DNA of 64,000 nt from Corallium rubrum. Lineage: Eukaryota > Cnidaria > Anthozoa > Scleralcyonacea > Coralliidae. A program made the position numbers and the translations under genes. Shown piece by piece: positions 1 through 64,000 of the stretch. The stretch is from NCBI GenBank assembly GCA_964035015.1, contig OZ036005.1:10362012-10426011 (forward strand). Direction: 5' to 3'. Within the stretch, counting starts at the first letter, position 1, and every line of letters begins with the position of its first letter. The notes beneath the pieces are model-generated. The model was not told the DNA's origin and searched no databases. It saw only the letters and a list, made by a program, of their open reading frames with translations.

Positions 1-344
1 ATTTTACTTCTTTTTGCTTTGAATCTATATAATAAAACGAAAATTACACGTTGGCTTGAAGATATGAATTCTATCTTCTCGTGGTAAAAACGATATTTTC
101 ACCACTCGAAGTGATAATCCATATCTTCCCACCACCGCCTATATATATTATATTATATGATATTATATTGTACGGTGTGGAATAATGTTGAACGAAGTTT
201 GAACATGTTGAACTGGAAACATTTTCTCGCGTATTTTAACGTTTAGAACCAGCCGTTTTAATACCGTTAAAAGCGGACATATTTTTTTGCAATTATATGC
301 ATGCACGGTTGGTCATTGTTAATATATTGTGGGACGACTCAAAT
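1..344. other. AT-rich intergenic sequence, no gene seen
   Basis: AT-rich with a short TATAT-type patch near 140-170. No ORF, RNA gene or repeat boundary is recognised before the MITE that starts at 345. Confidence 0.5.
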
Positions 345-642
345 CATAGTCAATCGAGATATGGTCTGAAAACTCGGCAAACTTCAAAGCGCCTATAATG
401 AGCCGGGATTTTATGTTGAACCGTACCTTACACCGCGCACATCCTTTGTTTTAGGTTTATTAATATTTAAATAGCACCGTTGAGTGATTGAACTGAAACG
501 TTGCTATTGGACAATTCGTTCATTATACTAAAATACAATGTGTTCAGTGACCGTGCACCGTGCACAAAAATGCATAAAGGCGAACAAAAAGATAGACCAA
601 AGACTTTAGCTGAGTTTCCAGACCATATCTCGATTGACTATG
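345..642 (+). mobile_element. 298-bp MITE with about 32-bp TIRs and 7-bp TSD (family P1, copy 1)
   Basis: The ends are inverted copies of each other, starting CATAGTCAATCGAGATATGG. The 7-bp direct repeat CTCAAAT lies immediately outside both ends (338-344 and 643-649). There is no credible coding capacity; the 68-codon ORF over the right half is incidental. Two more full copies (5608-6208 and 5874-6169) have different 7-bp TSDs, so the boundaries are secure. A 7-bp TSD with CA-starting TIRs fits the P superfamily best, but no transposase is present to confirm it. Confidence 0.9.
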
Positions 643-1025
643 CTCAAATTAAGAGGCCTACTGAATTATTTGTCTGGCTAAATAGGAATAGGTGGTTTTC
701 ACTGTGACGTCACAAAATTCTAAAATCTAAATTATTAAACCTATAAAGCTGGTTGTTTTATATATTTTGTAGATCGTTATTACGAGTATTTCTGGAAACT
801 TTTGAGTCGATGCAACTATTCCTTGAGTTCCTGAGTTTTGAATTATATTATTGCTGACGTCAGCATAATTTTCAAATGTTACAAAGCTTGTTACGCTTTA
901 GAAGTGACGTCTAATTGCATATGATATACAATATGATATACAATCATATAATATACCATTCAACAACGTTCAACATCATTCAAGAGGGGTGACCAAATGC
1001 TTTCAACATGTTGAATTCAACAATG
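643..1025. other. Intergenic, nothing recognised
   Basis: AT-rich sequence between the MITE and the TTTTA microsatellite. It contains three short TGACGT-type motifs (near 706, 855 and 904) but no gene-like feature. Confidence 0.4.
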
Positions 1026-1248
1026 TTTATTTTATTTTATTTTATTTTATTTTATTTCATTTTATTTTATTTTATTTTATTTTATTTTATTTTATTTTAT
1101 TTTATTTTATTTTATTTTATTTTATGTTATTTTCTTTTCTTTTATTTTATTTTATTTTATTTTATTTTATTTTATTTTATTTTATTTTATTTTATTTTAT
1201 TTTATTTTATTTTATTTTATTTTATTTTATTTTATTTTATTTTATTTA
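1026..1248 (+). repeat. (TTTTA)n microsatellite
   Basis: About 44 pentanucleotide units with a few interruptions near 1057 and 1125-1140. The open frames of Phe/Ile/Leu/Tyr residues across it are artefacts of the repeat. Confidence 0.97.
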
Positions 1249-1868
1249 ACTTTACCTTGACTAAATAAATACAAGGATAGGAACGCCGCAACAGCTGAGG
1301 CCGATTACTGCGGGTCCTGTCATGTTGAATGGAATGTTGAAAGCGTTTGGCCAGGCCTCCTGAAATCAACACGGTATTTCCGGTTGCCGGCCTACCGCCC
1401 GCGCCGGAACCCCCTAATACCGCCAGAATCTGTTCATCTTACGTGTTGTTCTAGTTAAGGGTCGGACCATTAGAAAAGTTAGGGGGTGGGTTTAATTTGT
1501 TGGCGATGAAACAAAAAAAAATCGTGCCAGGGAATTTGAACGTGAAAAAAGACTTCGTCCACAAAGAAAATTCTTAATTTAATTGAACACTGAAAATACT
1601 GAAAAAAACCTCTCACTGAGAAAGTCTCACCCCACCCCTCCCCTCCCATTTCTTTTCTAATGGTCCGCGCCCAATTGAATGGCAAGAGTGTCTTCCCATG
1701 CATGTAAAAACTCAAATTTGATCTCTAAAGCTATAATTTCCTTTTGATCATACTGCCAATATAAGATCATAACTGATTTACACCATTCGAACGAAGTGAA
1801 CGGAGACAAGAACCGCTGCTGCAAAGACACTAACTGTATATGTATTAACAATATAACCGTAGCCAACA
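1249..1868. other. Upstream region of the glycosyltransferase-like gene
   Basis: Contains an inverted pair around 1463-1490 and 1645-1670 (GGTCGGACCATTAGAAAAG versus its near-complement) that looks like the ends of a small degenerate element. A short upstream ORF overlaps the gene start in another frame. No clear TATA box or initiator is visible. Confidence 0.35.
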
Positions 1869-3179
1869 ATGAGGTTAAGACGAAAAAGAGCTGTGTTTTT
1901 CATAAGTGTTGTTGCTTTGAGTTTCATTGCCATTGTTTTCAAGATATTTCACAATTCCGACGAAACAACTGTTTACTTGCCTGTACTTTGGAACACTCGG
2001 ACAGAGACTGCCAGTATCAATAACGTAAAGATGAAGAGTTCAGGAAATACTAATAAAGGAAATTCTGCCGAGACAACGTCTTCGACATACTCGAAGACAA
2101 CTAAACATATTGCCAGTTCGTCGCTTCGTGTTGACATAAGACAAGACGAAGCAAAATGTCCAGAATTCTATAAAATTGCTCGGGAAATGCTTGATGGTGC
2201 GAAAATTAAACTTCCGCACGAGACCAACCAAACAAGATGGACGTTTAAAAAGAGAATCGACTTGAACACACTTGAGAAGACAAGTCTTCGTTGGAACAGT
2301 CCCTGGAATCAGGGTGACTCGACAACAACACGACAAAGGTTGCAGCGCTACAATGTGACGGCAGACACCATTACAGATCGGCGAAAATATATGCTGACAT
2401 ATGCCCAGGGGTGTTGTCGAGATGCAAAGAAAAGAGCTGTTCATAATGCTATTCACAAAGCGAAGATGGACTATGCAGAGGCTTTAGACCGATCAGCTTT
2501 ATCAAAACCGTTTCAAATCTCGCACCAGGAAATCCTACGTCGAGGGAGAGGTCGTGGGTATTGGCTTTGGAAATCTTACATCATTCTTAAGACGTTGCTG
2601 ACAAAGCTAAACGATGGGGACTTGCTTCTTTACCAAGACGCAGATATGTATTTTTTAAAGGATGCTGGTCCTTTGTTGAAGTTATGCATGGAGTCAGCTG
2701 GACCGAATATTTTGACGTTTGAAAACGCGTACCCAGAAGGAGCATACAATAAGAGAGACGCGTATGTTCTAATGGATATGGACGACCCGCGCGTCTACAA
2801 AAAAGGACAAATTCAGAGGATGGGAGGCTTACTTGTAATGATGAAAAATTGTGAGACGATTCAGTTTTTCATGGAATATCTAGCCTACAGTTCAGATCCA
2901 AGAATAAACACGGATGATAAAAACGTTTTGGGTCTACCTAATTTACCGGGTTTCATTGAGAATCGACACGATCAAACTGTGCTGTCGCTACTCTCGAAAA
3001 AATGGGGGTGTTTAGCGTTGCGAGATCCTTGCAAACTCCCTAGAAATAGACTTGATGTGTTTGAGACATTCTACAAGTACGCATCGGGACCATATCATTG
3101 GCTTTATTCATATAATCCCAATAAGAATATACGACTGTATAACGAGAGTACCGGGCTTGTTTTGCCTGGTTTAGATTAA
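1869..3179 (+). CDS. Single-exon type II membrane glycosyltransferase-like protein (436 aa)
   Basis: The longest convincing ORF of the window. Residues 1-7 are basic (MRLRRKR), followed by one hydrophobic segment (about 8-26), typical of a Golgi type II signal anchor. Residues 30-95 are a Ser/Thr-rich stem. The catalytic-like region (about 170-410) has GRGRGYWLWKSYIILKTL (226-243), then LLLYQDADMYF, whose DAD (257-259) fits the DXD metal/nucleotide-sugar site of GT-A enzymes, then a Gly-Gly pair (319-320) and RHDQTVLSLL (366-375). Cysteines 182/183, 273, 328, 381 and 388 could form disulfides; N119, N161 and N425 are in N-glycosylation sequons. This motif order is known from nucleotide-diphospho-sugar transferase-like proteins often annotated hypothetical. 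Donor and acceptor are unknown. The start is chosen because it gives the anchor directly; no frameshift or intron is seen. Secretory-pathway location is inference. Confidence 0.8.
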   Translation: MRLRRKRAVFFISVVALSFIAIVFKIFHNSDETTVYLPVLWNTRTETASINNVKMKSSGNTNKGNSAETTSSTYSKTTKHIASSSLRVDIRQDEAKCPEFYKIAREMLDGAKIKLPHETNQTRWTFKKRIDLNTLEKTSLRWNSPWNQGDSTTTRQRLQRYNVTADTITDRRKYMLTYAQGCCRDAKKRAVHNAIHKAKMDYAEALDRSALSKPFQISHQEILRRGRGRGYWLWKSYIILKTLLTKLNDGDLLLYQDADMYFLKDAGPLLKLCMESAGPNILTFENAYPEGAYNKRDAYVLMDMDDPRVYKKGQIQRMGGLLVMMKNCETIQFFMEYLAYSSDPRINTDDKNVLGLPNLPGFIENRHDQTVLSLLSKKWGCLALRDPCKLPRNRLDVFETFYKYASGPYHWLYSYNPNKNIRLYNESTGLVLPGLD

Positions 3180-4063
3180 GAAAGGCGAAGCAAAATGAAG
3201 AAAAGAGACAGCAGTTATAGAATATTCGTGTTATAGAATACATATGTAGTTACAGATGTCGTTAAAACTTTACTATTTATTCGTACTTACTCGTCACGTG
3301 AGTGAAGGAATGTAGTCTTTACCGCAAGTGTATTATATTCTACACTCGAAATTTTATCTGGAGGCATGCTCCCCCGTGAAATTTTGAAATCTAGAGTCTC
3401 TGAAATGCCATTTTCTGTATTTTAGCGGACAAGGATTTACAGAATTCTAAAGGTCCAAAAACGTCACAAAATACTCAAAAGACAACAGTTTTCCGGACAT
3501 TGAATATCTGCATTCAAATTTCTTTATTATATCTTTATTCAAAGTCGTGGGTTAGCTAGGGTTAGTGATTTTGTTAATCATAACTTTATTGCTGGCCTTG
3601 TTTATTACTGGCCTTGTTAAAAAGTGGGGGGCTCAAGCATATTCTGCCCCTCCCCCCCTCCCCCCCCGCTTCCGACGCCCCTGCAAAATATCCTTTCAAA
3701 GATCGGAACCACTTTGTTTACCTCTGTTACCGCTTACGTGTTACATTCCTTTGCGTTAGGCTTGTTATTTTGGTAGTATTAATATACGTTTATTTTGTCT
3801 TATCTCAATAGTTATGCTTTCTAGTATCAAATAATGTTGAATTCTACATGTGATAGCTTATTTGCTTTTCGTTGTATAAGCAGTATGCAATCGTTGCACA
3901 CAAATCTTGGCCTGGGTCAGGGTCACTAGCTGTGTCTCGTGCTCAGATGCTCAGAGTACTTCACAGAGCTGTGTAATGTCGTAATCTCGATTTGTCAAGA
4001 TTTTTGGCAAATTTCGTGACGCTTTGTAACGTAAGAGCTTACATGCTCTAAAAGGTTTTTTCA
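3180..4063. other. Downstream region, includes a decayed dispersed repeat
   Basis: About 3350-3440 resembles a dispersed family seen better at 31515, 55202, 62675 and 63130 (shared signature: a GGCATGCTCCCC block followed by text like TTGGATTTCTAGGGTCT and a tract ending near TTTTGAG). A C-rich tract sits at 3647-3668. No gene recognised. Confidence 0.4.
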
Positions 4064-4065
4064 TA

Positions 4066-4509
4066 CAGCGGAATCCCCGCTATACGACTCTCAGTAACAC
4101 GACCACGTCCACGTCGTTGGTACGACCACATTTTTTTGGCCTGAAAACATTAATCTAAGTAGTGTATTAAATCAGTACTCCTCCGTTATTACGACCACAT
4201 TTTTTGGCCCAGTGTACAATACTCCCCGGTTATATAACCACCTCGGTATTACGACCACTTTCTTCTGGTCTCAATACATTTAGTAAATCTTAATAGTATA
4301 ATACTCACCCATTATTTCGACTGTAATATAGTTAGTAAAATGTGCCCATCCTCAATTTGCAAAATATATTATATATGAAAAATGAATATTGAATACAAGT
4401 TAGTATTACACTATACTTAGAATGTATTCAAGTCAGAAAAAAATGGTTGTAATAACGAAATGGTCTTATTAATGGGGTGGTCGTATGCTCGTATCGCGGG
4501 GTTCCACTT
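4066..4509. mobile_element. Pogo/Tigger-like non-autonomous element with TA flanks
   Basis: Left end CAGCGGAATCCCCGCTATAC and the inverted right end (reading AAGTGGAACCCCGCGATACG) match the known Tigger/pogo TIR style, a CAGTGGAACCCCGCTATA-like consensus. TA occurs immediately outside at 4064-4065 and 4510-4511. Inside are three imperfect repeats of a GTATTACGACCACATTTT-type unit. No transposase remains. Confidence 0.75.
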
Positions 4510-4639
4510 TATCACCGTCACCAAGCGAAAAAGAGCAATAATATGTTGCATTTTGCTGGTTCATCAGTCAACGGGATTTTTGACACTCCGTCGACACCGG
4601 AGCCGAGACGAACTGAATAATTACAACTTACAAGACTGG

Positions 4640-5240
4640 TGTGGAGAAACTCATGGCATATTTTGCTCCGCTAACAAATATAACGTACGAGGTCTGCAAT
4701 TTCAGGGCAAGCGGATTTAACCAAACAATCATACTCGACTCCGACAACTCGCAAAGATGACCTGTAGCCAACCGGCCTTTTGAAAGTCGGAAGATCGTTA
4801 GAGATAAGCAAAAGCCACGCAAGACATGTCGCAAGAAGTGAATCAACAATCAACTCAATCCACAAGAACAACAAAACGAACAACAATTAAAGGACGCCAC
4901 CAACCGAGACAAAATCATTCATCGCGTATAAAAGGACAAATCAAATTTTCAACGACAGCTGCCTGCTCGCTCAAACAGAAAAAATATTCAACATTGGAGC
5001 GAAGAACAAATTAGTTACAAAACACATGCCGAAACTGTGGTGGACAATACCCCACAAATCGGTCTGTCCAGCGAAAGGCAAAACTTGCATCAAGCATGTG
5101 CAAAAACTGGTCATCTTGCCCGCGTCTGACACGAATTCAATACTGTGACCCAATCGCAAGATACTGACGATGGAAATGAGTATGACGATGGAAATGAGTT
5201 TGAAGAGGAAAAAAAAAATTGGTAGATGACCATGATCGGG
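4640..5240 (+). pseudogene. Degenerate Ty3/gypsy-type retrotransposon Gag relic
   Basis: No single ORF survives, but pieces in different frames line up in Gag order. About 4738-4760 resembles the capsid C-terminal LRQLAK-type helix. About 4780-4830 reads GRSLEISKSHA, a typical end of this capsid. A basic, Gln/Ser/Thr-rich linker follows, and 5027-5095 carries Cys-X2-Cys-Gly-Gly, Tyr-Pro-His, Cys-Pro-Ala and Lys-Thr-Cys, the signature of the double zinc knuckle of metazoan gypsy-like Gags. A second knuckle fragment with Cys and Gly-His-Leu-Ala-Arg is in another frame at 5095-5128, so at least one frameshift splits the domain. An acidic tract follows to about 5215. No LTR, protease or polymerase was found beside it. 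Confidence 0.7.
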
Positions 5241-5397
5241 GAAGTTTTAAATTGGAACAAATTGACAATATAACAAGCTTAACGAGGCCACATGGCAAAA
5301 TAAGAAGCGAGTTGAAAACAAAGCGTCCCCCAAAACAACCCCACAATTCCGCGGGAGATGCTAATTCGTACCCAGTCCCTGCAGTTTCCGAAGTGGC

Positions 5398-5490
5398 TAA
5401 TTGTGTACCTATTCTTATTCAAAAATTTCGTATTGTTTCACCACCCCAATGGGGCCACTGATTACGTGAGTGAAAACGATCCATACCAAA
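5398..5490 (+). mobile_element. Partial copy of MITE family E
   Basis: Matches the right part of the copy at 7542-7703: a CGTATTGTTTCACCACCCCA segment followed by a terminal GTGAGTGAAAACG. The left half is missing. Confidence 0.6.
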
Positions 5491-5607
5491 TAGTTAGTGG
5501 AATATTAATTGTAAAGGGATCCCATTGCGAATTCGTAATACGATATTTGGGGGCGATTACATGGACCGGGCTAGCTCGGTTAACCGGACTAGCCCGCTTT
5601 ATATATC

Positions 5608-6208
5608 CATAGTCAATCGAGATATGGTCTGGAAACTCGGCAAACTTCAAAGCGCCTATAATGAGCTGGGATTTTATGTTGAACCGTACCTTACACCGTG
5701 CACATCCTTTGTTTTAGGTTTATTAATATTTAAATAGCACGGTTGAGTGATTGAACTGAAACGTTGCTATTGGACAATTCGTTCATTATACTAAAATACA
5801 ATGTGTTCAGTAACCGTGCACCATGCACAAACATGCATAAAGGCGAACAAAAAGATAGACCAAAGACTTTAGCCATAGTCAATCGAGATATGGTCTGGAA
5901 ACTCAGCTAAAGTCTTTAGTCTATCTTTTTGTTCGCCTTTATGCATTTTTGTGCACGGTGTACGGTCACTGAACACATTGTATTTTAGTATAATGAACGA
6001 ATTGTCCAATAGCAACGTTTCAGTTCAATCACTCAACCGTGTATTTAAATATTAATAAACCTAAAACAAAGGATGTGCACGGTGTAAGGTACGGTTCAAC
6101 ATAAAATCACAGCTCATTATAGCGCTTTGAAGTTTGCCGAGTTTCCAGACCATATCTCGATTGACTATGCTTTAGCTGAGTTTCCAGACCATATCTCGAT
6201 TGACTATG
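5608..6208 (+). mobile_element. P1-family MITE copy 2, interrupted by copy 3
   Basis: Begins and ends with the P1 TIR and is flanked by the 7-bp TSD ATATATC at 5601-5607 and 6209-6215. The element is split by a second copy at 5874-6169. Subtracting that insertion and one TSD gives 298 bp, the same length as copy 1. Confidence 0.92.
5874..6169 (-). mobile_element. P1-family MITE copy 3, inserted inside copy 2 in opposite orientation
   Basis: 296 bp with the same TIRs, flanked by the 7-bp TSD CTTTAGC at 5867-5873 and 6170-6176, which is sequence of the host MITE itself. It is inverted relative to its host, so 5608-6208 can fold into a long hairpin. Confidence 0.92.
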
Positions 6209-6312
6209 ATATATCAAACGCATGTTGTTTTAACATTTCGATTACATGGCAAGCGGGCTAGCCTGGTTTGCTGGGATCCCGGTTAACCGGGATGAAAATG
6301 TCCATGTAATCG

Positions 6313-7541
6313 TTTTCATCCCAGCAAACCCTTCTGTATATGCAAATGAGAGCACGAGTTCTCGGCCTAAAAGCATAGGAAGCCCAGGCACACTGTGAGT
6401 ATATATTTTTAGTAACGTCAATACTAATTTTTTTTTAGTATTTTATTCTGGCAAACGCCAGACTGCAATAATAACCTAGCTTATTATATGGCTGGGTTTG
6501 ATTTCCGGTCCGTACGCAAAACGACGCACGCTGATTGGTTCCTGAGAGGTCAGGATTTTACGATATTGACCGATCGGTCAATACGCTTTTTTCTCGGCTC
6601 TGTATGTTTTGGCGGGAACATTTCTGAGTTGATTTGAATACAAATAAAAGAGAAATAGATATCTTTATTCAAATATTCTGAACAATAAAATGTGTTGGAA
6701 CATCACTGCTGGTTTTCTTTAAAGCTGTTTATCTAAAAACACTACAAATAAAAGTCGAACTGGTGTAAATAAGAAGGCCAAGAAGCGACACGAAAAAGTC
6801 AACAGGTAAGGTAAACAGCATACTCCGAAGACGAAAACAACGCTCAAAGCTTAAAAATAAAATGAACCAATAGCCATATAATAAATTCCTTATTAACCTC
6901 GTCTGCTCGGTCTGTACTGGAAAGTATTTACCCTCGGTTTTATCGCACAAACCTCGCTCCTTCGTCGCTCGGTCTGTACGAAAACCTCAGGCAAATACTT
7001 TCCCGTACAGACCTCGCACTCGGTTAATAAGTCTTTATTAATATACCATGTAAGAGGGAAAATTCAACTGGCATCTGGCAAGTACGCGGCAAGTAACTGA
7101 TCCACTGGTAACTGGCATGTACGCTGAATCGAAGGCTGAATATGTGGTGCATGCTTCACACTGGTGAACATATTTACGATCAAAACAGTTGTCAGCCACA
7201 TCTAATCGCTGTTAATTAAACTACAGTCAGCCAGTCACTCTCAAAATCTACCAACAATATGTAAGAATACCTACAAACGGCAAAGCTGTTCAACTTTTGT
7301 CCAACTCCAAAAGCGAAAGGAGCAAAGAAGTTACAACATCTCTTATTACGGCCTCACTCCTCACACGGCTAACAACTCACCGGAAGCATGAATAGTAGCG
7401 AAGTAAAATGTGCAAGAATGCAAAAACGTGACGCCCAAAATAAAAGAAAAAAACCCGAGCCGAAACCTAGACTCGGCCCACCATAGTAGTCCGAGTAATA
7501 ATGCTTTGCGACCTCAAATCAGCTTTAGGACGGACACAAAC
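6313..7541. other. Mosaic of hairpin repeats, no gene seen
   Basis: A TTATTATATGGCT motif near 6481 recurs inverted near 6870-6885. At 6890-7040 an imperfect hairpin has arms of CGGTCTGTAC-type text and an apex near 6950-6970 (CTCCTTCGTCGCTCGG). At 7128-7155 a CTGAATCGAAGGCTGAAT segment followed by TGTGGTGCATGCTTCACA matches the outer end of the giant foldback element (49800-49828). No ORF of interest. Confidence 0.5.
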
Positions 7542-7703
7542 GGCGTTTTCATCTTACGTCACGGCGGCCATGTTGGTGTGCCAAAACAATGAAATGGCGG
7601 CCATATTGGTGTACGGTATGGGAATTAGCTCTTTCTTATTCAAATATTTCGTATTGTTTCACCACCCCAATGGGCCACCGATCACGTGAGTGAAAACGCT
7701 CTA
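7542..7703 (+). mobile_element. MITE family E, full-length copy (about 160 bp)
   Basis: Inverted ends of the form GGCGTTTTCA ... TGAAAACGCT. Its interior includes GGCGGCCATATTGGTGTACG and the CACCACCCCAATGGGCCACC segment. A reverse-orientation copy lies at 62455-62620 and a partial one at 5398-5490. TSD not resolved. Confidence 0.75.
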
Positions 7704-8262
7704 TAGCTAGTTTCACTGGATGCAACGATGACTGTCATTGGTTGGTTTGTGGTCACATGACCTTAGCTAAATTTCAATGTCTACCGAGCGGTCAATAATT
7801 GAGAACTTATTGCCTGCTCGGTCAATAAGTTTTCAATTGTTGCCCGCTAGTACTTTGAACTCTTCACAGCATATATAAACAAAAGCTTGTTTGGTACGAA
7901 AAAAAGAATATTTATAGGTCTTCAAAGCATGTGTGAAGATTAACTGGAGAAATGTATTGCGGTTCTTTTGTTCTGAGACTCATATTTGTTGGGTTGAAGT
8001 GAAATTACGGAGCCAGGCGAAATGTTTTGGCAAGTCTTTCAGTTTGTCTTCTGTGTACTTTCCCTTGATAAACGTCGAAATTATTCAGTGAAACTCTAGC
8101 TATATAACAAAACACTTAATGTCTGATCCCTCGGGAAACAGTTAGTTTTGTGTATCCCTCGAGTCTCCATTTTCCCTCGACTTCGTCTCGGGAAATATCA
8201 AGACTCTCGGGAAAACAAAACTAACTGTTTCCCTTGAGAGCAGACATTAAGTGTATATTATA
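7703..8262 (+). mobile_element. Hairpin-rich non-autonomous element, family A copy 1
   Basis: Starts near AGTTTCACTGGATGCAACGA and ends near GCAGACATTAAGTGTATA. It holds two hairpins: one at about 7780-7850 (GAGCGGTCAATAA repeats) and one at 8117-8258, whose arms share CACTTAATGTCTGATCCC and AACAGTTAGTTTTG. The second has the apex CTCGACTTCGTCTCG. Related copies are at 8618-8745 (partial), 10144-10710 and 21408-21967 (both inverted). No coding capacity; superfamily unknown. Confidence 0.7.
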
Positions 8263-8365
8263 CAAAAATACTGATACAATCTCGATTGTGATTGGCTAAC
8301 AACCCACAGATAATTCTTGATATCTTGCCTATGACGCGCTGACCAGCGGTTTGAACAAAACAAAC

Positions 8366-8482
8366 ATGGCGGCCGTCCTTAGGAGTGAAGATCAGAAGCG
8401 GATTAATCCGGCGGATTTAGCACGTTTTGTTGACGCTAAAACCACCAAGAAAAAACAAGCGAGCTACACATACAGCTGTTAG
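8366..8482 (+). CDS. Possible 38-codon N-terminal coding fragment
   Basis: ATGGCGGCC in a good start context opens a 38-codon frame starting MAAVLRSEDQKRINPADLA and containing a basic ATTKKK-like stretch, then a stop. It has the feel of the N-terminal helix of a domesticated or transposon-encoded recombinase-like protein (a short acidic/basic start leading to a K-rich helix), but this is only an impression. Reading continues with further in-frame stops up to about 8550, so it may be a decayed first exon. It sits between hairpin elements. Function not assigned. Confidence 0.25.
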   Translation: MAAVLRSEDQKRINPADLARFVDAKTTKKKQASYTYSC

Positions 8483-8617
8483 AGTTTAAAGCAGTGTTTG
8501 AAAGAGAAAATTGTATTTGACAGCGAAAAAAGTTAGCGAACCTCGAATTGAAGACGGTATGAATATTTACTATTTTTACCTAACTTTGTAAAAGACTTTC
8601 TAAAGGCTTCTACATAT

Positions 8618-8745
8618 TCAGTGAAACTCTAGCTATAATAACAACAACACTTAATGTCTGATCCCTTGGGAAACAGTTAGTTTTGTTTTCTCTCATCTCT
8701 CATTTTCCGTCAACTTCGTCTCGGGAAATAACAAGACTCTCGGCC
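8618..8745 (+). mobile_element. Partial family A element
   Basis: Repeats the TTCAGTGAAACTCTAGCTAT junction and CACTTAATGTCTGATCCCTT block of family A copy 1, then is truncated shortly after the hairpin apex AACTTCGTCTCGGG. Confidence 0.6.
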
Positions 8746-9056
8746 TTGATAATTCTTGATATCATGCTCAACCTCATCCAGTAATTGTATATTATCGGGC
8801 TAAAATGGATTAAATAAGCAAGAACTTTACCTGGATATTCTTGTATGTAATAGATCAAACATGGGGGAAGAGTGTTTCATTCAATATCCAGTAGTCACCG
8901 AGAAGTGGTTGAAAAACGAGGCTGTAGGCCAAGTTTTTTATCAAACAAATCAGTATTTTATGGAAAAAAATCGGTTTGAAAGTTGGCAAAATTCTATGGT
9001 AATTATACCTTTCAATACACTATCTTCCGATTATACTGCAAGAAACAATATTTCTT

Positions 9057-9670
9057 GTTATATACCAAAGACTTTGCCAAAGATGAAATCCCATTGGTCA
9101 AATCATGGTCACATGTTGTTTAACAAACTCAATTTTTCTTTCTGCCGAGGGAAACATTGCACTGTTTCCCTCTGACGTCAACAACGAAGAAGGAAACAGT
9201 GCAATGTTTCCCTCTGACGTCGCTTTAATCATGCGTTGTTCACGTGAATACACAATGATTATTGCATCAGATCAAGAACTTTGGACTTTTCGGAACATTT
9301 TGAAAACAAGAGCTGTTTCGAGCTCAAAGAAGGTCTGAAGAAAACCTGGATAAATTTAAAGCTGTTCTTTGTGTGTTGAGTGTGGTGTATTTGTTTAGTT
9401 GAATGACTTGAAATTACGAAGACAAAGTCAAAGTGCTTTGGTAAGTCTTTTTGCCTTTTGCAAGTTTCGAGTCAACTTGGTATCTTGTATTTTAAAAGTC
9501 TTTGGTATATAACAAAACGCTTGTTGACTTTTGCCTCGAGAAACATCGAGTTTTACGGTCTCTCAGGCTTCAATGTCACGTGACCCTCGGGCTAAAGCCA
9601 TCGGGTGACATTGAAGCCTTCGGGTCCGTAAAAGCCAATGTTTCCCTCGGCGCCAGTCAACAAGTGTATA
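9057..9670 (+). mobile_element. Hairpin-rich non-autonomous element, family B copy 1
   Basis: Runs from ATATACCAAAGACTTTG to GGCGCCAGTCAACAAGTGTA. Contains hairpins at 9140-9215 (GGAAACATTGCACTGTTTCC arms separated by a TGACGTCAACAACGAAG loop) and 9530-9665 (arms around the fold at 9590). An inverted relative lies at 20745-21405. The ORFs over it are split by the hairpins and are unlikely to be real. Confidence 0.7.
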
Positions 9671-9769
9671 ATGTCGCATAGGATTGTGGTTAAATGTACA
9701 AGGCGCCATCTTTTTCGGTACGGCTAATTTCTTTTCAAATTTCTTCATAACTTATTAATGATATTTTAA

Positions 9770-10090
9770 GTAATATTTCATAAACGAGTTGGAGTGTTTT
9801 ACTAGTAATATGTCATAAACGAGTTGGAGTGTTGTTACAAACACGAGAGGACAATGGAAAATCAAGAGGCCGTTAACCGAGTAATTTTCAATGTTCTCGA
9901 GTGTTTGTAAAACATGAGAGAATAATGAAAATCACGAGGCTGCAGGCCGAGTGATTTTTACTGTTTTCGAATGTTTTACAAACATGAGAGAATATTGAAA
10001 ATTATGAGGTAATAGGCCGAGTGCATGATTTTTGTTGTTCTCGAGTGTTTATAACCTCTGGTAAAACACGATACTCGAGTAGTTTATGAA
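9770..10090. repeat. About 72-bp tandem repeat of small hairpins (3-4 units)
   Basis: Units recur near 9840, 9912 and 9984, each with ACAAACATGAGAGAAT-like text followed by AAAATCACGAGGC ... GCCGAGTGATTTTT, so each monomer is itself a hairpin. A 42-bp repeat of CATAAACGAGTTGGAGTGTT precedes them (9782-9833). Confidence 0.7.
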
Positions 10091-10143
10091 ATAGTTTCTC
10101 AGTCGTCTATTATAGTAGAATTCGCGGGAGGACTTGGTGATAT

Positions 10144-10710
10144 TATACACTTAATGTCTGCTCCCGAGGAAAACAGTTAGTTTCGTTTTCCCGAGGGTCT
10201 TGATATTTCCCGAGACGAAGTCGAGGGAAACATCGAGACTCGAGGGAAAACAAAACTAACTGTTTCCCGAGGGATCAGACATTAAGTGTTTTGTTATATA
10301 GCTAGAGTTTCACTGAATAATTTCGACGTTTATCAAGGGAAAGTACACAAAAGACAAACGCTAAGACTTACCAAAACATTTCGCCTGGCTCCGTAATTTC
10401 ACTTCAACCAAACAAATATGAGTCTCAGAACAAAAGAACAGCAATACATTTCTCCAGTTAATCTTCACACATGCTTTGAAGACCTATAAATATTCTTTTT
10501 TTCGTACCAAACAAGCTTTTGTTGATAGGATGCCACGAAGAGTTCCAAGTTATAGCAGGCAACAATTGAAAACTTATTGACCAAGCAGGCAATAAGTTCT
10601 CAATTATTGCCCGCTCGGTAGACATTGAAATATAGCTAAGGTCATGTGACCACAAACCAACCAATGACAGTCATCGTTGCATCCAGTGAAACTCTATGGC
10701 TATATAACAA
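10144..10710 (-). mobile_element. Family A element copy 3 (inverted)
   Basis: Reverse complement of family A copy 1, almost full length, from TATACACTTAATGTCTGC to the CATCCAGTGAAACTCTATGG end. Both internal hairpins are retained. Confidence 0.75.
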
Positions 10711-10978
10711 TGGTGCTTATTATACAACTGCATTAAAAACTGTCCAAATAACGCTAAAAACGGGTACAAATATACAGCGATATTTGGATAGTTATTTGGA
10801 TAGTATAGAAAACCGGTTTGACAGATTTTGTTAGCCAATCAAATTTATCACTCGGGAACTACTTCATGTATGCTTATTATTTCGTCCTGGTTTTGTCCTG
10901 GTGCAAGTCACGCTACTTCTCTGCCCTTTTCAGAGTTTTCTTTTTCCATAAAAGTTTGTTGGTCAGAGCAGTTGTGTA
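10711..10978. other. Repeat-derived spacer, no gene seen
   Basis: Contains TACAGCGATATTTGGATAG twice in degenerate form near 10772-10803. The ORFs here show no recognisable domain. Confidence 0.4.
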
Positions 10979-11057
10979 ATAAATCTCTTATAAGATGTTT
11001 TGGTGTGTAGTATCGCTGTATATTTTTACTCGTTGTTTGTATTTTGACTCGCCCTGC

Positions 11058-11092
<35 letters not shown>

Positions 11093-11132
11093 TACAGCGA
11101 TACTACACACCAAAACATCTAATAAGATATAA
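10979..11132. repeat. Long imperfect hairpin with GC-rich apex
   Basis: Arms of about 60 nt (TAAGATGTTTTGGTGTGTAG ... TATCGCTGTATATTTTTACT and complement) meet at ACTCGCCCTGCGGGCTCGTC (about 11048-11067). One of a series of hairpins with a similar CTCG..GCGG..CTCG apex in this window. Confidence 0.8.
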
Positions 11133-11682
11133 ATATTAGATTAGACAATGGTGTATATTAGTACCCAATGGTCTCATGTTGAATTTATAATTAAGAAATG
11201 TGGTAAAAAAAACCCGGTCTTTTGTTTGTGTCGTTTATTATCTGATTTCTTAATCATGAATTCAGTTAGCGGGACCTTTACCGGATATATTTTAAAAGCA
11301 AATAGAGGCGAAAAGCAAAATCTGTAAAAATATGGTTGAGATTCAGGGAATAATTTAGGAGAGATCCCCCGGTCCACATATAGCTAAAAAAGAATAGGCT
11401 GATCTACATGGATAGTCTTAAAATTATACATTGCATGAAATCATTGTGTAAAGTTGGAAGTCTTTTCTTTGCAAAACTTCATATTTTATTGTATTTAATC
11501 CATCAGTGTCTTTATGTTCTTTCCACTTTTTCAAAGTTTTGTATCTAAAAACATATGCAAAAGTTTTGAGAAAATGAAGTATTTTTTACATTCCCCAAGA
11601 ATCAAGAGGATAATTTTTTCCATGTCGCGTAATATGCGCAAAACTGATTTCTACTGATCTACCTAATATCAAAACTCAAGAC
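11133..11682. other. Intergenic, nothing recognised
   Basis: AT-rich, stop-rich in all frames apart from a 67-codon minus-strand ORF with no recognisable domain. Confidence 0.4.
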
Positions 11683-12367
11683 TTAAGGTGGCTCCATACA
11701 GTTTCTTGAAAAATGAAAAATACAAGTTTGAGAGTCCAAAACACGTGGTTAAACAATTCGGAAAAAGAATAAAACTAAATGTTATGCATAGTTAAACAGT
11801 CGGACACTCAAAAACCGTTACCAAATAAATAGCAACAGTTGTTGCTATGGCAACAATGACATTTCAAAATGGCTTCCAACTACCCTTCAAACTAATGTAA
11901 TTCGAGAAAAACTTTGGTGACCCCCAATTTTTTTTTTCATTAAAACTTTCCTATAAGTATGAGTAATCAATAGGCCGATTTAAAAAAGTTTCTGTAGAAC
12001 GAAATCTTTTTAAAAATTAACAAACAAGATTTTTCAAAAAAAAAATTATTCTTTCTACAGAATTTTTTTTTAAATCGGCCTATTGATTACTCATACTTCA
12101 AGAAAAGTTTTAATGAAAAAAAATTGGGGGTCACCAAAGTTTTTTCGAATTAAATTAGTTTGAAGGATAATTGGCAGCCATTTTGAAACGTCATTATTGC
12201 CATAGCAACAACTGTTGCTATTTATTTGGTAACAGTTATTGATTGTCAGACAGTTTAACTATGCATAACATTTAGTTTTATTCTTTTTTGGAATTGTTTA
12301 TGCACGTGTTTTCGACTTTCAAATTTGTATTTTCCATTTTCCAAGAAACTGTGTGGAGACACCTTAA
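11683..12367. mobile_element. 685-bp foldback MITE with TTAA ends
   Basis: A nearly complete inverted repeat: arms of about 310 bp from TTAAGGTGGCTCCATACAGT to the centre near 12020-12040 and back to ...GTGTGGAGACACCTTAA. TTAA at both ends (11683-11686, 12364-12367) fits the TSD of piggyBac or Kolobok superfamilies. The arms share AGCAACAGTTGTTGCTATGG and CGGCCTATTGATTACTCATA. Arm divergence suggests an old insertion. No transposase. Confidence 0.85.
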
Positions 12368-12461
12368 ATATTTCCCAAATCGGGTTTTGAAGGCTATTCA
12401 CCGAGAATACGGGACGACATAGATAAAAAAGATAGATAAATTAGATCTACGAGTTGTGAAG

Positions 12462-12608
12462 TAATATTTCAAATCCGAGTTAGTGTTCTAGACGTGGTTT
12501 CTAAATCCTATGTGCCGTTAACAATAGCGAGGCGCAGCCGAGCTATTGTTAACGGCACATGGGATTTGGCAACCAAGTCTAGAACACTAACGAGGATTTG
12601 AAATAGCT
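12462..12608. repeat. Long hairpin with apex GAGGCGCAGCCGAGC
   Basis: Arms of about 60 nt: ATTTCAAATCCGAGTTAGTG, TTCTAGACGTGG and GTGCCGTTAACAATAGC, mirrored downstream. The flanking CTCACACATCATTAGATATT (12611-12630) recurs inverted at 13413-13438, suggesting that 12462-13440 is the remnant of one larger element. Confidence 0.75.
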
Positions 12609-13584
12609 TCTCACACATCATTAGATATTCATTGCAATGAGGGCAATCACAACAGACTAGTCGCCAAGCGCTTGCAGAGACAAGGGGAAATTTTGTTTTA
12701 AAACAGCCAGGAGTTTTGGTTCGCAAGGCGTTGGATTTATTGGATAACATACATTAGATTATGTTGAATAGCAGGATCAATTTAGCCAGGACTGATATTG
12801 AGCAGAGAAAATATAGGTGACAATTGGAATAATGTAGAACTTTACAAACTAAAGAAGACAGAAGATGTTAATGGACTAATGGTCGATACCGGAGAAAACA
12901 AAGCGTGAGGTGACTGTCTTGTATACTTTTATATGTACTTCATAATATTATGAAAGGTAGATGGATGTTTAAACTTCATTACTTCAATCAGTCTGCAAGC
13001 AACATCACTGTTTTAGTGCTTTTCGTAGGTTTCTGTCTGTCGTCGAATAACTTAAATTGCACCAACGTAAGTTTGGTTTCTTGTTAGTCTATTTTACTTG
13101 TAATACATGTATCGCATGTAGTCGCTTATATTGTGAAGCGCTGTTAGGTAAAAAAATCTGTTGTATTTGGAACTGGTTTCTATAGCGACAGAAAATTGTA
13201 TTGGGAAATGATTTCTAAATACAGCGTACTGTATTTAGAAATGTTTTCTAAATACAGTTTACTGTATTTAAAAAACATTTCTAAATACAGTATTGAAATT
13301 TTAAATTAACATATGTATTGTTCTCGCACTTGAATTAATTGGTGTCTGGTTTAGACTGGGTTTCTAGGTAAGTACATGTGACGTAAGTCAAGCAACCGGA
13401 TTGGCCGAAATGCTATGAATATCTAATGATGTGTGAGAACGTTGTTTACGGGAGCGTGCCAGTGATCTCTATATAAACTGGATTGCTCATCTAGCTCCAA
13501 AAATTAAGCCAGCAGAGATGACAAATTGGGAGTACCAAGATGGCCGCCACAGCACGATAAGAGACAAAACAAGCCACATTAATT
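12609..13584. other. No gene seen; cluster of short palindromes at 13208-13295
   Basis: Three to four overlapping palindromes of the TTTCTAAATACAG / CTGTATTTAGAAA type occur at 13208-13295. A TATA-like CTATATAAACTG at 13469-13480 lies within about 25 bp that also occur inverted at 20562-20588, so it is part of a dispersed repeat rather than a gene promoter. Confidence 0.45.
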
Positions 13585-13950
13585 AACAAATAAAACATAA
13601 AGCTCCGTGCATATGTACTCTTATAAAGGCACGTTTGGCGTCATTTGAACACGAAAGACGTTGAGTAGAGGCACGAGGAGATAGCCGAGTGTCTTCACAA
13701 TTCTTTCGTGTTCAAATCACGTCAAACGTATCTTTATACGAGTACGTATGCACAGGAGCGATATGTTTTATTTGTTTTATAAAATAAGAAGAGGAAAAAT
13801 CAAACTAAAAGTGAGGTAGTTTAGGAATTTGGCGGGCTTTTCCGGCCAGCTGACGCCATTCTACGCCATTCATGATCTATGTTCTCTTATAAATGCACGG
13901 AGCCCAGCCAATCAGAGCGTGCGTAGAGGGCACCTTATTTTATAAAACAA
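13585..13950 (+). mobile_element. Family C hairpin element, copy 1
   Basis: From AACAAATAAAACATAAAGCT to GGCACCTTATTTTATAAAAC. A large hairpin at 13610-13755 (arms share GTGCATATGTACTCTTATAA and TTTGAACACGAAAGA) folds at GAGGAGATAGCCGAG. The right end has GCCAATCAGAGCGTGCGTAG. Copies: 21971-22335 (inverted) and 59889-60239; a relative is at 25425-25866. Confidence 0.75.
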
Positions 13951-14228
13951 TTTATGTTATTTGTATCAAACAAAGAACACTGTACAAGGTTTAGAAGCTT
14001 AGTTTTTGCATTTGTTAGCATTATTAAGCAGTAAAACTTGTTATTTCATATTTTTTTACTCTGCCCGGTAATCGATAAACTTGCCTACATCACAAAACTC
14101 GTAAAAATACAACAAAAACAGTCAATAACTTAATTTTGAAACAGTTTATGTACCTTTGATAGTAAAATATGTCTTTACAAAGCTTTGAAGTATAATGTTA
14201 GTTGACGATTTCGAACTGTATTTGCTTG

Positions 14229-14233
<5 letters not shown>
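13951..14233. other. Intergenic, nothing recognised
   Basis: AT-rich spacer before the (AT)n tract; no feature supported. Confidence 0.35.

Positions 14234-14287
<54 letters not shown>
14234..14287. repeat. (AT)n microsatellite
   Basis: Uninterrupted AT dinucleotides, about 27 units. The Ile/Tyr ORFs on both strands come from this repeat. Confidence 0.97.
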
Positions 14288-14290
<3 letters not shown>

Positions 14291-14460
14291 CAGTGGAGCG
14301 TATATGATCGAAAATGGTGTACCTTTCTGGAAATTCCTCTGCTACTGAATGAGTATGATACATCATTGTATAAATGCCACTAAATGACGAAGGACTGGTT
14401 ATTCTATGACCAGCAGCACGCAATCTACAGAATGATTTAAGTATAACAAATGCTAGTATA

Positions 14461-14845
14461 AGGGGCTGTTCACATGAAGCGGGTTAGGGGGCTATAGCCC
14501 GGTAACCGGGCTGATTTTAAGACGACTATTTGAGAAATGCAGAATGACATAACAAAGCAAAATTTTAGTCGTTTTTCTGCAAGCATAGCACACCATTTGA
14601 CACCAGAACGAAAGAGAATCGGCCGTCGGCATACATGCTACGCTCGATCTGCCTGTCGTTTCATGAATCGCTAGCCAGAATGAACGCCTAACCAGACGTC
14701 TTATTATAAATCGAAATATAGTAAGCTTTGAGCACTGCCGAAAATATTGAACGTAGTTTCTAACGTTTCGAGCGAAGGCCATTCGTCAGAGAGAAACGTC
14801 TTATTACTCGGGCTACTGTGGTAGGCCGAGTCTAGGTTTCGGCTC
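14461..14845. mobile_element. Remnant of an element with GGTTAACCGGG-like start; degenerate hammerhead-like core
   Basis: CTGTTCACATGAAGCGGGTT at 14466 is a start seen in other elements here (54510, 61150). At 14755-14850 a dispersed block reads on the minus strand CTGACGA ... GAAACGTTAG, with TAGACTCGGCC and AGTAGCCCGAG further right; the last part recurs at 7452-7500, 15600 and 19480. The CUGANGA...GAAA spacing recalls a hammerhead core, but stem II and the cleavage-site helix do not pair convincingly. Confidence 0.4.
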
Positions 14846-15114
14846 CGTTATTATTATTTATTATTATTATTATCATCATCATCATCATCATCATTATCAT
14901 CATCATCATTATCATCATTATCATCATTATCATCATCATTATCATCATCACCACCATCATCACCACCATCACCATCACCATCACCATCACCATCATCATC
15001 ACCACCATCACCACCATCACCATCACATCAACATCAACATCACCATCACCATCACCATTACCATCACCATCACCATCATCATCACCATCACCATTACCAT
15101 TATCATTATCATTA
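14846..15114. repeat. (ATC/ATT/ACC)n trinucleotide-hexanucleotide microsatellite
   Basis: Interspersed CAT, ATT and CACCAT units over about 270 bp. The His- or Asp/Met-rich ORFs across it are artefacts. Confidence 0.95.
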
Positions 15115-15874
15115 TTTTGTCTATGTTTCGAAATGGCAATCAATACGTCATCTCATCAGGCCTTGCGCGGCTGATGATGCGTGATAAATGCTAATCTTTA
15201 TGCTATTGCTTTCTTTCTTCGCTTAATTTCCTGAATCCTGATGTCTGATCAAGTTGTTTGAAGTCAAGTGTTCTTTCTTGGACTTGTTCAGTGTGTTTGC
15301 ACAGACAGAGTTATTGTTCAATAATGTCGCTGGCAGGTAATCTTGATCTTATAATTATATACGCTTACAATCGCTGACTAAACATGATCATGCTGGGTTG
15401 ATATTTAACACCTAAGGGGACTGGACATATGAACGCTGTGTGGAAATACAGGCAATCGTGTTTTGTGTATTGCAAATTGTGTTTTCTATCAGAGAATTAG
15501 ATTGTGTTTTGACTATTTTCTGTGACCAATGATGTTTGGACTTTTAAAGATTTTAGCACTGCATGCGACGATGTGAGTGACTGCAGCTGCGAGTTTGCAG
15601 TAGCCCGGGTGAACGCCTGACAAGGCGTCTTGTTATAAATTAGATTGCGCTAAAGCACGCTGTGATTGGTCTACGGGTTACACCAGAGCTATCGCTCATT
15701 AGGCAGGGTTGGGTCGAGAACTAAGCCAAAAAATATAGGGTACAAGATACTAACTACTATGTACTAGTGATCAGTAGAATTGCTGAGTAAATATATATAT
15801 TTTGTCGGCTACTTTTAGTCGGAGCTTATTACTGGGGCATTTAAGCGGAATCGACGTTTCTTTTGTGGAGGTTT
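15115..15874. other. No gene seen
   Basis: Contains the dispersed GTGAACGCCTGACAAGGCGT hairpin (about 15610-15632), also at 19488-19510 (GAACGCCTGACGTAGGCGTC). Otherwise unassigned. Confidence 0.4.
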
Positions 15875-16361
15875 AATAAGCGAGTTTCAGGGTATTGCGT
15901 GCGCATTATTTTTTTAAAAAAACTGGCAAACTCCACTCAAAGTAAACGTAATGTTTAAAATCAACAAAGTATAGATACAGTTTCTGGATGTTTAACACTG
16001 TTATTCTGATGTTGTTGGCTCGCTAGCAAGTCTGTTTGCCATTGTTTACTTTGTGGGGAGCCAGCCAATTCCTTTGTAAAATGATGCGCGCAATACCCTG
16101 AAATTCGCCTATAGGCGAGTTTCAGGGTGTTGCGCGCGCATCGTTTTGGAGAGAAATTGGCGGGCTCTTGGCGGGCTCCCCACAAAGTAAGCAATGGCAA
16201 ACAGACTTGCTAGCGGGCCAACAACAGCAGAATAACAGTGTTAAACATCCAGAAACTGTATCTATACTTTGTTTATTTTAAACAGTACGTTTACTTTGAG
16301 GGGAGCTTGCCAGTTTTTTTGAAAAATGATGCGCGCGCAACACCCTGAAACTCGCCTATTG
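15875..16361. mobile_element. Palindromic foldback element, two ~240-bp arms
   Basis: The arms meet at GCCTATAGGC (16107-16116) with no spacer. Each arm carries GGCGAGTTTCAGGGT, TGCGCGCGCAT, CAACAAC/GTTGTTGGCTCGCTAGC and AGATACAGTTTCTGGATGTT. Since each arm also ends with the same GGCGAGTTTCAGGG, the structure looks like two head-to-head copies of one element. TSD not clear. Confidence 0.75.
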
Positions 16362-18278
16362 AAAAATATGAAATTTTAATTTTATTGTATTCGATTTCAT
16401 GAAGCTTACTTGTCTAAACTGGGATGGAGGGAAGGGGGGGGGGGGGGAGGGTGTTAATATGGGTCCCTGAAAGGAAACCAACTAAGCACCCCAAGTTATG
16501 ATCTATATTAATCACTACAAAGCAAATACGTCACGCCACTGAGGCTAAGCATATACTGTTTATAATGAAATTTTTACTATTGATTAGACAGGAAACACTA
16601 CATACATTTACACATGCCCTTGCCACTAACCTTTCAGATATGTCGTCATCCTCCCCTCCCCACCCCCAATATCTGTTCGGATAACCATTCACTGCTTTGA
16701 ATTGTTCAGGACGGATTGCCGAAACACCACCAAATATATCTTCATATGGAACACTAAGAAACGAGAAGAATCATAATTTCTGTTGCATGCCTATCAGTGT
16801 TAAGTCATGCATATGCTGATGGAGGAGTGGGTGGGCAAGACAGGAAGACATCTCATATTCACAAGGTAGAGCAGGGGGGCTCCTCGAACGACGTCTTCAA
16901 GTAGCGCAGCTACTCACAGCTCTTGGACACAGGAAGCTCCAGAACAATTTTGAAATTCAGAGTGGATTTAATAAAATAATAGAAAATTAAATAAATAATA
17001 GTGGATTTAATAAAATACTAGAGACATTTAGATTGCCGTTTGTTTCCTTTACCTAACGTCTATAACCGCTACTCGACGTTTGAAGTAACACGTTTGTGGT
17101 TCATGTACACGTTTTCGACGGCAAAAGGTCGGTTTTCACGTAAGTCGTTTACGTCCTCACGTCTATCATTCTCAGCCTGGATTTTGTATTATCTCACGTA
17201 TAAATGCTTCTGGTATACAATTTAAGTATTTTTCTTTGATTTGCTGTGAATTTTAAGAGCAAGAAACGAAGATTTTTGCCTTCTTCGTTGTTTAAAGCGT
17301 GAACACAGGACATAACATGAAAATAAACATGGCGGATTTAACATATAATTGAGTAACTGCCCTAATTAATAGAAAATCTATTTATTTCTTCTTGTGTATC
17401 AAGAAGGAAGCTATTCTATTTAGTAGCTTTGGATTAATTCTTGTATTATTTACTGGCATATAAATTCGGTTTTTTTTCTGCAGTTAATATAAACCTTACA
17501 TTAATCCCATAAGTGTCAATCTAAATGCACAGTGTCCCAACTTCTAACATCAAACGGCAAACCGTGGATCTAAAGGTCTCTAATAATAATTAGTATAAAT
17601 TTACAAGTTTATAATGCAAATCCTCGAATTTCATTGGCTATTGCAGGAGTTTATAATTGGTGATATAAACCTCTGGGATAAGCCAATGAAAGTCACTCTT
17701 TTAAAAAAATGACCAATGACAAAATGCGTAGTATAGCACGAACAATGATCATTAGAGCCAGCGGTTGTTCTGTTAAGCAACAATGGCGCCGAAATTATAA
17801 CGGAGTTGGCAAATGAAAGAAGAAATTGAACATTTAGGCGAAGCAATACGTTCTATAGAAAACAAAACCGGCTACAAAATGGTTAGAATGGAAATTATTA
17901 ATGGTAAGAGCGTTAAATTGTTTATCTGTGTTCGTTTAAAACGAAATAACTGCAAACAAAACACATTTCAAAATTACGCTTGTGTTGACAAGATTTCGTG
18001 ATGTAAACTATATGCTAAATTGAATGTTTCTTTCAACTTTTTGTCACTTTTACAAATCAAATGAGTGGATATATATTGTTTCAATATTGTACATGAAAAT
18101 CCGTGCTAAATTATGCAAGAAAAACTTTACTTTTCCATCAGTTATTGTATGGGCCAAGGAGATGTCCGAAATGACTGTTGAACGTTTGTTGTTGGCAGTT
18201 AAAAAATGTATTAAACGAGCCTCAAAGAATATGTTATGGTCGAGAATTTACTTAACTTTTGCTGGTAAATTTATACTA
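16362..18278. other. No gene seen
   Basis: A 16-bp G run at 16432-16447 and otherwise AT-rich sequence. Short ORFs near 17813-18356 have no recognisable domain; the last is cut by a hairpin. TCATTGGCTATTGCAGG at 17631 and its near complement at 17680 form the ends of a small imperfect inverted repeat. Confidence 0.4.
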
Positions 18279-18386
18279 AAACAATTAGACAACTCGCCCT
18301 CGTTTTCTATGAGCGATAGTCAACTCGGCTTCGCCTCGTTGACTATTCGCTCATAGAAAACTCGGGCTCGTTGTCTAATTGTTAAA
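18279..18386. repeat. Hairpin with apex CTCGGCTTCGCCTCG
   Basis: Arms AACAATTAGACAACTCG, CTCGTTTTCTATGAGCGATA and their complements, folding at 18326-18344. A clear member of the shared-apex hairpin group. Confidence 0.85.
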
Positions 18387-18688
18387 TATATTCTATATTT
18401 ACCGGTTGATCCGTGCTGGAAAATATTTGCCCGAGTTCTCCGAAGAAGCTGCCGGAGACCGTATAGGTCGAGAGTTGTATTTCAGAGACGGGGACAAATA
18501 CTTTTGAGTATGGACCAACCAAAAAATACATTTTCGAAAACGTTTCTGAAACTGGTTTCAAATAATAGAAGAGTGTGCTAATCAGGGAAACTTGGTTTCT
18601 GAAACAAACTTCGGAAACTTCTCAACATACACTGGAAACTTTTGTTTCTGAAACCGTGTTTCGGGAACTTGTTTCGGAAATTTTCTCT

Positions 18689-19043
18689 ATGTATTCTACA
18701 CTCGAATTTTCCTTCACCAGAAATCCCTAGAGCATGCTATGTAATCGAGTGAAATGCCCAATATTACTTCTAATAAACCCAATTCTCTCCTGGCATTACC
18801 ACCTTAATATATACAGAACTCGCGATCAAGCTCTCGGCAACGGCCTCCGTGGCTCAGTGGTCAGAGCATTGCGCTAGAATCGCAAGGTCGTGGGTTCAAT
18901 TCTGCCGGAAGGCCTGTGTAGTTGCATTTTTCGCAACTGGTCCCGGTTTGGTCTTAAAATGTATGTATTCTACACTCGAATTTTCCTTCACCAGAAATCC
19001 CTAGAGCATGCTGTGTAATCGAGTGAAATGCCCAATATTACTT
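18689..19043 (+). repeat. 81-bp direct repeat flanking a SINE
   Basis: 18689-18769 and 18963-19043 are nearly identical (ATGTATTCTACACTCGAATT ... GTGAAATGCCCAATATTACT), a 274-bp period. The SINE at 18841 lies between them, so the arrangement is a local tandem duplication or recombination product, not a TSD. Confidence 0.85.
18841..18955 (+). mobile_element. tRNA-derived SINE
   Basis: The head resembles a tRNA: A-box-like TGGCTCAGTGG, an anticodon-like stem TTGCG/CGCAA, and B-box-like GGTTCAATTCT. The T stem does not pair properly, so this is not a functional tRNA gene. The tail GTTGCATTTTTCGCAACT forms a small hairpin, as in several invertebrate SINEs. Confidence 0.7.
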
Positions 19044-20002
19044 TCAATAGTGATCAGATGTGATTGACAACTGTCTTGATCGTAAACATGTTCACCTGTG
19101 TGAAGTATGCACCACATTAGGGAACTGAAGATGCCAGGATGACGACGGCGGTTAAAAAGCAATTCAAATTTTAGCATTAAAAAGAAGTCACGGTTAACTG
19201 ACTACTGCATGTATTCAATACTTGAGGCTTGTTTTATAATTCAAAGTGTTAAAACGGTTGCAGTGTCTGTGTTAAGGCAATCTCAGACAACAGTTCTCAT
19301 CACTCCACGAGTCATCGTCGTCCTGAAGACGTGAAAATGCTCTGAGTGGTGTTGTATACAGAGCGAGGACGGTGTTCAGATTACTCTTGTAAGAAGAGTG
19401 TTTTTGTTTGAAGGACGTTGTCTTCGAAGTTGCCGACGTAGATCTTAAGGTCCCTAATCACCCTTCGATTCAGTAACGTAGCCCGAGTGAACGCCTGACG
19501 TAGGCGTCTTGTTAAATTAAATTTTGTGTTAATTTTTCCTTTTTCTATATATTTAGAAACAGAGCAAAATCACTGGAAAATGAGTTTGTTTTTAAACTTG
19601 TCTTTTCAATCCATGAGTGGTCCGGTTGCGAGGTCCGGATAGGAGGATACCAGACCACTCGCAAACCAATCAGAGCATGTAATTCAGTTAGATACCGGAC
19701 GGAGAATGAAAAATCTGATTTTCCCGCCATCTTACGTAGTGGAACATATGACGCATTGCGGCCTTAGAACTTGTTCCCAATCCTAAAGTTGACTGCCATA
19801 AGCAATCTTGACGTCAGCACGGTCAGTTTAACCGGGGGAGGAATAAATAAGTACTCTGTGCCGGGGGAGTCGGAAAAGCCGTAAAGCAAACAACAGATGC
19901 CGGTTCGTTTAGTTTTCACTGTTGTTAAATACAGTCAAAAGATGGCAGGAACACAACACAAAATATTGTTAAGGCATTAAGATTACTATAAAAGGTACAA
20001 TC
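19044..20002. other. No gene seen
   Basis: Dispersed segments include ATCGTAAACATGTTCACC then GTGTGAAGTATGCACCACAT at about 19080-19116. The second is the terminal motif of the 10.3-kb foldback element, and the whole stretch matches 7138-7190 in inverted form. The ORF at 19545-19730 (minus) has no recognised domain. Confidence 0.4.
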
Positions 20003-20183
20003 ATAGTCAATCGAGATATGGTCTGGAAACTCAGCTAAGTCTTTGATCTATCTTTTTGTTCGCCTTTATGCATTTTTGAGCACGGTGCACGGTCACTGAA
20101 CACATTGTATTTTAGTATAATGAACGAATTGTCCAATAGCAACGTTTCAGTTCAATCACTCAACCGTGCTATTTAAATATTAA
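20003..20183 (-). mobile_element. Truncated P1-family MITE
   Basis: Begins with the intact P1 TIR (CATAGTCAATCGAGATATGG) in the orientation of copy 3, and stops after TATTTAAATATTAA, about 181 bp; the other TIR is absent. Confidence 0.85.
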
Positions 20184-20744
20184 GGTTTACCTTGCTTGTG
20201 ACGTCACCAATTTCCTAGTTAATTAGACGCAATATTACATTATTACAACAAGATGGCGGACAGCACGCTGTCTTTAGTCGGAATATTTCAAAACACAAGA
20301 AAGATACAGAAAAATTACAAAAGGTCTTCTTATACCATTTGACGGGTTCTTTCAAATGGGACAAATTTAATTTTTATTGCCAAATACCCTTTAAACCTTA
20401 TTGAGTACTTCTTGTGTCCTTATACTCGTTTAAATTTTCTTAAAATAACTCTTTTTGTCTGTTTTCAATCTACGAAAGCTTATGAACTTCAGTGGCGGCC
20501 ATCTTGGGTAGTGGTCACGTCATCATACAACTGGCACGCAAAATCCGGCCTCAGGCCCCATCCAGTTTATATAGAGATCAGTGATAAAATCGTCTGGCCT
20601 TAGAGTGGAATACTAACGTCTGCTTGGTTCGAAAACGAACCGTATACGGTAGGCAAAGAGTTGAATACGAAAATCTCCGACTATCCTGACCGTGTCTCAA
20701 TAGCTCAGTAGTCAGAGAGCGCAGGTGTATCATTGCTGTTGAAT
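20184..20744. other. No gene seen; truncated tRNA-like SINE head near 20690
   Basis: CAATAGCTCAGTAGTCAGAG at about 20698-20717 resembles an A-box SINE head cut off by the family B insertion at 20745. A 29-codon ORF from ATGGCGGAC (20253) has no recognised domain. Confidence 0.3.
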
Positions 20745-21405
20745 AATATACACTTGTTGACTGGCGCCGAGGGAAACATCGAGTTTTACGGACCCGAAGG
20801 CTTCAATGTCACCCGAGGGCTTTAGCCCGAGGGTGACATTGAAGCCTGAGGGACCGTAAAACTCGATGTTTCTCGAGGCAAAAGTCAACAAGCGTTTTGT
20901 TATACACCAAAGACTTTTAAAATACAAAATACAAAACTGCCTTGAAACTTGCAAACGGCGAAAAGACTTACTAAAACACTTTGACTTTGTCTTCGTAATT
21001 TCAAGTCATTCAACTAAACAAATACACCACACTCAACACTAAGAACAGCTTTAAATTTCTCCAAGTGTTTTCAGAACTTCTTTGAAGATATGTATAGCAA
21101 TTCTTTCTTTCGGAAAATGGACTATTTCGTACCAAAGAAGCTCGAAACAAGCCCTTGTTTTCAAAATGCCCGAAGAGTCCAAAGTTCTTGATCTGATGTA
21201 ATTGTGTATTCACGTGAACAACGCATGATTAAAGCGACGTCAGAGGGAAACATTGCACTGTTTCCTTCTTCGTTGTTGACGTCAGAGGGAAACAGTGCAA
21301 TGTTTCCCTCGGCAGAAAGAAACACTGAGTTTGTTAAACAACACGTGACCATGATTTGACCAATAGGATTTCATTATTGGCAAAGGAAAGTCTTTGGTAT
21401 ATAAC
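20745..21405 (-). mobile_element. Family B element copy 2 (inverted)
   Basis: Reverse complement of 9057-9670 with the same hairpins: 20795-20875 (CGAGTTTTACGG arms) and 21240-21305 (GGAAACATTGCACTGTTTCC arms). It abuts a family A copy directly. Confidence 0.75.
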
Positions 21406-21407
21406 AA

Positions 21408-21967
21408 TAAACACTTATTTACTGGCGCCGAGAGAAACGGTGTGTTTTGTTTTCCCGAGAGTCTTGATATTTTCCAAGACGAAGTCGAGGGAAACATCGA
21501 GACCCGAGGGAAAACAAAACTAACTGTTTCCCGAGGGATCAGACATTAAGTGTTTTGTTATATAGCTTGACTTTCGCTGAATAATTTCGACGTTTATCAA
21601 GGGAAAGTACACAAAAGACAAACGCACCAAAACATTTCGCCTGGCTCCGTAATTTCACTTCAACCAAACAAAGATAAGTCTCAGAACAAAAGAACAGCAA
21701 TACATTTCTCCAGTTAATCTTCACACATGCTTTGAAGAAGATCTAGAAATATTCTTTTTTTCGTACCAAACAAGCTTTTGTTTATAGGATGCCGTGAAGA
21801 GTTCAAAGTTGTAGCGGGCAACAATTGAAAATTTATTGACCGAGCAGGCAATAAGTTCTCAATTGTTGCCCGCTCGGTAGACATTGAAATTTAGCTAAGG
21901 TCATGTGACCACAAACCAACCAATGACAGTCATCGTTGCATCCAGTGAAACTCTAGCTATATAACAA
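21408..21967 (-). mobile_element. Family A element copy 4 (inverted), with a family-B-like start
   Basis: Begins CACTTATTTACTGGCGCCGA, an end typical of family B, then switches within about 30 bp to the family A body (ACTAACTGTTTCCCGAGGGA ... GTCATCGTTGCATCCAGTG). Suggests recombination or template switching between families. Confidence 0.7.
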
Positions 21968-21970
21968 CTC

Positions 21971-22335
21971 CGTTTATGAAATAAGGTGTCCTCTACGCAC
22001 GCTGTGATTGGCTGGGCCCGGCGTGCATTTCTAGAGTATGAAGATCACGAATAACGTGGAGTGGCGTAGGATGGCGTCACCTGGCGGGAAAATTAGTTAG
22101 CAAACTTTCAAAACTCTTCATTTTATAAAACAAATAATACATACCGCTCCTGTGTATATGCACTCTTATAAAGGTATATATTTGACGTGATTTGAACACG
22201 AAAGAAGTGTAAAGACACTTGGCTATCGCCTCGTGCCTCTACTCAACGTCTTCCGTGTTCAAATGACGTCAAACGTGCCTTCATAAGACTGATAAGAGTA
22301 CATATGCAAGGAGCTTTATGTTTTATTTGTTAAAT
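21971..22335 (-). mobile_element. Family C hairpin element, copy 2 (inverted)
   Basis: Runs from TTTATGAAATAAGGTGTCCT to ATGTTTTATTTGTTAAATAT. The hairpin at 22150-22315 has the apex TTGGCTATCGCCTCGTG. Near-complete inverted match to 13585-13950. Confidence 0.75.
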
Positions 22336-22675
22336 ATACACGTCCTTCGAGGTGAATGGGATAATGTTTCAACTTTGAAAGCATTGGCTTTCACCTTCCC
22401 AATTCCCTGCATTTATAGGTGCATATACAACATACAGTACCTAAAATCCATAGTATCAACTGCAACAGACATATGCCTGGGTGATGTTGGACATGAATAA
22501 TCATTTCCTCCACATAATGGTAATAAGTCAATGTCGTGAAAAACATAACAGTTGAAATTGTCGATCTTCCCAGCCTCAATGAAGCCAATATTCATTAGTT
22601 TGGCACGATTAAAAAGTTTTTTATTAGCCTAAAAACGACAACAATTTTAGGTCAAATTAAAATTATTTAGTATAA

Positions 22676-22677
<2 letters not shown>
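22336..22677. other. No gene seen
   Basis: AT-rich, with short overlapping ORFs on both strands and no recognised domain. Confidence 0.35.

Positions 22678-22766
<89 letters not shown>
22678..22766. repeat. (AT)n microsatellite
   Basis: About 44 AT units, uninterrupted. Confidence 0.97.
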
Positions 22767-22769
<3 letters not shown>

Positions 22770-23399
22770 GAAATTCATTACTAATTCATGAGTTTTGCAG
22801 CCAATCCAATTTCAGAAATTACGTCACATGTTACCCCTGTAAACCCCATACAAACTAAAACCAATGATGCTAATTAGTTACAACCACTAGTGGATGTACA
22901 CTTTTCTGATACAACCACTACACCTTTTTCAGGTCAAATTCAGAAACGTCCAAACGAATTTCAGATAATTCAAGTGAATTTCAGAAATTTCCAAATGATA
23001 TTCAGATTTTCCAAATGATATTCAGACATTTCCAAATGATATTCAGACATTTCCAAAATGAAGCGAGAGGCTTGCACAGTAAATAGTTCGGATCAGCTGA
23101 GGGAACACATATACCTTTTTTGCCCTGCATTACTCAATAAAAAACATTCAAGTGCACTTATTGAAATAAATATAGCACTTTATGTAATCAATGCTATTGA
23201 TATGTTACAGAAGCGGTATTGAATGTCGTTTCGCGCTAATAATAAAGTGATGTTGTTATTTCAACGAGTGCAATTGAATGTTTTTTATTGAGTAATGCAG
23301 GGCAAAAAAGGTATATGTGTTCCCTCAGCTGATCCGAACTATTTACTGTTCAAGCGAACTTTAGCCTCTCGCTTCATTTTGGAAATATCTGAATATCAT

Positions 23400-24432
23400 C
23401 AGGGGCGCCGGAAGCTACTTAAGGCGGCGGGGGCAGCCATATAAAAAGGGCACTTTTCCTCAGCATTAATTTTTGCACGTGAAATAATGTTCGTCAATTT
23501 TGCTCTATAGCATAAAATAACCAAAAAGCATAACAGTATAATATAATGAACGACAATGTATTGAGAAAGAAAATTCAACCACTGAATTGTACATGTTGAT
23601 GCTACATTCCTATTTACTTTTAAGAAAATAGGGCATCAACCCTAGCTGTTTGGAGTAACGCTCTGTTGTTGATGACCCACGTTGTGAACTGCTTTGTTAA
23701 TGTCATTATTATTCCTATTATTACCATTGTTATTACACAACGAAAGCTGTATAAATAAATAAATGAAAATATGGCAAGTTAATGAATCAGAAAACACCTG
23801 CCAAATGAAAAAAAGCCTGGGCACAAGACACAGCTCAACCTCGTTCTCAGGGCCTTTCTGAAATTGGTAAGGTGGGAAAAGGTTCTGGCCGGATTCGGCA
23901 TTTTCATTGGTTGCTTGCTTTTCTTAAACATTCCTCGTGAAACATATTTATGCATAGCTTTGTGCCAGTTTACTGTTATGATCAAAAAGATCAAAAAGCT
24001 TCAAGGGGACCGCCAACGGGACAAATAGGATCACCATTACAATGAACGTCTCCCATGGGGCTGGATTATCAGAATGATTTTGCATACTAAACTAAATTGC
24101 TAATTTATTACACCCAGTATTTTTGGATGCTGTGACCAGCCGATGCCAGGGCTTTTTCCCACCCTCCAAATCTCAAAAACGCCCTGAGAACGAGGTTGGA
24201 CACAGCTAACCTAAGGCAAAAATAGTTTGCTGCTTCTGCATGTAATAAGTTCGCTTGTGAGACATTTGAGGTATTAATACAAAAGTCATTTAATGCAATA
24301 ATACAAATGGCAATTCCTGTAGAAAACATTCCTCTCACATGAACGGGCAATTGGTTGCCCCCGTGCTGCCCCCGCGCTGTGAGGGCAAGGGGGGCAGCTG
24401 CCCCCGCTGCCCCCGTGGCTCCGGCGCCCCTG
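23400..24432. mobile_element. hAT-like non-autonomous element with 8-bp TSD
   Basis: TIRs CAGGGGCGCCGGAAGC / GCTCCGGCGCCCCTG, flanked by the 8-bp TSD AATATCAT (23392-23399 and 24433-24440). CAGGGG-type TIRs with 8-bp TSDs are diagnostic of hAT. A subterminal G/C-rich tract is present at both ends (GGCGGCGGGGGCAGCC; GGGGGCAGCTGCCCCC). No transposase; a 364-bp MITE sits inside. Confidence 0.92.
23835..24198. mobile_element. 364-bp MITE nested in the hAT-like element
   Basis: Inverted ends (T)CAACCTCGTTCTCAGGGC, flanked by GACACAGC at 23827-23834 and 24199-24206. TSD length is 7 or 8 bp depending on where the first TIR base is placed. The arms share GGTGGGAAAA near 23870 and 24160. Confidence 0.8.
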
Positions 24433-24667
24433 AATATCATTTGGAAATGTCTGAAATTCATTTGAAAATGTCTGAATATCATTAGGAAAATCTGAATATC
24501 ATTTGGAAATGTCTGAAATTCATTTGGACAATCTGAATATCATTTGGAAGTGTCTGAAATTCGTTTGGAAGTTTCTGAATTTGACCTGAAAAAGGTGTAG
24601 TGCTTGTAACTAATTAGCAAATTAGCATCTCAATATCCCAAAGGAATTTTTACTATTTATTCATTTC

Positions 24668-24931
<264 letters not shown>

Positions 24932-24965
24932 AGTAATTGATGAATTTCATTCAGATTGTTCCAAG

Positions 24966-25005
24966 CTACACTGATGAGCTGTAGTACAGCGAAACACGTG
25001 TCTGT
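24966..25005 (+). ncRNA. Hammerhead ribozyme, type I, copy 1 (family 1)
   Basis: Core CUGAUGA (24971-24977), stem II GCTGT/ACAGC with loop AGT (24978-24990), then GAA plus A15.1 (24991-24994). Helix III is the self-complementary ACACGTGT, ending in the GUC cleavage triplet at about 25002. Helix I pairs CTACA (24966-24970) with TGTAG just after the cleavage site. All conserved core positions are present. The minimal palindromic helix III suggests cleavage as a dimer of two ribozymes, as known for other short-helix-III hammerheads. Confidence 0.9.
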
Positions 25006-25241
25006 AGATTGAACTATGTACGCTCCTTCACTTCGGTGTTGTTGAGCACTCTGTGAAGTTGCCGTGGGTACCTATTAGCGATAATGCAACGCTCACTACC
25101 CTTGTGGAAGTTTGAGCACTCTGGGCCCATGCGCACTTCACGCTATCTGAATGTACTTCACCGATGCTGTCCCACATGCGGTTGTCACCGACGATCGCAT
25201 GTGTATAAGTAATTGATGAATTTCATTCAGATTGTTCCAAG

Positions 25242-25281
25242 CTACACTGATGAGCTGTAGTACAGCGAAACACGTGTCTGT
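25242..25281 (+). ncRNA. Hammerhead ribozyme, type I, copy 2 (family 1)
   Basis: Identical in core, stems and cleavage triplet to copy 1, 276 bp downstream (CUGAUGA at 25247). Cleavage at both copies would release a unit-length 276-nt RNA. Confidence 0.9.
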
Positions 25282-25287
25282 AGATTG

Positions 25288-25866
<579 letters not shown>

Positions 25867-25949
25867 ATATATATATAATTAGTTATTTGAGTATTGAGTA
25901 CTAAATTCGTTTTCAATATAGGTGTCAAATTTTCAATAAAGTGTCAGTA

Positions 25950-26545
25950 GGTTCGTAACATCTCACGATGTAGCATAACGTCTTAAAACATAACGTAGCT
26001 CCTTACAACGTAGCGTAACAGGGATCTTAAAGATCTTAGTGTAATGTCTTAACGTAGCGTAACGTCTCACAACGTAGTGTGATGTCTTACAACGTAGCGT
26101 AACGTCTTACAACGCAGTGTAATGTCATACAATGCAGCGTAACGTCTTACAACGTAGCGTAACGTCTTACAACGTAGCGTAATGTCTTACAACGTAATGT
26201 AATGTCATATACTGTAGCGTAATGTCTTACAACGTAGTGTAATGTAATGTCATACAATGTAGTGTAATGTCTTACAACGTAATGTAATGTAATGTCATAC
26301 AATGTAGTGTAATGTCTTACAACGTAGTGTAATGTCTTACAACGTAATGTAATGTAATGTCATACAATGTAGTGTAATGTCTTACAACGTAGTGTAATGT
26401 CTTACAACGTAATGTAATGTCATACAATGTAGTGTAATGTCTTACAACGTAATGTAATGTAATGTCATACAATATAGCGTAATGTCTTACAATGTAGCGT
26501 AATGTCTTAAAACATAGTGTAACGTCTCAAAACATACGGCATATT
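25950..26545. repeat. About 20-bp minisatellite (ACAACGTAGYGTAAYGTCTT)
   Basis: About 28 degenerate copies, with local higher-order variants where GTAATGTAATGTCATACA alternates with the basic unit. No coding frame. Confidence 0.9.
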
Positions 26546-26702
26546 GGTGTATTTCATCATAGCGAACTGACTCTTGCAATAAGGCATAATGTGAGTCTTA
26601 CAACGTACAGTAGTGTAATCCACATCGCGTCCACATATCAAATCATACACGATACGCGACGTAGTCTAGCTGATACAGTATGTGATAAGAATACAAAATA
26701 CG

Positions 26703-27962
26703 TATATATGGGCAATTCCATGTAACAGACATTACACAGTTTGCCAAAATATGTTGGGAAATAAGTTTATTTATTTTTTTTCGGACCGTATTTTACCAAA
26801 TCCTGCTTTCTGATTGGCTAACGAGCGGTCCGTATGAGCCCGTACGGACCGCTCAAAATAATTTGTTTTTTTAAATGTGTTTTATAGGCCGTAAAATATT
26901 CTTAAAACGTTTGAAAATAAACTTAAACGAAATCAAAAATTTTGAAATCGAGTTTTTCATCCGTGAAAGAGACCTAAAATCTAATTTTCTTTTTCGAAAG
27001 AAACAGCAGAAACTTCCCTTTTTTATTCACTCTAAACACTGATGAAGACCAAAAGGACCAAGCGAAGATAATTAAAAAAAATAAATATGTTATTTACCGT
27101 TTTGGTCGGTCCGTATAGAGAAATATTTCCCTTGGTCTCAAAAACGACCCTCGGCCTGCGGCCTCGGGCAGTTTTTGAGACCTCGGGAAATATTTCTCTA
27201 TACGGACCTCCCAGCCGGTAAATCACAAATATATATATTTTTCCCACTTTCGCTGTCAAATTTCATTTTGAATTAGAAATTCTGATAATTGAACAACAAC
27301 AATTGGGGTACAACGGATTAATTATTCAAAGTATGTTGTCAAATTTCATATATTTACAATTACAATTATGTAACGGACATTACTCTAGAAAAGACATGCT
27401 TATTTTACTACATTTTCAGACAAAATTATCATCTCAATTACAACGATTGTTGCAACAAAATACCTGAAGTGTGAATCTATATGTATACATACTTTAAAAT
27501 ATATTTGTACATATTGGATAAAATTTGAACCTTTTTGGAATAAATGATGATTTTGTGTGTATTACACAGGAGTTGTAACGGACATTACACTTTTGTCTCA
27601 TGCCTCTTATTTAACGATTCTTGATCACAAAGTTACACAATTCTATAGATGATTAGATTAAAAACTTAATTTAATCAATTCTAATATTTTTGAACATACA
27701 ATTCGACCAAATAGTTTTCATCTTTTTTTGTAAATAAAATATAGTATGAAAGCACTGTAAATTTGCATTTAAAAACCTTAATTACATGTAAAACGTTAAT
27801 TAAGAAGTCTAATTTTGAGGAATAACATTAAATTATTGTAAAAAATTCCCTAAAAAATAGATATTTCCCAAAAATTTAGGCAACAACGATATCATTTTCT
27901 TAGCCTATAAGTAACTTGAAAAATCCACATCAAGTGCATTTAAGCGTGGAATCGCCCATATA
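26703..27962. mobile_element. Candidate 1.26-kb element with TATATGGGCRATTCCA ends
   Basis: GTATATATGGGCAATTCCATG at the left and the inverted GTGGAATCGCCCATATATAC at the right form the ends. Three internal GTAACGGACATTAC motifs (one variant at 26723, then 27370 and 27573) are evenly scattered. Holds a hairpin at 27085-27240 (arms TCGGTCCGTATAGAGAAATA; apex CCTCGGCCTGCGGCCTCGGG) and a smaller GCGGTCCGTATGAGCCC palindrome near 26825. No transposase. Confidence 0.55.
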
Positions 27963-28247
27963 TACAGTGTGTATCAAAAACCTGAACCCTTGGAAAACAA
28001 CCTATTGTATAGTAGTTTGAAAGCCCTAAGCACTTCGCTGAACCCACAGATGCGTAAAACACACGGTCTTATACACCTGGGAAATTACGATAACTTGAAG
28101 TGTATGCATGGTGAAAGTATTTAAAAGCTTTTTCTCTTCCTGTTTAACTTATGTGCTGATTAATTTATAACGTAGCGCTTTTAGGGCTTTCAAACAACTG
28201 CAATAGGTTGTTTTCTAAGGGTTCATTTTTTTTTGATATACACTGTA
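27963..28247. mobile_element. Mariner-like MITE, TA flanks, 285 bp
   Basis: TIRs start TACAGTGTGTATCAAAAACC; the inverted end reads TACAGTGTATATCAAAAAAA. Subterminal CAACCTATTG and TTTGAAAGCCCTAA blocks are mirrored. The end sequence and TA dinucleotide fit Tc1/mariner. Confidence 0.85.
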
Positions 28248-28281
28248 TATATAAATTACGAACGCAGCCAGGTGAAGAATC

Positions 28282-29166
28282 AGACATAGTTTAACGCTAC
28301 TCTGGCTTAAAAGTTTTTTGAACGTAGCTTAAAAAGTTACTGTTCATGACCCAACGTTTCGACACTACGATCTAGTGTCTTCATCAGGGGTGATCGTTGT
28401 GAAGACGGGTTCGATATTTACACTCTCATAGAACCACTGATGATGTTATCTATCAGCAAGATGCAAATAGGGAAAAAGTAATACGTGCAAAACCAACCAT
28501 GCGATTGCGTGGGATAATTCAAAAATTATCACTACCAACCATGGTACGACCAAAGACGTTGTTCGAAAGCTTGGCACATCTATACGCATAAAAATCTCGC
28601 AAGTTGTTACAGCATTGTTGCCTGAACAATGCTGTAACAACTAGCAACAATGCTGTAACAACTTGTTGACATATGTGAACAACATTGATAAATGAACAAC
28701 ACTATTCATCATTGTTTCAACAAGTTGTTACTGCTTGATGAAACAACAACCGTTGTTCACGCATGTTGTACCAACCGAAGGAAGTGTTGATACATCAACC
28801 ATGTTCACCATTGTTGTAACATTGTTGTTCATCATTGTTATTTCGTCATGCTGTTACAACATGTTGTATCATGTGCGAACAACGTTGTTGGCTATCAAAA
28901 ATGTGCTGTTGGAACAACTTGTTCATGACTGTTGATTTATCCGTGAACAAGTTGTTTGAATCATAAGTGAACAAATTGCTGACAACTTGTTCACGGCGAG
29001 CAGCACAACATTGTTCACGGCGAGCAGGACAACATGCTCCATTAAATCGTCATGACGGCGGTCTAGTACCGGAAACCTATTTGCATCTTGTTGATAGGTA
29101 ACGTCATCAATGGTTCTGTTCAAAAAAACTTTTTTAAAAGCCATCTGGAGTACGTTAAACTATGTC
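28282..29166. mobile_element. Inverted-repeat element with internal GTTGTT-rich repeats and hammerhead-like core
   Basis: The ends mirror each other: GACATAGTTTAACGCTACTC versus the inverted 3' end, and GATGCAAATAGG (28457 region) versus 29081-29092. The interior (28600-29050) is built of degenerate AACAATGTTGTTCA-type words, as in the ends of the 3.75-kb element at 35248. The minus strand at about 28360-28398 carries CUGAUGA, a long stem II and GAAACG. Confidence 0.6.
28358..28400 (-). ncRNA. Hammerhead-like core, uncertain type
   Basis: Minus strand: CTGATGA, stem II GACACTA / TAGTGTC, then GAAACG. The stem II pairing and spacing are good, but helix I and a clear cleavage-site helix are not found, so it may be a decayed ribozyme or chance. 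Confidence 0.35.
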
Positions 29167-29923
29167 AAATATGTACATACTGGCAAGGTACATGTCATGT
29201 AAATTCAGTTTCTGAGAACAATACCTGTTCAATAATAAAGATACGATAGTGTATTTCTTGACTTTTTAGAAATGGATGCATATATCGTAAAAAGACACCT
29301 AAATGCTTGTAACGGTCTCGGTAAGGAATAATTATGGCCACCTAAGAAAATTAACAAAAGAAACCAAGCTCAAGACTAGACCAAATCGATTCACTTACTG
29401 GTACTGTAGTGGTTTTTATTTATTTATTTATTTATTTATTTAATATTTAATTAATTAATTAATTAATTAATTAATTACATGTAATCAGCCAGAATAAAAT
29501 ACTAAAAACAAATTCTGATCAGAAAGAGTTCAATGACTAATAATACAGAATGACCGAATGATATGGTGATTGACGATTCTCCTCTCTCACAACAAAGTGA
29601 ACTTTGTAATACACAGATCTATAATAGATTGATGAATTCAACAACCACATGTAAGGTATCTGTGAAAAAGATACCTGAAGAGTGACCAAACAACACTGGT
29701 CACAGTGAACAGAGAAGAAATTAAGACACTATAACAACCTCAGATCAGATGATGAGCAATGATTATAAAGGTTTACAATCCATACAACCTGATGATCAGT
29801 GAGTTGTAATTAACAATTATTTTTTTCTTTTTAATCAGTATTAATTAATTTTCTAATTAACTATCAATTAATTTTCTAATTAATTAATTAATTAATTATT
29901 AATTAATTTTCTAATTAATTAAC

Positions 29924-29929
<6 letters not shown>
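29167..29929. repeat. Intergenic with (TTTA)n and (TTAA)n-type tracts
   Basis: (TTTA)n and (ATTA)n occur at 29414-29476, and repeated TTAATTAATTTTCTAATTAA words at 29838-29925. No gene seen. Confidence 0.7.

Positions 29930-29976
<47 letters not shown>
29930..29976. repeat. (AT)n microsatellite
   Basis: Left flank of the second retrozyme. Confidence 0.95.
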
Positions 29977-30020
29977 CTACAGACGGTACCGTTTCGGCCT
30001 TTCGGGCCTCATCAGTGTAG
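29977..30020 (-). ncRNA. Hammerhead ribozyme, type I, copy 1 (family 2)
   Basis: On the minus strand: CTACA, CUGAUGA, stem II GGCC-CGAAA-GGCC, GAA, a self-complementary helix III ACGGTACCGT, then the cleavage C and TGTAG closing helix I. The predicted cut lies between plus-strand positions 29981 and 29982. Every core position is canonical. Confidence 0.92.
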
Positions 30021-30205
30021 TGCTGATGAGCAGGATGAAGGTAACTGCTTATGAGTCACCTTTGATGTCTCACAAAATGTGGGAAATCAAAACCATGCCA
30101 GAGCGCTCAAACTGCAAGCAGTGAGCGTGCGCACAATGCGTAAGCGGCAATGGCTCATCCTGTAGAGCGCTCAATATGACCTAAAGGTCATAGAGCGATA
30201 TCTAA

Positions 30206-30249
30206 CTACAGACGGTACCGTTTCGGCCTTTCGGGCCTCATCAGTGTAG
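30206..30249 (-). ncRNA. Hammerhead ribozyme, type I, copy 2 (family 2)
   Basis: Identical to copy 1, 229 bp away; together they delimit a unit-length 229-nt RNA. Confidence 0.92.
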
Positions 30250-30429
30250 TGCTGATGAGCAGGATGAAGGTAACTGCTTATGAGTCACCTTTGATGTCTC
30301 ACAAAATGTGGGAAATAAAAACCATGCCAGAGCGCTCAAACTGCAAGCAGTGAGCGTGCGCACAATGCGTAAGCGGCAATGGCTCATCCTGTAGAGCGCT
30401 CAATATGACCTAAAGGTCATAGAGCGATA

Positions 30430-30433
<4 letters not shown>

Positions 30434-30461
<28 letters not shown>
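30434..30461. repeat. (AT)n microsatellite
   Basis: Right flank of the second retrozyme. Confidence 0.9.
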
Positions 30462-30463
<2 letters not shown>

Positions 30464-30485
30464 CATGTACAATTTGTATTTACAC

Positions 30486-30922
30486 CATGGTAGTCAAAGG
30501 GTTAACCGGGTCAAGTGCCTATGAAACGAAAATTAAATTTGTCTTATTTGAAATCTGGACACTTAAAATGGTGGAGTAACATCCTTAGTTTGCAATTTTT
30601 TGGCCTTTCCTATTATCAAATATTATAATTACTCACTTGAAGATCTACATGTTAGTGTTGTGAGTGTGTACATGCTTTATTCAAATTAATTTGGTTTGAT
30701 AATAGAAAAGCTATTTAACCTTCTCCAATAGCTCATTATGCATCATTCTACGACATCAAAATGTTTAATTGGCATATCAAGCAAACTAAAATATCTTGAG
30801 AACAAAGCAAGGTAACAAAAAACTGCCAAAGATATTACTCTATAATTTTTTCAAATAAGACAAACTTAATTTTCGTTTCATTTATAAGCACTTTAACCCT
30901 TTGACTGTGTAACCAGCCAAAA
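30486..30922. mobile_element. Inverted-repeat element, about 435 bp
   Basis: The left arm (GTCAAAGGGTTAACC ... GAAACGAAAATTAAATTTGT) is mirrored at 30847-30918 (ACAAACTTAATTTTCGTTTC ... GGTTAAAG in complement), about 65 bp per arm. TSD not resolved. Confidence 0.65.
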
Positions 30923-31514
30923 TCAATTATCTGTCGAGAAAATGCCAGATGAATATTGTACTTGATCAAGTTAGGGTCTTTAGTACTAACCCTATTATTA
31001 ACTATCCCTATCATCTCTCCCTTAAATAAAAATCCACTACAGTGGAGACAGATCATCATACCAAAACACCATTAAACCAGGATATACCAATATTATATAA
31101 ATTATATAGTACATGTACTCTGACTGGTACCTTTTTATCACTGTGACATGTGCAATTTGTAGGTTTGTACCAACCACCATTCTGAACAAATGTGAGATTT
31201 TTTTCTAGTTCTCTCATATTAACATCAGACAAATCCACCTTGAATATTGTAGCTGGAGTGAAAATTGAACAGAATATTTTTATTGCATCGCTTTCAAAAG
31301 TGCACATTACCCACCGAGATTTGATATGCACATTGAAAACCTTAAAATAGCCATATATAATTAATAACTTCCCAGGTTGAGAATCTTGCCAATATCTTGC
31401 CAAGATCTTGTTTAACCTCTTGACTACCTGGGGTCTTCCTTTGATGAGGAAAATCATCTGGTGTTAGCCAGAGTAAAATACTAAAGGTGCATCTACATGC
31501 ATGCTTAGAGGCAA
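30923..31514. other. No confident gene
   Basis: A 133-codon minus-strand ORF (31056-31457) covers much of this stretch, but its sequence shows no family I recognise and its upstream part overlaps a dispersed repeat. Treated as unassigned. Confidence 0.35.
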
Positions 31515-31815
31515 GAACCTCGATCTCTGATCTCCTTGGGGGGTCCGGGGGCATGCTCCCCAGAAAATTTTGGATTTCTAGGGTCTTGGAAACACTATTT
31601 CCTGCATTTTGAGGCAAGTATTTAAGAGTAATCTGAAAGCTACAAATTATATAATTTTGTTGAAATCAAACCACCAGAACATAGAATGATACACGTCAGA
31701 ATATCTTTAGATTTATTACAAACAAGTCATAAATCTAAAAACAGGTTGGAGGCATTTTGTACAGACCCTAAGTATTGTAATTTATGGCATATGCATTGCC
31801 TGCAATATACAATAC
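31515..31815 (+). repeat. Dispersed repeat family G, copy 1
   Basis: Matches 55202-55490 over about 300 bp: CATGCTCCCC, AAAATTTTGGATTTCTAGGG, ACACTATTTCCTGCATTTTG, then AACATAGAATGATACACGTC and AAACAGGTTGGA. Fragments occur at about 3350, 62675 and 63130. Confidence 0.75.
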
Positions 31816-32363
31816 AAGGTCCGACATTATTCGGTCTTAATCGAATCTCAAACGCTGAAGCCAGATACATCACGCTAAAAAAAAGATTACGAGTGTAAAC
31901 TATGCCGTTTATTATACTGCGATCGAATTTAAATTACTCTCGGAAGTTTTATACGTTTTCTGCTTCGAACTGGTTTTAGTTTAGGTTCCTTGAATGAACG
32001 AGTATCTGTTTCTTTTTATATCTGTCGAATACGGTAAATGGACTGTAAGAAAGCCTTACGGACGAGAAACGTCGGTATAAATACATATTCTGTGCGACAA
32101 AGCCGATCGCCGTGCCATACGAGTTCAGCTTTTATTGGTAAATATCCATGTGTTCTGTTCCCCCGCGCGGATCTTTCAAACCAAAGACCAAACAATGTCG
32201 GACCTTGACTTGTACTAGTTGAAAAGATCCGACAGGCAAAGTCGAAATAAACTGTATTGCGCACGCGTTCTGTCAATGTCGGACCTATAGCCGGAGAACA
32301 ACAAGGTCCGGGTGTCGGACCTATAACCACGGCGAACAAAATAATATAAAATCTTGACCTTAC
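31816..32363. other. No gene seen; AGGTCCGACATT repeats
   Basis: AAGGTCCGACATTATTCGGTC (about 31818) recurs inverted near 32190-32205 and again as TGTCGGACCT near 32277 and 32313, which marks a small repeat element. A GAGAAACGTCGG segment at 32062 faintly resembles the 3' half of a hammerhead-like core. Confidence 0.4.
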
Positions 32364-32496
32364 CTATTGATTGTAGTCTTTGATTGTAATATCTCTGCTG
32401 TTTAATATACATCGATAAAGTAACTAGAAAACACAATGTTGGTAAGATATAAATACAAAAATAAATTAAACGTTCCTTCGATCGTCTTAGAGGCAT
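32364..32496 (-). CDS. Possible first coding exon with a signal anchor
   Basis: Minus-strand ATG in the context ATAATATGCC opens 44 codons plus one base: MPLRRSKERL, then the hydrophobic LIYFCIYILPTLCFLVTL, then a Gln/Tyr/Arg-rich stretch, ending at a good donor (ATAG followed by GTAAGG). A short basic N-terminus followed by one membrane segment is the layout of Golgi type II enzymes. No downstream exon was identified to the left, so the product is unknown. Confidence 0.35.
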
Positions 32497-32592
32497 ATTA
32501 TGAACGTTCCTTGACTTGGCCGTGGCTAGCTTTCCTAAAAAAGGCCTGGGAACGGGAAATTAATACATAGTCGCCCAAGTATCTAAAATTCG

Positions 32593-35500
32593 CATATGTA
32601 CATCTAGTACGTTTACCATATATGGAATAGCTTGCCTTATATGTAACAAGCAAATACAAGGCACTGACGAGCAAATAGACTAGAATGACGAGCAAATAGA
32701 ACCGATCGTCGACGTTTGTAAGTCGCCTACATGGTGTACTAATATGTTATATGTTGGTAGTCCATTGCATGAAAAGCCAATTGCAGCGTCAAGATTGTGA
32801 AAATCTATTGTCCCATCAAGTTGAAACTCTGGACAAGACTTCTGTGGCCTCCGCAGAGGTTTCTTAATTTGTTGTCTTGTTGATCACTTGATCGAGAATT
32901 ATATAAGAAATTGTGCAGCAACTTCCAACTTTCAAGGGTATTTATAACAACTCTCAGATTATTCTTATCGTTATATCTTAATATCTGCATAATTATAATA
33001 TAAAGACATTGTTATAGAAATCAAAGAAATTATACGGTACAAAGGCATTCTAAATGGCAAACCATGATTTGTGCAAGTTTAGTAAATATATTTAATCTCA
33101 ACTATGTATTCTGCCTACTGTATTTAATTTAAGCTTATTTTTGTGAGGTCATCAAATATAATATGGTTCATGAAAGCTGCAAACATGCAATACCAGAACT
33201 AGGTCCTCACATTTATACCAGAACTACATCCTCATATTCCAGTGTTGAATGTATAATGTGTTAGTTTATAGTTTTACCATTCTGGTAAATTAACTTTATT
33301 GGGTAATATTGCAGATTACGTATAGATCACAGTTTACATTTGATTGTGTATTGCAGAAGATAATGCATGGCATTGCACGTATTAAACTGCTGTATTACTT
33401 AAGTATAGTCCTTGTACAAGGGTTCCTATATTTTTATGGCTGCTGCAACAATCTTAAACATGAAGGGATATACAGAATTTTAAACTCAGTAGCCTCTACA
33501 GTGAAATGAATGACTAGTAAGCTCACAATATATTATCAGATATTTATTATCACACTCAGACCAGTAGTGTGTATTGAGTTATGTCATGATGTCCGTGTGT
33601 ATTTAGAAACCCAGTCTAAACCATGAGCTTAATTATTATTCATGTGGGCAGGGCTTTCAGCATTGGAGATGAGAGAAATTTTATTGAGTGGATAAACAAT
33701 AGATATGGATTTATTTAGAAATCTATGACTATAATTTAACTTTTATAGAAAAAACAAGTACCTTGTTGTTTTTCTTTATGATCTGATGACAATTATTCGA
33801 ACAGCAACACGATATGAACAGAATTGTGATGTTTGTTTTGGCAAAACAGTTCTCAACTGCAGTGAGACTTGAGAAAACATAATAGGTGTATACTTAACCT
33901 GACTGGTAAGATTGTCAGATATGATCTACATTTTGGTATTTCATATATAGTACATAATTTATTTATTTGCATTATCTTGGTAAGATCGATCTTACCAAGA
34001 TAATGCAAATAAATAAATTATGTACTATATATGAAATACCAAAATGTAGATCATATCTGACAATCTTACCAGTCAGGTTAAGTATACACCTATTATGTTT
34101 TCTCAAGTCTCACTGCAGTTGAGAACTGTTTTGCCAAAACAAACATCACAATTCTGTTCATATCGTGTTGCTGTTCGAATAATTGTCATCAGATCATAAA
34201 GAAAAACAACAAGGTACTTGTTTTTTCTATAAAAGTTAAATTATAGTCATAGATTTCTAAATAAATCCATATCTATTGTTTATCCACTCAATAAAATTTC
34301 TCTCATCTCCAATGCTGAAAGCCCTGCCCACATGAATAATAATTAAGCTCATGGTTTAGACTGGGTTTCTAAATACACACGGACATCATGACATAACTCA
34401 ATACACACTACTGGTCTGAGTGTGATAATAAATATCTGATAATATATTGTGAGCTTACTAGTCATTCATTTCACTGTAGAGGCTACTGAGTTTAAAATTC
34501 TGTATATCCCTTCATGTTTAAGATTGTTGCAGCAGCCATAAAAATATAGGAACCCTTGTACAAGGACTATAATTAAGTAATACAGCAGTTTAATACGTGC
34601 AATGCCATGCATTATCTTCTGCAATACACAATCAAATGTAAACTGTGATCTATACGTAATCTGCAATATTACCCAATAAAGTTAATTTACCAGAATGGTA
34701 AAACTATAAACTAACACATTATACATTCAACACTGGAATATGAGGATGTAGTTCTGGTATAAATGTGAGGACCTAGTTCTGGTATTGCATGTTTGCAGCT
34801 TTCATGAACCATATTATATTTGATGACCTCACAAAAATAAGCTTAAATTAAATACAGTAGGCAGAATACATAGTTGAGATTAAATATATTTACTAAACTT
34901 GCACAAATCATGGTTTGCCATTTAGAATGCCTTTGTACCGTATAATTTCTTTGATTTCTATAACAATGTCTTTATATTATAATTATGCAGATATTAAGAT
35001 ATAACGATAAGAATAATCTGAGAGTTGTTATAAATACCCTTGAAAGTTGGAAGTTGCTGCACAATTTCTTATATAATTCTCGATCAAGTGATCAACAAGA
35101 CAACAAATTAAGAAACCTCTGCGGAGGCCACAGAAGTCTTGTCCAGAGTTTCAACTTGATGAGACAATAGATTTTCACAATCTTGACGCTGCAATTGGCT
35201 TTTCATGCAATGGACTACCAACATATAACATATTAGTACACCATGTACACGCGTAAAAACGCACAGCTTGTTTTTGCTTGTTAACAGCCTTGAACATGAT
35301 TGATGTCGACAGGCTTGAACATGGTTGAGCTGGCCAGCTTGAACATGGTTGTTGACAGGCTTGTTCATGCATGTTGGAACAATCTGTTCATGGCTTGTCA
35401 AAGGAACAGACCTGAACAAGGTTGTTGAAACAGCAAGTTTCATGCATGATAACAGCGTTGTTTTAGCGTGATGAAGTAACACGCTAGAACATGGTTGTTC

Positions 35501-38500
35501 TGACATGGTTGTTCCGACATGATATCAATGCTGTTTTTGTCTGTTTAAATCGAGAAGTTTTCGCGTTTTTCCGCATTTTCCCCGTGTATTCCACGCGTGG
35601 ATAAACAAAATGCCGGTACAAAAATTCCCCGGGTGTATGTATGTATGTAAAACTTTATTTAAACACGCTAGCCTCGGACAACATACGCTGATTTCCCCGT
35701 TTGCTGCCGAAAAAACTGAGAAAAAACTTGCACAGAAGTAACTACGACTAAAAAAACTACGCGACAGAAACATCAGGTAACTGTTTTTATTATTTTTCAC
35801 ACCTATCAACTAAGATTTACAAAAGTAAAGAGCATTTCACTACTATAAGTCTTCTTATTTTTCGACGAATGTACAGCGTACAATCCAACAATTTTTGTAC
35901 ACTTCGTTTTTCTAATTTAGCCACATATAATACTGCAAAAAGAAAAGAAAAATGGTCATGCATATAATCTTTACTTACAAATCCAGGCTTGAGAAGATTC
36001 AAAGTATAAATTATGTAGCCAAAACTAGGAAAGAAGAAAAACATCTTATTAGTTTTGGAATACTTTTTGTCAATATTTACCACACTATATAATGCATAAA
36101 TATTAAATACAACATTGCTGAGTTAATCCTGCAATCTACATTTGGTAGCCCATATTTCTTAAATTCCTTCTGCATGGCCACACTATATAAATTAGAGAAG
36201 ACAAAAATATATTTTGAGAATTAAACTAGATACAATGCAACCTATCAACATGTACCTTTAAGCCATTTGACATTTATAATAATGTATAATTTTTTGTCTA
36301 GCTGGATACACCATAAAATAAAGAAAAAAAGAAAGAAAGGCATATTACTATTAGTTTCTAAATCTCAAAAATGCTAGCAAATGTACACCTGTATTTTCTC
36401 CTTGCCTGGAGAAAGAGAAGAGAAAAAAATACATGAATTTCTAAATCTTAAAAATGCTAACCTAATACACACCTGTTAGGTTTTATTGTGGTTATAATCT
36501 CTGCTTACCAGGCCAAGCTACACAGAGGAAAAGAAGGACCTTCATTTCTAAACCTTAAAAATGCTGAGCTATAAATACACACCTGTTAGATGTCATCATA
36601 AATTCATAATTATTTTCCATTGTCAGGCCTGATGCAGTGATGCTACATAATGAAAAAAAAACCCAACAAACAATATAATAAAAATAAAACAATATAATAA
36701 AAATGACTTTTCAGCTGTCTTATTTATTCAATCCAGGCCCTGGTTTCTTGCCCACAACTCACATAGTAGATCTTTACTCTTCTTTATTGTTCATGTTGCC
36801 ATATCACCACTGCATTTGTATACTATGAAAAAAAATGAAAAAAACAGGTAAAACATTTTGTAAACTTTTCCTCTTCTGATTAACTGAAAGTTTACCTTCA
36901 GTTTCCTCTAATAAAACCACTGTACTAGAGTTTGATCTTGAATATATTTACAAAAAATTTAGAAGACAGTCATTTTAAACATGCATGTGGCATACATTGT
37001 CCTGTTATTAAATGATATAAAATAACAAGAAATGTGAAGTAGAATATTTCATACCATTTTAAATATATTTTAAATTTGGCTCACCTCTATACCAGTTTTT
37101 GTATAATGGTAGTTTATTGGTATGGAAAGCAGTTATACCTGTGCAATGTTCTGGCTTAAGGTATTGCATGTAGTTATGGCTAGTATACAGTCAGATAAAT
37201 AATAATATAAATAATCATATATAATGTAAGAAAAACAACTTAAAATAAATTATTATTAGAGTTTTACGAATATTGTTTACTACCATAATTGTAAACATAT
37301 AATGAAATGTTAGTCTTGATACCTGAATAAATATTTTTATAGTGTTATTATGCACCTGTCAATGTTAGCCCCGTGGGATGGGGGTTGGGGGTGGGGATTT
37401 GACAATTTATCATTAAAAATTGCCGTATTCCACTCCCTATCCCTCATGTTTCTCCTCTGCTACAACCAAAAATCCCCACGTCTGAAGAGACATTCACTGT
37501 CAGTTTCAACTCTGGGGATGGACATCTTGATCAATTCCCTACCCCTTGCCTGACACACCCCCCTTTGGGACTAACATTGATAGGTGCATTACATTTTCTG
37601 GATTGGGGCTTCATATGCATTTAAAAATAAGAAAATTCATGCATAATAAAATATCAGCAAATGTTTCTTTGACATTTAATACTACCCCCCCCCCCCACCC
37701 CATCTCATGCACCCCTCGAGTGTATGTATCAATTTGTGGTTATATAATTATAAATAGTTTTAGTTACAAATATCAAAGCCCAGACAATTACTTTGAAAAA
37801 GCCCATAACAATGATAACATTGAAGAAATGGTAAAAATGAAAATATTTATTGAACTGCAACATCTTCGCAGAGTGATTAAATTATTACAATTACAAAGAC
37901 TTTATGTACATAAGGTTTTCTTCAATGTTATGGGCTTTTTCAAAGTAATTGTCTGCGCTTTGATATTTTTAACTAAATTACGTTTTCCGCCTGGAATCTC
38001 TGTCTCGATTATAAATAGTTTTGTGCAATGCTATTACTATATGTCCGACAAATCCGACAATATTAGAAAACAACAGAATTATTTACGTCCAGAAGTTTCA
38101 TTTCTAACTTAATCTTATTGTACTATCATTCATTTGACTGGTTTACTAGATTTTAAAACTTACCTTAGGGAAAAGGGAAAATACTTTGTTGCTGCTGACG
38201 CCATAGCTTTTGTACAATTGTACAATTTTGCCTTGTTTCAACACCAGTGTTTTGTCGCATTTTGGAAAAGAAACGAGCTTCACAAGCTTTCAAACTAGTA
38301 CCGTACATACTGCTGGAACTGTTATATCTCCAAAGTCCTGGCCCAACGAGGATATATATAAGTTAGTGAGTGATGATTTTTTCGTTTCCATTTTCTTCAA
38401 GACACTCTGCAGTGAGTCTCTGGGCATGCTGTACAAAACTCACACACTTGTTGCACGTAATTTCCGCCACAAAAACATACACAGAAAACTGTCAAAGTTT

Positions 38501-39138
38501 GAAATAAACATCCAACGTTTTTTATGTTAAGAAGACATGACTTTTTCGATAATTCAGCGTGCCAAGGACTGTAAGTTCGTTGCGTGAAAGTGTCGAGAAT
38601 CCTCGCGTGTTCCTCGCTAAAAACACGAACACTCGTAACAGGCATGAACAATGTTGTCGAACGAACAACGTTGTTCATGCCTGTTTGAACAACATAAAAC
38701 TATCATGATGAGTCAACAGTGTTGTTCATGCATGATACAACATGTTGTTCGGGCATGATGAATCAACAGGATTGAACAGTCATGATACAACAACCATGAA
38801 CTTGGTTGTTTTATCAAGCTAGGTTTTGCTTGTTGTGACATGCATGAACAAGCCTTGTCGATTCTCCAAGCTGTAACAACATGTTGAAACATGCATGAAC
38901 AATGCTGTTATTTCACCAATCATGTTCTAGCCTGTTAACAGTGCTGTTCATGGGTTGTTGAGCCAACAACCCTGTTATAGCCTGTGAGATTTTTACGTGT
39001 GTAGGCGACTTACAAACGTCGACGATCGGTTCTATTTGCTCGTCATTCTAGTCTATTTGCTCGTCAGTGCCTTGTATTTGCTTGTTACATATAAGGCAAG
39101 CTATTCCATATATGGTAAACGTACTAGATGTACATATG
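32593..39138. repeat. Spacer-less giant palindrome, right arm interrupted
   Basis: The centre is between 33987 and 33988, within TAAGATCGATCTTA. The left arm (32593-33987, about 1.4 kb) is matched by 33988-35247 continued at 39004-39138. In the parts compared by eye I found only two or three substitutions (e.g. one that changes S to I in the mirrored 66-codon ORFs at 33309-33509 and 34466-34666). The gap in the right arm is exactly the 3.75-kb TA-flanked element. No recognised gene lies in the arms. Confidence 0.9.
35248..39001. mobile_element. 3.75-kb TIR element with TA TSD
   Basis: Ends CACGCGTAAAAACGCACAGC and (inverted) CACACGTAAAAATCTCACAG; TA at 35246-35247 and 39002-39003. The uninterrupted left palindrome arm shows the empty site with a single TA. 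The subterminal regions (35270-35520, 38640-38990) are rich in degenerate GTTGTTCATGCATG-type words. The interior is AT-rich with three ~100-bp repeats (36340-36600, ATTTCTAAATCTTAAAAATG type), a C run at 37686-37698, and a hairpin at 37765-37828/37917-37975. No transposase domain recognised; a Cys-rich stretch (minus, about 38397-38480) could be a decayed zinc-binding C-terminus. Confidence 0.85.
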
Positions 39139-39155
39139 CAAAATTCGGGTGATCT

Positions 39156-39208
39156 CCATTCTCGTCCCCAGAGCCTCTCCCGTGCTGGCGTGCGGAAAAG
39201 GCTCGGGG
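39156..39208 (+). repeat. Dispersed ~50-bp repeat, inverted at 50225-50283
   Basis: ATTCTCGTCCCCAGAGCCTC ... CGGAAAAGGCTC matches the reverse complement of 50228-50282. The two copies bracket the giant foldback element but lie outside its ends, and are probably unrelated insertions of one repeat. Confidence 0.6.
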
Positions 39209-39506
39209 GGGGGGGGGGGGGGGGTGTGTGAATCCATAATCATCGCGATCTGATTGGTTGTTCAAATTCAAAGGCCTATATATAACGAGCTTAGTGAATG
39301 TTTATAAATAAACAATATTTGAGACACGAAATCTGACAACGAAGCACAATTCTAATATAGTTCTAATCCGAACAATTTAATCGCACGTTTTTCAAAGCAT
39401 TCCTCTTATATAATTAAATCAAACACAGAAGACAGACAGCAATTTGAAACCGATAGGTGATAGGCGATAGACAGCACATCGCAGGATGTTCGTTGCATGG
39501 TACATA
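39209..39506. other. Spacer with G run and a promoter-like motif pair
   Basis: An 18-bp G run is followed by ATTGG (inverted CCAAT) near 39254 and CTATATATAACG near 39279. Spacing would suit a core promoter, but no gene follows; the foldback element begins at 39507. Confidence 0.25.
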
Positions 39507-39679
39507 TTAAGAAACCACTGTGAAGTATGCACCACATTCAGCCTTCGATTCAAGCCTTCGATTCGGCCTTCGATTCAGCCGTCGATTCAATTATCGCATG
39601 TTATTGCGAAGTTATCTCCATATTCATCAGGTGGTCGCTATAACAGAATATCATACAAATACACAATTTTCTCAGGCGC

Positions 39680-41890
39680 TATTCTATAGGATTTCTTCAA
39701 ATTAACATATCTTGTACAGAATTTCATGCTCTTTCATCTAGTATAAGTCTCCAGAGTAGCAAAGACCCATGGACGACGTAGGCAAGCTTTAAACAAATTG
39801 CGGCGCAGCGGTATTAATACGACTGACGGGGTTGTGTTGTATATTGCATACACATCAGATTATAAACACAATTTTCTCAGCTGCTATTCTATACGATCTT
39901 CTAAAATTTACATATACTGTAGAGAATTTCATGCTCTTTCATCTAGTGTAAGTCTCCAGAGTGGCATAGACCCATGAACGACGCAGGCAGGCTTTAATTA
40001 AACAAATTGCGGCGCGGTGTAATTAATACGACCGACCGGGCTTGTGTTGGCAGTTGTATATTGCATATACATCAGATATAAACACAATTTTCTCAGCCGC
40101 TATTCTATACGATTTTTTTTAATTTACATATGTTGTAGAGAATTTCAAGCTCTTTCATGTAGTATAAGTCTCCAGAGTGGCATAGACCCATGAACGACAC
40201 AGGCAAGCTTTAAACAAATTGCGGCGCGGTGTACGTAATTAATACGACTGACGGGGCTTCTGTTGACAGTTGTATATTACATATACATCAGATATAAACA
40301 CAATTTTCTCAGCCGCTATTCTATACGATTTTTTAAAATTTACATATGTTGTAGAGAATTTCATGCTCTTTCATGTAGGGTAAGTCTCCAGAGTGGCATA
40401 GACCCATGAACGACGCAGGCAAGCTTTAAACAAATTGCGGCGCGGTGTTATTAATACGACTGACGTGGGTTGCCTTGAATGTTTCAGATTACATCGGAAA
40501 AAGTACAATTTTCTCAGCCGCTATTTTATACGATTTTTTTTAATTTACATATGTTGTAGAGAATTTCATGCTCTTTCATCTAGTGTAAGTCACCAGAGTG
40601 GCATAGACCCATGAACGACGCAGGCAAGCTTTAAACAAATTGCGGCGCGGTGTTATTAATACGACGGACGTGGGTTGCCTTGAATGTTTCAGATTACATC
40701 GGAAAAAGTACAATTTTCTCAGCCGCTATTCTATACGATTTTTTTTAATTTACATATGTTGTAGCGAATTTCATGCTCTTTCATCTAGTATAAGTCTCCA
40801 GAGTGGCATAGACCCAGGAACGACGCAGGCAAGCTTTAAACAAATTGCGGCGCTGTGTTATTAATACGACTGACGGGGGTTGTTTTGTATATTGCATATA
40901 CATCAGATATAAACACAATTTTCTCAGCCGCTATTCTATACGATTTTTTTAAATTTACATATGTTGTAGAGAATTTCAAGCTCTTTCATGTAGTATAAGT
41001 CTCCATAGTGGCATAGACCCATGAACGACACAGGCAAGCTTTAAACAAATTGCGGCGCGGCCAGTACCTAATTAATACGACTGAGGGGGCTTCTGTTGAC
41101 AGTTGTATATTACATATACATCAGATATAAACACAATTTTCTCAGCCGCTATTCTATACGATTTTTTTAAATTTACATATGTTGTAGAGAATTTCATGCT
41201 TTTTCATCTAGTATAAGTTTCCAGAGTGGCGTAGACCCATGAACGACGCAGGCTAGCTTTAAACAAATTCCGGCGCGGTGTTATTAATACGACTGACGGG
41301 GCTTGCCTTGAATGTTTCAGATTACATCGGAAAAAGTACAATTTTCTCAGCCGCTATTCTATACGATTTTTTTAAATTTACATATGTTCTAGAGAATATC
41401 ATGCTCTTTCATCTAGTATAAGTCCCCAGAGTGGCATAGACCCATGAACGACACAGGCAAGCTTTAAACAAATTGCGGCGCGGTGTTATTAATACGACTG
41501 ACCGGGGTTGCCTTGAATGTTTCAGATTACATCGGAAAAAGTACAATTTTCTCAGCCGCTATTCTATACGATTTTTTTAAATTTACATATGTTGTAGAGA
41601 ATTTCATGCTCTTTCGTCTAGTTTAAATCTCCAGAGTGGCATAGACAAATGAACGACGCAGGCAAGCTTTAAACAAATTGCGGCGCTGTGTTATTAATAC
41701 GACTGACGTGGGTTGCCTTGAATGTTTCAGATTACATCGGAAAAAGTACAATTTTCTCAGCCGCTATTCTATACGATTTTTTTAAATTTACATATGTTGT
41801 AGAGAATTTCATGCTCTTTCATCTAGTATAAATTTCCAGAGTGGCATAGACCCATGAACGACGTAGGGAAGCTTTAAACAAATTGCGGCG
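39680..41890 (+). repeat. ~207-bp satellite array, left arm (about 10 monomers)
   Basis: Monomer landmarks: AAGCTTTAAACAAATTGCGG, TTATTAATACGACTGACG, TTTTCTCAGCCGCTATTCTA, TTTACATATGTTGTAGAGAA, CTCCAGAGTGGCATAGACCC. Two types alternate irregularly: one with GATTACATCGGAAAAAGTAC and one with CATATACATCAGATATAAAC before the shared TTTTCTCAGCC. Confidence 0.95.
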
Positions 41891-42985
41891 TCAGTTCAAC
41901 TTCCGGGAAATTGTTTAGACTTTTAGCAAGTCTGCATCTTGACTGTTTCGAGACGGGTTTGTTCCAAGATGTGATATTTTGATTTAATAAATACATTATG
42001 TGTGGGAGGCAATAATTCCGCATTGCGTCCCAACCATCATACTGTATTTAAATCAAAATAATACGTCTTGAAACAAACCCGTGTCGAGACAACCAAAAGC
42101 CAGACTTGGAGCATGTCTATGAAATTGTTTTGCCGTTATAATTACATCGCATTTTCGATTGTAGTTAAAGTTAAAGGTAATGCTCAGTAGTTTATTAGTA
42201 AATTGAATAAGGTAGACGACACAGAATTACAATTTACCCAAAAAGAACCCGATGAAATTATAGATCAAATTAAACACGAAAGCGAGTAAAGATTACACTG
42301 CATTTCCATACTGTTTTAATCAAACCGATTTATGTTTTAGGTTTTAGTTGTTTTAAGAATAGAAAAAACAGTAAGCGAAATTGTATATTGGACTTTTTTC
42401 ATTATACTGTTACCGTAAGCCATTTATTACTTGATGACTGTGGTGATATTTTAATCAGTTCATGGGAGTATATTTATATTACCTTAAAGTGCTTATATCA
42501 CTTGTGGGGTTTTAACACATTTAAGTAGATCAAAAAAGTTAGTTAATAAGTTGTTTTGCCGTTTTTGATTTAGTTTAATAGTTTGTGAGATATAGACCTT
42601 TAAACATGCCAATTTTGGGCCTTTCGCCAAAAATTTCCGTCATTCATTTTTAAGCACGAGGGCCTGTGACTCAGGAACCCAAGACGACTTAATATAGATA
42701 TATTTTTAGGCGAGGTACAGCACATCAATCGTGCGTGCTTTTTGTACATGATAAACATATCAATGAGTGACACTCTATCTCTTTTGAATACGCAGGCAAC
42801 TCTAGTTGCTTAAGTAGTGCACGTGTATATAGTAGATGAATAAATTTGTTCTAACTCTTTGTTTGTTCGAACTGCATGGTATCAAACACGCCGCGAAAAC
42901 TTGTATCCAGGGTCTTATCTTGGCGTTCTAGCAACTTATTACCCTCGTAAAAAGACCCTGGGTACGAGTCCGAAACAAAAACACG
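41891..42985. other. Central loop of the foldback element
   Basis: Single-copy sequence. Includes a small inverted repeat (41944-41988 / 42048-42098; arms CGAGACGGGTTTGTT and TATTTTGATTTAA), a second GTTTCGAGACGGG-like unit, and AT-rich text with no ORF above about 60 codons. A TATAGTAGATGAATAAATTTG stretch lies near 42826. Confidence 0.6.
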
Positions 42986-45900
42986 CATTACTCGGTAAAT
43001 TTGTTTAAAGATTGTCTATTTGCCTGGTTCGTTCATGGGTATTACCATTCTGGAGATTTATACTAAATTAAAGAGCTTGAAATTCTCTACAACATATGTA
43101 AATTAAAAAAAATCGTATAGAATAGAGGCTGAGAAAACTGTACTTTTTCCGATGTAATCTGAAACATTCAAGGCAACCCCCGTCCGTCGTATTAATAACA
43201 CCGCGCCGCAATTTGTTTAAAGCTTGCCTGCGTCGTTCATGGGTCTATGCCACTCTGGTGACTTATACTAGATGAAAGTGCATGAAATTCTCTACAACAT
43301 ATGTAAATTAAAAAAAATCGTATAGAATAGCGGCTGAGAAAATTGTACTTTTTCCGATGTAATCTGAAACATTCAAGGCAAGCCCCGTCAGTCGTATTAA
43401 TAACACCGCGCCGCAATTTGTTTAAAGCTTGCTTGCGTCGTTCATGGGTCTATGCCACTCTGGAAACTTATACTCCATGAAAGAGCATGAAATTCTCTAC
43501 AACATATGTAAATTTGAAAAAATCGTATAGAATAGCGGCTGAGAAAATTGTGTTTATATCTGATGTATATGCAATATACAAAACAACACCCGTCAGTCGT
43601 ATTAATAACACCGCGCCGCAATTTGTTTAAAGCTTGCCTGCGTCGTTCATGGGTCTATGCCACTCTGGAGACTTATACTACATGAAAGAGCTTTAAATTC
43701 TCTACAACATATGTAAATTTAAAAAAATCGTATAGAATAGCGGCTGAGAAAATTGTGTTTATATCTGACGTATATGCAATATACAAAACAACCCCCGTCA
43801 GTCGTATTAATAACACCGCGCCGCAATTTGTTTAAAGCTTGCCTGCGTCGTTCATGGGTCTATGCCACTATGGAAACTTATACTAAATGAAAGAGCATGA
43901 AATTCTCTACAACATATGTAAATTAAAAAAAATCGTATAGAATAGCGGCTGAGAAAATTGTACTTTTTCCGATGTAATCTGAAACATTCAAGGCAACCCC
44001 GGTCCGTCGTATTAATAACACCGCGCCGCAATTTGTTTAAAGCTTGCCTGCGTCGTTCATGGGTCTATGCCACTCTGGTGACTTATACTAGATGAAAGAG
44101 CATGAAATTCTCTATAACATATGTAAATTTAAAAAAATCGTATAGAATAGCGGCTGAGAAAATTGTACTTTTTCCGATGTAATCTGAAACATTCAAGGCA
44201 ACCCACGTCAGTCGTATTAATAACACCGCGCCGCAATTTGTTTAAAGCTTGCCTGCGTCGTTCATGGGTCTATGCCACTCTGGAGACTTACACTACATGA
44301 AAGAGCATGAAATTCTCTACAACATATGTAAATTTAAAAAAATCGTATAGAATAGCGGCTGAGAAAACTGTACTTTTTCCGATGTAATCTGAAACATTCA
44401 AGGCAACCCCCGTCCGTCGTATTAATAACACCGCGCCGCAATTTGTTTAAAGCTTCCCTGCGTCGTTCATGGGTCTATGCCACTATGGAGACTTATACTA
44501 GATGAAAGAGCATGAAATTCTCTACAACATATGTAAATTAAAAAAAATCGTATAGAATAGCGGCTGAGAAAATTGTACTTTTTCCGATGTAATCTGAAAC
44601 ATTCAAGGCAACCCACGTCCGTCGTATTAATAACACCGCGCCGCAATTTGTTTAAAGCTTGCCTGCGTCGTTCATGGGTATATGCCACTCTGGTGACTTA
44701 CACTAGATGAAAGAGCATGAAATTCTCTACAGCATATGTAAATTTAAAAAAATCGTATAGAATAGCGGCTGAGAAAATTGTACTTTTTCCGATGTAATCT
44801 GAAACATTCAAGGCAACCCCGGTCCGTCGTATTAATAACACCGCGCCGCAATTTGTTTAAAGCTTGCCTGCGTCGTTCATGGGTCTATGCCACTCTGGTG
44901 ACTTATACTAGATGAAAGAGCATGAAATTCTCTATAACATATGTAAATTTAAAAAAATCGTATAGAATAGCGGCTGAGAAAATTGTACTTTTTCCGATGT
45001 AATCTGAAACATTCAAGGCAACCCACGTCAGTCGTATTAATAACACCGCGCCGCAATTTGTTTAAAGCTTGCCTGCGTCGTTCATGGGTCTATGCCACTC
45101 TGAAAACTTATACTAGATGAAAGAGCATGAAATTCTCTACAACATATGTAAATTTAAAGAAATCGTATGGAATAGCGGCTGAGAAAATTGTGTTTATATC
45201 TGATGTATATGCAATATACAACTGTCAACACAAGCCCTGTCAGTCGTATTAATTACGTACACCAGGCCGCAATTTGTTTAAAGCCTGCCTGCGTCGTTCC
45301 TGGGTCTATGCCACTCTGGAGACTTATACTGCAAATTTAAAAAAATCGTATAGAATAGCGGCTGAGAAAATTGTACTTTTTCCGATGTAATCTGAAACAT
45401 TCAAGGCAAGCCCCGTCAGTCGTATTAATAACACCGCGCCGCAATTTGTTTAAAGCTTGCTTGCGTCGTTCATGGGTCTATGCCACTCTGGAAACTTATT
45501 CTCCATGAAAGAGCATGAAATTCTCTACAACATATGTAAATTTGAAAAAATCGTATAGAATAGCGGCTGAGAAAATTGTGTTTATATCTGATGTATATGC
45601 AATATACAAAACAACACCCGTCAGTCGTATTAATAACACCGCGCCGCAATTTGTTTAAAGCTTGCCTGCGTCGTTCATGGGTCTATGCCACTCTGGAGAC
45701 TTATACTACATGAAAGAGCTTGAAATTCTCTACAACATATGTAAATTTAAAAAAATCGTATAGAATAGCGGCTGAGAAAATTGTACTTTTTCCGATGTAA
45801 TCTGAAACATTCAAGGCAACCCCCGTCAGTCGTATTAATAACACCGCGCCGCAATTTGTTTAAAGCTTGCCTGCGTCGTTCATGGGTCTATGCCACTCTG

Positions 45901-48900
45901 GAGACTTATACTACATGAAAGAGCTTGAAATTCTCTACAACATATGTAAATTTAAAAAAATCGTATAGAATAGCGGCTGAGAAAATTGTGTTTATATCTG
46001 ACGTATATGCAATATACAAAACAACCCCCGTCAGTCGTATTAATAACACCGCGCCGCAATTTGTTTAAAGCTTGCCTGCGTCGTTCATGGGTCTATGCCA
46101 GTATGGAGACTTATACTAAATGAAAGAGCATGAAATTCTCTACAACATATGTAAATTAAAAAAAATCGTATAGAATAGCGGCTGAGAAAATTGTACTTTT
46201 TCCGATGTAATCTGAAACATTCAAGGCAACCCCGGTCCGTCGTATTAATAACACCGCGCCGCAATTTGTTTAAAGCTTGCCTGCGTCGTTCATGGGTCTA
46301 TGCCACTCTGGAGACTTATACTAAATGAAAGAGCTTGAAATTCTCTACAACATATGTAAATTTAAAAAAATCGTATAGAATAGCGGCTGAGAAAATTGTG
46401 TTTATATCTGACGTATATGCAATATACAAAACAACCCCCGTCAGTCGTATTAATAACACCGCGCCGCAATTTGTTTAAAGCTTGCCTGCGTCGTTCATGG
46501 GTCTATGCCAGTATGGAGACTTATACTAAATGAAAGAGCATGAAATTCTCTACAACATATGTAAATTAAAAAAATCGTATAGAATAGCGGCTGAGAAAAT
46601 TGTACTTTTTCCGATGTAATCTGAAACATTCAAGGCAACCCCGGTCCGTCGTATTAATAACACCGCGCCGCAATTTGTTTAAAGCTTGCCTGCGTCGTTC
46701 ATGGGTATATGCCACTCTGGTGACTTATACTAGATGAAAGAGCATGAAATTCTCTATAACATATGTAAATTTAAAAAAATCGTATAGAATAGCGGCTGAG
46801 AAAATTGTACTTTTTCCGATGTAATCTGAAACATGCAAGGCAACCCCCGTCAGTCGTATTAATAACACCGCGCCGCAATTTGTTTAAAGCTTTCCTGCGT
46901 CGTTCATGGGTCTATGCCACTCTGGAAACTTACACTACATGAAAGAGCATCAAATTCTCTACGACATATGTAAATTTTAAAAAATCGTATAGAATAGCGG
47001 CTGAGAAAACTGTACTTTTTCCGATGTAATCTGAAACATTCAAGGCAACCCCCGTCCGTCGTATTAATAACACCGCGCCGCAATTTGTTTAAAGCTTCCC
47101 TGCGTCGTTCATGGGTCTATGCCACTATGGAGACTTATACTAGATGAAAGAGCATGAAATTCTCTACAACATATGTAAATTAAAAAAAATCGTATAGAAT
47201 AGCGGCTGAGAAAATTGTACTTTTTCCGATGTAATCTGAAACATTCAAGGCAGCCCACGTCAGTCGTATTAATAACACCGGGCCGCAATTTGTTTAAAGC
47301 TTGCCTGCGTCGTTTATGGGTCTATGCCACTCTGGAGACTTACACTACATGAAAGAGCATGAAATTCTCTACAACATATGTAAATTTAAAAAAATCGTAT
47401 AGAATAGCGGCTGAGAAAATTGTACTTTTTCCGATGTAATCTGAAACATTCAAGGCAACCCCGGTCCGTCGTATTAATAACACCGCGCCGCAATTTGTTT
47501 AAAGCTTGCCTGCGTCGTTCATGGGTCTATGCCACTCTGGTGACTTATACTAGATGAAAGAGCATGAAATTCTCTATAACATATGTAAATTTAAAAAAAT
47601 CGTATAGAATAGCGGCTGAGAAAATTGTACTTTTTCCGATGTAATCTGAAACATTCAAGGCAACCCACGTCAGTCGTATTAATAACACCGCGCCGCAATT
47701 TGTTTAAAGCTTGCCTGCGTCGTTCATGGGTCTATGCCACTCTGAAAACTTATACTAGATGAAAGAGCATGAAATTCTCTACAACATATGTAAATTTAAA
47801 AAAATCGTATGGAATAGCGGCTGAGAAAATTGTGTTTATATCTGATGTATATGCAATATACAACTGTCAACACAAGCCCCGTCAGTCGTATTAATTACGT
47901 ACACCAGGCCGCAATTTGTTTAAAGCCTGCCTGCGTCGTTCCTGGGTCTATGCCACTCTGGAGACTTATACTGCAAATTTAAAAAAATCGTATAGAATAG
48001 CGGCTGAGAAAATTGTACTTTTTCCGATGTAATCTGAAACATTCAAGGCAACACCCGTCAGTCGTATTAATATCACCGCGCCGCAATTTGTTTAAAGCTT
48101 GCCTGCGTCGTTCATGGGTTTATGCCACTCTGGTAACTTATACTAGATGAAAGAGCATGAAATTCTCTACAACATATGTAAATTTTAAAAAATCGTATAG
48201 AATAGCAGCTGAGAAAATTGTACTTTTTCCCATGTAATCTGAAACATTCAAGGCAACCCATGTCAGTCGTATTAATAACACCGCGCCGCAATTTGTTTAA
48301 AGCTTTCCTGCGTCGTTCATGGGTCTATGCCACTCTGGAAACTTATACTAGATGAAAGAGCATGAAATTCTCTACAACATATGTAAATTTTAAAAAATCG
48401 TACAGAATAGCGGCTGAGAAAATTGTGTTTATATCTGATGTATATGCAATATACAAAACAACCCCCGTCAGTCGTATTAATAACACGGCGCCGCAATTTG
48501 GTTAAAGCTTGCCTGCGTCGTTCATGGGTCTATGCCACTCTGGAGACTTATACTACATGAAAGAGCTTGAAATTCTCTACAACATATGTAAATTTAAAAA
48601 AGTCGTATAGAATAGCGGCTGAGAAAATTGTACTTTTTCCGATGTAATCTGAAACATTCAAGGCAAGCCCCGTCAGTCGTATTAATAACATCGCGCCGCA
48701 ATTTGTTTAAAGCTTGCCTGCGTCGTTCATGGGTCTATGCCACTCTGGGAACTTATACTAGATGAAAGAGCATGAAATTCTCTACAACATATGTAAATTT
48801 TAAAAAATCGTATAGAATAGCGGCTGAGAAAATTGTGTTTATATCTGATGTATATGCAATATACAACTGTCAACACAAGCCCCGTCAGTCGTATTAATTA

Positions 48901-49690
48901 CGTACACCGCGCAGCAATTTGTTTAAAGCTTGCCTGTGTCGTTCATGGGTCTATTCCACTCTGGAGACTTACACTACATGAAAGAGTTTGAAATTCTCTA
49001 CAACATATGTAAATTAAAAAAAATCGTATAGAATAGCGGCTGAGAAAATTGTGTTTATATCTGATGTATATGCAATATACAACTGTCAACACAAGCCCCG
49101 TCAGTCGTATTAATTACGTACACCGCGCCGCAATTTGTTTAATTAAAGCCTGCCTGCGTCGTTCATGGGTCTATGCCACTCTGGAGACTTACACTAGATG
49201 AAAGAGCATGAAATTCTCTACAGTATATGTAAATTTTAGAAGATCGTATAGAATAGCAGCTGAGAAAATTGTGTTTATAATCTGATGTGTATGCAATATA
49301 CAACACAATCCCGTCAGTCGTATTAATACCGCTGCGCCGCAATTTGTTTAAAGCTTGCCTACGTCGTCCATGGGTCTTTGCTACTCTGGAGACTTATACT
49401 AGATGAAAGAGCATGAAATTCTCTACAGTATATGTAAATTTTAGAAGATCGTATAGAATAGCAGCTGAGAAAATTGTGTTTATAATCTGATGTGTATGCA
49501 ATATACAACACAACCCCGTCAGTCGTATTAATACCGCTGCGCCGCAATTTGTTTAAAGCTTGCCTACGTCGTCCATGGGTCTTTGCTACTCTGGAGACTT
49601 ATACTAGATGAAAGAGCATGAAATTCTGTACAAGATATGTTAATTTGAAGAAATCCTATAGAATAGCGCCTGAGAAAATTGTGTATTTGT
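42986..49690 (-). repeat. ~207-bp satellite array, right arm (about 32 monomers, inverted)
   Basis: Same monomer as the left arm in reverse complement. A truncated monomer (ACTTATACTGCAAATTTAAA) occurs at 45327 and again at 47966, and the surrounding monomers match too, giving a higher-order block of about 2.64 kb. A second block recurs at about 2.03 kb (43441 and 45478). The last two monomers (49240-49600) are nearly identical to each other. Confidence 0.95.
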
Positions 49691-49837
49691 ATGATATTCT
49701 GTTATAGCGACCACCTGATGAATATGGAGATAACTTCGCAATCACATGCGATAATTGAATCGACGGCTGAATCGAAGGCCGAATCGAAGGCTTGAATCGA
49801 AGGCTGAATGTGGTGCATACTTCACAGCGGTTATTAA

Positions 49838-50560
49838 GAATCTCATTGAAATATACAAGTCAAATATAAACGAACGGTGCAAAATATTAAAGAGAACTAC
49901 CTTCACTAAAAGAAGCCGTAAATACGAAGAAATTCCGACACGGCTCTATTGCCAAGCTCTGAAGCGAACTCGCAAATTTTAATGTATTTTGCCCCACCGA
50001 GTAAACGCGGCGATGATCCACACTCGACAAGGACATTCTTCGAACAGAATCTACCACAATCAGAGTTGTTCCAAAGTCAAACGAGTCAATACGAGACAGA
50101 ATCAAAAACGAAAGGAAAATTATATTCCAAACAACTGTCGATGATCTCGTGTCCAACTCCCAAACCGCGAACTTAAACGCATGCGCTTTAGAAAGAACAC
50201 CAAAGAATCTTGGTGTTCCGGTTTTGGATTCTCCCAGAGCCTTTTCCGCGCGCCAGCACGGGAGAGGCTCTGGGGACGAGAATGGGTGATCTCCAGAGGG
50301 TGGACAAGCCGCGCAAAGCATCATGGTCAGCTGGCTTTCATTTTTGCGTGGGTGTCTCACTCTACCTCTGACCTCAGACGAGGAATGAACTCTGCCCGGT
50401 GGACTAGATGCGCAAAAACGTTTGAAAACTCGTCACAGTTGATCCAAAATTGATAAATCTGATGGTCAGCAAAATACGAGAACAATTCGTGGTTTTCATG
50501 GACAATTAATATGATCAGATTGTGCTTTATTTGGCGTATATTCGTGAGAATGGCGTTAAT
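49838..50560. other. No confident gene
   Basis: ORFs of 75 to 157 codons overlap on both strands (49887-50453). None shows a recognised domain, and the part after 50220 is the dispersed repeat that recurs at 39156. A decayed coding segment on the plus strand (49870-50175; Lys/Arg- and Ser/Gln-rich) is possible. Confidence 0.3.
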
Positions 50561-50716
50561 ATGGCGGATTGGCATTCATTCGGATTCTACGCATTTTATG
50601 TTACCGAAATAGTGGAACAAATCAGAAACGAATTAGATATTTACAACGAAGAAGGATTTGGTTGTGCTGTGCAACGTGTGATTCGTTACAACTGGAGAAA
50701 AGACAGAAAAGCATGA
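50561..50716 (+). CDS. Possible small coding exon (51 codons)
   Basis: AATATGGCGG gives a good start context. The product begins MADWHSFGFYAFYVTEIVEQ and ends in a basic RKDRKA followed by a stop; a donor-like GAGGTGAGA lies 2 bp beyond. The mix of aromatic, acidic and basic residues looks coding-like, but no family is recognised. It could equally be an alternative first exon. Confidence 0.25.
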   Translation: MADWHSFGFYAFYVTEIVEQIRNELDIYNEEGFGCAVQRVIRYNWRKDRKA

Positions 50717-52445
50717 GGTGAGAAATCAACTTGTTTTTAAAGTGGTTAATGATTTCCCTCTCAAATTCTTCCCATTCTAACCTTATGATGCATTTTCCGT
50801 GGTTTAATGTTTTGCATTCTGCAGTATTACTGTAAACTTCTAATCGTTGTGTGTAGCAATTATCTGGATAAACTAGATAATCTAGACAATTGCTGATAGA
50901 TACAACTATCATGCTTGGGGGGAGGGGGGGGGGGGGGGGGTGTCAATTTTTTAACACAAACACTCTTGTTTCCTTTACTTACTGCGTATCCCAAATTTAA
51001 TAAAATTGTGAATAAAGCTAGCTTAAAATTTATTATTCAATAACAATCTTGTATTTTTCTTTGTATTAAGGTAAAATCAAGATAATTTATTGGATTGCCT
51101 CCTGCTCAGCCTCCAGAATCTATTGATAAATTTGGTATATAATTGGTCAAATGTTCAAATATTTCTATTTTATCAAATAAAGTGTATTTCCTGTATCCTC
51201 AATGTATATGTAAATAAGGAACTTGAATAAAATTAAAATGTTTTATCTCAATATTGATCTTGGTTACTTCTAAAGTGCTACTGTATTGACACTGATACAG
51301 GTATTCAATCAGGGGCATTGTTAACATTTTGACATTGGTCCAACATTTTTCAGTGATGCACCCCCCTGTCTGCCAAGAAAATGTCAACTTTGGCACATTT
51401 AGAGGGCATCAGAAAAGTTACTGTACTAGAAGTTACTACCGCAAGTGAAGTGCTGCCTCGAAAGGGGCAAAAACCTTTAGCCTACTCCACAGGCAAATAT
51501 CTGCAGTCTGTGACCAATGTGACACCCCTCTTGCCCACTCCACCCAAGATTACCCACACCACCCAAGATTGCTCACACCACTCAAGACTGCCCCCTCTAC
51601 CCAAGATTACCCACACCACCCAAGATTTCCCACTTCACCCAAGATTGCCCATTCCATCCAATTTTTTCTCACCTCTTCACCATAAGAGCCCACAGAGTTG
51701 CCTTTCGAAGAAGACTGGGAAGTCCAAAAATGTAATATTAATTACAATAGCCAGAGTATTCACACATCTCTTCTATATTTTTTAATTATAAGATTTTTAA
51801 TTATAAGATTGAATTATAAGATTACAACAAGGGTTTTGACAGGATATACACATAATTAAATAATTGTCAATGCAATTCCAAGTGCTTAATATGTTTTGAC
51901 AAATCAAGAGCTTTAATAAAATTATACAGCAATGTACCATTGAGCCCATCACATTATTTTGTAGAATTCGTATAAGTCAAAATAAACACACGCAGATAGT
52001 AGCGTCTGATCAGAATGCTGATCAGTGTAAAATGCAAACACAAATACACAATGAACCCACACCAATATACACCTAAAAATAGAAGAAAACAACTGAAATC
52101 TCCTACAAAGAAACAGAGTTGTCAGTTGTAGAAATTGATATCTTACCTCGACAAGATAAACTCTCCCCACCGAAATTGTAAGACAGTTCACAAGTGTGTT
52201 CAGAGGTTAGAGAACAAGAACGATTCATTGCCAATTTAGAAAATCCATCGCCGTCGTGGTGTTTACAAACTTCAAACGTGCATGCAATTTGTAAGAGCAA
52301 ATCCTTCTGGCGTATGTGATGTAAGTTGTAGAAAGAAACTTTTACGTCACAAAACGTCATAAAATGGTCAACATACAAATAAATAAACCGAGTCATCTTC
52401 GGAACAATCATCGGGATTCGGATTTTTGTACTCGGATTTTTCAAA
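50717..52445. other. No gene seen; minisatellite and G run
   Basis: A G run at 50917-50940. A CCAAGATTACCCACACCACC-type minisatellite (about six units) at 51535-51662 makes the 134-codon ORF over it unreliable. A TTATAAGATT triplication is near 51784-51820. Confidence 0.45.
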
Positions 52446-52525
52446 ATGGCGGCCACAATTTCAATCCAAGGAGTGAGCGAGTGGCAAAAATTCTGCGAAG
52501 ACAATAGACGCCTCAATGAAGAACA
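52446..52525 (+). other. Host-like first-exon fragment with splice donor
   Basis: ATGGCGGCC start, about 80 bp coding, then donor CAAA|GTAAGA. The sequence also exists inverted at about 56526-56596 with short deletions (28 bp missing) that disrupt the frame, so this locus is the better preserved of two copies. Function unknown. Confidence 0.5.
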
Positions 52526-53621
52526 AAGTAAGAATGCCCTAATTAGCATGGTGCATAGCTGGTCTAAAGCGACTGACGGAAGTGGTGCAGATGTCAGAGT
52601 ATTTGCTCTGGACTATAAGAAAGCTTTTGATTTCATAGACCACAATTTGTTAATTTCCAAACTTCGTGGTTATGAAATCAACCCTCGCATCATAAATTGG
52701 ATATTAGATTTCCTAAAAAATAGGAAACAAAGAGTGAAGTTGGGTCGAGACTGTTACTCCGAATGGGGTACAGTACCAGCAGGAGTTCCCCAAGGAACAA
52801 AACTTGGACCCTGGCTTTTCGTAGTCATGATCAACGATCTTGAAGCGCCTTCAGCAAATGATCTGCTAAAATACGTCGACGACTCCACATTTTATGAAGT
52901 CATCAAAAAGGGTGAATCAAGCACGGCACAGATACCAATGAATGAGATCCAACAATGGTCAAACACAAACAAGTTCCAGCTACATCCAACAAAATCCAAA
53001 GAACTGTGTATCTCCTTCACCCGTATAAAACGGCATCACATCCCAGTCACTATTGGAAATAATTCAGTCGAACTTGTTAAATCAATAAAGATTCTAGGAG
53101 TAACGGTTCAAGACGATCTTAAGTGGAACTTACACGTTGATACTTCGATAAAAAAAGCAGCAAAGAGATTATATTTTTTGGTTAAACTGAAACGCGCAAA
53201 TGTTCCAGTTAAGCAACTAACAAACTTTTATGTTGCATGCATAAGAACTGTTCTATTATACGCTTGTCAAGTGTTTCACCACAGCCTACCTGAATATCTT
53301 AGTATAAATATGGAACGAATCCAAAAGAGAGCCATGCGGATCATACATGGTTATGACACACCTTACGAACAAGCCTTAGCGACCTCTAGAATTCCCAGTC
53401 TATCTCAACGTAGGGATGAACTTTGCTCCACCCTTTTCGACAAAATTGTCGTGCAACAAGAAGAACAACTATATAAGTATCTACAGCCAAATACTAGAGA
53501 AGATAAAGTGAACCTCCGAAGAAAGCGTCCCTTCGTGATCCCACGTTGCAAAACGAATAGATTTAAAAATACATTTTTGAACGCAAGTGCTATAAACTAC
53601 AACAAGATTCATTCCTTGTAA
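52446..53621 (+). pseudogene. Chimeric ORF: captured host-type exon start fused in frame to a 5'-truncated LINE reverse transcriptase
   Basis: Residues 1-27 (MAATISIQGVSEWQK... to LNEEQ) come from a host-like first exon whose donor AAA|GTAAGA is read through as Ser-Lys. From residue 30 the sequence is a LINE reverse transcriptase: motif A LDYKKAFD (D56), motif B GVPQGTKLGP (113-122), motif C YVDD (143-146), then a thumb and the C-terminal RFKNTFL...INYN common to CR1/L2-type LINEs. The endonuclease, ORF1 and the first fingers motifs are missing. All catalytic aspartates remain and no stop interrupts the fragment. The pre-insertion state is visible in the inverted copy at 56448-56606. Confidence 0.85.
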
Positions 53622-53765
53622 ATAACTGTATATAACTACGAATTTTTAGATGTAAATTTATACTACAAACTAATTATTTTGTAAACCTTTGTAATTCAGC
53701 TTTTGCTGCAAATAAGGCTTTTAAATAAACCAATCTATCAATATCAATATCCATCAATATCAATT
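52529..53765 (+). mobile_element. 5'-truncated CR1/L2-type LINE insertion
   Basis: Left boundary at GTAAGAA|TGCCC and right boundary at ATCAATATCAAT|TTGTAAGAG, both fixed by comparison with the empty inverted copy (GTAAGAATTTGTAAGAG). The TSD is 0-3 bp. The 3' end is a short ATCAATATC repeat instead of poly(A), as in CR1/L2-like LINEs. About 1.24 kb of what is usually a 4-6 kb element. Confidence 0.8.
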
Positions 53766-55201
53766 TGTAAGAGTAATAAGATTTAAGACTCTAAAGTTTT
53801 TATTTTATTAAGAATCGTGGTGCAAATTTAATAAAATGCTTCTAGTAATCTAGACAAATCACGAATTTCCCAATTTCCCATCAATTTACTGAGAAATCAC
53901 GTTTTTCTCTACAAAATCTCAACAAGTTTTCAAAAAAGTGGGGGGTGTCACACCCAACACACCTCCCGCACGCTACGCCCCTGTATATATGATATGATAT
54001 GATATAAAATACATGATATATGATAGATACATGATATATCATATATTTGTGATATATGATATGATGTGATTATTGATATATGATATAATATATGTACTTT
54101 CTGTCATTTTAATAAGTTCAAGTATTTTAAAGAATACATAATTACTCTGGTATGAAATCTATACCTACTGATGGGGCCAAGGAAAATTTGAATGACCTCA
54201 TTTTGAAGTAATTTTTTTTTTTAATTTCTTACATGAAAATGGTTTATAAGAGCTAATTTATAAGGATACAAAAGAATATTAATTTAACAAGCCATTTACA
54301 AATAAGGTTTATACTTGTACATGTAGAGGTGAAATTTTCAACTGGCTCAATGAGATGTTTGGACCACAGCCTTTGGCACACAGGATATAAAGTATTTATT
54401 TTTGTTAATGAAAAATAAGTTTCCTTCTATTCAATTGACATCTTATGTTGCATGAAGACAGTTTTTTATGAATTATGTCTCAACTATTATCCTATAAAGA
54501 GCCTGTTCACGTGAGACCGAGTTATACAGTATCTCAGGGGTTGGGATAACTAATTGGAAAACTCTGTTTCACATCTAACATCTGTATGCTACTTAATGCT
54601 TTACCCCAAGTTATCCCAGCTAAGTTATCCCCCCCCCCCCCTAAGATGACTCAATAAACATATTTGAAAGCACAATCTCACCTATTCTATTCTACAACTC
54701 AGATATATCATTGGGGTGCATTCACAAATAATAACTTTAATAAATGGGACCAATAACCAATAGAGAAAGTACACCTAAAATTCTGTAAATAGAGGATGAA
54801 TACCACTTTGCACTATCTTGTAAATACTATGAGCAAGATAGAAACAATCAAAATGATATCTTACAAAATGATTTTTGTATAAATTTGCATTATCAAGCTG
54901 AAAATGAATTGCTACATATAATGTCATCTAATGATACAAAATTAATGAATATATATATTTTTTCATTATTTTATTGTGTTTTGTGAAGAGATATCATTGC
55001 CTTGAAACCAGGAATGCTTCAAATGTGTAACTCACACACAGCCACTACCAACAGCAATGCCAAATGGAAATTACCTGCAGTTGTTGGTTACTGTCTGGTA
55101 TTATACTTATACTCAATTTTTATTGATCTCTATATTGATATTATTAATTTATCATACAGTAAATATAATCCAGTCTTGGGTTTGGGGGGGGGGGGGGGGT
55201 G
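53766..55201. other. No gene seen
   Basis: Starts with the intronic remnant shared with the inverted copy (to about 53857). GATATATGATATGAT-type repeats occur at 53986-54095. An element-like GTTCACGTGAGACCGAG is at 54507, and a C run at 54629-54640. Confidence 0.45.
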
Positions 55202-55490
55202 AGAACCTCGATCTCCTAGGGAGGATCTGGCATGCCCCCTGGAAAATTTTGGATTTCTAGGGTCTCGGAAACACTATTTCCTGCATTTTGAGGTAAGTAT
55301 TTAAGAATAATCTGAAAGCAATAAATTACACTATTTTGTTGAAATCAAACCAGAACATAGAATGATACACGTCAGAATATCTTTAGATTTATTTATAAAC
55401 AAGTCGTAAATGTAAAAACAGGTTGGAAGCATTTTGTATAGACCATTAGTATTGTAATTTATAGCATATGCATGCCTGCAATATATAACA
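55202..55490 (+). repeat. Dispersed repeat family G, copy 2
   Basis: See the copy at 31515-31815; close match across the whole length, preceded by a 17-bp G run at 55183-55199. Confidence 0.75.
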
Positions 55491-55838
55491 CATTACTATC
55501 TACTCACTTGGAAAACAACTGTAACCCCCCCCACCCCCCATACAAGATTCTCCACAGATTTAAACATTTTACGAGGACGGTCTCAGAGACCATTGGGGGT
55601 GGGGGGTGATGCCCCCCTCACCTCCCCCCCTGGCTATGCCACTGATGTAATCTATGTATTCTATGTATTGTAATGTAATTTATATATTATGTTACCATTA
55701 TAATAGTTGCTTTAGCAATACCATGTAATAACTAGGTCATTCTAATAAAGCCATGTTTTACCATTACGAGTTGGAGTCATGGAGGGTTATATGGCAGGGC
55801 TATATGGGGGCAGGGGCACATGTCCACCCCACTTTGTT

Positions 55839-55842
<4 letters not shown>
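55491..55842. other. No gene seen
   Basis: C-rich and G-rich tracts at 55526-55541 and 55596-55632, and a CTGGCTATGCCACTG terminus typical of hAT-like ends near 55630, without an identified partner. Confidence 0.35.

Positions 55843-55918
<76 letters not shown>
55843..55918. repeat. (AT)n microsatellite
   Basis: About 37 units. Confidence 0.97.
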
Positions 55919-55919
<1 letters not shown>

Positions 55920-56221
55920 ACAAATATAAGTAACAGATGAGTTACAAATATGACTTTGGATGTGAGAGTGCTCAATACCATTGCAGGTAGAGCGAAATAT
56001 AATTAGTTTGAGTACAGGAGTCACAACTCTGAGTTTCATGCTATATGCAATCTTCAGGCATATAATTAGCATATAATTATATATATTTAAAAAGGTAAAT
56101 GTTTAGAGCATTTTGTGTTTTTTAGACCAGTTTAAATAGGGCGATCCTTTACCATAAACACAAAGGCCTATGTCTAGTAAGAGCATAAATCTTAAATGGC
56201 TTCGAAGGCCCTTCGTCTATA

Positions 56222-56342
56222 TAACTACAGATGGTACCGTTTCGGCCTTTTGGGCCTCATCAGTGTAGTGCTGATGAGCAGGATGACGGTAACTCCTATT
56301 TACAGTCACCTTTGGGGCCTCACAAATTGTGGGACATCAAAA

Positions 56343-56344
<2 letters not shown>
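56222..56344 (-). mobile_element. Truncated retrozyme, family 2
   Basis: About half a unit of the family-2 retrozyme, ending ATCAAAACC directly at an (AT)n tract. It differs from the 29977 copies at several sites (CAGATGG, CCTTTTGGG, GATGACGG), so it is an older or separate lineage. Confidence 0.85.
56225..56268 (-). ncRNA. Hammerhead ribozyme, type I (family 2, variant)
   Basis: Minus strand: CTACA, CUGAUGA, stem II GGCCC-AAAA-GGCC, GAA, ACGGTACCAT, C, TGTAG. The core is intact; helix III has one change that breaks the perfect palindrome (ACCAT instead of ACCGT), which may weaken dimer pairing. Confidence 0.85.
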
Positions 56345-56391
<47 letters not shown>

Positions 56392-56447
56392 AATAAAATA
56401 ATAATAATAATATAATAATAAATAATAATATTATTATATATATAATT
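56345..56447. repeat. (AT)n followed by (AAT)n
   Basis: (AT)n to about 56376, then (AAT)n with interruptions to about 56440. Confidence 0.95.
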
Positions 56448-56606
56448 CGTCTAGACTGCTACAAGCATTTTACTAAATTTGAACCACGATTCTTAACAAA
56501 ATAAAAACTTTAGAGTCTTAAATCTTATTACTCTTACAAATTCTTACTTTGTTCTTCGTTGAGTTTTTGCCACTCCTTGGATTGAAATTGTGGCCGCCAT
56601 TTTGAA
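56448..56606 (-). repeat. Inverted, LINE-free copy of the exon/intron segment at 52436-53857
   Basis: On the minus strand: TTTTTCAAAATGGCGGCCAC, the shortened exon, AACAAAGTAAGAATTTGTAA, then AGACTCTAAAGTTTTTATTT and a homologous intronic tail. It proves where the LINE entered the other copy. Confidence 0.85.
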
Positions 56607-57316
56607 AAATCAACCCATGTCAAGATTAGTGAGCTGCCTCGCTAACGCTCGGCAGCAATTAAGGTAGACATGTGAATGAACTATAAGACAGACAAAGTCC
56701 AGCCCAAGGGTGTCTGTCTTAGAGGCATAGTTCACTGTTTAACAGTATGTACATGCACTAGCACTCAAAAGCAGAGGGATGAATAATATCCAGGCATTTA
56801 ATTAGGTTTTGAGACCCAGCATTTGGATTGTATAATAATATGCAAGATAATACTTCTGTGTTAAAATTTTATTAGTTATGTCCACAATTATATTTATGCA
56901 TTGCCTTATGTAATTATACAACATGACAACATGCAAAACTTCAAACTACATATTATTTGAATGTTATTTAGTAAAAGAGAATCCATCAATTTATCATTGT
57001 AAAAATCCTGTTCAGATTGGTGCTCGTGCCCGGGCACTCAGTCTGAACACCACCAAAGTAAAGTTATTCCAACACTGACATCTGTACTGTATATCTTCAC
57101 TTCCTGTAAAAAATAGGATGTGAGATAGACTTATTAACCCTTTCATGTCTTAAGAGTCGACTGTACAGCCAATGCCTAACTATTGTATTCACTGCATGGG
57201 TGTACAAACCAATGGGTGGACATGCCACCACCCCAAACCCAACCCCACCCCCCACTTGGTTAGAGTCCCCCTTTTGCAACTAGAAAGCTCTTCATCAGAA
57301 GACATGTGCCTCGCCC

Positions 57317-57347
<31 letters not shown>

Positions 57348-57859
57348 GCATTTTTGTAACACAACCCCCCCCCCCCCCCCCCCCTCAAAAAAATAAATAA
57401 ATAAATGCCATCTCCTAGCGTCCAAAGACAACCCTAGACAAGATATTATTTATATCAAATATTTTTTTCAAGATTTCTTTCGTTTTAACTCAGAGTAATT
57501 AAAAAGGTTTTGAACATATACCGACTCCAATCCACTAAACCGGTAACTGATGCGAATCTCCTATTGTTAAACTTTTCTTTGCTTTTGTCACAACAAACAC
57601 TGCCAATTTGTTTTTACTCAAAGCGTTTACTTTCTCCTGGTTTTCTCGTTCGGTTTCTTAATTTTTTCGTTGTTGATAAAAAATAACAATCATCATTCGT
57701 TTTTTTTAGATTCGTAAAGAACCGTTTGTTTAAAAATGTATTCATTGTTCTCTCTTGAGTTAAGTAGAATATACCATGCACTGCAGAATTCTTCACTGGC
57801 TTTGAACAGTTTCAGGACATATCCTAGTTTTCCAGTTACATTTCGGTCGGCTTCACCTT
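56607..57859. other. No gene seen; two short hairpins
   Basis: A hairpin at 56660-56735 (arms GAACTATAAGACAGACA) and another at 57006-57052 (arms TGTTCAGA.TGGTG; apex GTGCCCGGGCAC). (AT)n at 57321-57347, a C run at 57366-57384 and short AT microsatellites. CTTCATCAG at 57291 lacks a matching GAAA and was not called a ribozyme. Confidence 0.45.
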
Positions 57860-58340
57860 TGAAGGACGGTAAGAAGGAAGGGAGGAAGAAAGGAATGAAG
57901 GAAAGTAGAGAGGAAGGTAGGAAGGAAGGCAGGACGGGAGGAAGGGAGGGATGGAGGGAGGGAGGGAGGAAGGAAGGAAGGAAGGAAGGAAGGAAGGAAG
58001 CAAGGAAGGAAGGAAGGCACGGAGGAAGGAAGGAACAGAGGGACCAATAAGGATGGCCCTTACTGGACCTGGGTGGGTGGGTGGGCGCGTGGTTGGGTGG
58101 GTATGGGTGGGTGGGTGGGTGGGTGGGTGGTTGGGTGGTTGGGTGGGTGGGTGGGTGGGTGGGTGGGTGGGAGGGCGGGCGGGCGGGCGGGCGGGCGGGC
58201 GGGCGGGCGGGCGGGCGGGCGGGCGGGCGGACGGGCAGGCAGGTAGGAAGGAAGGAAGGAAGGAAGGAAGGAAGGAAGGAAGGTACGGAGGAAGGAAGGA
58301 AGGAAGGAAGGAAGGTACGGAGGAAGGAAGGAAGAGAGGG
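57860..58340 (+). repeat. Composite microsatellite: (GGAA)n, (GGGT)n, (GGGC)n, (GGAA)n
   Basis: (GGAA)n at 57865-58030, (GGGT)n at 58067-58170, (GGGC)n at 58171-58215, (GGAA)n at 58220-58335. The 30-bp phrase GGGACCAATAAGGATGGCCC occurs at 58038 and 58337, flanking the central part. The Pro/Ser- or Gly/Arg-rich ORFs on all frames are artefacts. Confidence 0.95.
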
Positions 58341-58369
58341 ACCAATAAGGATGGCCCTTACTGGACGTC

Positions 58370-58485
58370 TTACTAGGGGTATCAGTGGCATAGTCAAATT
58401 GGAAGCAGACCAGGTCGATATCGAACCTGGGTCGCAGAAGTAAAGGCAAGTGCGATAACCACTGTGCCACCAACACCCCCAACGT
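58370..58485 (-). mobile_element. tRNA-derived SINE (minus strand)
   Basis: Minus strand: GGTGTTGGTGGCACAGTGGT (A-box TGGCACAGTGG) and CCAGGTTCGATATCGACCTG (B-box-like GGTTCGATATC), spaced as in a tRNA. No proper acceptor stem, hence a SINE, not a gene. Confidence 0.7.
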
Positions 58486-59888
58486 TCCTACCTACCTTCC
58501 AACCTGCTTCCTACCCTCCTTCCTCCCTACGTACCTCCCTTCTTTCTTTCCTCCCTACGTTCCTGTCCTTCCTACCATGCTTTCTTTTGAAACGTTTAAC
58601 GGTCTTCTGAGCACGCAATCGGTTTATATTTTGCAAAATTTTATACTGTTTTATATATTTCAGGAAGTTATCCCCGAGCCGGGCGGAGGGCCGAAGGCCC
58701 AGAGCCCGGTGAGGGTGCTAATCTCGACATGCGTGGAGTCCATTTTACACGCGTGGAGAAAAAGCGAGGGAGACGTAATCTCGGAAATAGTTTATTTATA
58801 ATAGTTTATATATATATATATATATGTTTGGTACGGTGTCACGCGGTAAGAATTGTTGGACACTGGTGACTAGCGATGCAAAAAACTAAATCTGTCAGTA
58901 TTATTTTTGCTTTCGTTTATACGAAATGGAGCCTGCTCTACTTAAATTAAAAGAGAACAACGAAGAAAAGGATACAAACAGCCGGTTTAATATATCTTGA
59001 AGCGAAACGAGAGGACCTGAAGAAACCAAACGCCGTATGGTAAACAAAACCCCGATCTGAATTGCAGTGTTTGTCGTCACTCAGTGGTCTCAAAATCTTT
59101 CAAGTTTATAATGGTAGGGGATTTGTATTTTGGCCTTATGTTCTAAAACAATATACAGCTTCACGTTTTTGTGCTTTCCCTTTGCTCGTCCAAATTAACC
59201 ATAAGTCAGCTTAACTAAAGCTAACTTAAAACACTTAGGCTTATATCACGCTTATATTAACCGTGGTGGACGTGGACTTTGTCGGTTTTCTTGGCTGTGA
59301 TTCCAAATTTTCGACTGAAACGTTGTCTGTTTAATACTTCTTTCTGGAATCCGATTCTACTGAATTGTTTTTATCTCAGACTCTATTATAAATGTAATTT
59401 TTGAGCCGTCAACTTTTAAGTGTGCCTTTGCAAAATGTACATGCAAAGAAGCAATGTACATGTAGAAGCAATGTACATGCAGAGAAGCCATTTAAAGGCT
59501 CGCTAGAAATAATCCCTTTTGAAACCTCCTAAAACAATATATTTTTTACAACCAGAATTTAATAATGAAATCTAAGTTTTGCTTTGATATGTTCAACTTT
59601 CGTTAAATGATTTAAATCAGTTTTGACATATCCTATCGACCTATCCATAAATTCTATAATTTAATATCCCAAGGATTTAATATCATTTGTTTTTTATATT
59701 TGTTTGTTTTTATATTGGCCGTATAATCAGGAGTGCTTATTTTCATCAGGGGGTGGGTGGGGGGATGTTTCAAAAAAGCATGTAAACCCCATTCTCCCCG
59801 CGCTCAACCTCGTCCCCTCGGGAGACAGACTTGATCCAAGTGTAGCGGGCGAGGGGTTGTTGTGTTCATGTATTTCTAGTATATATAT
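58486..59888. other. No gene seen
   Basis: A CCTT/CCTACG pyrimidine tract at 58486-58580. A GC-rich hairpin-like segment at 58672-58712 (GAGCCGGGCGGAGGGCCGAA). Three copies of AAGCAATGTACATG-type text at 59440-59485. A 24-codon ORF at 58926 (start MEPALLKLKENN) has no recognised family. Confidence 0.4.
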
Positions 59889-60232
59889 TTAACAAATAAA
59901 ACGTAAAGCTCCGTGCATATGTACTCTTATAGTTTAAAGGCACGTGTGACGTCATTTGAACACGAAAGAAGTTGGCGATAGCCGAGTGCCTTTATACTTC
60001 TTTCGTGTTCAAATGACGTCAAACGTACCTTTATAAGAGTACATATGCACAGGAACAGTATGTTTTATTTGTTTTATGAAATAAGAAGAAGAAAAACCAA
60101 GCTAAAAATGAGGTAGTTTTGGAATTTGGCGGGCTTTTCAGGTCAGTGGACGCCATTTTACGTCATTCATGATCTATGTTCTCTTATAAATGCACGGAGT
60201 CCAGCCAATCAAAGCGTGCGTAGAGGGTACCT

Positions 60233-60239
<7 letters not shown>
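59889..60239 (+). mobile_element. Family C hairpin element, copy 3
   Basis: Near-complete match to 13585-13950, with the hairpin at 59900-60060 and apex GTTGGCGATAGCCGAGTG. Its right end runs directly into (AT)n. Confidence 0.75.

Positions 60240-60309
<70 letters not shown>
60238..60309. repeat. (AT)n microsatellite
   Basis: About 35 units, abutting family C copy 3. Confidence 0.96.
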
Positions 60310-60310
<1 letters not shown>

Positions 60311-60503
60311 GTGTGGGTTTTGGTCTACGAAACGCAAAGAGTGCCCGATAACAAAAATTCAAGATGCTATCCAATCAGCGTGCCTGAAGTTCTGATTATT
60401 CTAATTCGCATAGCTCACAATTATAAACAAACAAGAAACATGGCGCAAATTCACCCCATGGCAAACGTTAAACTAAGCCACAACTGAGCTCGCTACCCGT
60501 ATT

Positions 60504-61085
<582 letters not shown>

Positions 61086-61142
61086 AATGAGACAATTACA
61101 GTCCCAGGGGCTTTAACTCTAACGAAGGGATAGATTAGGCCA

Positions 61143-62392
61143 GTAAGGACCTGTTTATATGGAGCCGAGGTACCCGACTAGGCGAATTACCCGGCAAGCC
61201 GAGTTGAGAAAAGATGAGTGTTTATATGAGCGAGTTACTCGGCAAAGCCGCCCACGCATTATAATGGTTCCGCATTCCATGAGTAGTTTCCGATTGTCTT
61301 CATAAGTGGCGCGTGCACCGTTGTGGCGAATTCAACTCGGGTAGCCGAGTTACCCGGTGTCCCAGTAAATTTGTCCCCCCGTCCCCCCAAATATGTCTCC
61401 CCAAGGACACATTTCCTAGGAAATATGTCCCTCTTCGGAAATATGTCCCCCCCCCCCAGAATGATTCCTTACAGGATAATTGATATACGTGTAATGTGGA
61501 CAAAACTTTTTAAAAGTAAAAAATATGTATTTCTGAATGATAAATTATAACAGCTAAACATATATTTAGATAAACTCGTTTTTGCTTTCTAAAGAGCGTG
61601 TTGACTCGAGGTTAATGAAGGGCTCCGCGTGAAACGTCAGTATTTGAGTGTATTTCTTTGTCGAAATTCTCGGCAGCTCACCATCTTCTTGCTTTGTTAT
61701 TAATATAACAGTGCAGTTTGCCTTTTTTTCAAAAAATATCATATATTAAGGAACCCCATGAATTAGTCATACAGACATTTTGTACCTGTTTTTTTTTCCA
61801 GAATATGGTGATATGGTTCATTGTGATCTTTGTGACAACTGGTACCATCTTCCTTGTCTTATAATTAAGTTCTTTTCCTGAGAATGATCAGGAATGCCTT
61901 TGCCATGCATTCATGTGTTCCACCATCAAAACTTTGTAAAAATGATTAGTTTAGTGACAGTCCAATTAAGGTCTTCCGGCGTTAAGGTTTGCAGGGTCAT
62001 TTCTGTAAAGCGCTCTTAATTCGTCAGGATTTATGCCACAAAAATAAAATAGATGTCGTTGGAAAGCCGCTATGAATTTGTAGAATACAATGGTGTAAAA
62101 TCGCGATAAACACAATCCGTTAATAGTTGTGAATTTTTTAATTAAAACCAGAGGGCTTCACTCGGGGCGACTTAAGAACAAAGCGTTTCATTTTGTTCAA
62201 AGAGTTTTTTCGCAGTTTTTGCACATATTCCCTGTGACTCCGGCAAGAGAGTGTTTATATGGGAATATTTTCATCCCGGCATGCCGAGATCTCGGCTGTT
62301 TTGCCGGGATCTCGGCTAGCCGAGGTACCCGCCTGTTTCATATAAACACTCTGCTACATGGCGTGTGACACTCGGCTCATATAAACCCTTAG
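61143..62392. mobile_element. Degenerate DNA element with TATATGRGCCGAG inverted ends
   Basis: Left TGTTTATATGGAGCCGAG and the inverted right GGGTTTATATGAGCCGAG; a second pair of GAGTGTTTATATG motifs lies just inside (61218 and about 62245). It contains a PHD-finger fragment at 61797. TSD not resolved; boundaries approximate. Confidence 0.5.
61797..61862 (+). pseudogene. PHD-finger exon fragment
   Basis: After a pyrimidine tract and CAG acceptor (TTTTTTTTTCCAG, about 61784-61796), the frame reads EYGDMVHCDLCDNWYHLPC and then stops. C-x2-C followed by W-Y-H-x2-C matches the middle of a PHD finger (zinc ligands 3 to 6). The first and last ligand pairs are missing or frame-shifted. A second short Cys-rich piece (about 61885-61930) may be the remnant of the final ligands. 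PHD fingers are known in several animal DNA transposases and in host chromatin proteins; which applies is unclear. Confidence 0.5.
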
Positions 62393-62436
62393 AAAGCACT
62401 TCATTCACTCCGCTATGGCATTCTATGCCTCAAATC

Positions 62437-63300
62437 CAGTGGCGCAATACCTATAGATCGTTTTCACTCACGTGATCGGTTGCCGCATTGGGTGGTGAAA
62501 CAATACGAAATATTTGAATAAGAAAGAGCTAATTCCCATACCGTACACCAATATGGCCGCCATTTCATTGTTTTGGTACACCAATATGGCCGCCGTGACG
62601 TCAGATGAAAACGATCTGTTGAGAAGGGTGGGTAAACCCCACGGGCCCTGAGCAAAAGGGATTAATTAGGGGCCCCGAGCATTTTGTGACAAGATCCGTA
62701 GGTTCCATAGAACCCCCTTTCTGATGGTTACAACTGCCCTCAAAATGCAGGAAATAGCGTTTCAGAGCATTAGAAAATCAAAAATTTCCTGGGGGAGCAT
62801 TTCCCCGGACCCTTCTACTGGTTTGTCGCACCTTCAGGGCCCGCCACTTTGTCTGACAGTCTTGAGTCTTACACTGAAAATCTTCTCTTGGGGGTGGGGG
62901 AAAGCTTTAACACTCAGGGGCGTCGCGACCGGGGGGTAGGGGGTATTTACCCTCCAAAAATTTTGGGAAGAAGTGCCCTTGTTAGCATGTGCAGTGTGCA
63001 CTGACTTTTAACCCAATCCACGGAGATTGGGTAAAATGTCCGAGCGCAGGCTATGCGGAATGGAATGAATGCAGATATGAATCTATTCAAATAATCTGCC
63101 CACTTTAACAGTTTTTGAATCGAGTGTGAGTGATTAGATTTTGCTCAAAAGTGCAGGAAATGACATTTCTGAGACCCTATATTCAAAAACTTTCCGGGGG
63201 AGCATGCCCCCGAACCCCCCTAGAAATGTAGTCACTAAATCGGAAAGGGCCCCCGAAGTAATCAATCCCACGGGCCCCTAGATGTCTAGTTGCGCCACTG
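62437..63300. mobile_element. hAT-like non-autonomous element, 864 bp, 8-bp TSD
   Basis: TIRs CAGTGGCGCAATACC / ...GTTGCGCCACTG, with the 8-bp TSD CTCAAATC at 62429-62436 and 63301-63308. The interior has CCCACGGGCCC at both sides (62638, 63268) and fragments of repeat family G. It contains a MITE E copy near its left end. No transposase. Confidence 0.9.
62455..62620 (-). mobile_element. MITE family E copy nested in the hAT-like element
   Basis: Reverse complement of 7542-7703, with inverted ends GATCGTTTTCA ... TGAAAACGATC. Confidence 0.75.
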
Positions 63301-63308
63301 CTCAAATC

Positions 63309-63705
63309 CGATTGTGAATAAGAATAGATCAAGGGTTAATTGAGCTCGTTCAACTCTAGAATCGAGTCCGGCGTTATAACCACTGCCAGAGTAAAATATA
63401 CTAAAAAGAAATTTAAGGTTAAGATCGAGGCCGGGTTAATTAATTAATTGAACTCGTTTAACTTTAGCGGCCTGCCAATGACGAGTAAAATCGTTCAGCG
63501 TTAATGAGAGTAAAATTCGTGCATTAAAAATTCATGACATCGTTTATGCAAATTCTACTTGTTTTTAGTTTCCTAAGTAACGAATATAAGACAAATATCC
63601 AGACATGCATGTGGCTGGTTTATAAGACTGGATAAATATATACATGTCGTATTTTAGTTGGAAAACTTACTCCGGTGAAATAGGCGTATCAATATTTGCT
63701 CAAAG
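63309..63705. other. Upstream region of the last exon, possible TATA box
   Basis: ATAAATATATACATG at about 63633-63647 is TATA-like and lies about 60-70 bp upstream of the ATG at 63706, a plausible core promoter distance. Repeated GTTAATTAATTGA(G/A)CTCGTT text at 63334 and 63434. Confidence 0.3.
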
Positions 63706-63774
63706 ATGTTTGCCGTTGGAGTTATAACGTTTATTTTGGCCTGCTTACAGGTCTTAACTTGTGCTCCTGTGTCA
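63706..63774 (+). CDS. Probable first coding exon of a secreted protein (signal peptide)
   Basis: ATGTTTGCC opens 23 codons: MFAVGVITFILACLQVLTCA then PVS, a textbook signal peptide (hydrophobic core of about 12 residues, small residues around a likely cleavage after Cys-Ala). It is followed by a donor, TCAG|GTTAGTG. The phase-1 junction is typical for extracellular proteins. In-frame reading through the donor meets a stop at once, which supports splicing. The rest of the gene lies beyond the window, so the mature product is unknown. Confidence 0.5.
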
Positions 63775-64000
63775 GGTTAGTGAAAGACATACTTGTCAAT
63801 CTGACAAAATGTCAAACGCGTTTGTGTTAATTTAATTGTGGTGACTTGGGTTGGGTTGGAAGTATTTCATTAGTATTAAGCGAGGAGATTAGCAAAAAAC
63901 CACAAAGTTTTATTATCAATTGAGATCTCGCTGTTGAACATAGCAATATTGGAGTTTTGAACGAATGCCGCTAGCTTTATTAACTTCTAGTGACTGAGAA
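63775..64000 (+). other. Probable start of first intron
   Basis: Begins GTTAGTG; AT-rich with no ORF or acceptor followed by coding sequence before the window ends. Confidence 0.4.

What the first reader, a model, noticed from the sequence alone, without database searches (positions are those of the whole stretch)
29977..30433. Second retrozyme family: exact dimer of a 229-bp unit with two minus-strand hammerheads
Both units carry a perfect hammerhead (stem II GGCC-CGAAA-GGCC, palindromic helix III ACGGTACCGT, helix I CTACA/TGTAG). The near-identity of the units and the dimer form suggest reverse transcription of a circular or multimeric RNA and a recent insertion.
Basis: partly seen in the sequence, partly recalled or inferred. 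Interest (0 to 1): 0.87.

Follow-up and report, generated by a model that had tools for sequence, protein, structure and literature searches.

The report
Ribozyme-bearing mini-retroelement in TA repeats
A tiny gene-less mobile element that probably cuts its own RNA sits here as two copies inside a TA repeat, and the way its many genomic copies end suggests how such elements are pasted into animal chromosomes, probably by borrowed Penelope-type machinery.

Summary
A 229-bp unit occurs twice in tandem at 29977-30433 (one internal difference), with two minus-strand hammerhead motifs of identical core. It is a non-LTR retrozyme of the kind published for corals and other animals (PMC7229834), so the element itself is a new member of a known kind. 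It is not unique: 640 hammerhead matches (up to 3 mismatches) lie in the same genome.

The new part is the junctions. In 49 of 55 loci (52 with three near variants read by eye) the RNA-sense 3' end is fixed about 8 nt past the predicted ribozyme cut and runs into a (TA)n tract. The 5' end varies; copies hold 0.35 to 4.15 units. A second family shows the same kind of end. Of 17 non-internal loci in a later sample 16 agree. A Penelope-like element (PLE) with long open frames ends the same way beside its own hammerhead, though only 15 of 74 copies of its tail do so exactly.

Best explanation: (TA)n-primed reverse transcription starting inside a re-ligated circular RNA, probably by PLE enzymes. 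Circularity, self-cleavage and the enzyme are inferred, not shown.

The parts
29977..30433 (-). retrozyme insertion, about two tandem 229-bp units (RNA sense on the minus strand)
29982..30210 (-). the one complete monomer between the two predicted hammerhead cleavage sites (229-nt RNA, 5' end at 30210)
   Evidence: sequence; predicted circular minimum-energy fold -80.2 kcal/mol against shuffles -57.2 +/- 4.7
29977..30020 (-). hammerhead motif nearest the RNA 3' end; predicted cleavage between 29982 and 29981
30206..30249 (-). second hammerhead motif; predicted cleavage between 30211 and 30210
29974..29981 (-). last 8 nt of the insertion (TGTAGTTA) = inferred start point of reverse transcription, next to (TA)n
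   Evidence: same junction in 49 of 55 loci by pattern, 52 of 55 with three variants by eye; 246 exact copies genome-wide
29928..29975 (.). (TA)24 tract at the 3' (RNA sense) end = inferred target, overlapping the junction by two bases
30427..30460 (.). (TA)n tract at the 5' (RNA sense) end, overlapping the TA-rich first bases of the unit
24930..25292 (+). other retrozyme family, 276-bp unit, about 1.3 units, two hammerheads (predicted cleavage after 25002 and 25278), lying in (AT)n/(TA)n and ending GTCTGTAGATTGAACTA|TATATA
   Evidence: 290 such 3' ends and 74 internal junctions in the genome
56222..56346 (-). 5'-truncated, about half-unit, diverged copy of the 229-bp family with the same 3' end (a short TATATA follows, then other sequence)
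28353..28387 (-). Penelope-type minimal hammerhead motif (CTGATGA...CGAAACGTT), probable remnant of a PLE end

Best explanation
This is a non-autonomous, non-LTR retrozyme. Its minus-strand transcript cuts itself at GUC^UGUAG (inferred from the motif). The 229-nt monomer is re-ligated into a circle (inferred from published work on relatives). The circle is copied at a (TA)n microsatellite: a nicked TA strand pairs with the TA-rich segment UGUAGUUAGAUAU just past the sealed cut and primes reverse transcription from that fixed internal point (inferred from the junctions). The enzyme runs round the circle for part of a turn up to about four turns and stops at varied points, some of them preferred. 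A stop back at the TA-rich segment gives whole-number copies such as the dimer here. The enzyme is probably that of a Penelope-like element, because a PLE of this genome with long open frames ends in the same way beside its own hammerhead. Shown: fixed 3' end, (TA)n context, variable 5' end, unit numbers. Inferred: circularity, PLE agency, self-cleavage.
For: 3' end: 69 locus rows were examined and 14 repeats of a locus dropped; of the remaining 55, 49 meet the junction pattern and three more (L014, L029, L036) are near variants by eye. (TA)5 or longer lies at the 3' boundary in 51 of 55 and at the 5' boundary in 45 of 55, against 88 of 8931 sampled window positions. Later sample: of 20 exact-core loci, 3 are internal junctions and 16 of the other 17 enter (TA)n within 14 nt of the cut; the last is TA-rich. 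Four of the 20 had already been visible; without them it is 14 of 15. Genome-wide: 246 exact 3' ends, 217 exact internal junctions, reversed controls 0. A unit without overall similarity shows the same kind of end: 290 ends, 74 internal junctions (similarity). The template must bridge the cut: the start point lies 3' of the cleavage site, so a cleaved linear monomer could give only a few nt. Circle: copies share a 5' stop but differ by whole turns (0.41/1.41/1.41; 0.61/3.61; 0.68/2.72/3.72; 1.03/2.03/2.03/3.03/3.03); shared stops exceed chance (28 pairs against 6.5 expected, 0 of 20000 simulations; without phases 0-9, 14 against 4.1, 6 of 20000). Units of one locus differ by a median of 1 change (21 pairs), units of different loci by 7 (1155 pairs). 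PLE: a terminal copy ends CTTGAAGTTTATA|(TA)n while its tandem junction reads CTTGAAGTTTATAGTAAC; a purified anole PLE protein starts reverse transcription internally, downstream of its hammerhead, at AT-rich targets (PMC11167929, parts 1-2 of 4 read).
Against: No RNA data: neither the circle nor cleavage was observed. Uncleaved multimeric transcripts would also carry the intact junction, and some shared 5' stops have the same unit number (L016 and L018, both 1.83). L034, L041 and L073 do not fit: L041 is an inverted tail-to-tail copy, and none of the three has (TA)5 at the 3' boundary. In the anole PLE the start site is not homologous to the cut DNA and ribozyme cleavage was not needed (PMC11167929). 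In the PLE family tested only 15 of 74 tail copies run directly into (TA)5; 44 continue with template sequence and 15 do neither. The gapped PLE-tail search is ambiguous against its control (see Tried and rejected). Retrozymes are hardly enriched next to GIY-YIG genes (2 of 85 and 0 of 96 within 2 kb; random means 0.12 and 0.13, with a partial gene list). Covariation was not found (no two-sided change in 30 distinct monomers, which vary little). LINEs of this genome were not surveyed.
Confidence: 0.72

Rival explanations
1. Same element and same (TA)n-primed internal start, but the template is an uncleaved multimeric transcript of a genomic array, not a circle.
For: Such transcripts keep the junction intact; genomic arrays of several units exist (about nine units of the 276-bp family at C1:65968846-65971348). 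Two loci share both the 5' stop and the unit number (L016, L018).
Against: Shared 5' stop points with different whole-turn numbers are natural for a circle. Relatives in the coral A. millepora are abundant as circles (PMC7229834). Whether copies share an upstream flank of a source locus was not tested; TA flanks would hide it.
Confidence: 0.15
2. The (TA)n-primed copying is done by a LINE-type enzyme, not by a PLE.
For: LINEs also use target-primed reverse transcription and leave 5'-truncated copies; [quoted passage not shown] a reverse-transcriptase frame, LINE-like by my reading, lies in the window at 52383-53621.
Against: A circle has no 3' end, and internal initiation beside a hammerhead is reported for a PLE (PMC11167929); here a PLE shows the same end type at (TA)n. 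LINE ends were not examined here.
Confidence: 0.15
3. Ordinary satellite DNA that spreads by unequal exchange; the hammerhead is incidental.
For: Tandem arrangement of near-identical units.
Against: Dispersed as 0.35-4.15 units with one fixed end and a variable other end; 13 of 55 loci hold less than one unit.
Confidence: 0.03
4. The (TA)n is not the target but a tail made by the enzyme at the 3' end.
For: Several copies have (TA)n only on the 3' side (L009, L024, L028, L040, L042, L051, L054); LINEs often carry AT-rich microsatellites near their 3' end (PMC8969392, passage).
Against: The 5' boundary also has (TA)n in 45 of 55 loci, and two families without overall similarity lie close together more often than chance (6 of 85 within 2 kb, random mean 0.21).
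Confidence: 0.1

Closest known systems
Metazoan non-LTR retrozymes (coral Acropora millepora, mussel, axolotl; PMC7229834, parts 1-4 of 6 read)
   Same: Type I hammerhead, 220-245-bp units in coral, tandem copies from dimers upward, GC under 50%, strong predicted self-pairing, many dispersed copies
   Different: Species of this window not identified. The text read mentions target-site duplications longer than 4 bp when present, and describes no fixed 3' end and no (TA)n insertion. Here the predicted fold pairs the catalytic core in a hairpin, whereas the paper says that most metazoan retrozyme circles let the ribozyme fold freely
Penelope-like elements with minimal hammerheads (PMC11167929, parts 1-2 of 4; PMC3846280, passages)
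   Same: Type I hammerhead upstream of the inserted 3' end, internal start of reverse transcription, AT-rich targets, 5' truncation, tandem copies
   Different: PLEs encode reverse transcriptase and GIY-YIG endonuclease; the retrozyme has no frame of 130 aa or more and its hammerhead is not the minimal form
Plant LTR retrozymes (PMC4918200, search listing and start of abstract only; described in PMC7229834 and in passages of PMC7761336)
   Same: Non-autonomous hammerhead retroelement thought to pass through a circular RNA
   Different: Type III hammerheads inside LTRs, about 600-1000 bp between ribozymes, with primer-binding site and polypurine tract

Membership tests
metazoan non-LTR retrozyme | type I hammerhead with complete catalytic core and open helix I | tested here: met
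   CUGAUGA, GAA, A-U at the base of helix III and cleavable GUC, with helices I, II, III, in both units (motif rules recalled)
metazoan non-LTR retrozyme | short tandem units (about 150-450 bp) from dimers upward | tested here: met
   229-bp unit; 0.35-4.15 units per locus in 55 loci, 13 of them under one unit
metazoan non-LTR retrozyme | dispersed multicopy element | tested here: met
   640 core matches with up to 3 mismatches, reversed control 0
metazoan non-LTR retrozyme | no protein coding; GC under 50% | tested here: met
   no stop-to-stop frame of 130 aa or more there (shorter frames not examined); GC 48.9%
metazoan non-LTR retrozyme | highly self-paired circular RNA | tested here: met
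   prediction only: -80.2 against -57.2 +/- 4.7 kcal/mol, 0 of 200 shuffles as low
metazoan non-LTR retrozyme | absence of LTR, primer-binding site and polypurine tract | not tested
   not searched for
metazoan non-LTR retrozyme | linear and circular RNA in tissue; self-cleavage in vitro | not testable with these tools
   needs RNA
metazoan non-LTR retrozyme | loop 1 - loop 2 tertiary contacts of the canonical ribozyme | not tested
   secondary structure only
Rfam hammerhead models | gathering score reached | tested here: not met
   Hammerhead_HH9 21.9 and 20.3 bits, gathering 52; no hammerhead at gathering in the window; so not filed under an Rfam family
Penelope-like element | encodes RT and GIY-YIG endonuclease | tested here: not met
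   no frame of 130 aa or more in the unit
plant LTR retrozyme | type III hammerhead inside LTRs | tested here: not met
   helix I is the open helix (sequence), that is type I

The most novel reading that the evidence does not exclude
Animal retrozymes are passengers of Penelope-like elements: a sealed ribozyme circle is engaged at a TA-rich segment beside the cut, primed by a nicked (TA)n microsatellite, and copied round and round, so that the number of units in an insertion counts the turns of the enzyme, and every copy longer than about 1.2 units can release a new circle.
Probability: 0.55. Interest if true: 0.75.

Novelty: new member of a known kind. Interest (0 to 1): 0.6.

Why it matters
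Who mobilises animal retrozymes, and from which RNA form, is an open question; [quoted passage not shown] The junctions give such a signature: fixed internal start, (TA)n target, hammerhead just upstream, shared by two retrozyme families without overall similarity and by a PLE in the same genome. That makes the PLE hypothesis directly testable in vitro and by surveying other animal genomes.

Tried and rejected
Satellite-DNA reading rejected (one fixed end). The covariation test of the circular fold gave nothing: 0 two-sided, 37 one-sided and 47 non-pairing cells (the last including gaps) in 30 distinct monomers. No sequence kinship between the two retrozyme families or with the PLE stretches compared, beyond a 13-base piece of the ribozyme and one 16-base stretch at 94% between the two families. 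No exact match to a 31-base ribozyme core in viral contigs. Co-location with GIY-YIG genes on C1 and C8 was too weak to support PLE agency. The gapped search for CGAAACGTT followed by (TA)8 gave 71 forward and 339 reverse matches against 80 and 8 in the reversed control. The gap lets one locus count many times on one strand, so I read the like-for-like pairs as 71 against 8 and 339 against 80; that pairing is my inference, and the raw forward numbers show no excess.

Literature: searches (open-licence PubMed Central only) showed in their listings, and in the passages I opened, nothing on (TA)n insertion of retrozymes. Two relevant papers (doi msu232, PMC8557442) are not held and no supplement could be read, so I do not claim it is unpublished. 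Of PMC11722881 and PMC8969392 I saw passages.

Full report
What is there. The repeat at 29977-30433 is real: two 229-bp units, one internal difference (30088 C, 30317 A), lying between (TA)24 at 29928-29975 and a (TA)n tract at 30427-30460. Read on the minus strand each unit carries a type I hammerhead with complete core, stem II GGCC/GGCC, the self-complementary helix III ACGGUACCGU and helix I CUACA/UGUAG (motif rules recalled). Rfam's hammerhead models notice both copies but far below their gathering score (21.9 and 20.3 bits, gathering 52). The unit between the two predicted cuts is 229 nt, 48.9% GC. As a circle it is predicted to be strongly self-paired: -80.2 kcal/mol against -57.2 +/- 4.7 for 200 shuffles, none as low.

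It is a dispersed family. The window belongs to a 474-Mb genome of 312 contigs, unnamed. The unit gives 92 scored hits although only 40 of 499 candidates were scored. The 34-base ribozyme core gives 640 matches with up to three mismatches (the tool gives 320 on each strand) and none for the reversed control. Size and form agree with the retrozymes of the coral Acropora millepora, 220-245 bp, dimers to 62-mers, seen there as linear and circular RNA (PMC7229834; parts 1-4 of 6 of the text read). I did not identify the species here.

How copies end. I aligned a tandem of the unit to 69 locus rows: the window, 38 loci from the best unit hits, and the 30 exact-core loci that cut out, all on C1. Fourteen repeats of a locus were dropped, leaving 55; where a stretch held two copies only the best was scored. 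In RNA sense the 3' end is ...ACCGTC^TGTAGTTA|(TA)n or a close register of it in 49 of 55 by pattern; L014, L029 and L036 are near variants, and L034, L041 and L073 do not fit. (TA)5 or longer lies at the 3' boundary in 51 and at the 5' boundary in 45 of 55; at sampled window positions the rate is 88 of 8931. The 5' end falls all round the unit, and the length runs from 0.35 to 4.15 units (median 1.41; 33 of 55 at least 1.2 units; 13 under one unit). Twelve of 55 5' ends fall at positions 0-9 of the unit (2.4 expected), which gives nearly whole-number copies such as the dimer here; those positions are the TA-rich segment itself.

Tests of the pattern. A later sample took 20 exact-core loci on contigs C12-C20 from the list that had not been fetched. 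Three are internal junctions, 16 enter (TA)n within 14 nt of the cut, and one is TA-rich but less regular. It was not wholly blind: two of the 20 were already listed as ends and two as internal junctions; without these four, 14 of 15 ends agree. Genome-wide, the exact 3' end occurs 246 times and the exact internal junction 217 times. On contig C1, of 56 exact internal junctions 14 are followed one unit on by another and 24 by an exact (TA) end, 18 by neither exact form; none of 56 exact 3' ends is followed by an exact internal junction within 260 bases. The 276-bp family, which also lies in this window (24930-25292), shows 290 ends of the form GTCTGTAGATTGAACTATATATA and 74 internal junctions. 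On C1 and C8, ends of the two families lie within 2 kb of each other more often than chance: 6 of 85, random mean 0.21.

What the junctions say. The fixed start lies 3' of the cleavage site. A self-cleaved linear monomer begins at UGUAG, so a start there could copy only a few nucleotides; the template must have the cut intact or sealed again. The primer is most simply the (TA)n strand itself, which can pair with UGUAGUUAGAUAU; the small scatter of the start in the later sample (after TGTA, TGTAG, TGTAGT, TGTAGTTA, TGTAGTTAGT) fits pairing in several registers. Copies sharing the same 5' stop but differing by whole turns (0.41/1.41/1.41, 0.61/3.61, 0.68/2.72/3.72, 1.03/2.03/2.03/3.03/3.03) fit repeated passage round a circle past preferred stopping points; one pair (L016, L018) shares both stop and unit number. 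An uncleaved multimer is not excluded. Units within a locus differ by a median of 1 change (21 pairs), between loci by 7 (1155 pairs), in a sample biased to close relatives of the query.

Who does it. The genome holds many GIY-YIG matches (143 from 150 scored of 1845 candidates), among them a tandem PLE on C49 with two open frames of 830 aa. Its last copy ends ...GCCGAAACATGTTTACATTAAAAAAGTTTGTCGTTTACTTGAAGTTTATA|(TA)n beside a minimal hammerhead, while the junction between two tandem copies reads ...CTTGAAGTTTATAGTAAC. So this PLE copy too ends at an internal TA-rich point just downstream of its hammerhead, at a TA tract. Genome-wide, its tail occurs 74 times: 44 continue with template sequence (tandem junctions or a longer tail, as in L039), 15 run straight into (TA)5, 15 do neither. 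Other PLE-type hammerheads with recurrent tails also run into (TA)n, with the control problem told in Tried and rejected. In L030 a broken PLE with RT and GIY-YIG pieces sits in the TA tract directly beside a retrozyme. An anole PLE protein starts reverse transcription internally, at AT-rich targets, but at a site not homologous to the cut DNA and without need of ribozyme cleavage (PMC11167929; parts 1-2 of 4 read). Penelope elements are said to favour simple AT-rich targets (PMC3846280; passages). Cervera and de la Pena proposed PLEs as partners because both carry type I hammerheads, occur in tandem and co-exist; the junctions add a mechanistic parallel. Against this: proximity to GIY-YIG genes is weak (2 of 85 and 0 of 96 within 2 kb), LINE ends were not surveyed, and AT-rich microsatellites are also common near LINE 3' ends (PMC8969392, passage).

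How it would then work. An insertion of about 1.2 units or more holds two cleavage sites and could release one exact monomer whatever flanks it, so 5' truncation is harmless (inference); 33 of 55 loci pass that length. What drives transcription of the copies is unknown. The predicted fold pairs CUCAUCA with the core UGAUGAG in a 7-bp hairpin, kept in 29 of 30 distinct monomers, the other lacking part of the segment. The ribozyme-competent fold of a 100-nt stretch is 6.8 kcal/mol weaker before tertiary contacts. That hairpin could keep circles from re-opening, but this is only a prediction.

Verdict. Observation confirmed; interpretation supported; the element is a new member of a known kind. 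The value lies in the insertion signature, which I did not find described in the papers I could search (calls listed in Tried and rejected).

Noticed in passing
window 24930-25292: Second retrozyme family (276-bp unit, plus strand), about 1.3 units in a TA tract, with its own fixed 3' end (290 such ends in the genome; 74 internal junctions).
   Followed up: yes
window 56222-56346: Diverged half-unit copy of the 229-bp family with the same 3' end; the cleavage triplet reads ATC; Rfam Hammerhead_3 32.8 bits, below gathering 48.5.
   Followed up: partly
window 28353-28387: Penelope-type minimal hammerhead on the minus strand, 1.6 kb from the retrozyme, probably a PLE remnant; its TA-rich end seems to have taken a short inverted-repeat DNA element.
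   Followed up: partly
window 39650-41890 and 43020-49684: Long arrays of a 205-bp tandem repeat; the consensus units of the two sides read as reverse complements, and matching sequences near 39630 and 49715 lie in opposite orientation. No CTGATGA or CTGAAGA motif was listed inside the arrays.
   Followed up: no
L041 1520-2480 (approximate): Retrozyme array followed by an inverted partial copy; both outer ends stop at the same point of the unit (AAAGGCCGAAAC) beside TA tracts.
   Followed up: partly
G000 PLE copies listed: Of 15 PLE ends running into (TA)5, 10 have, by my reading of the coordinates, an oppositely oriented partner end within 8 kb that carries the longer tail instead (for example C49:7322728 and C49:7330189).
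   Followed up: partly
window 29982-30210, minus strand: Predicted 7-bp hairpin that pairs the catalytic core with the segment just upstream, a possible off-switch in the circle.
   Followed up: partly
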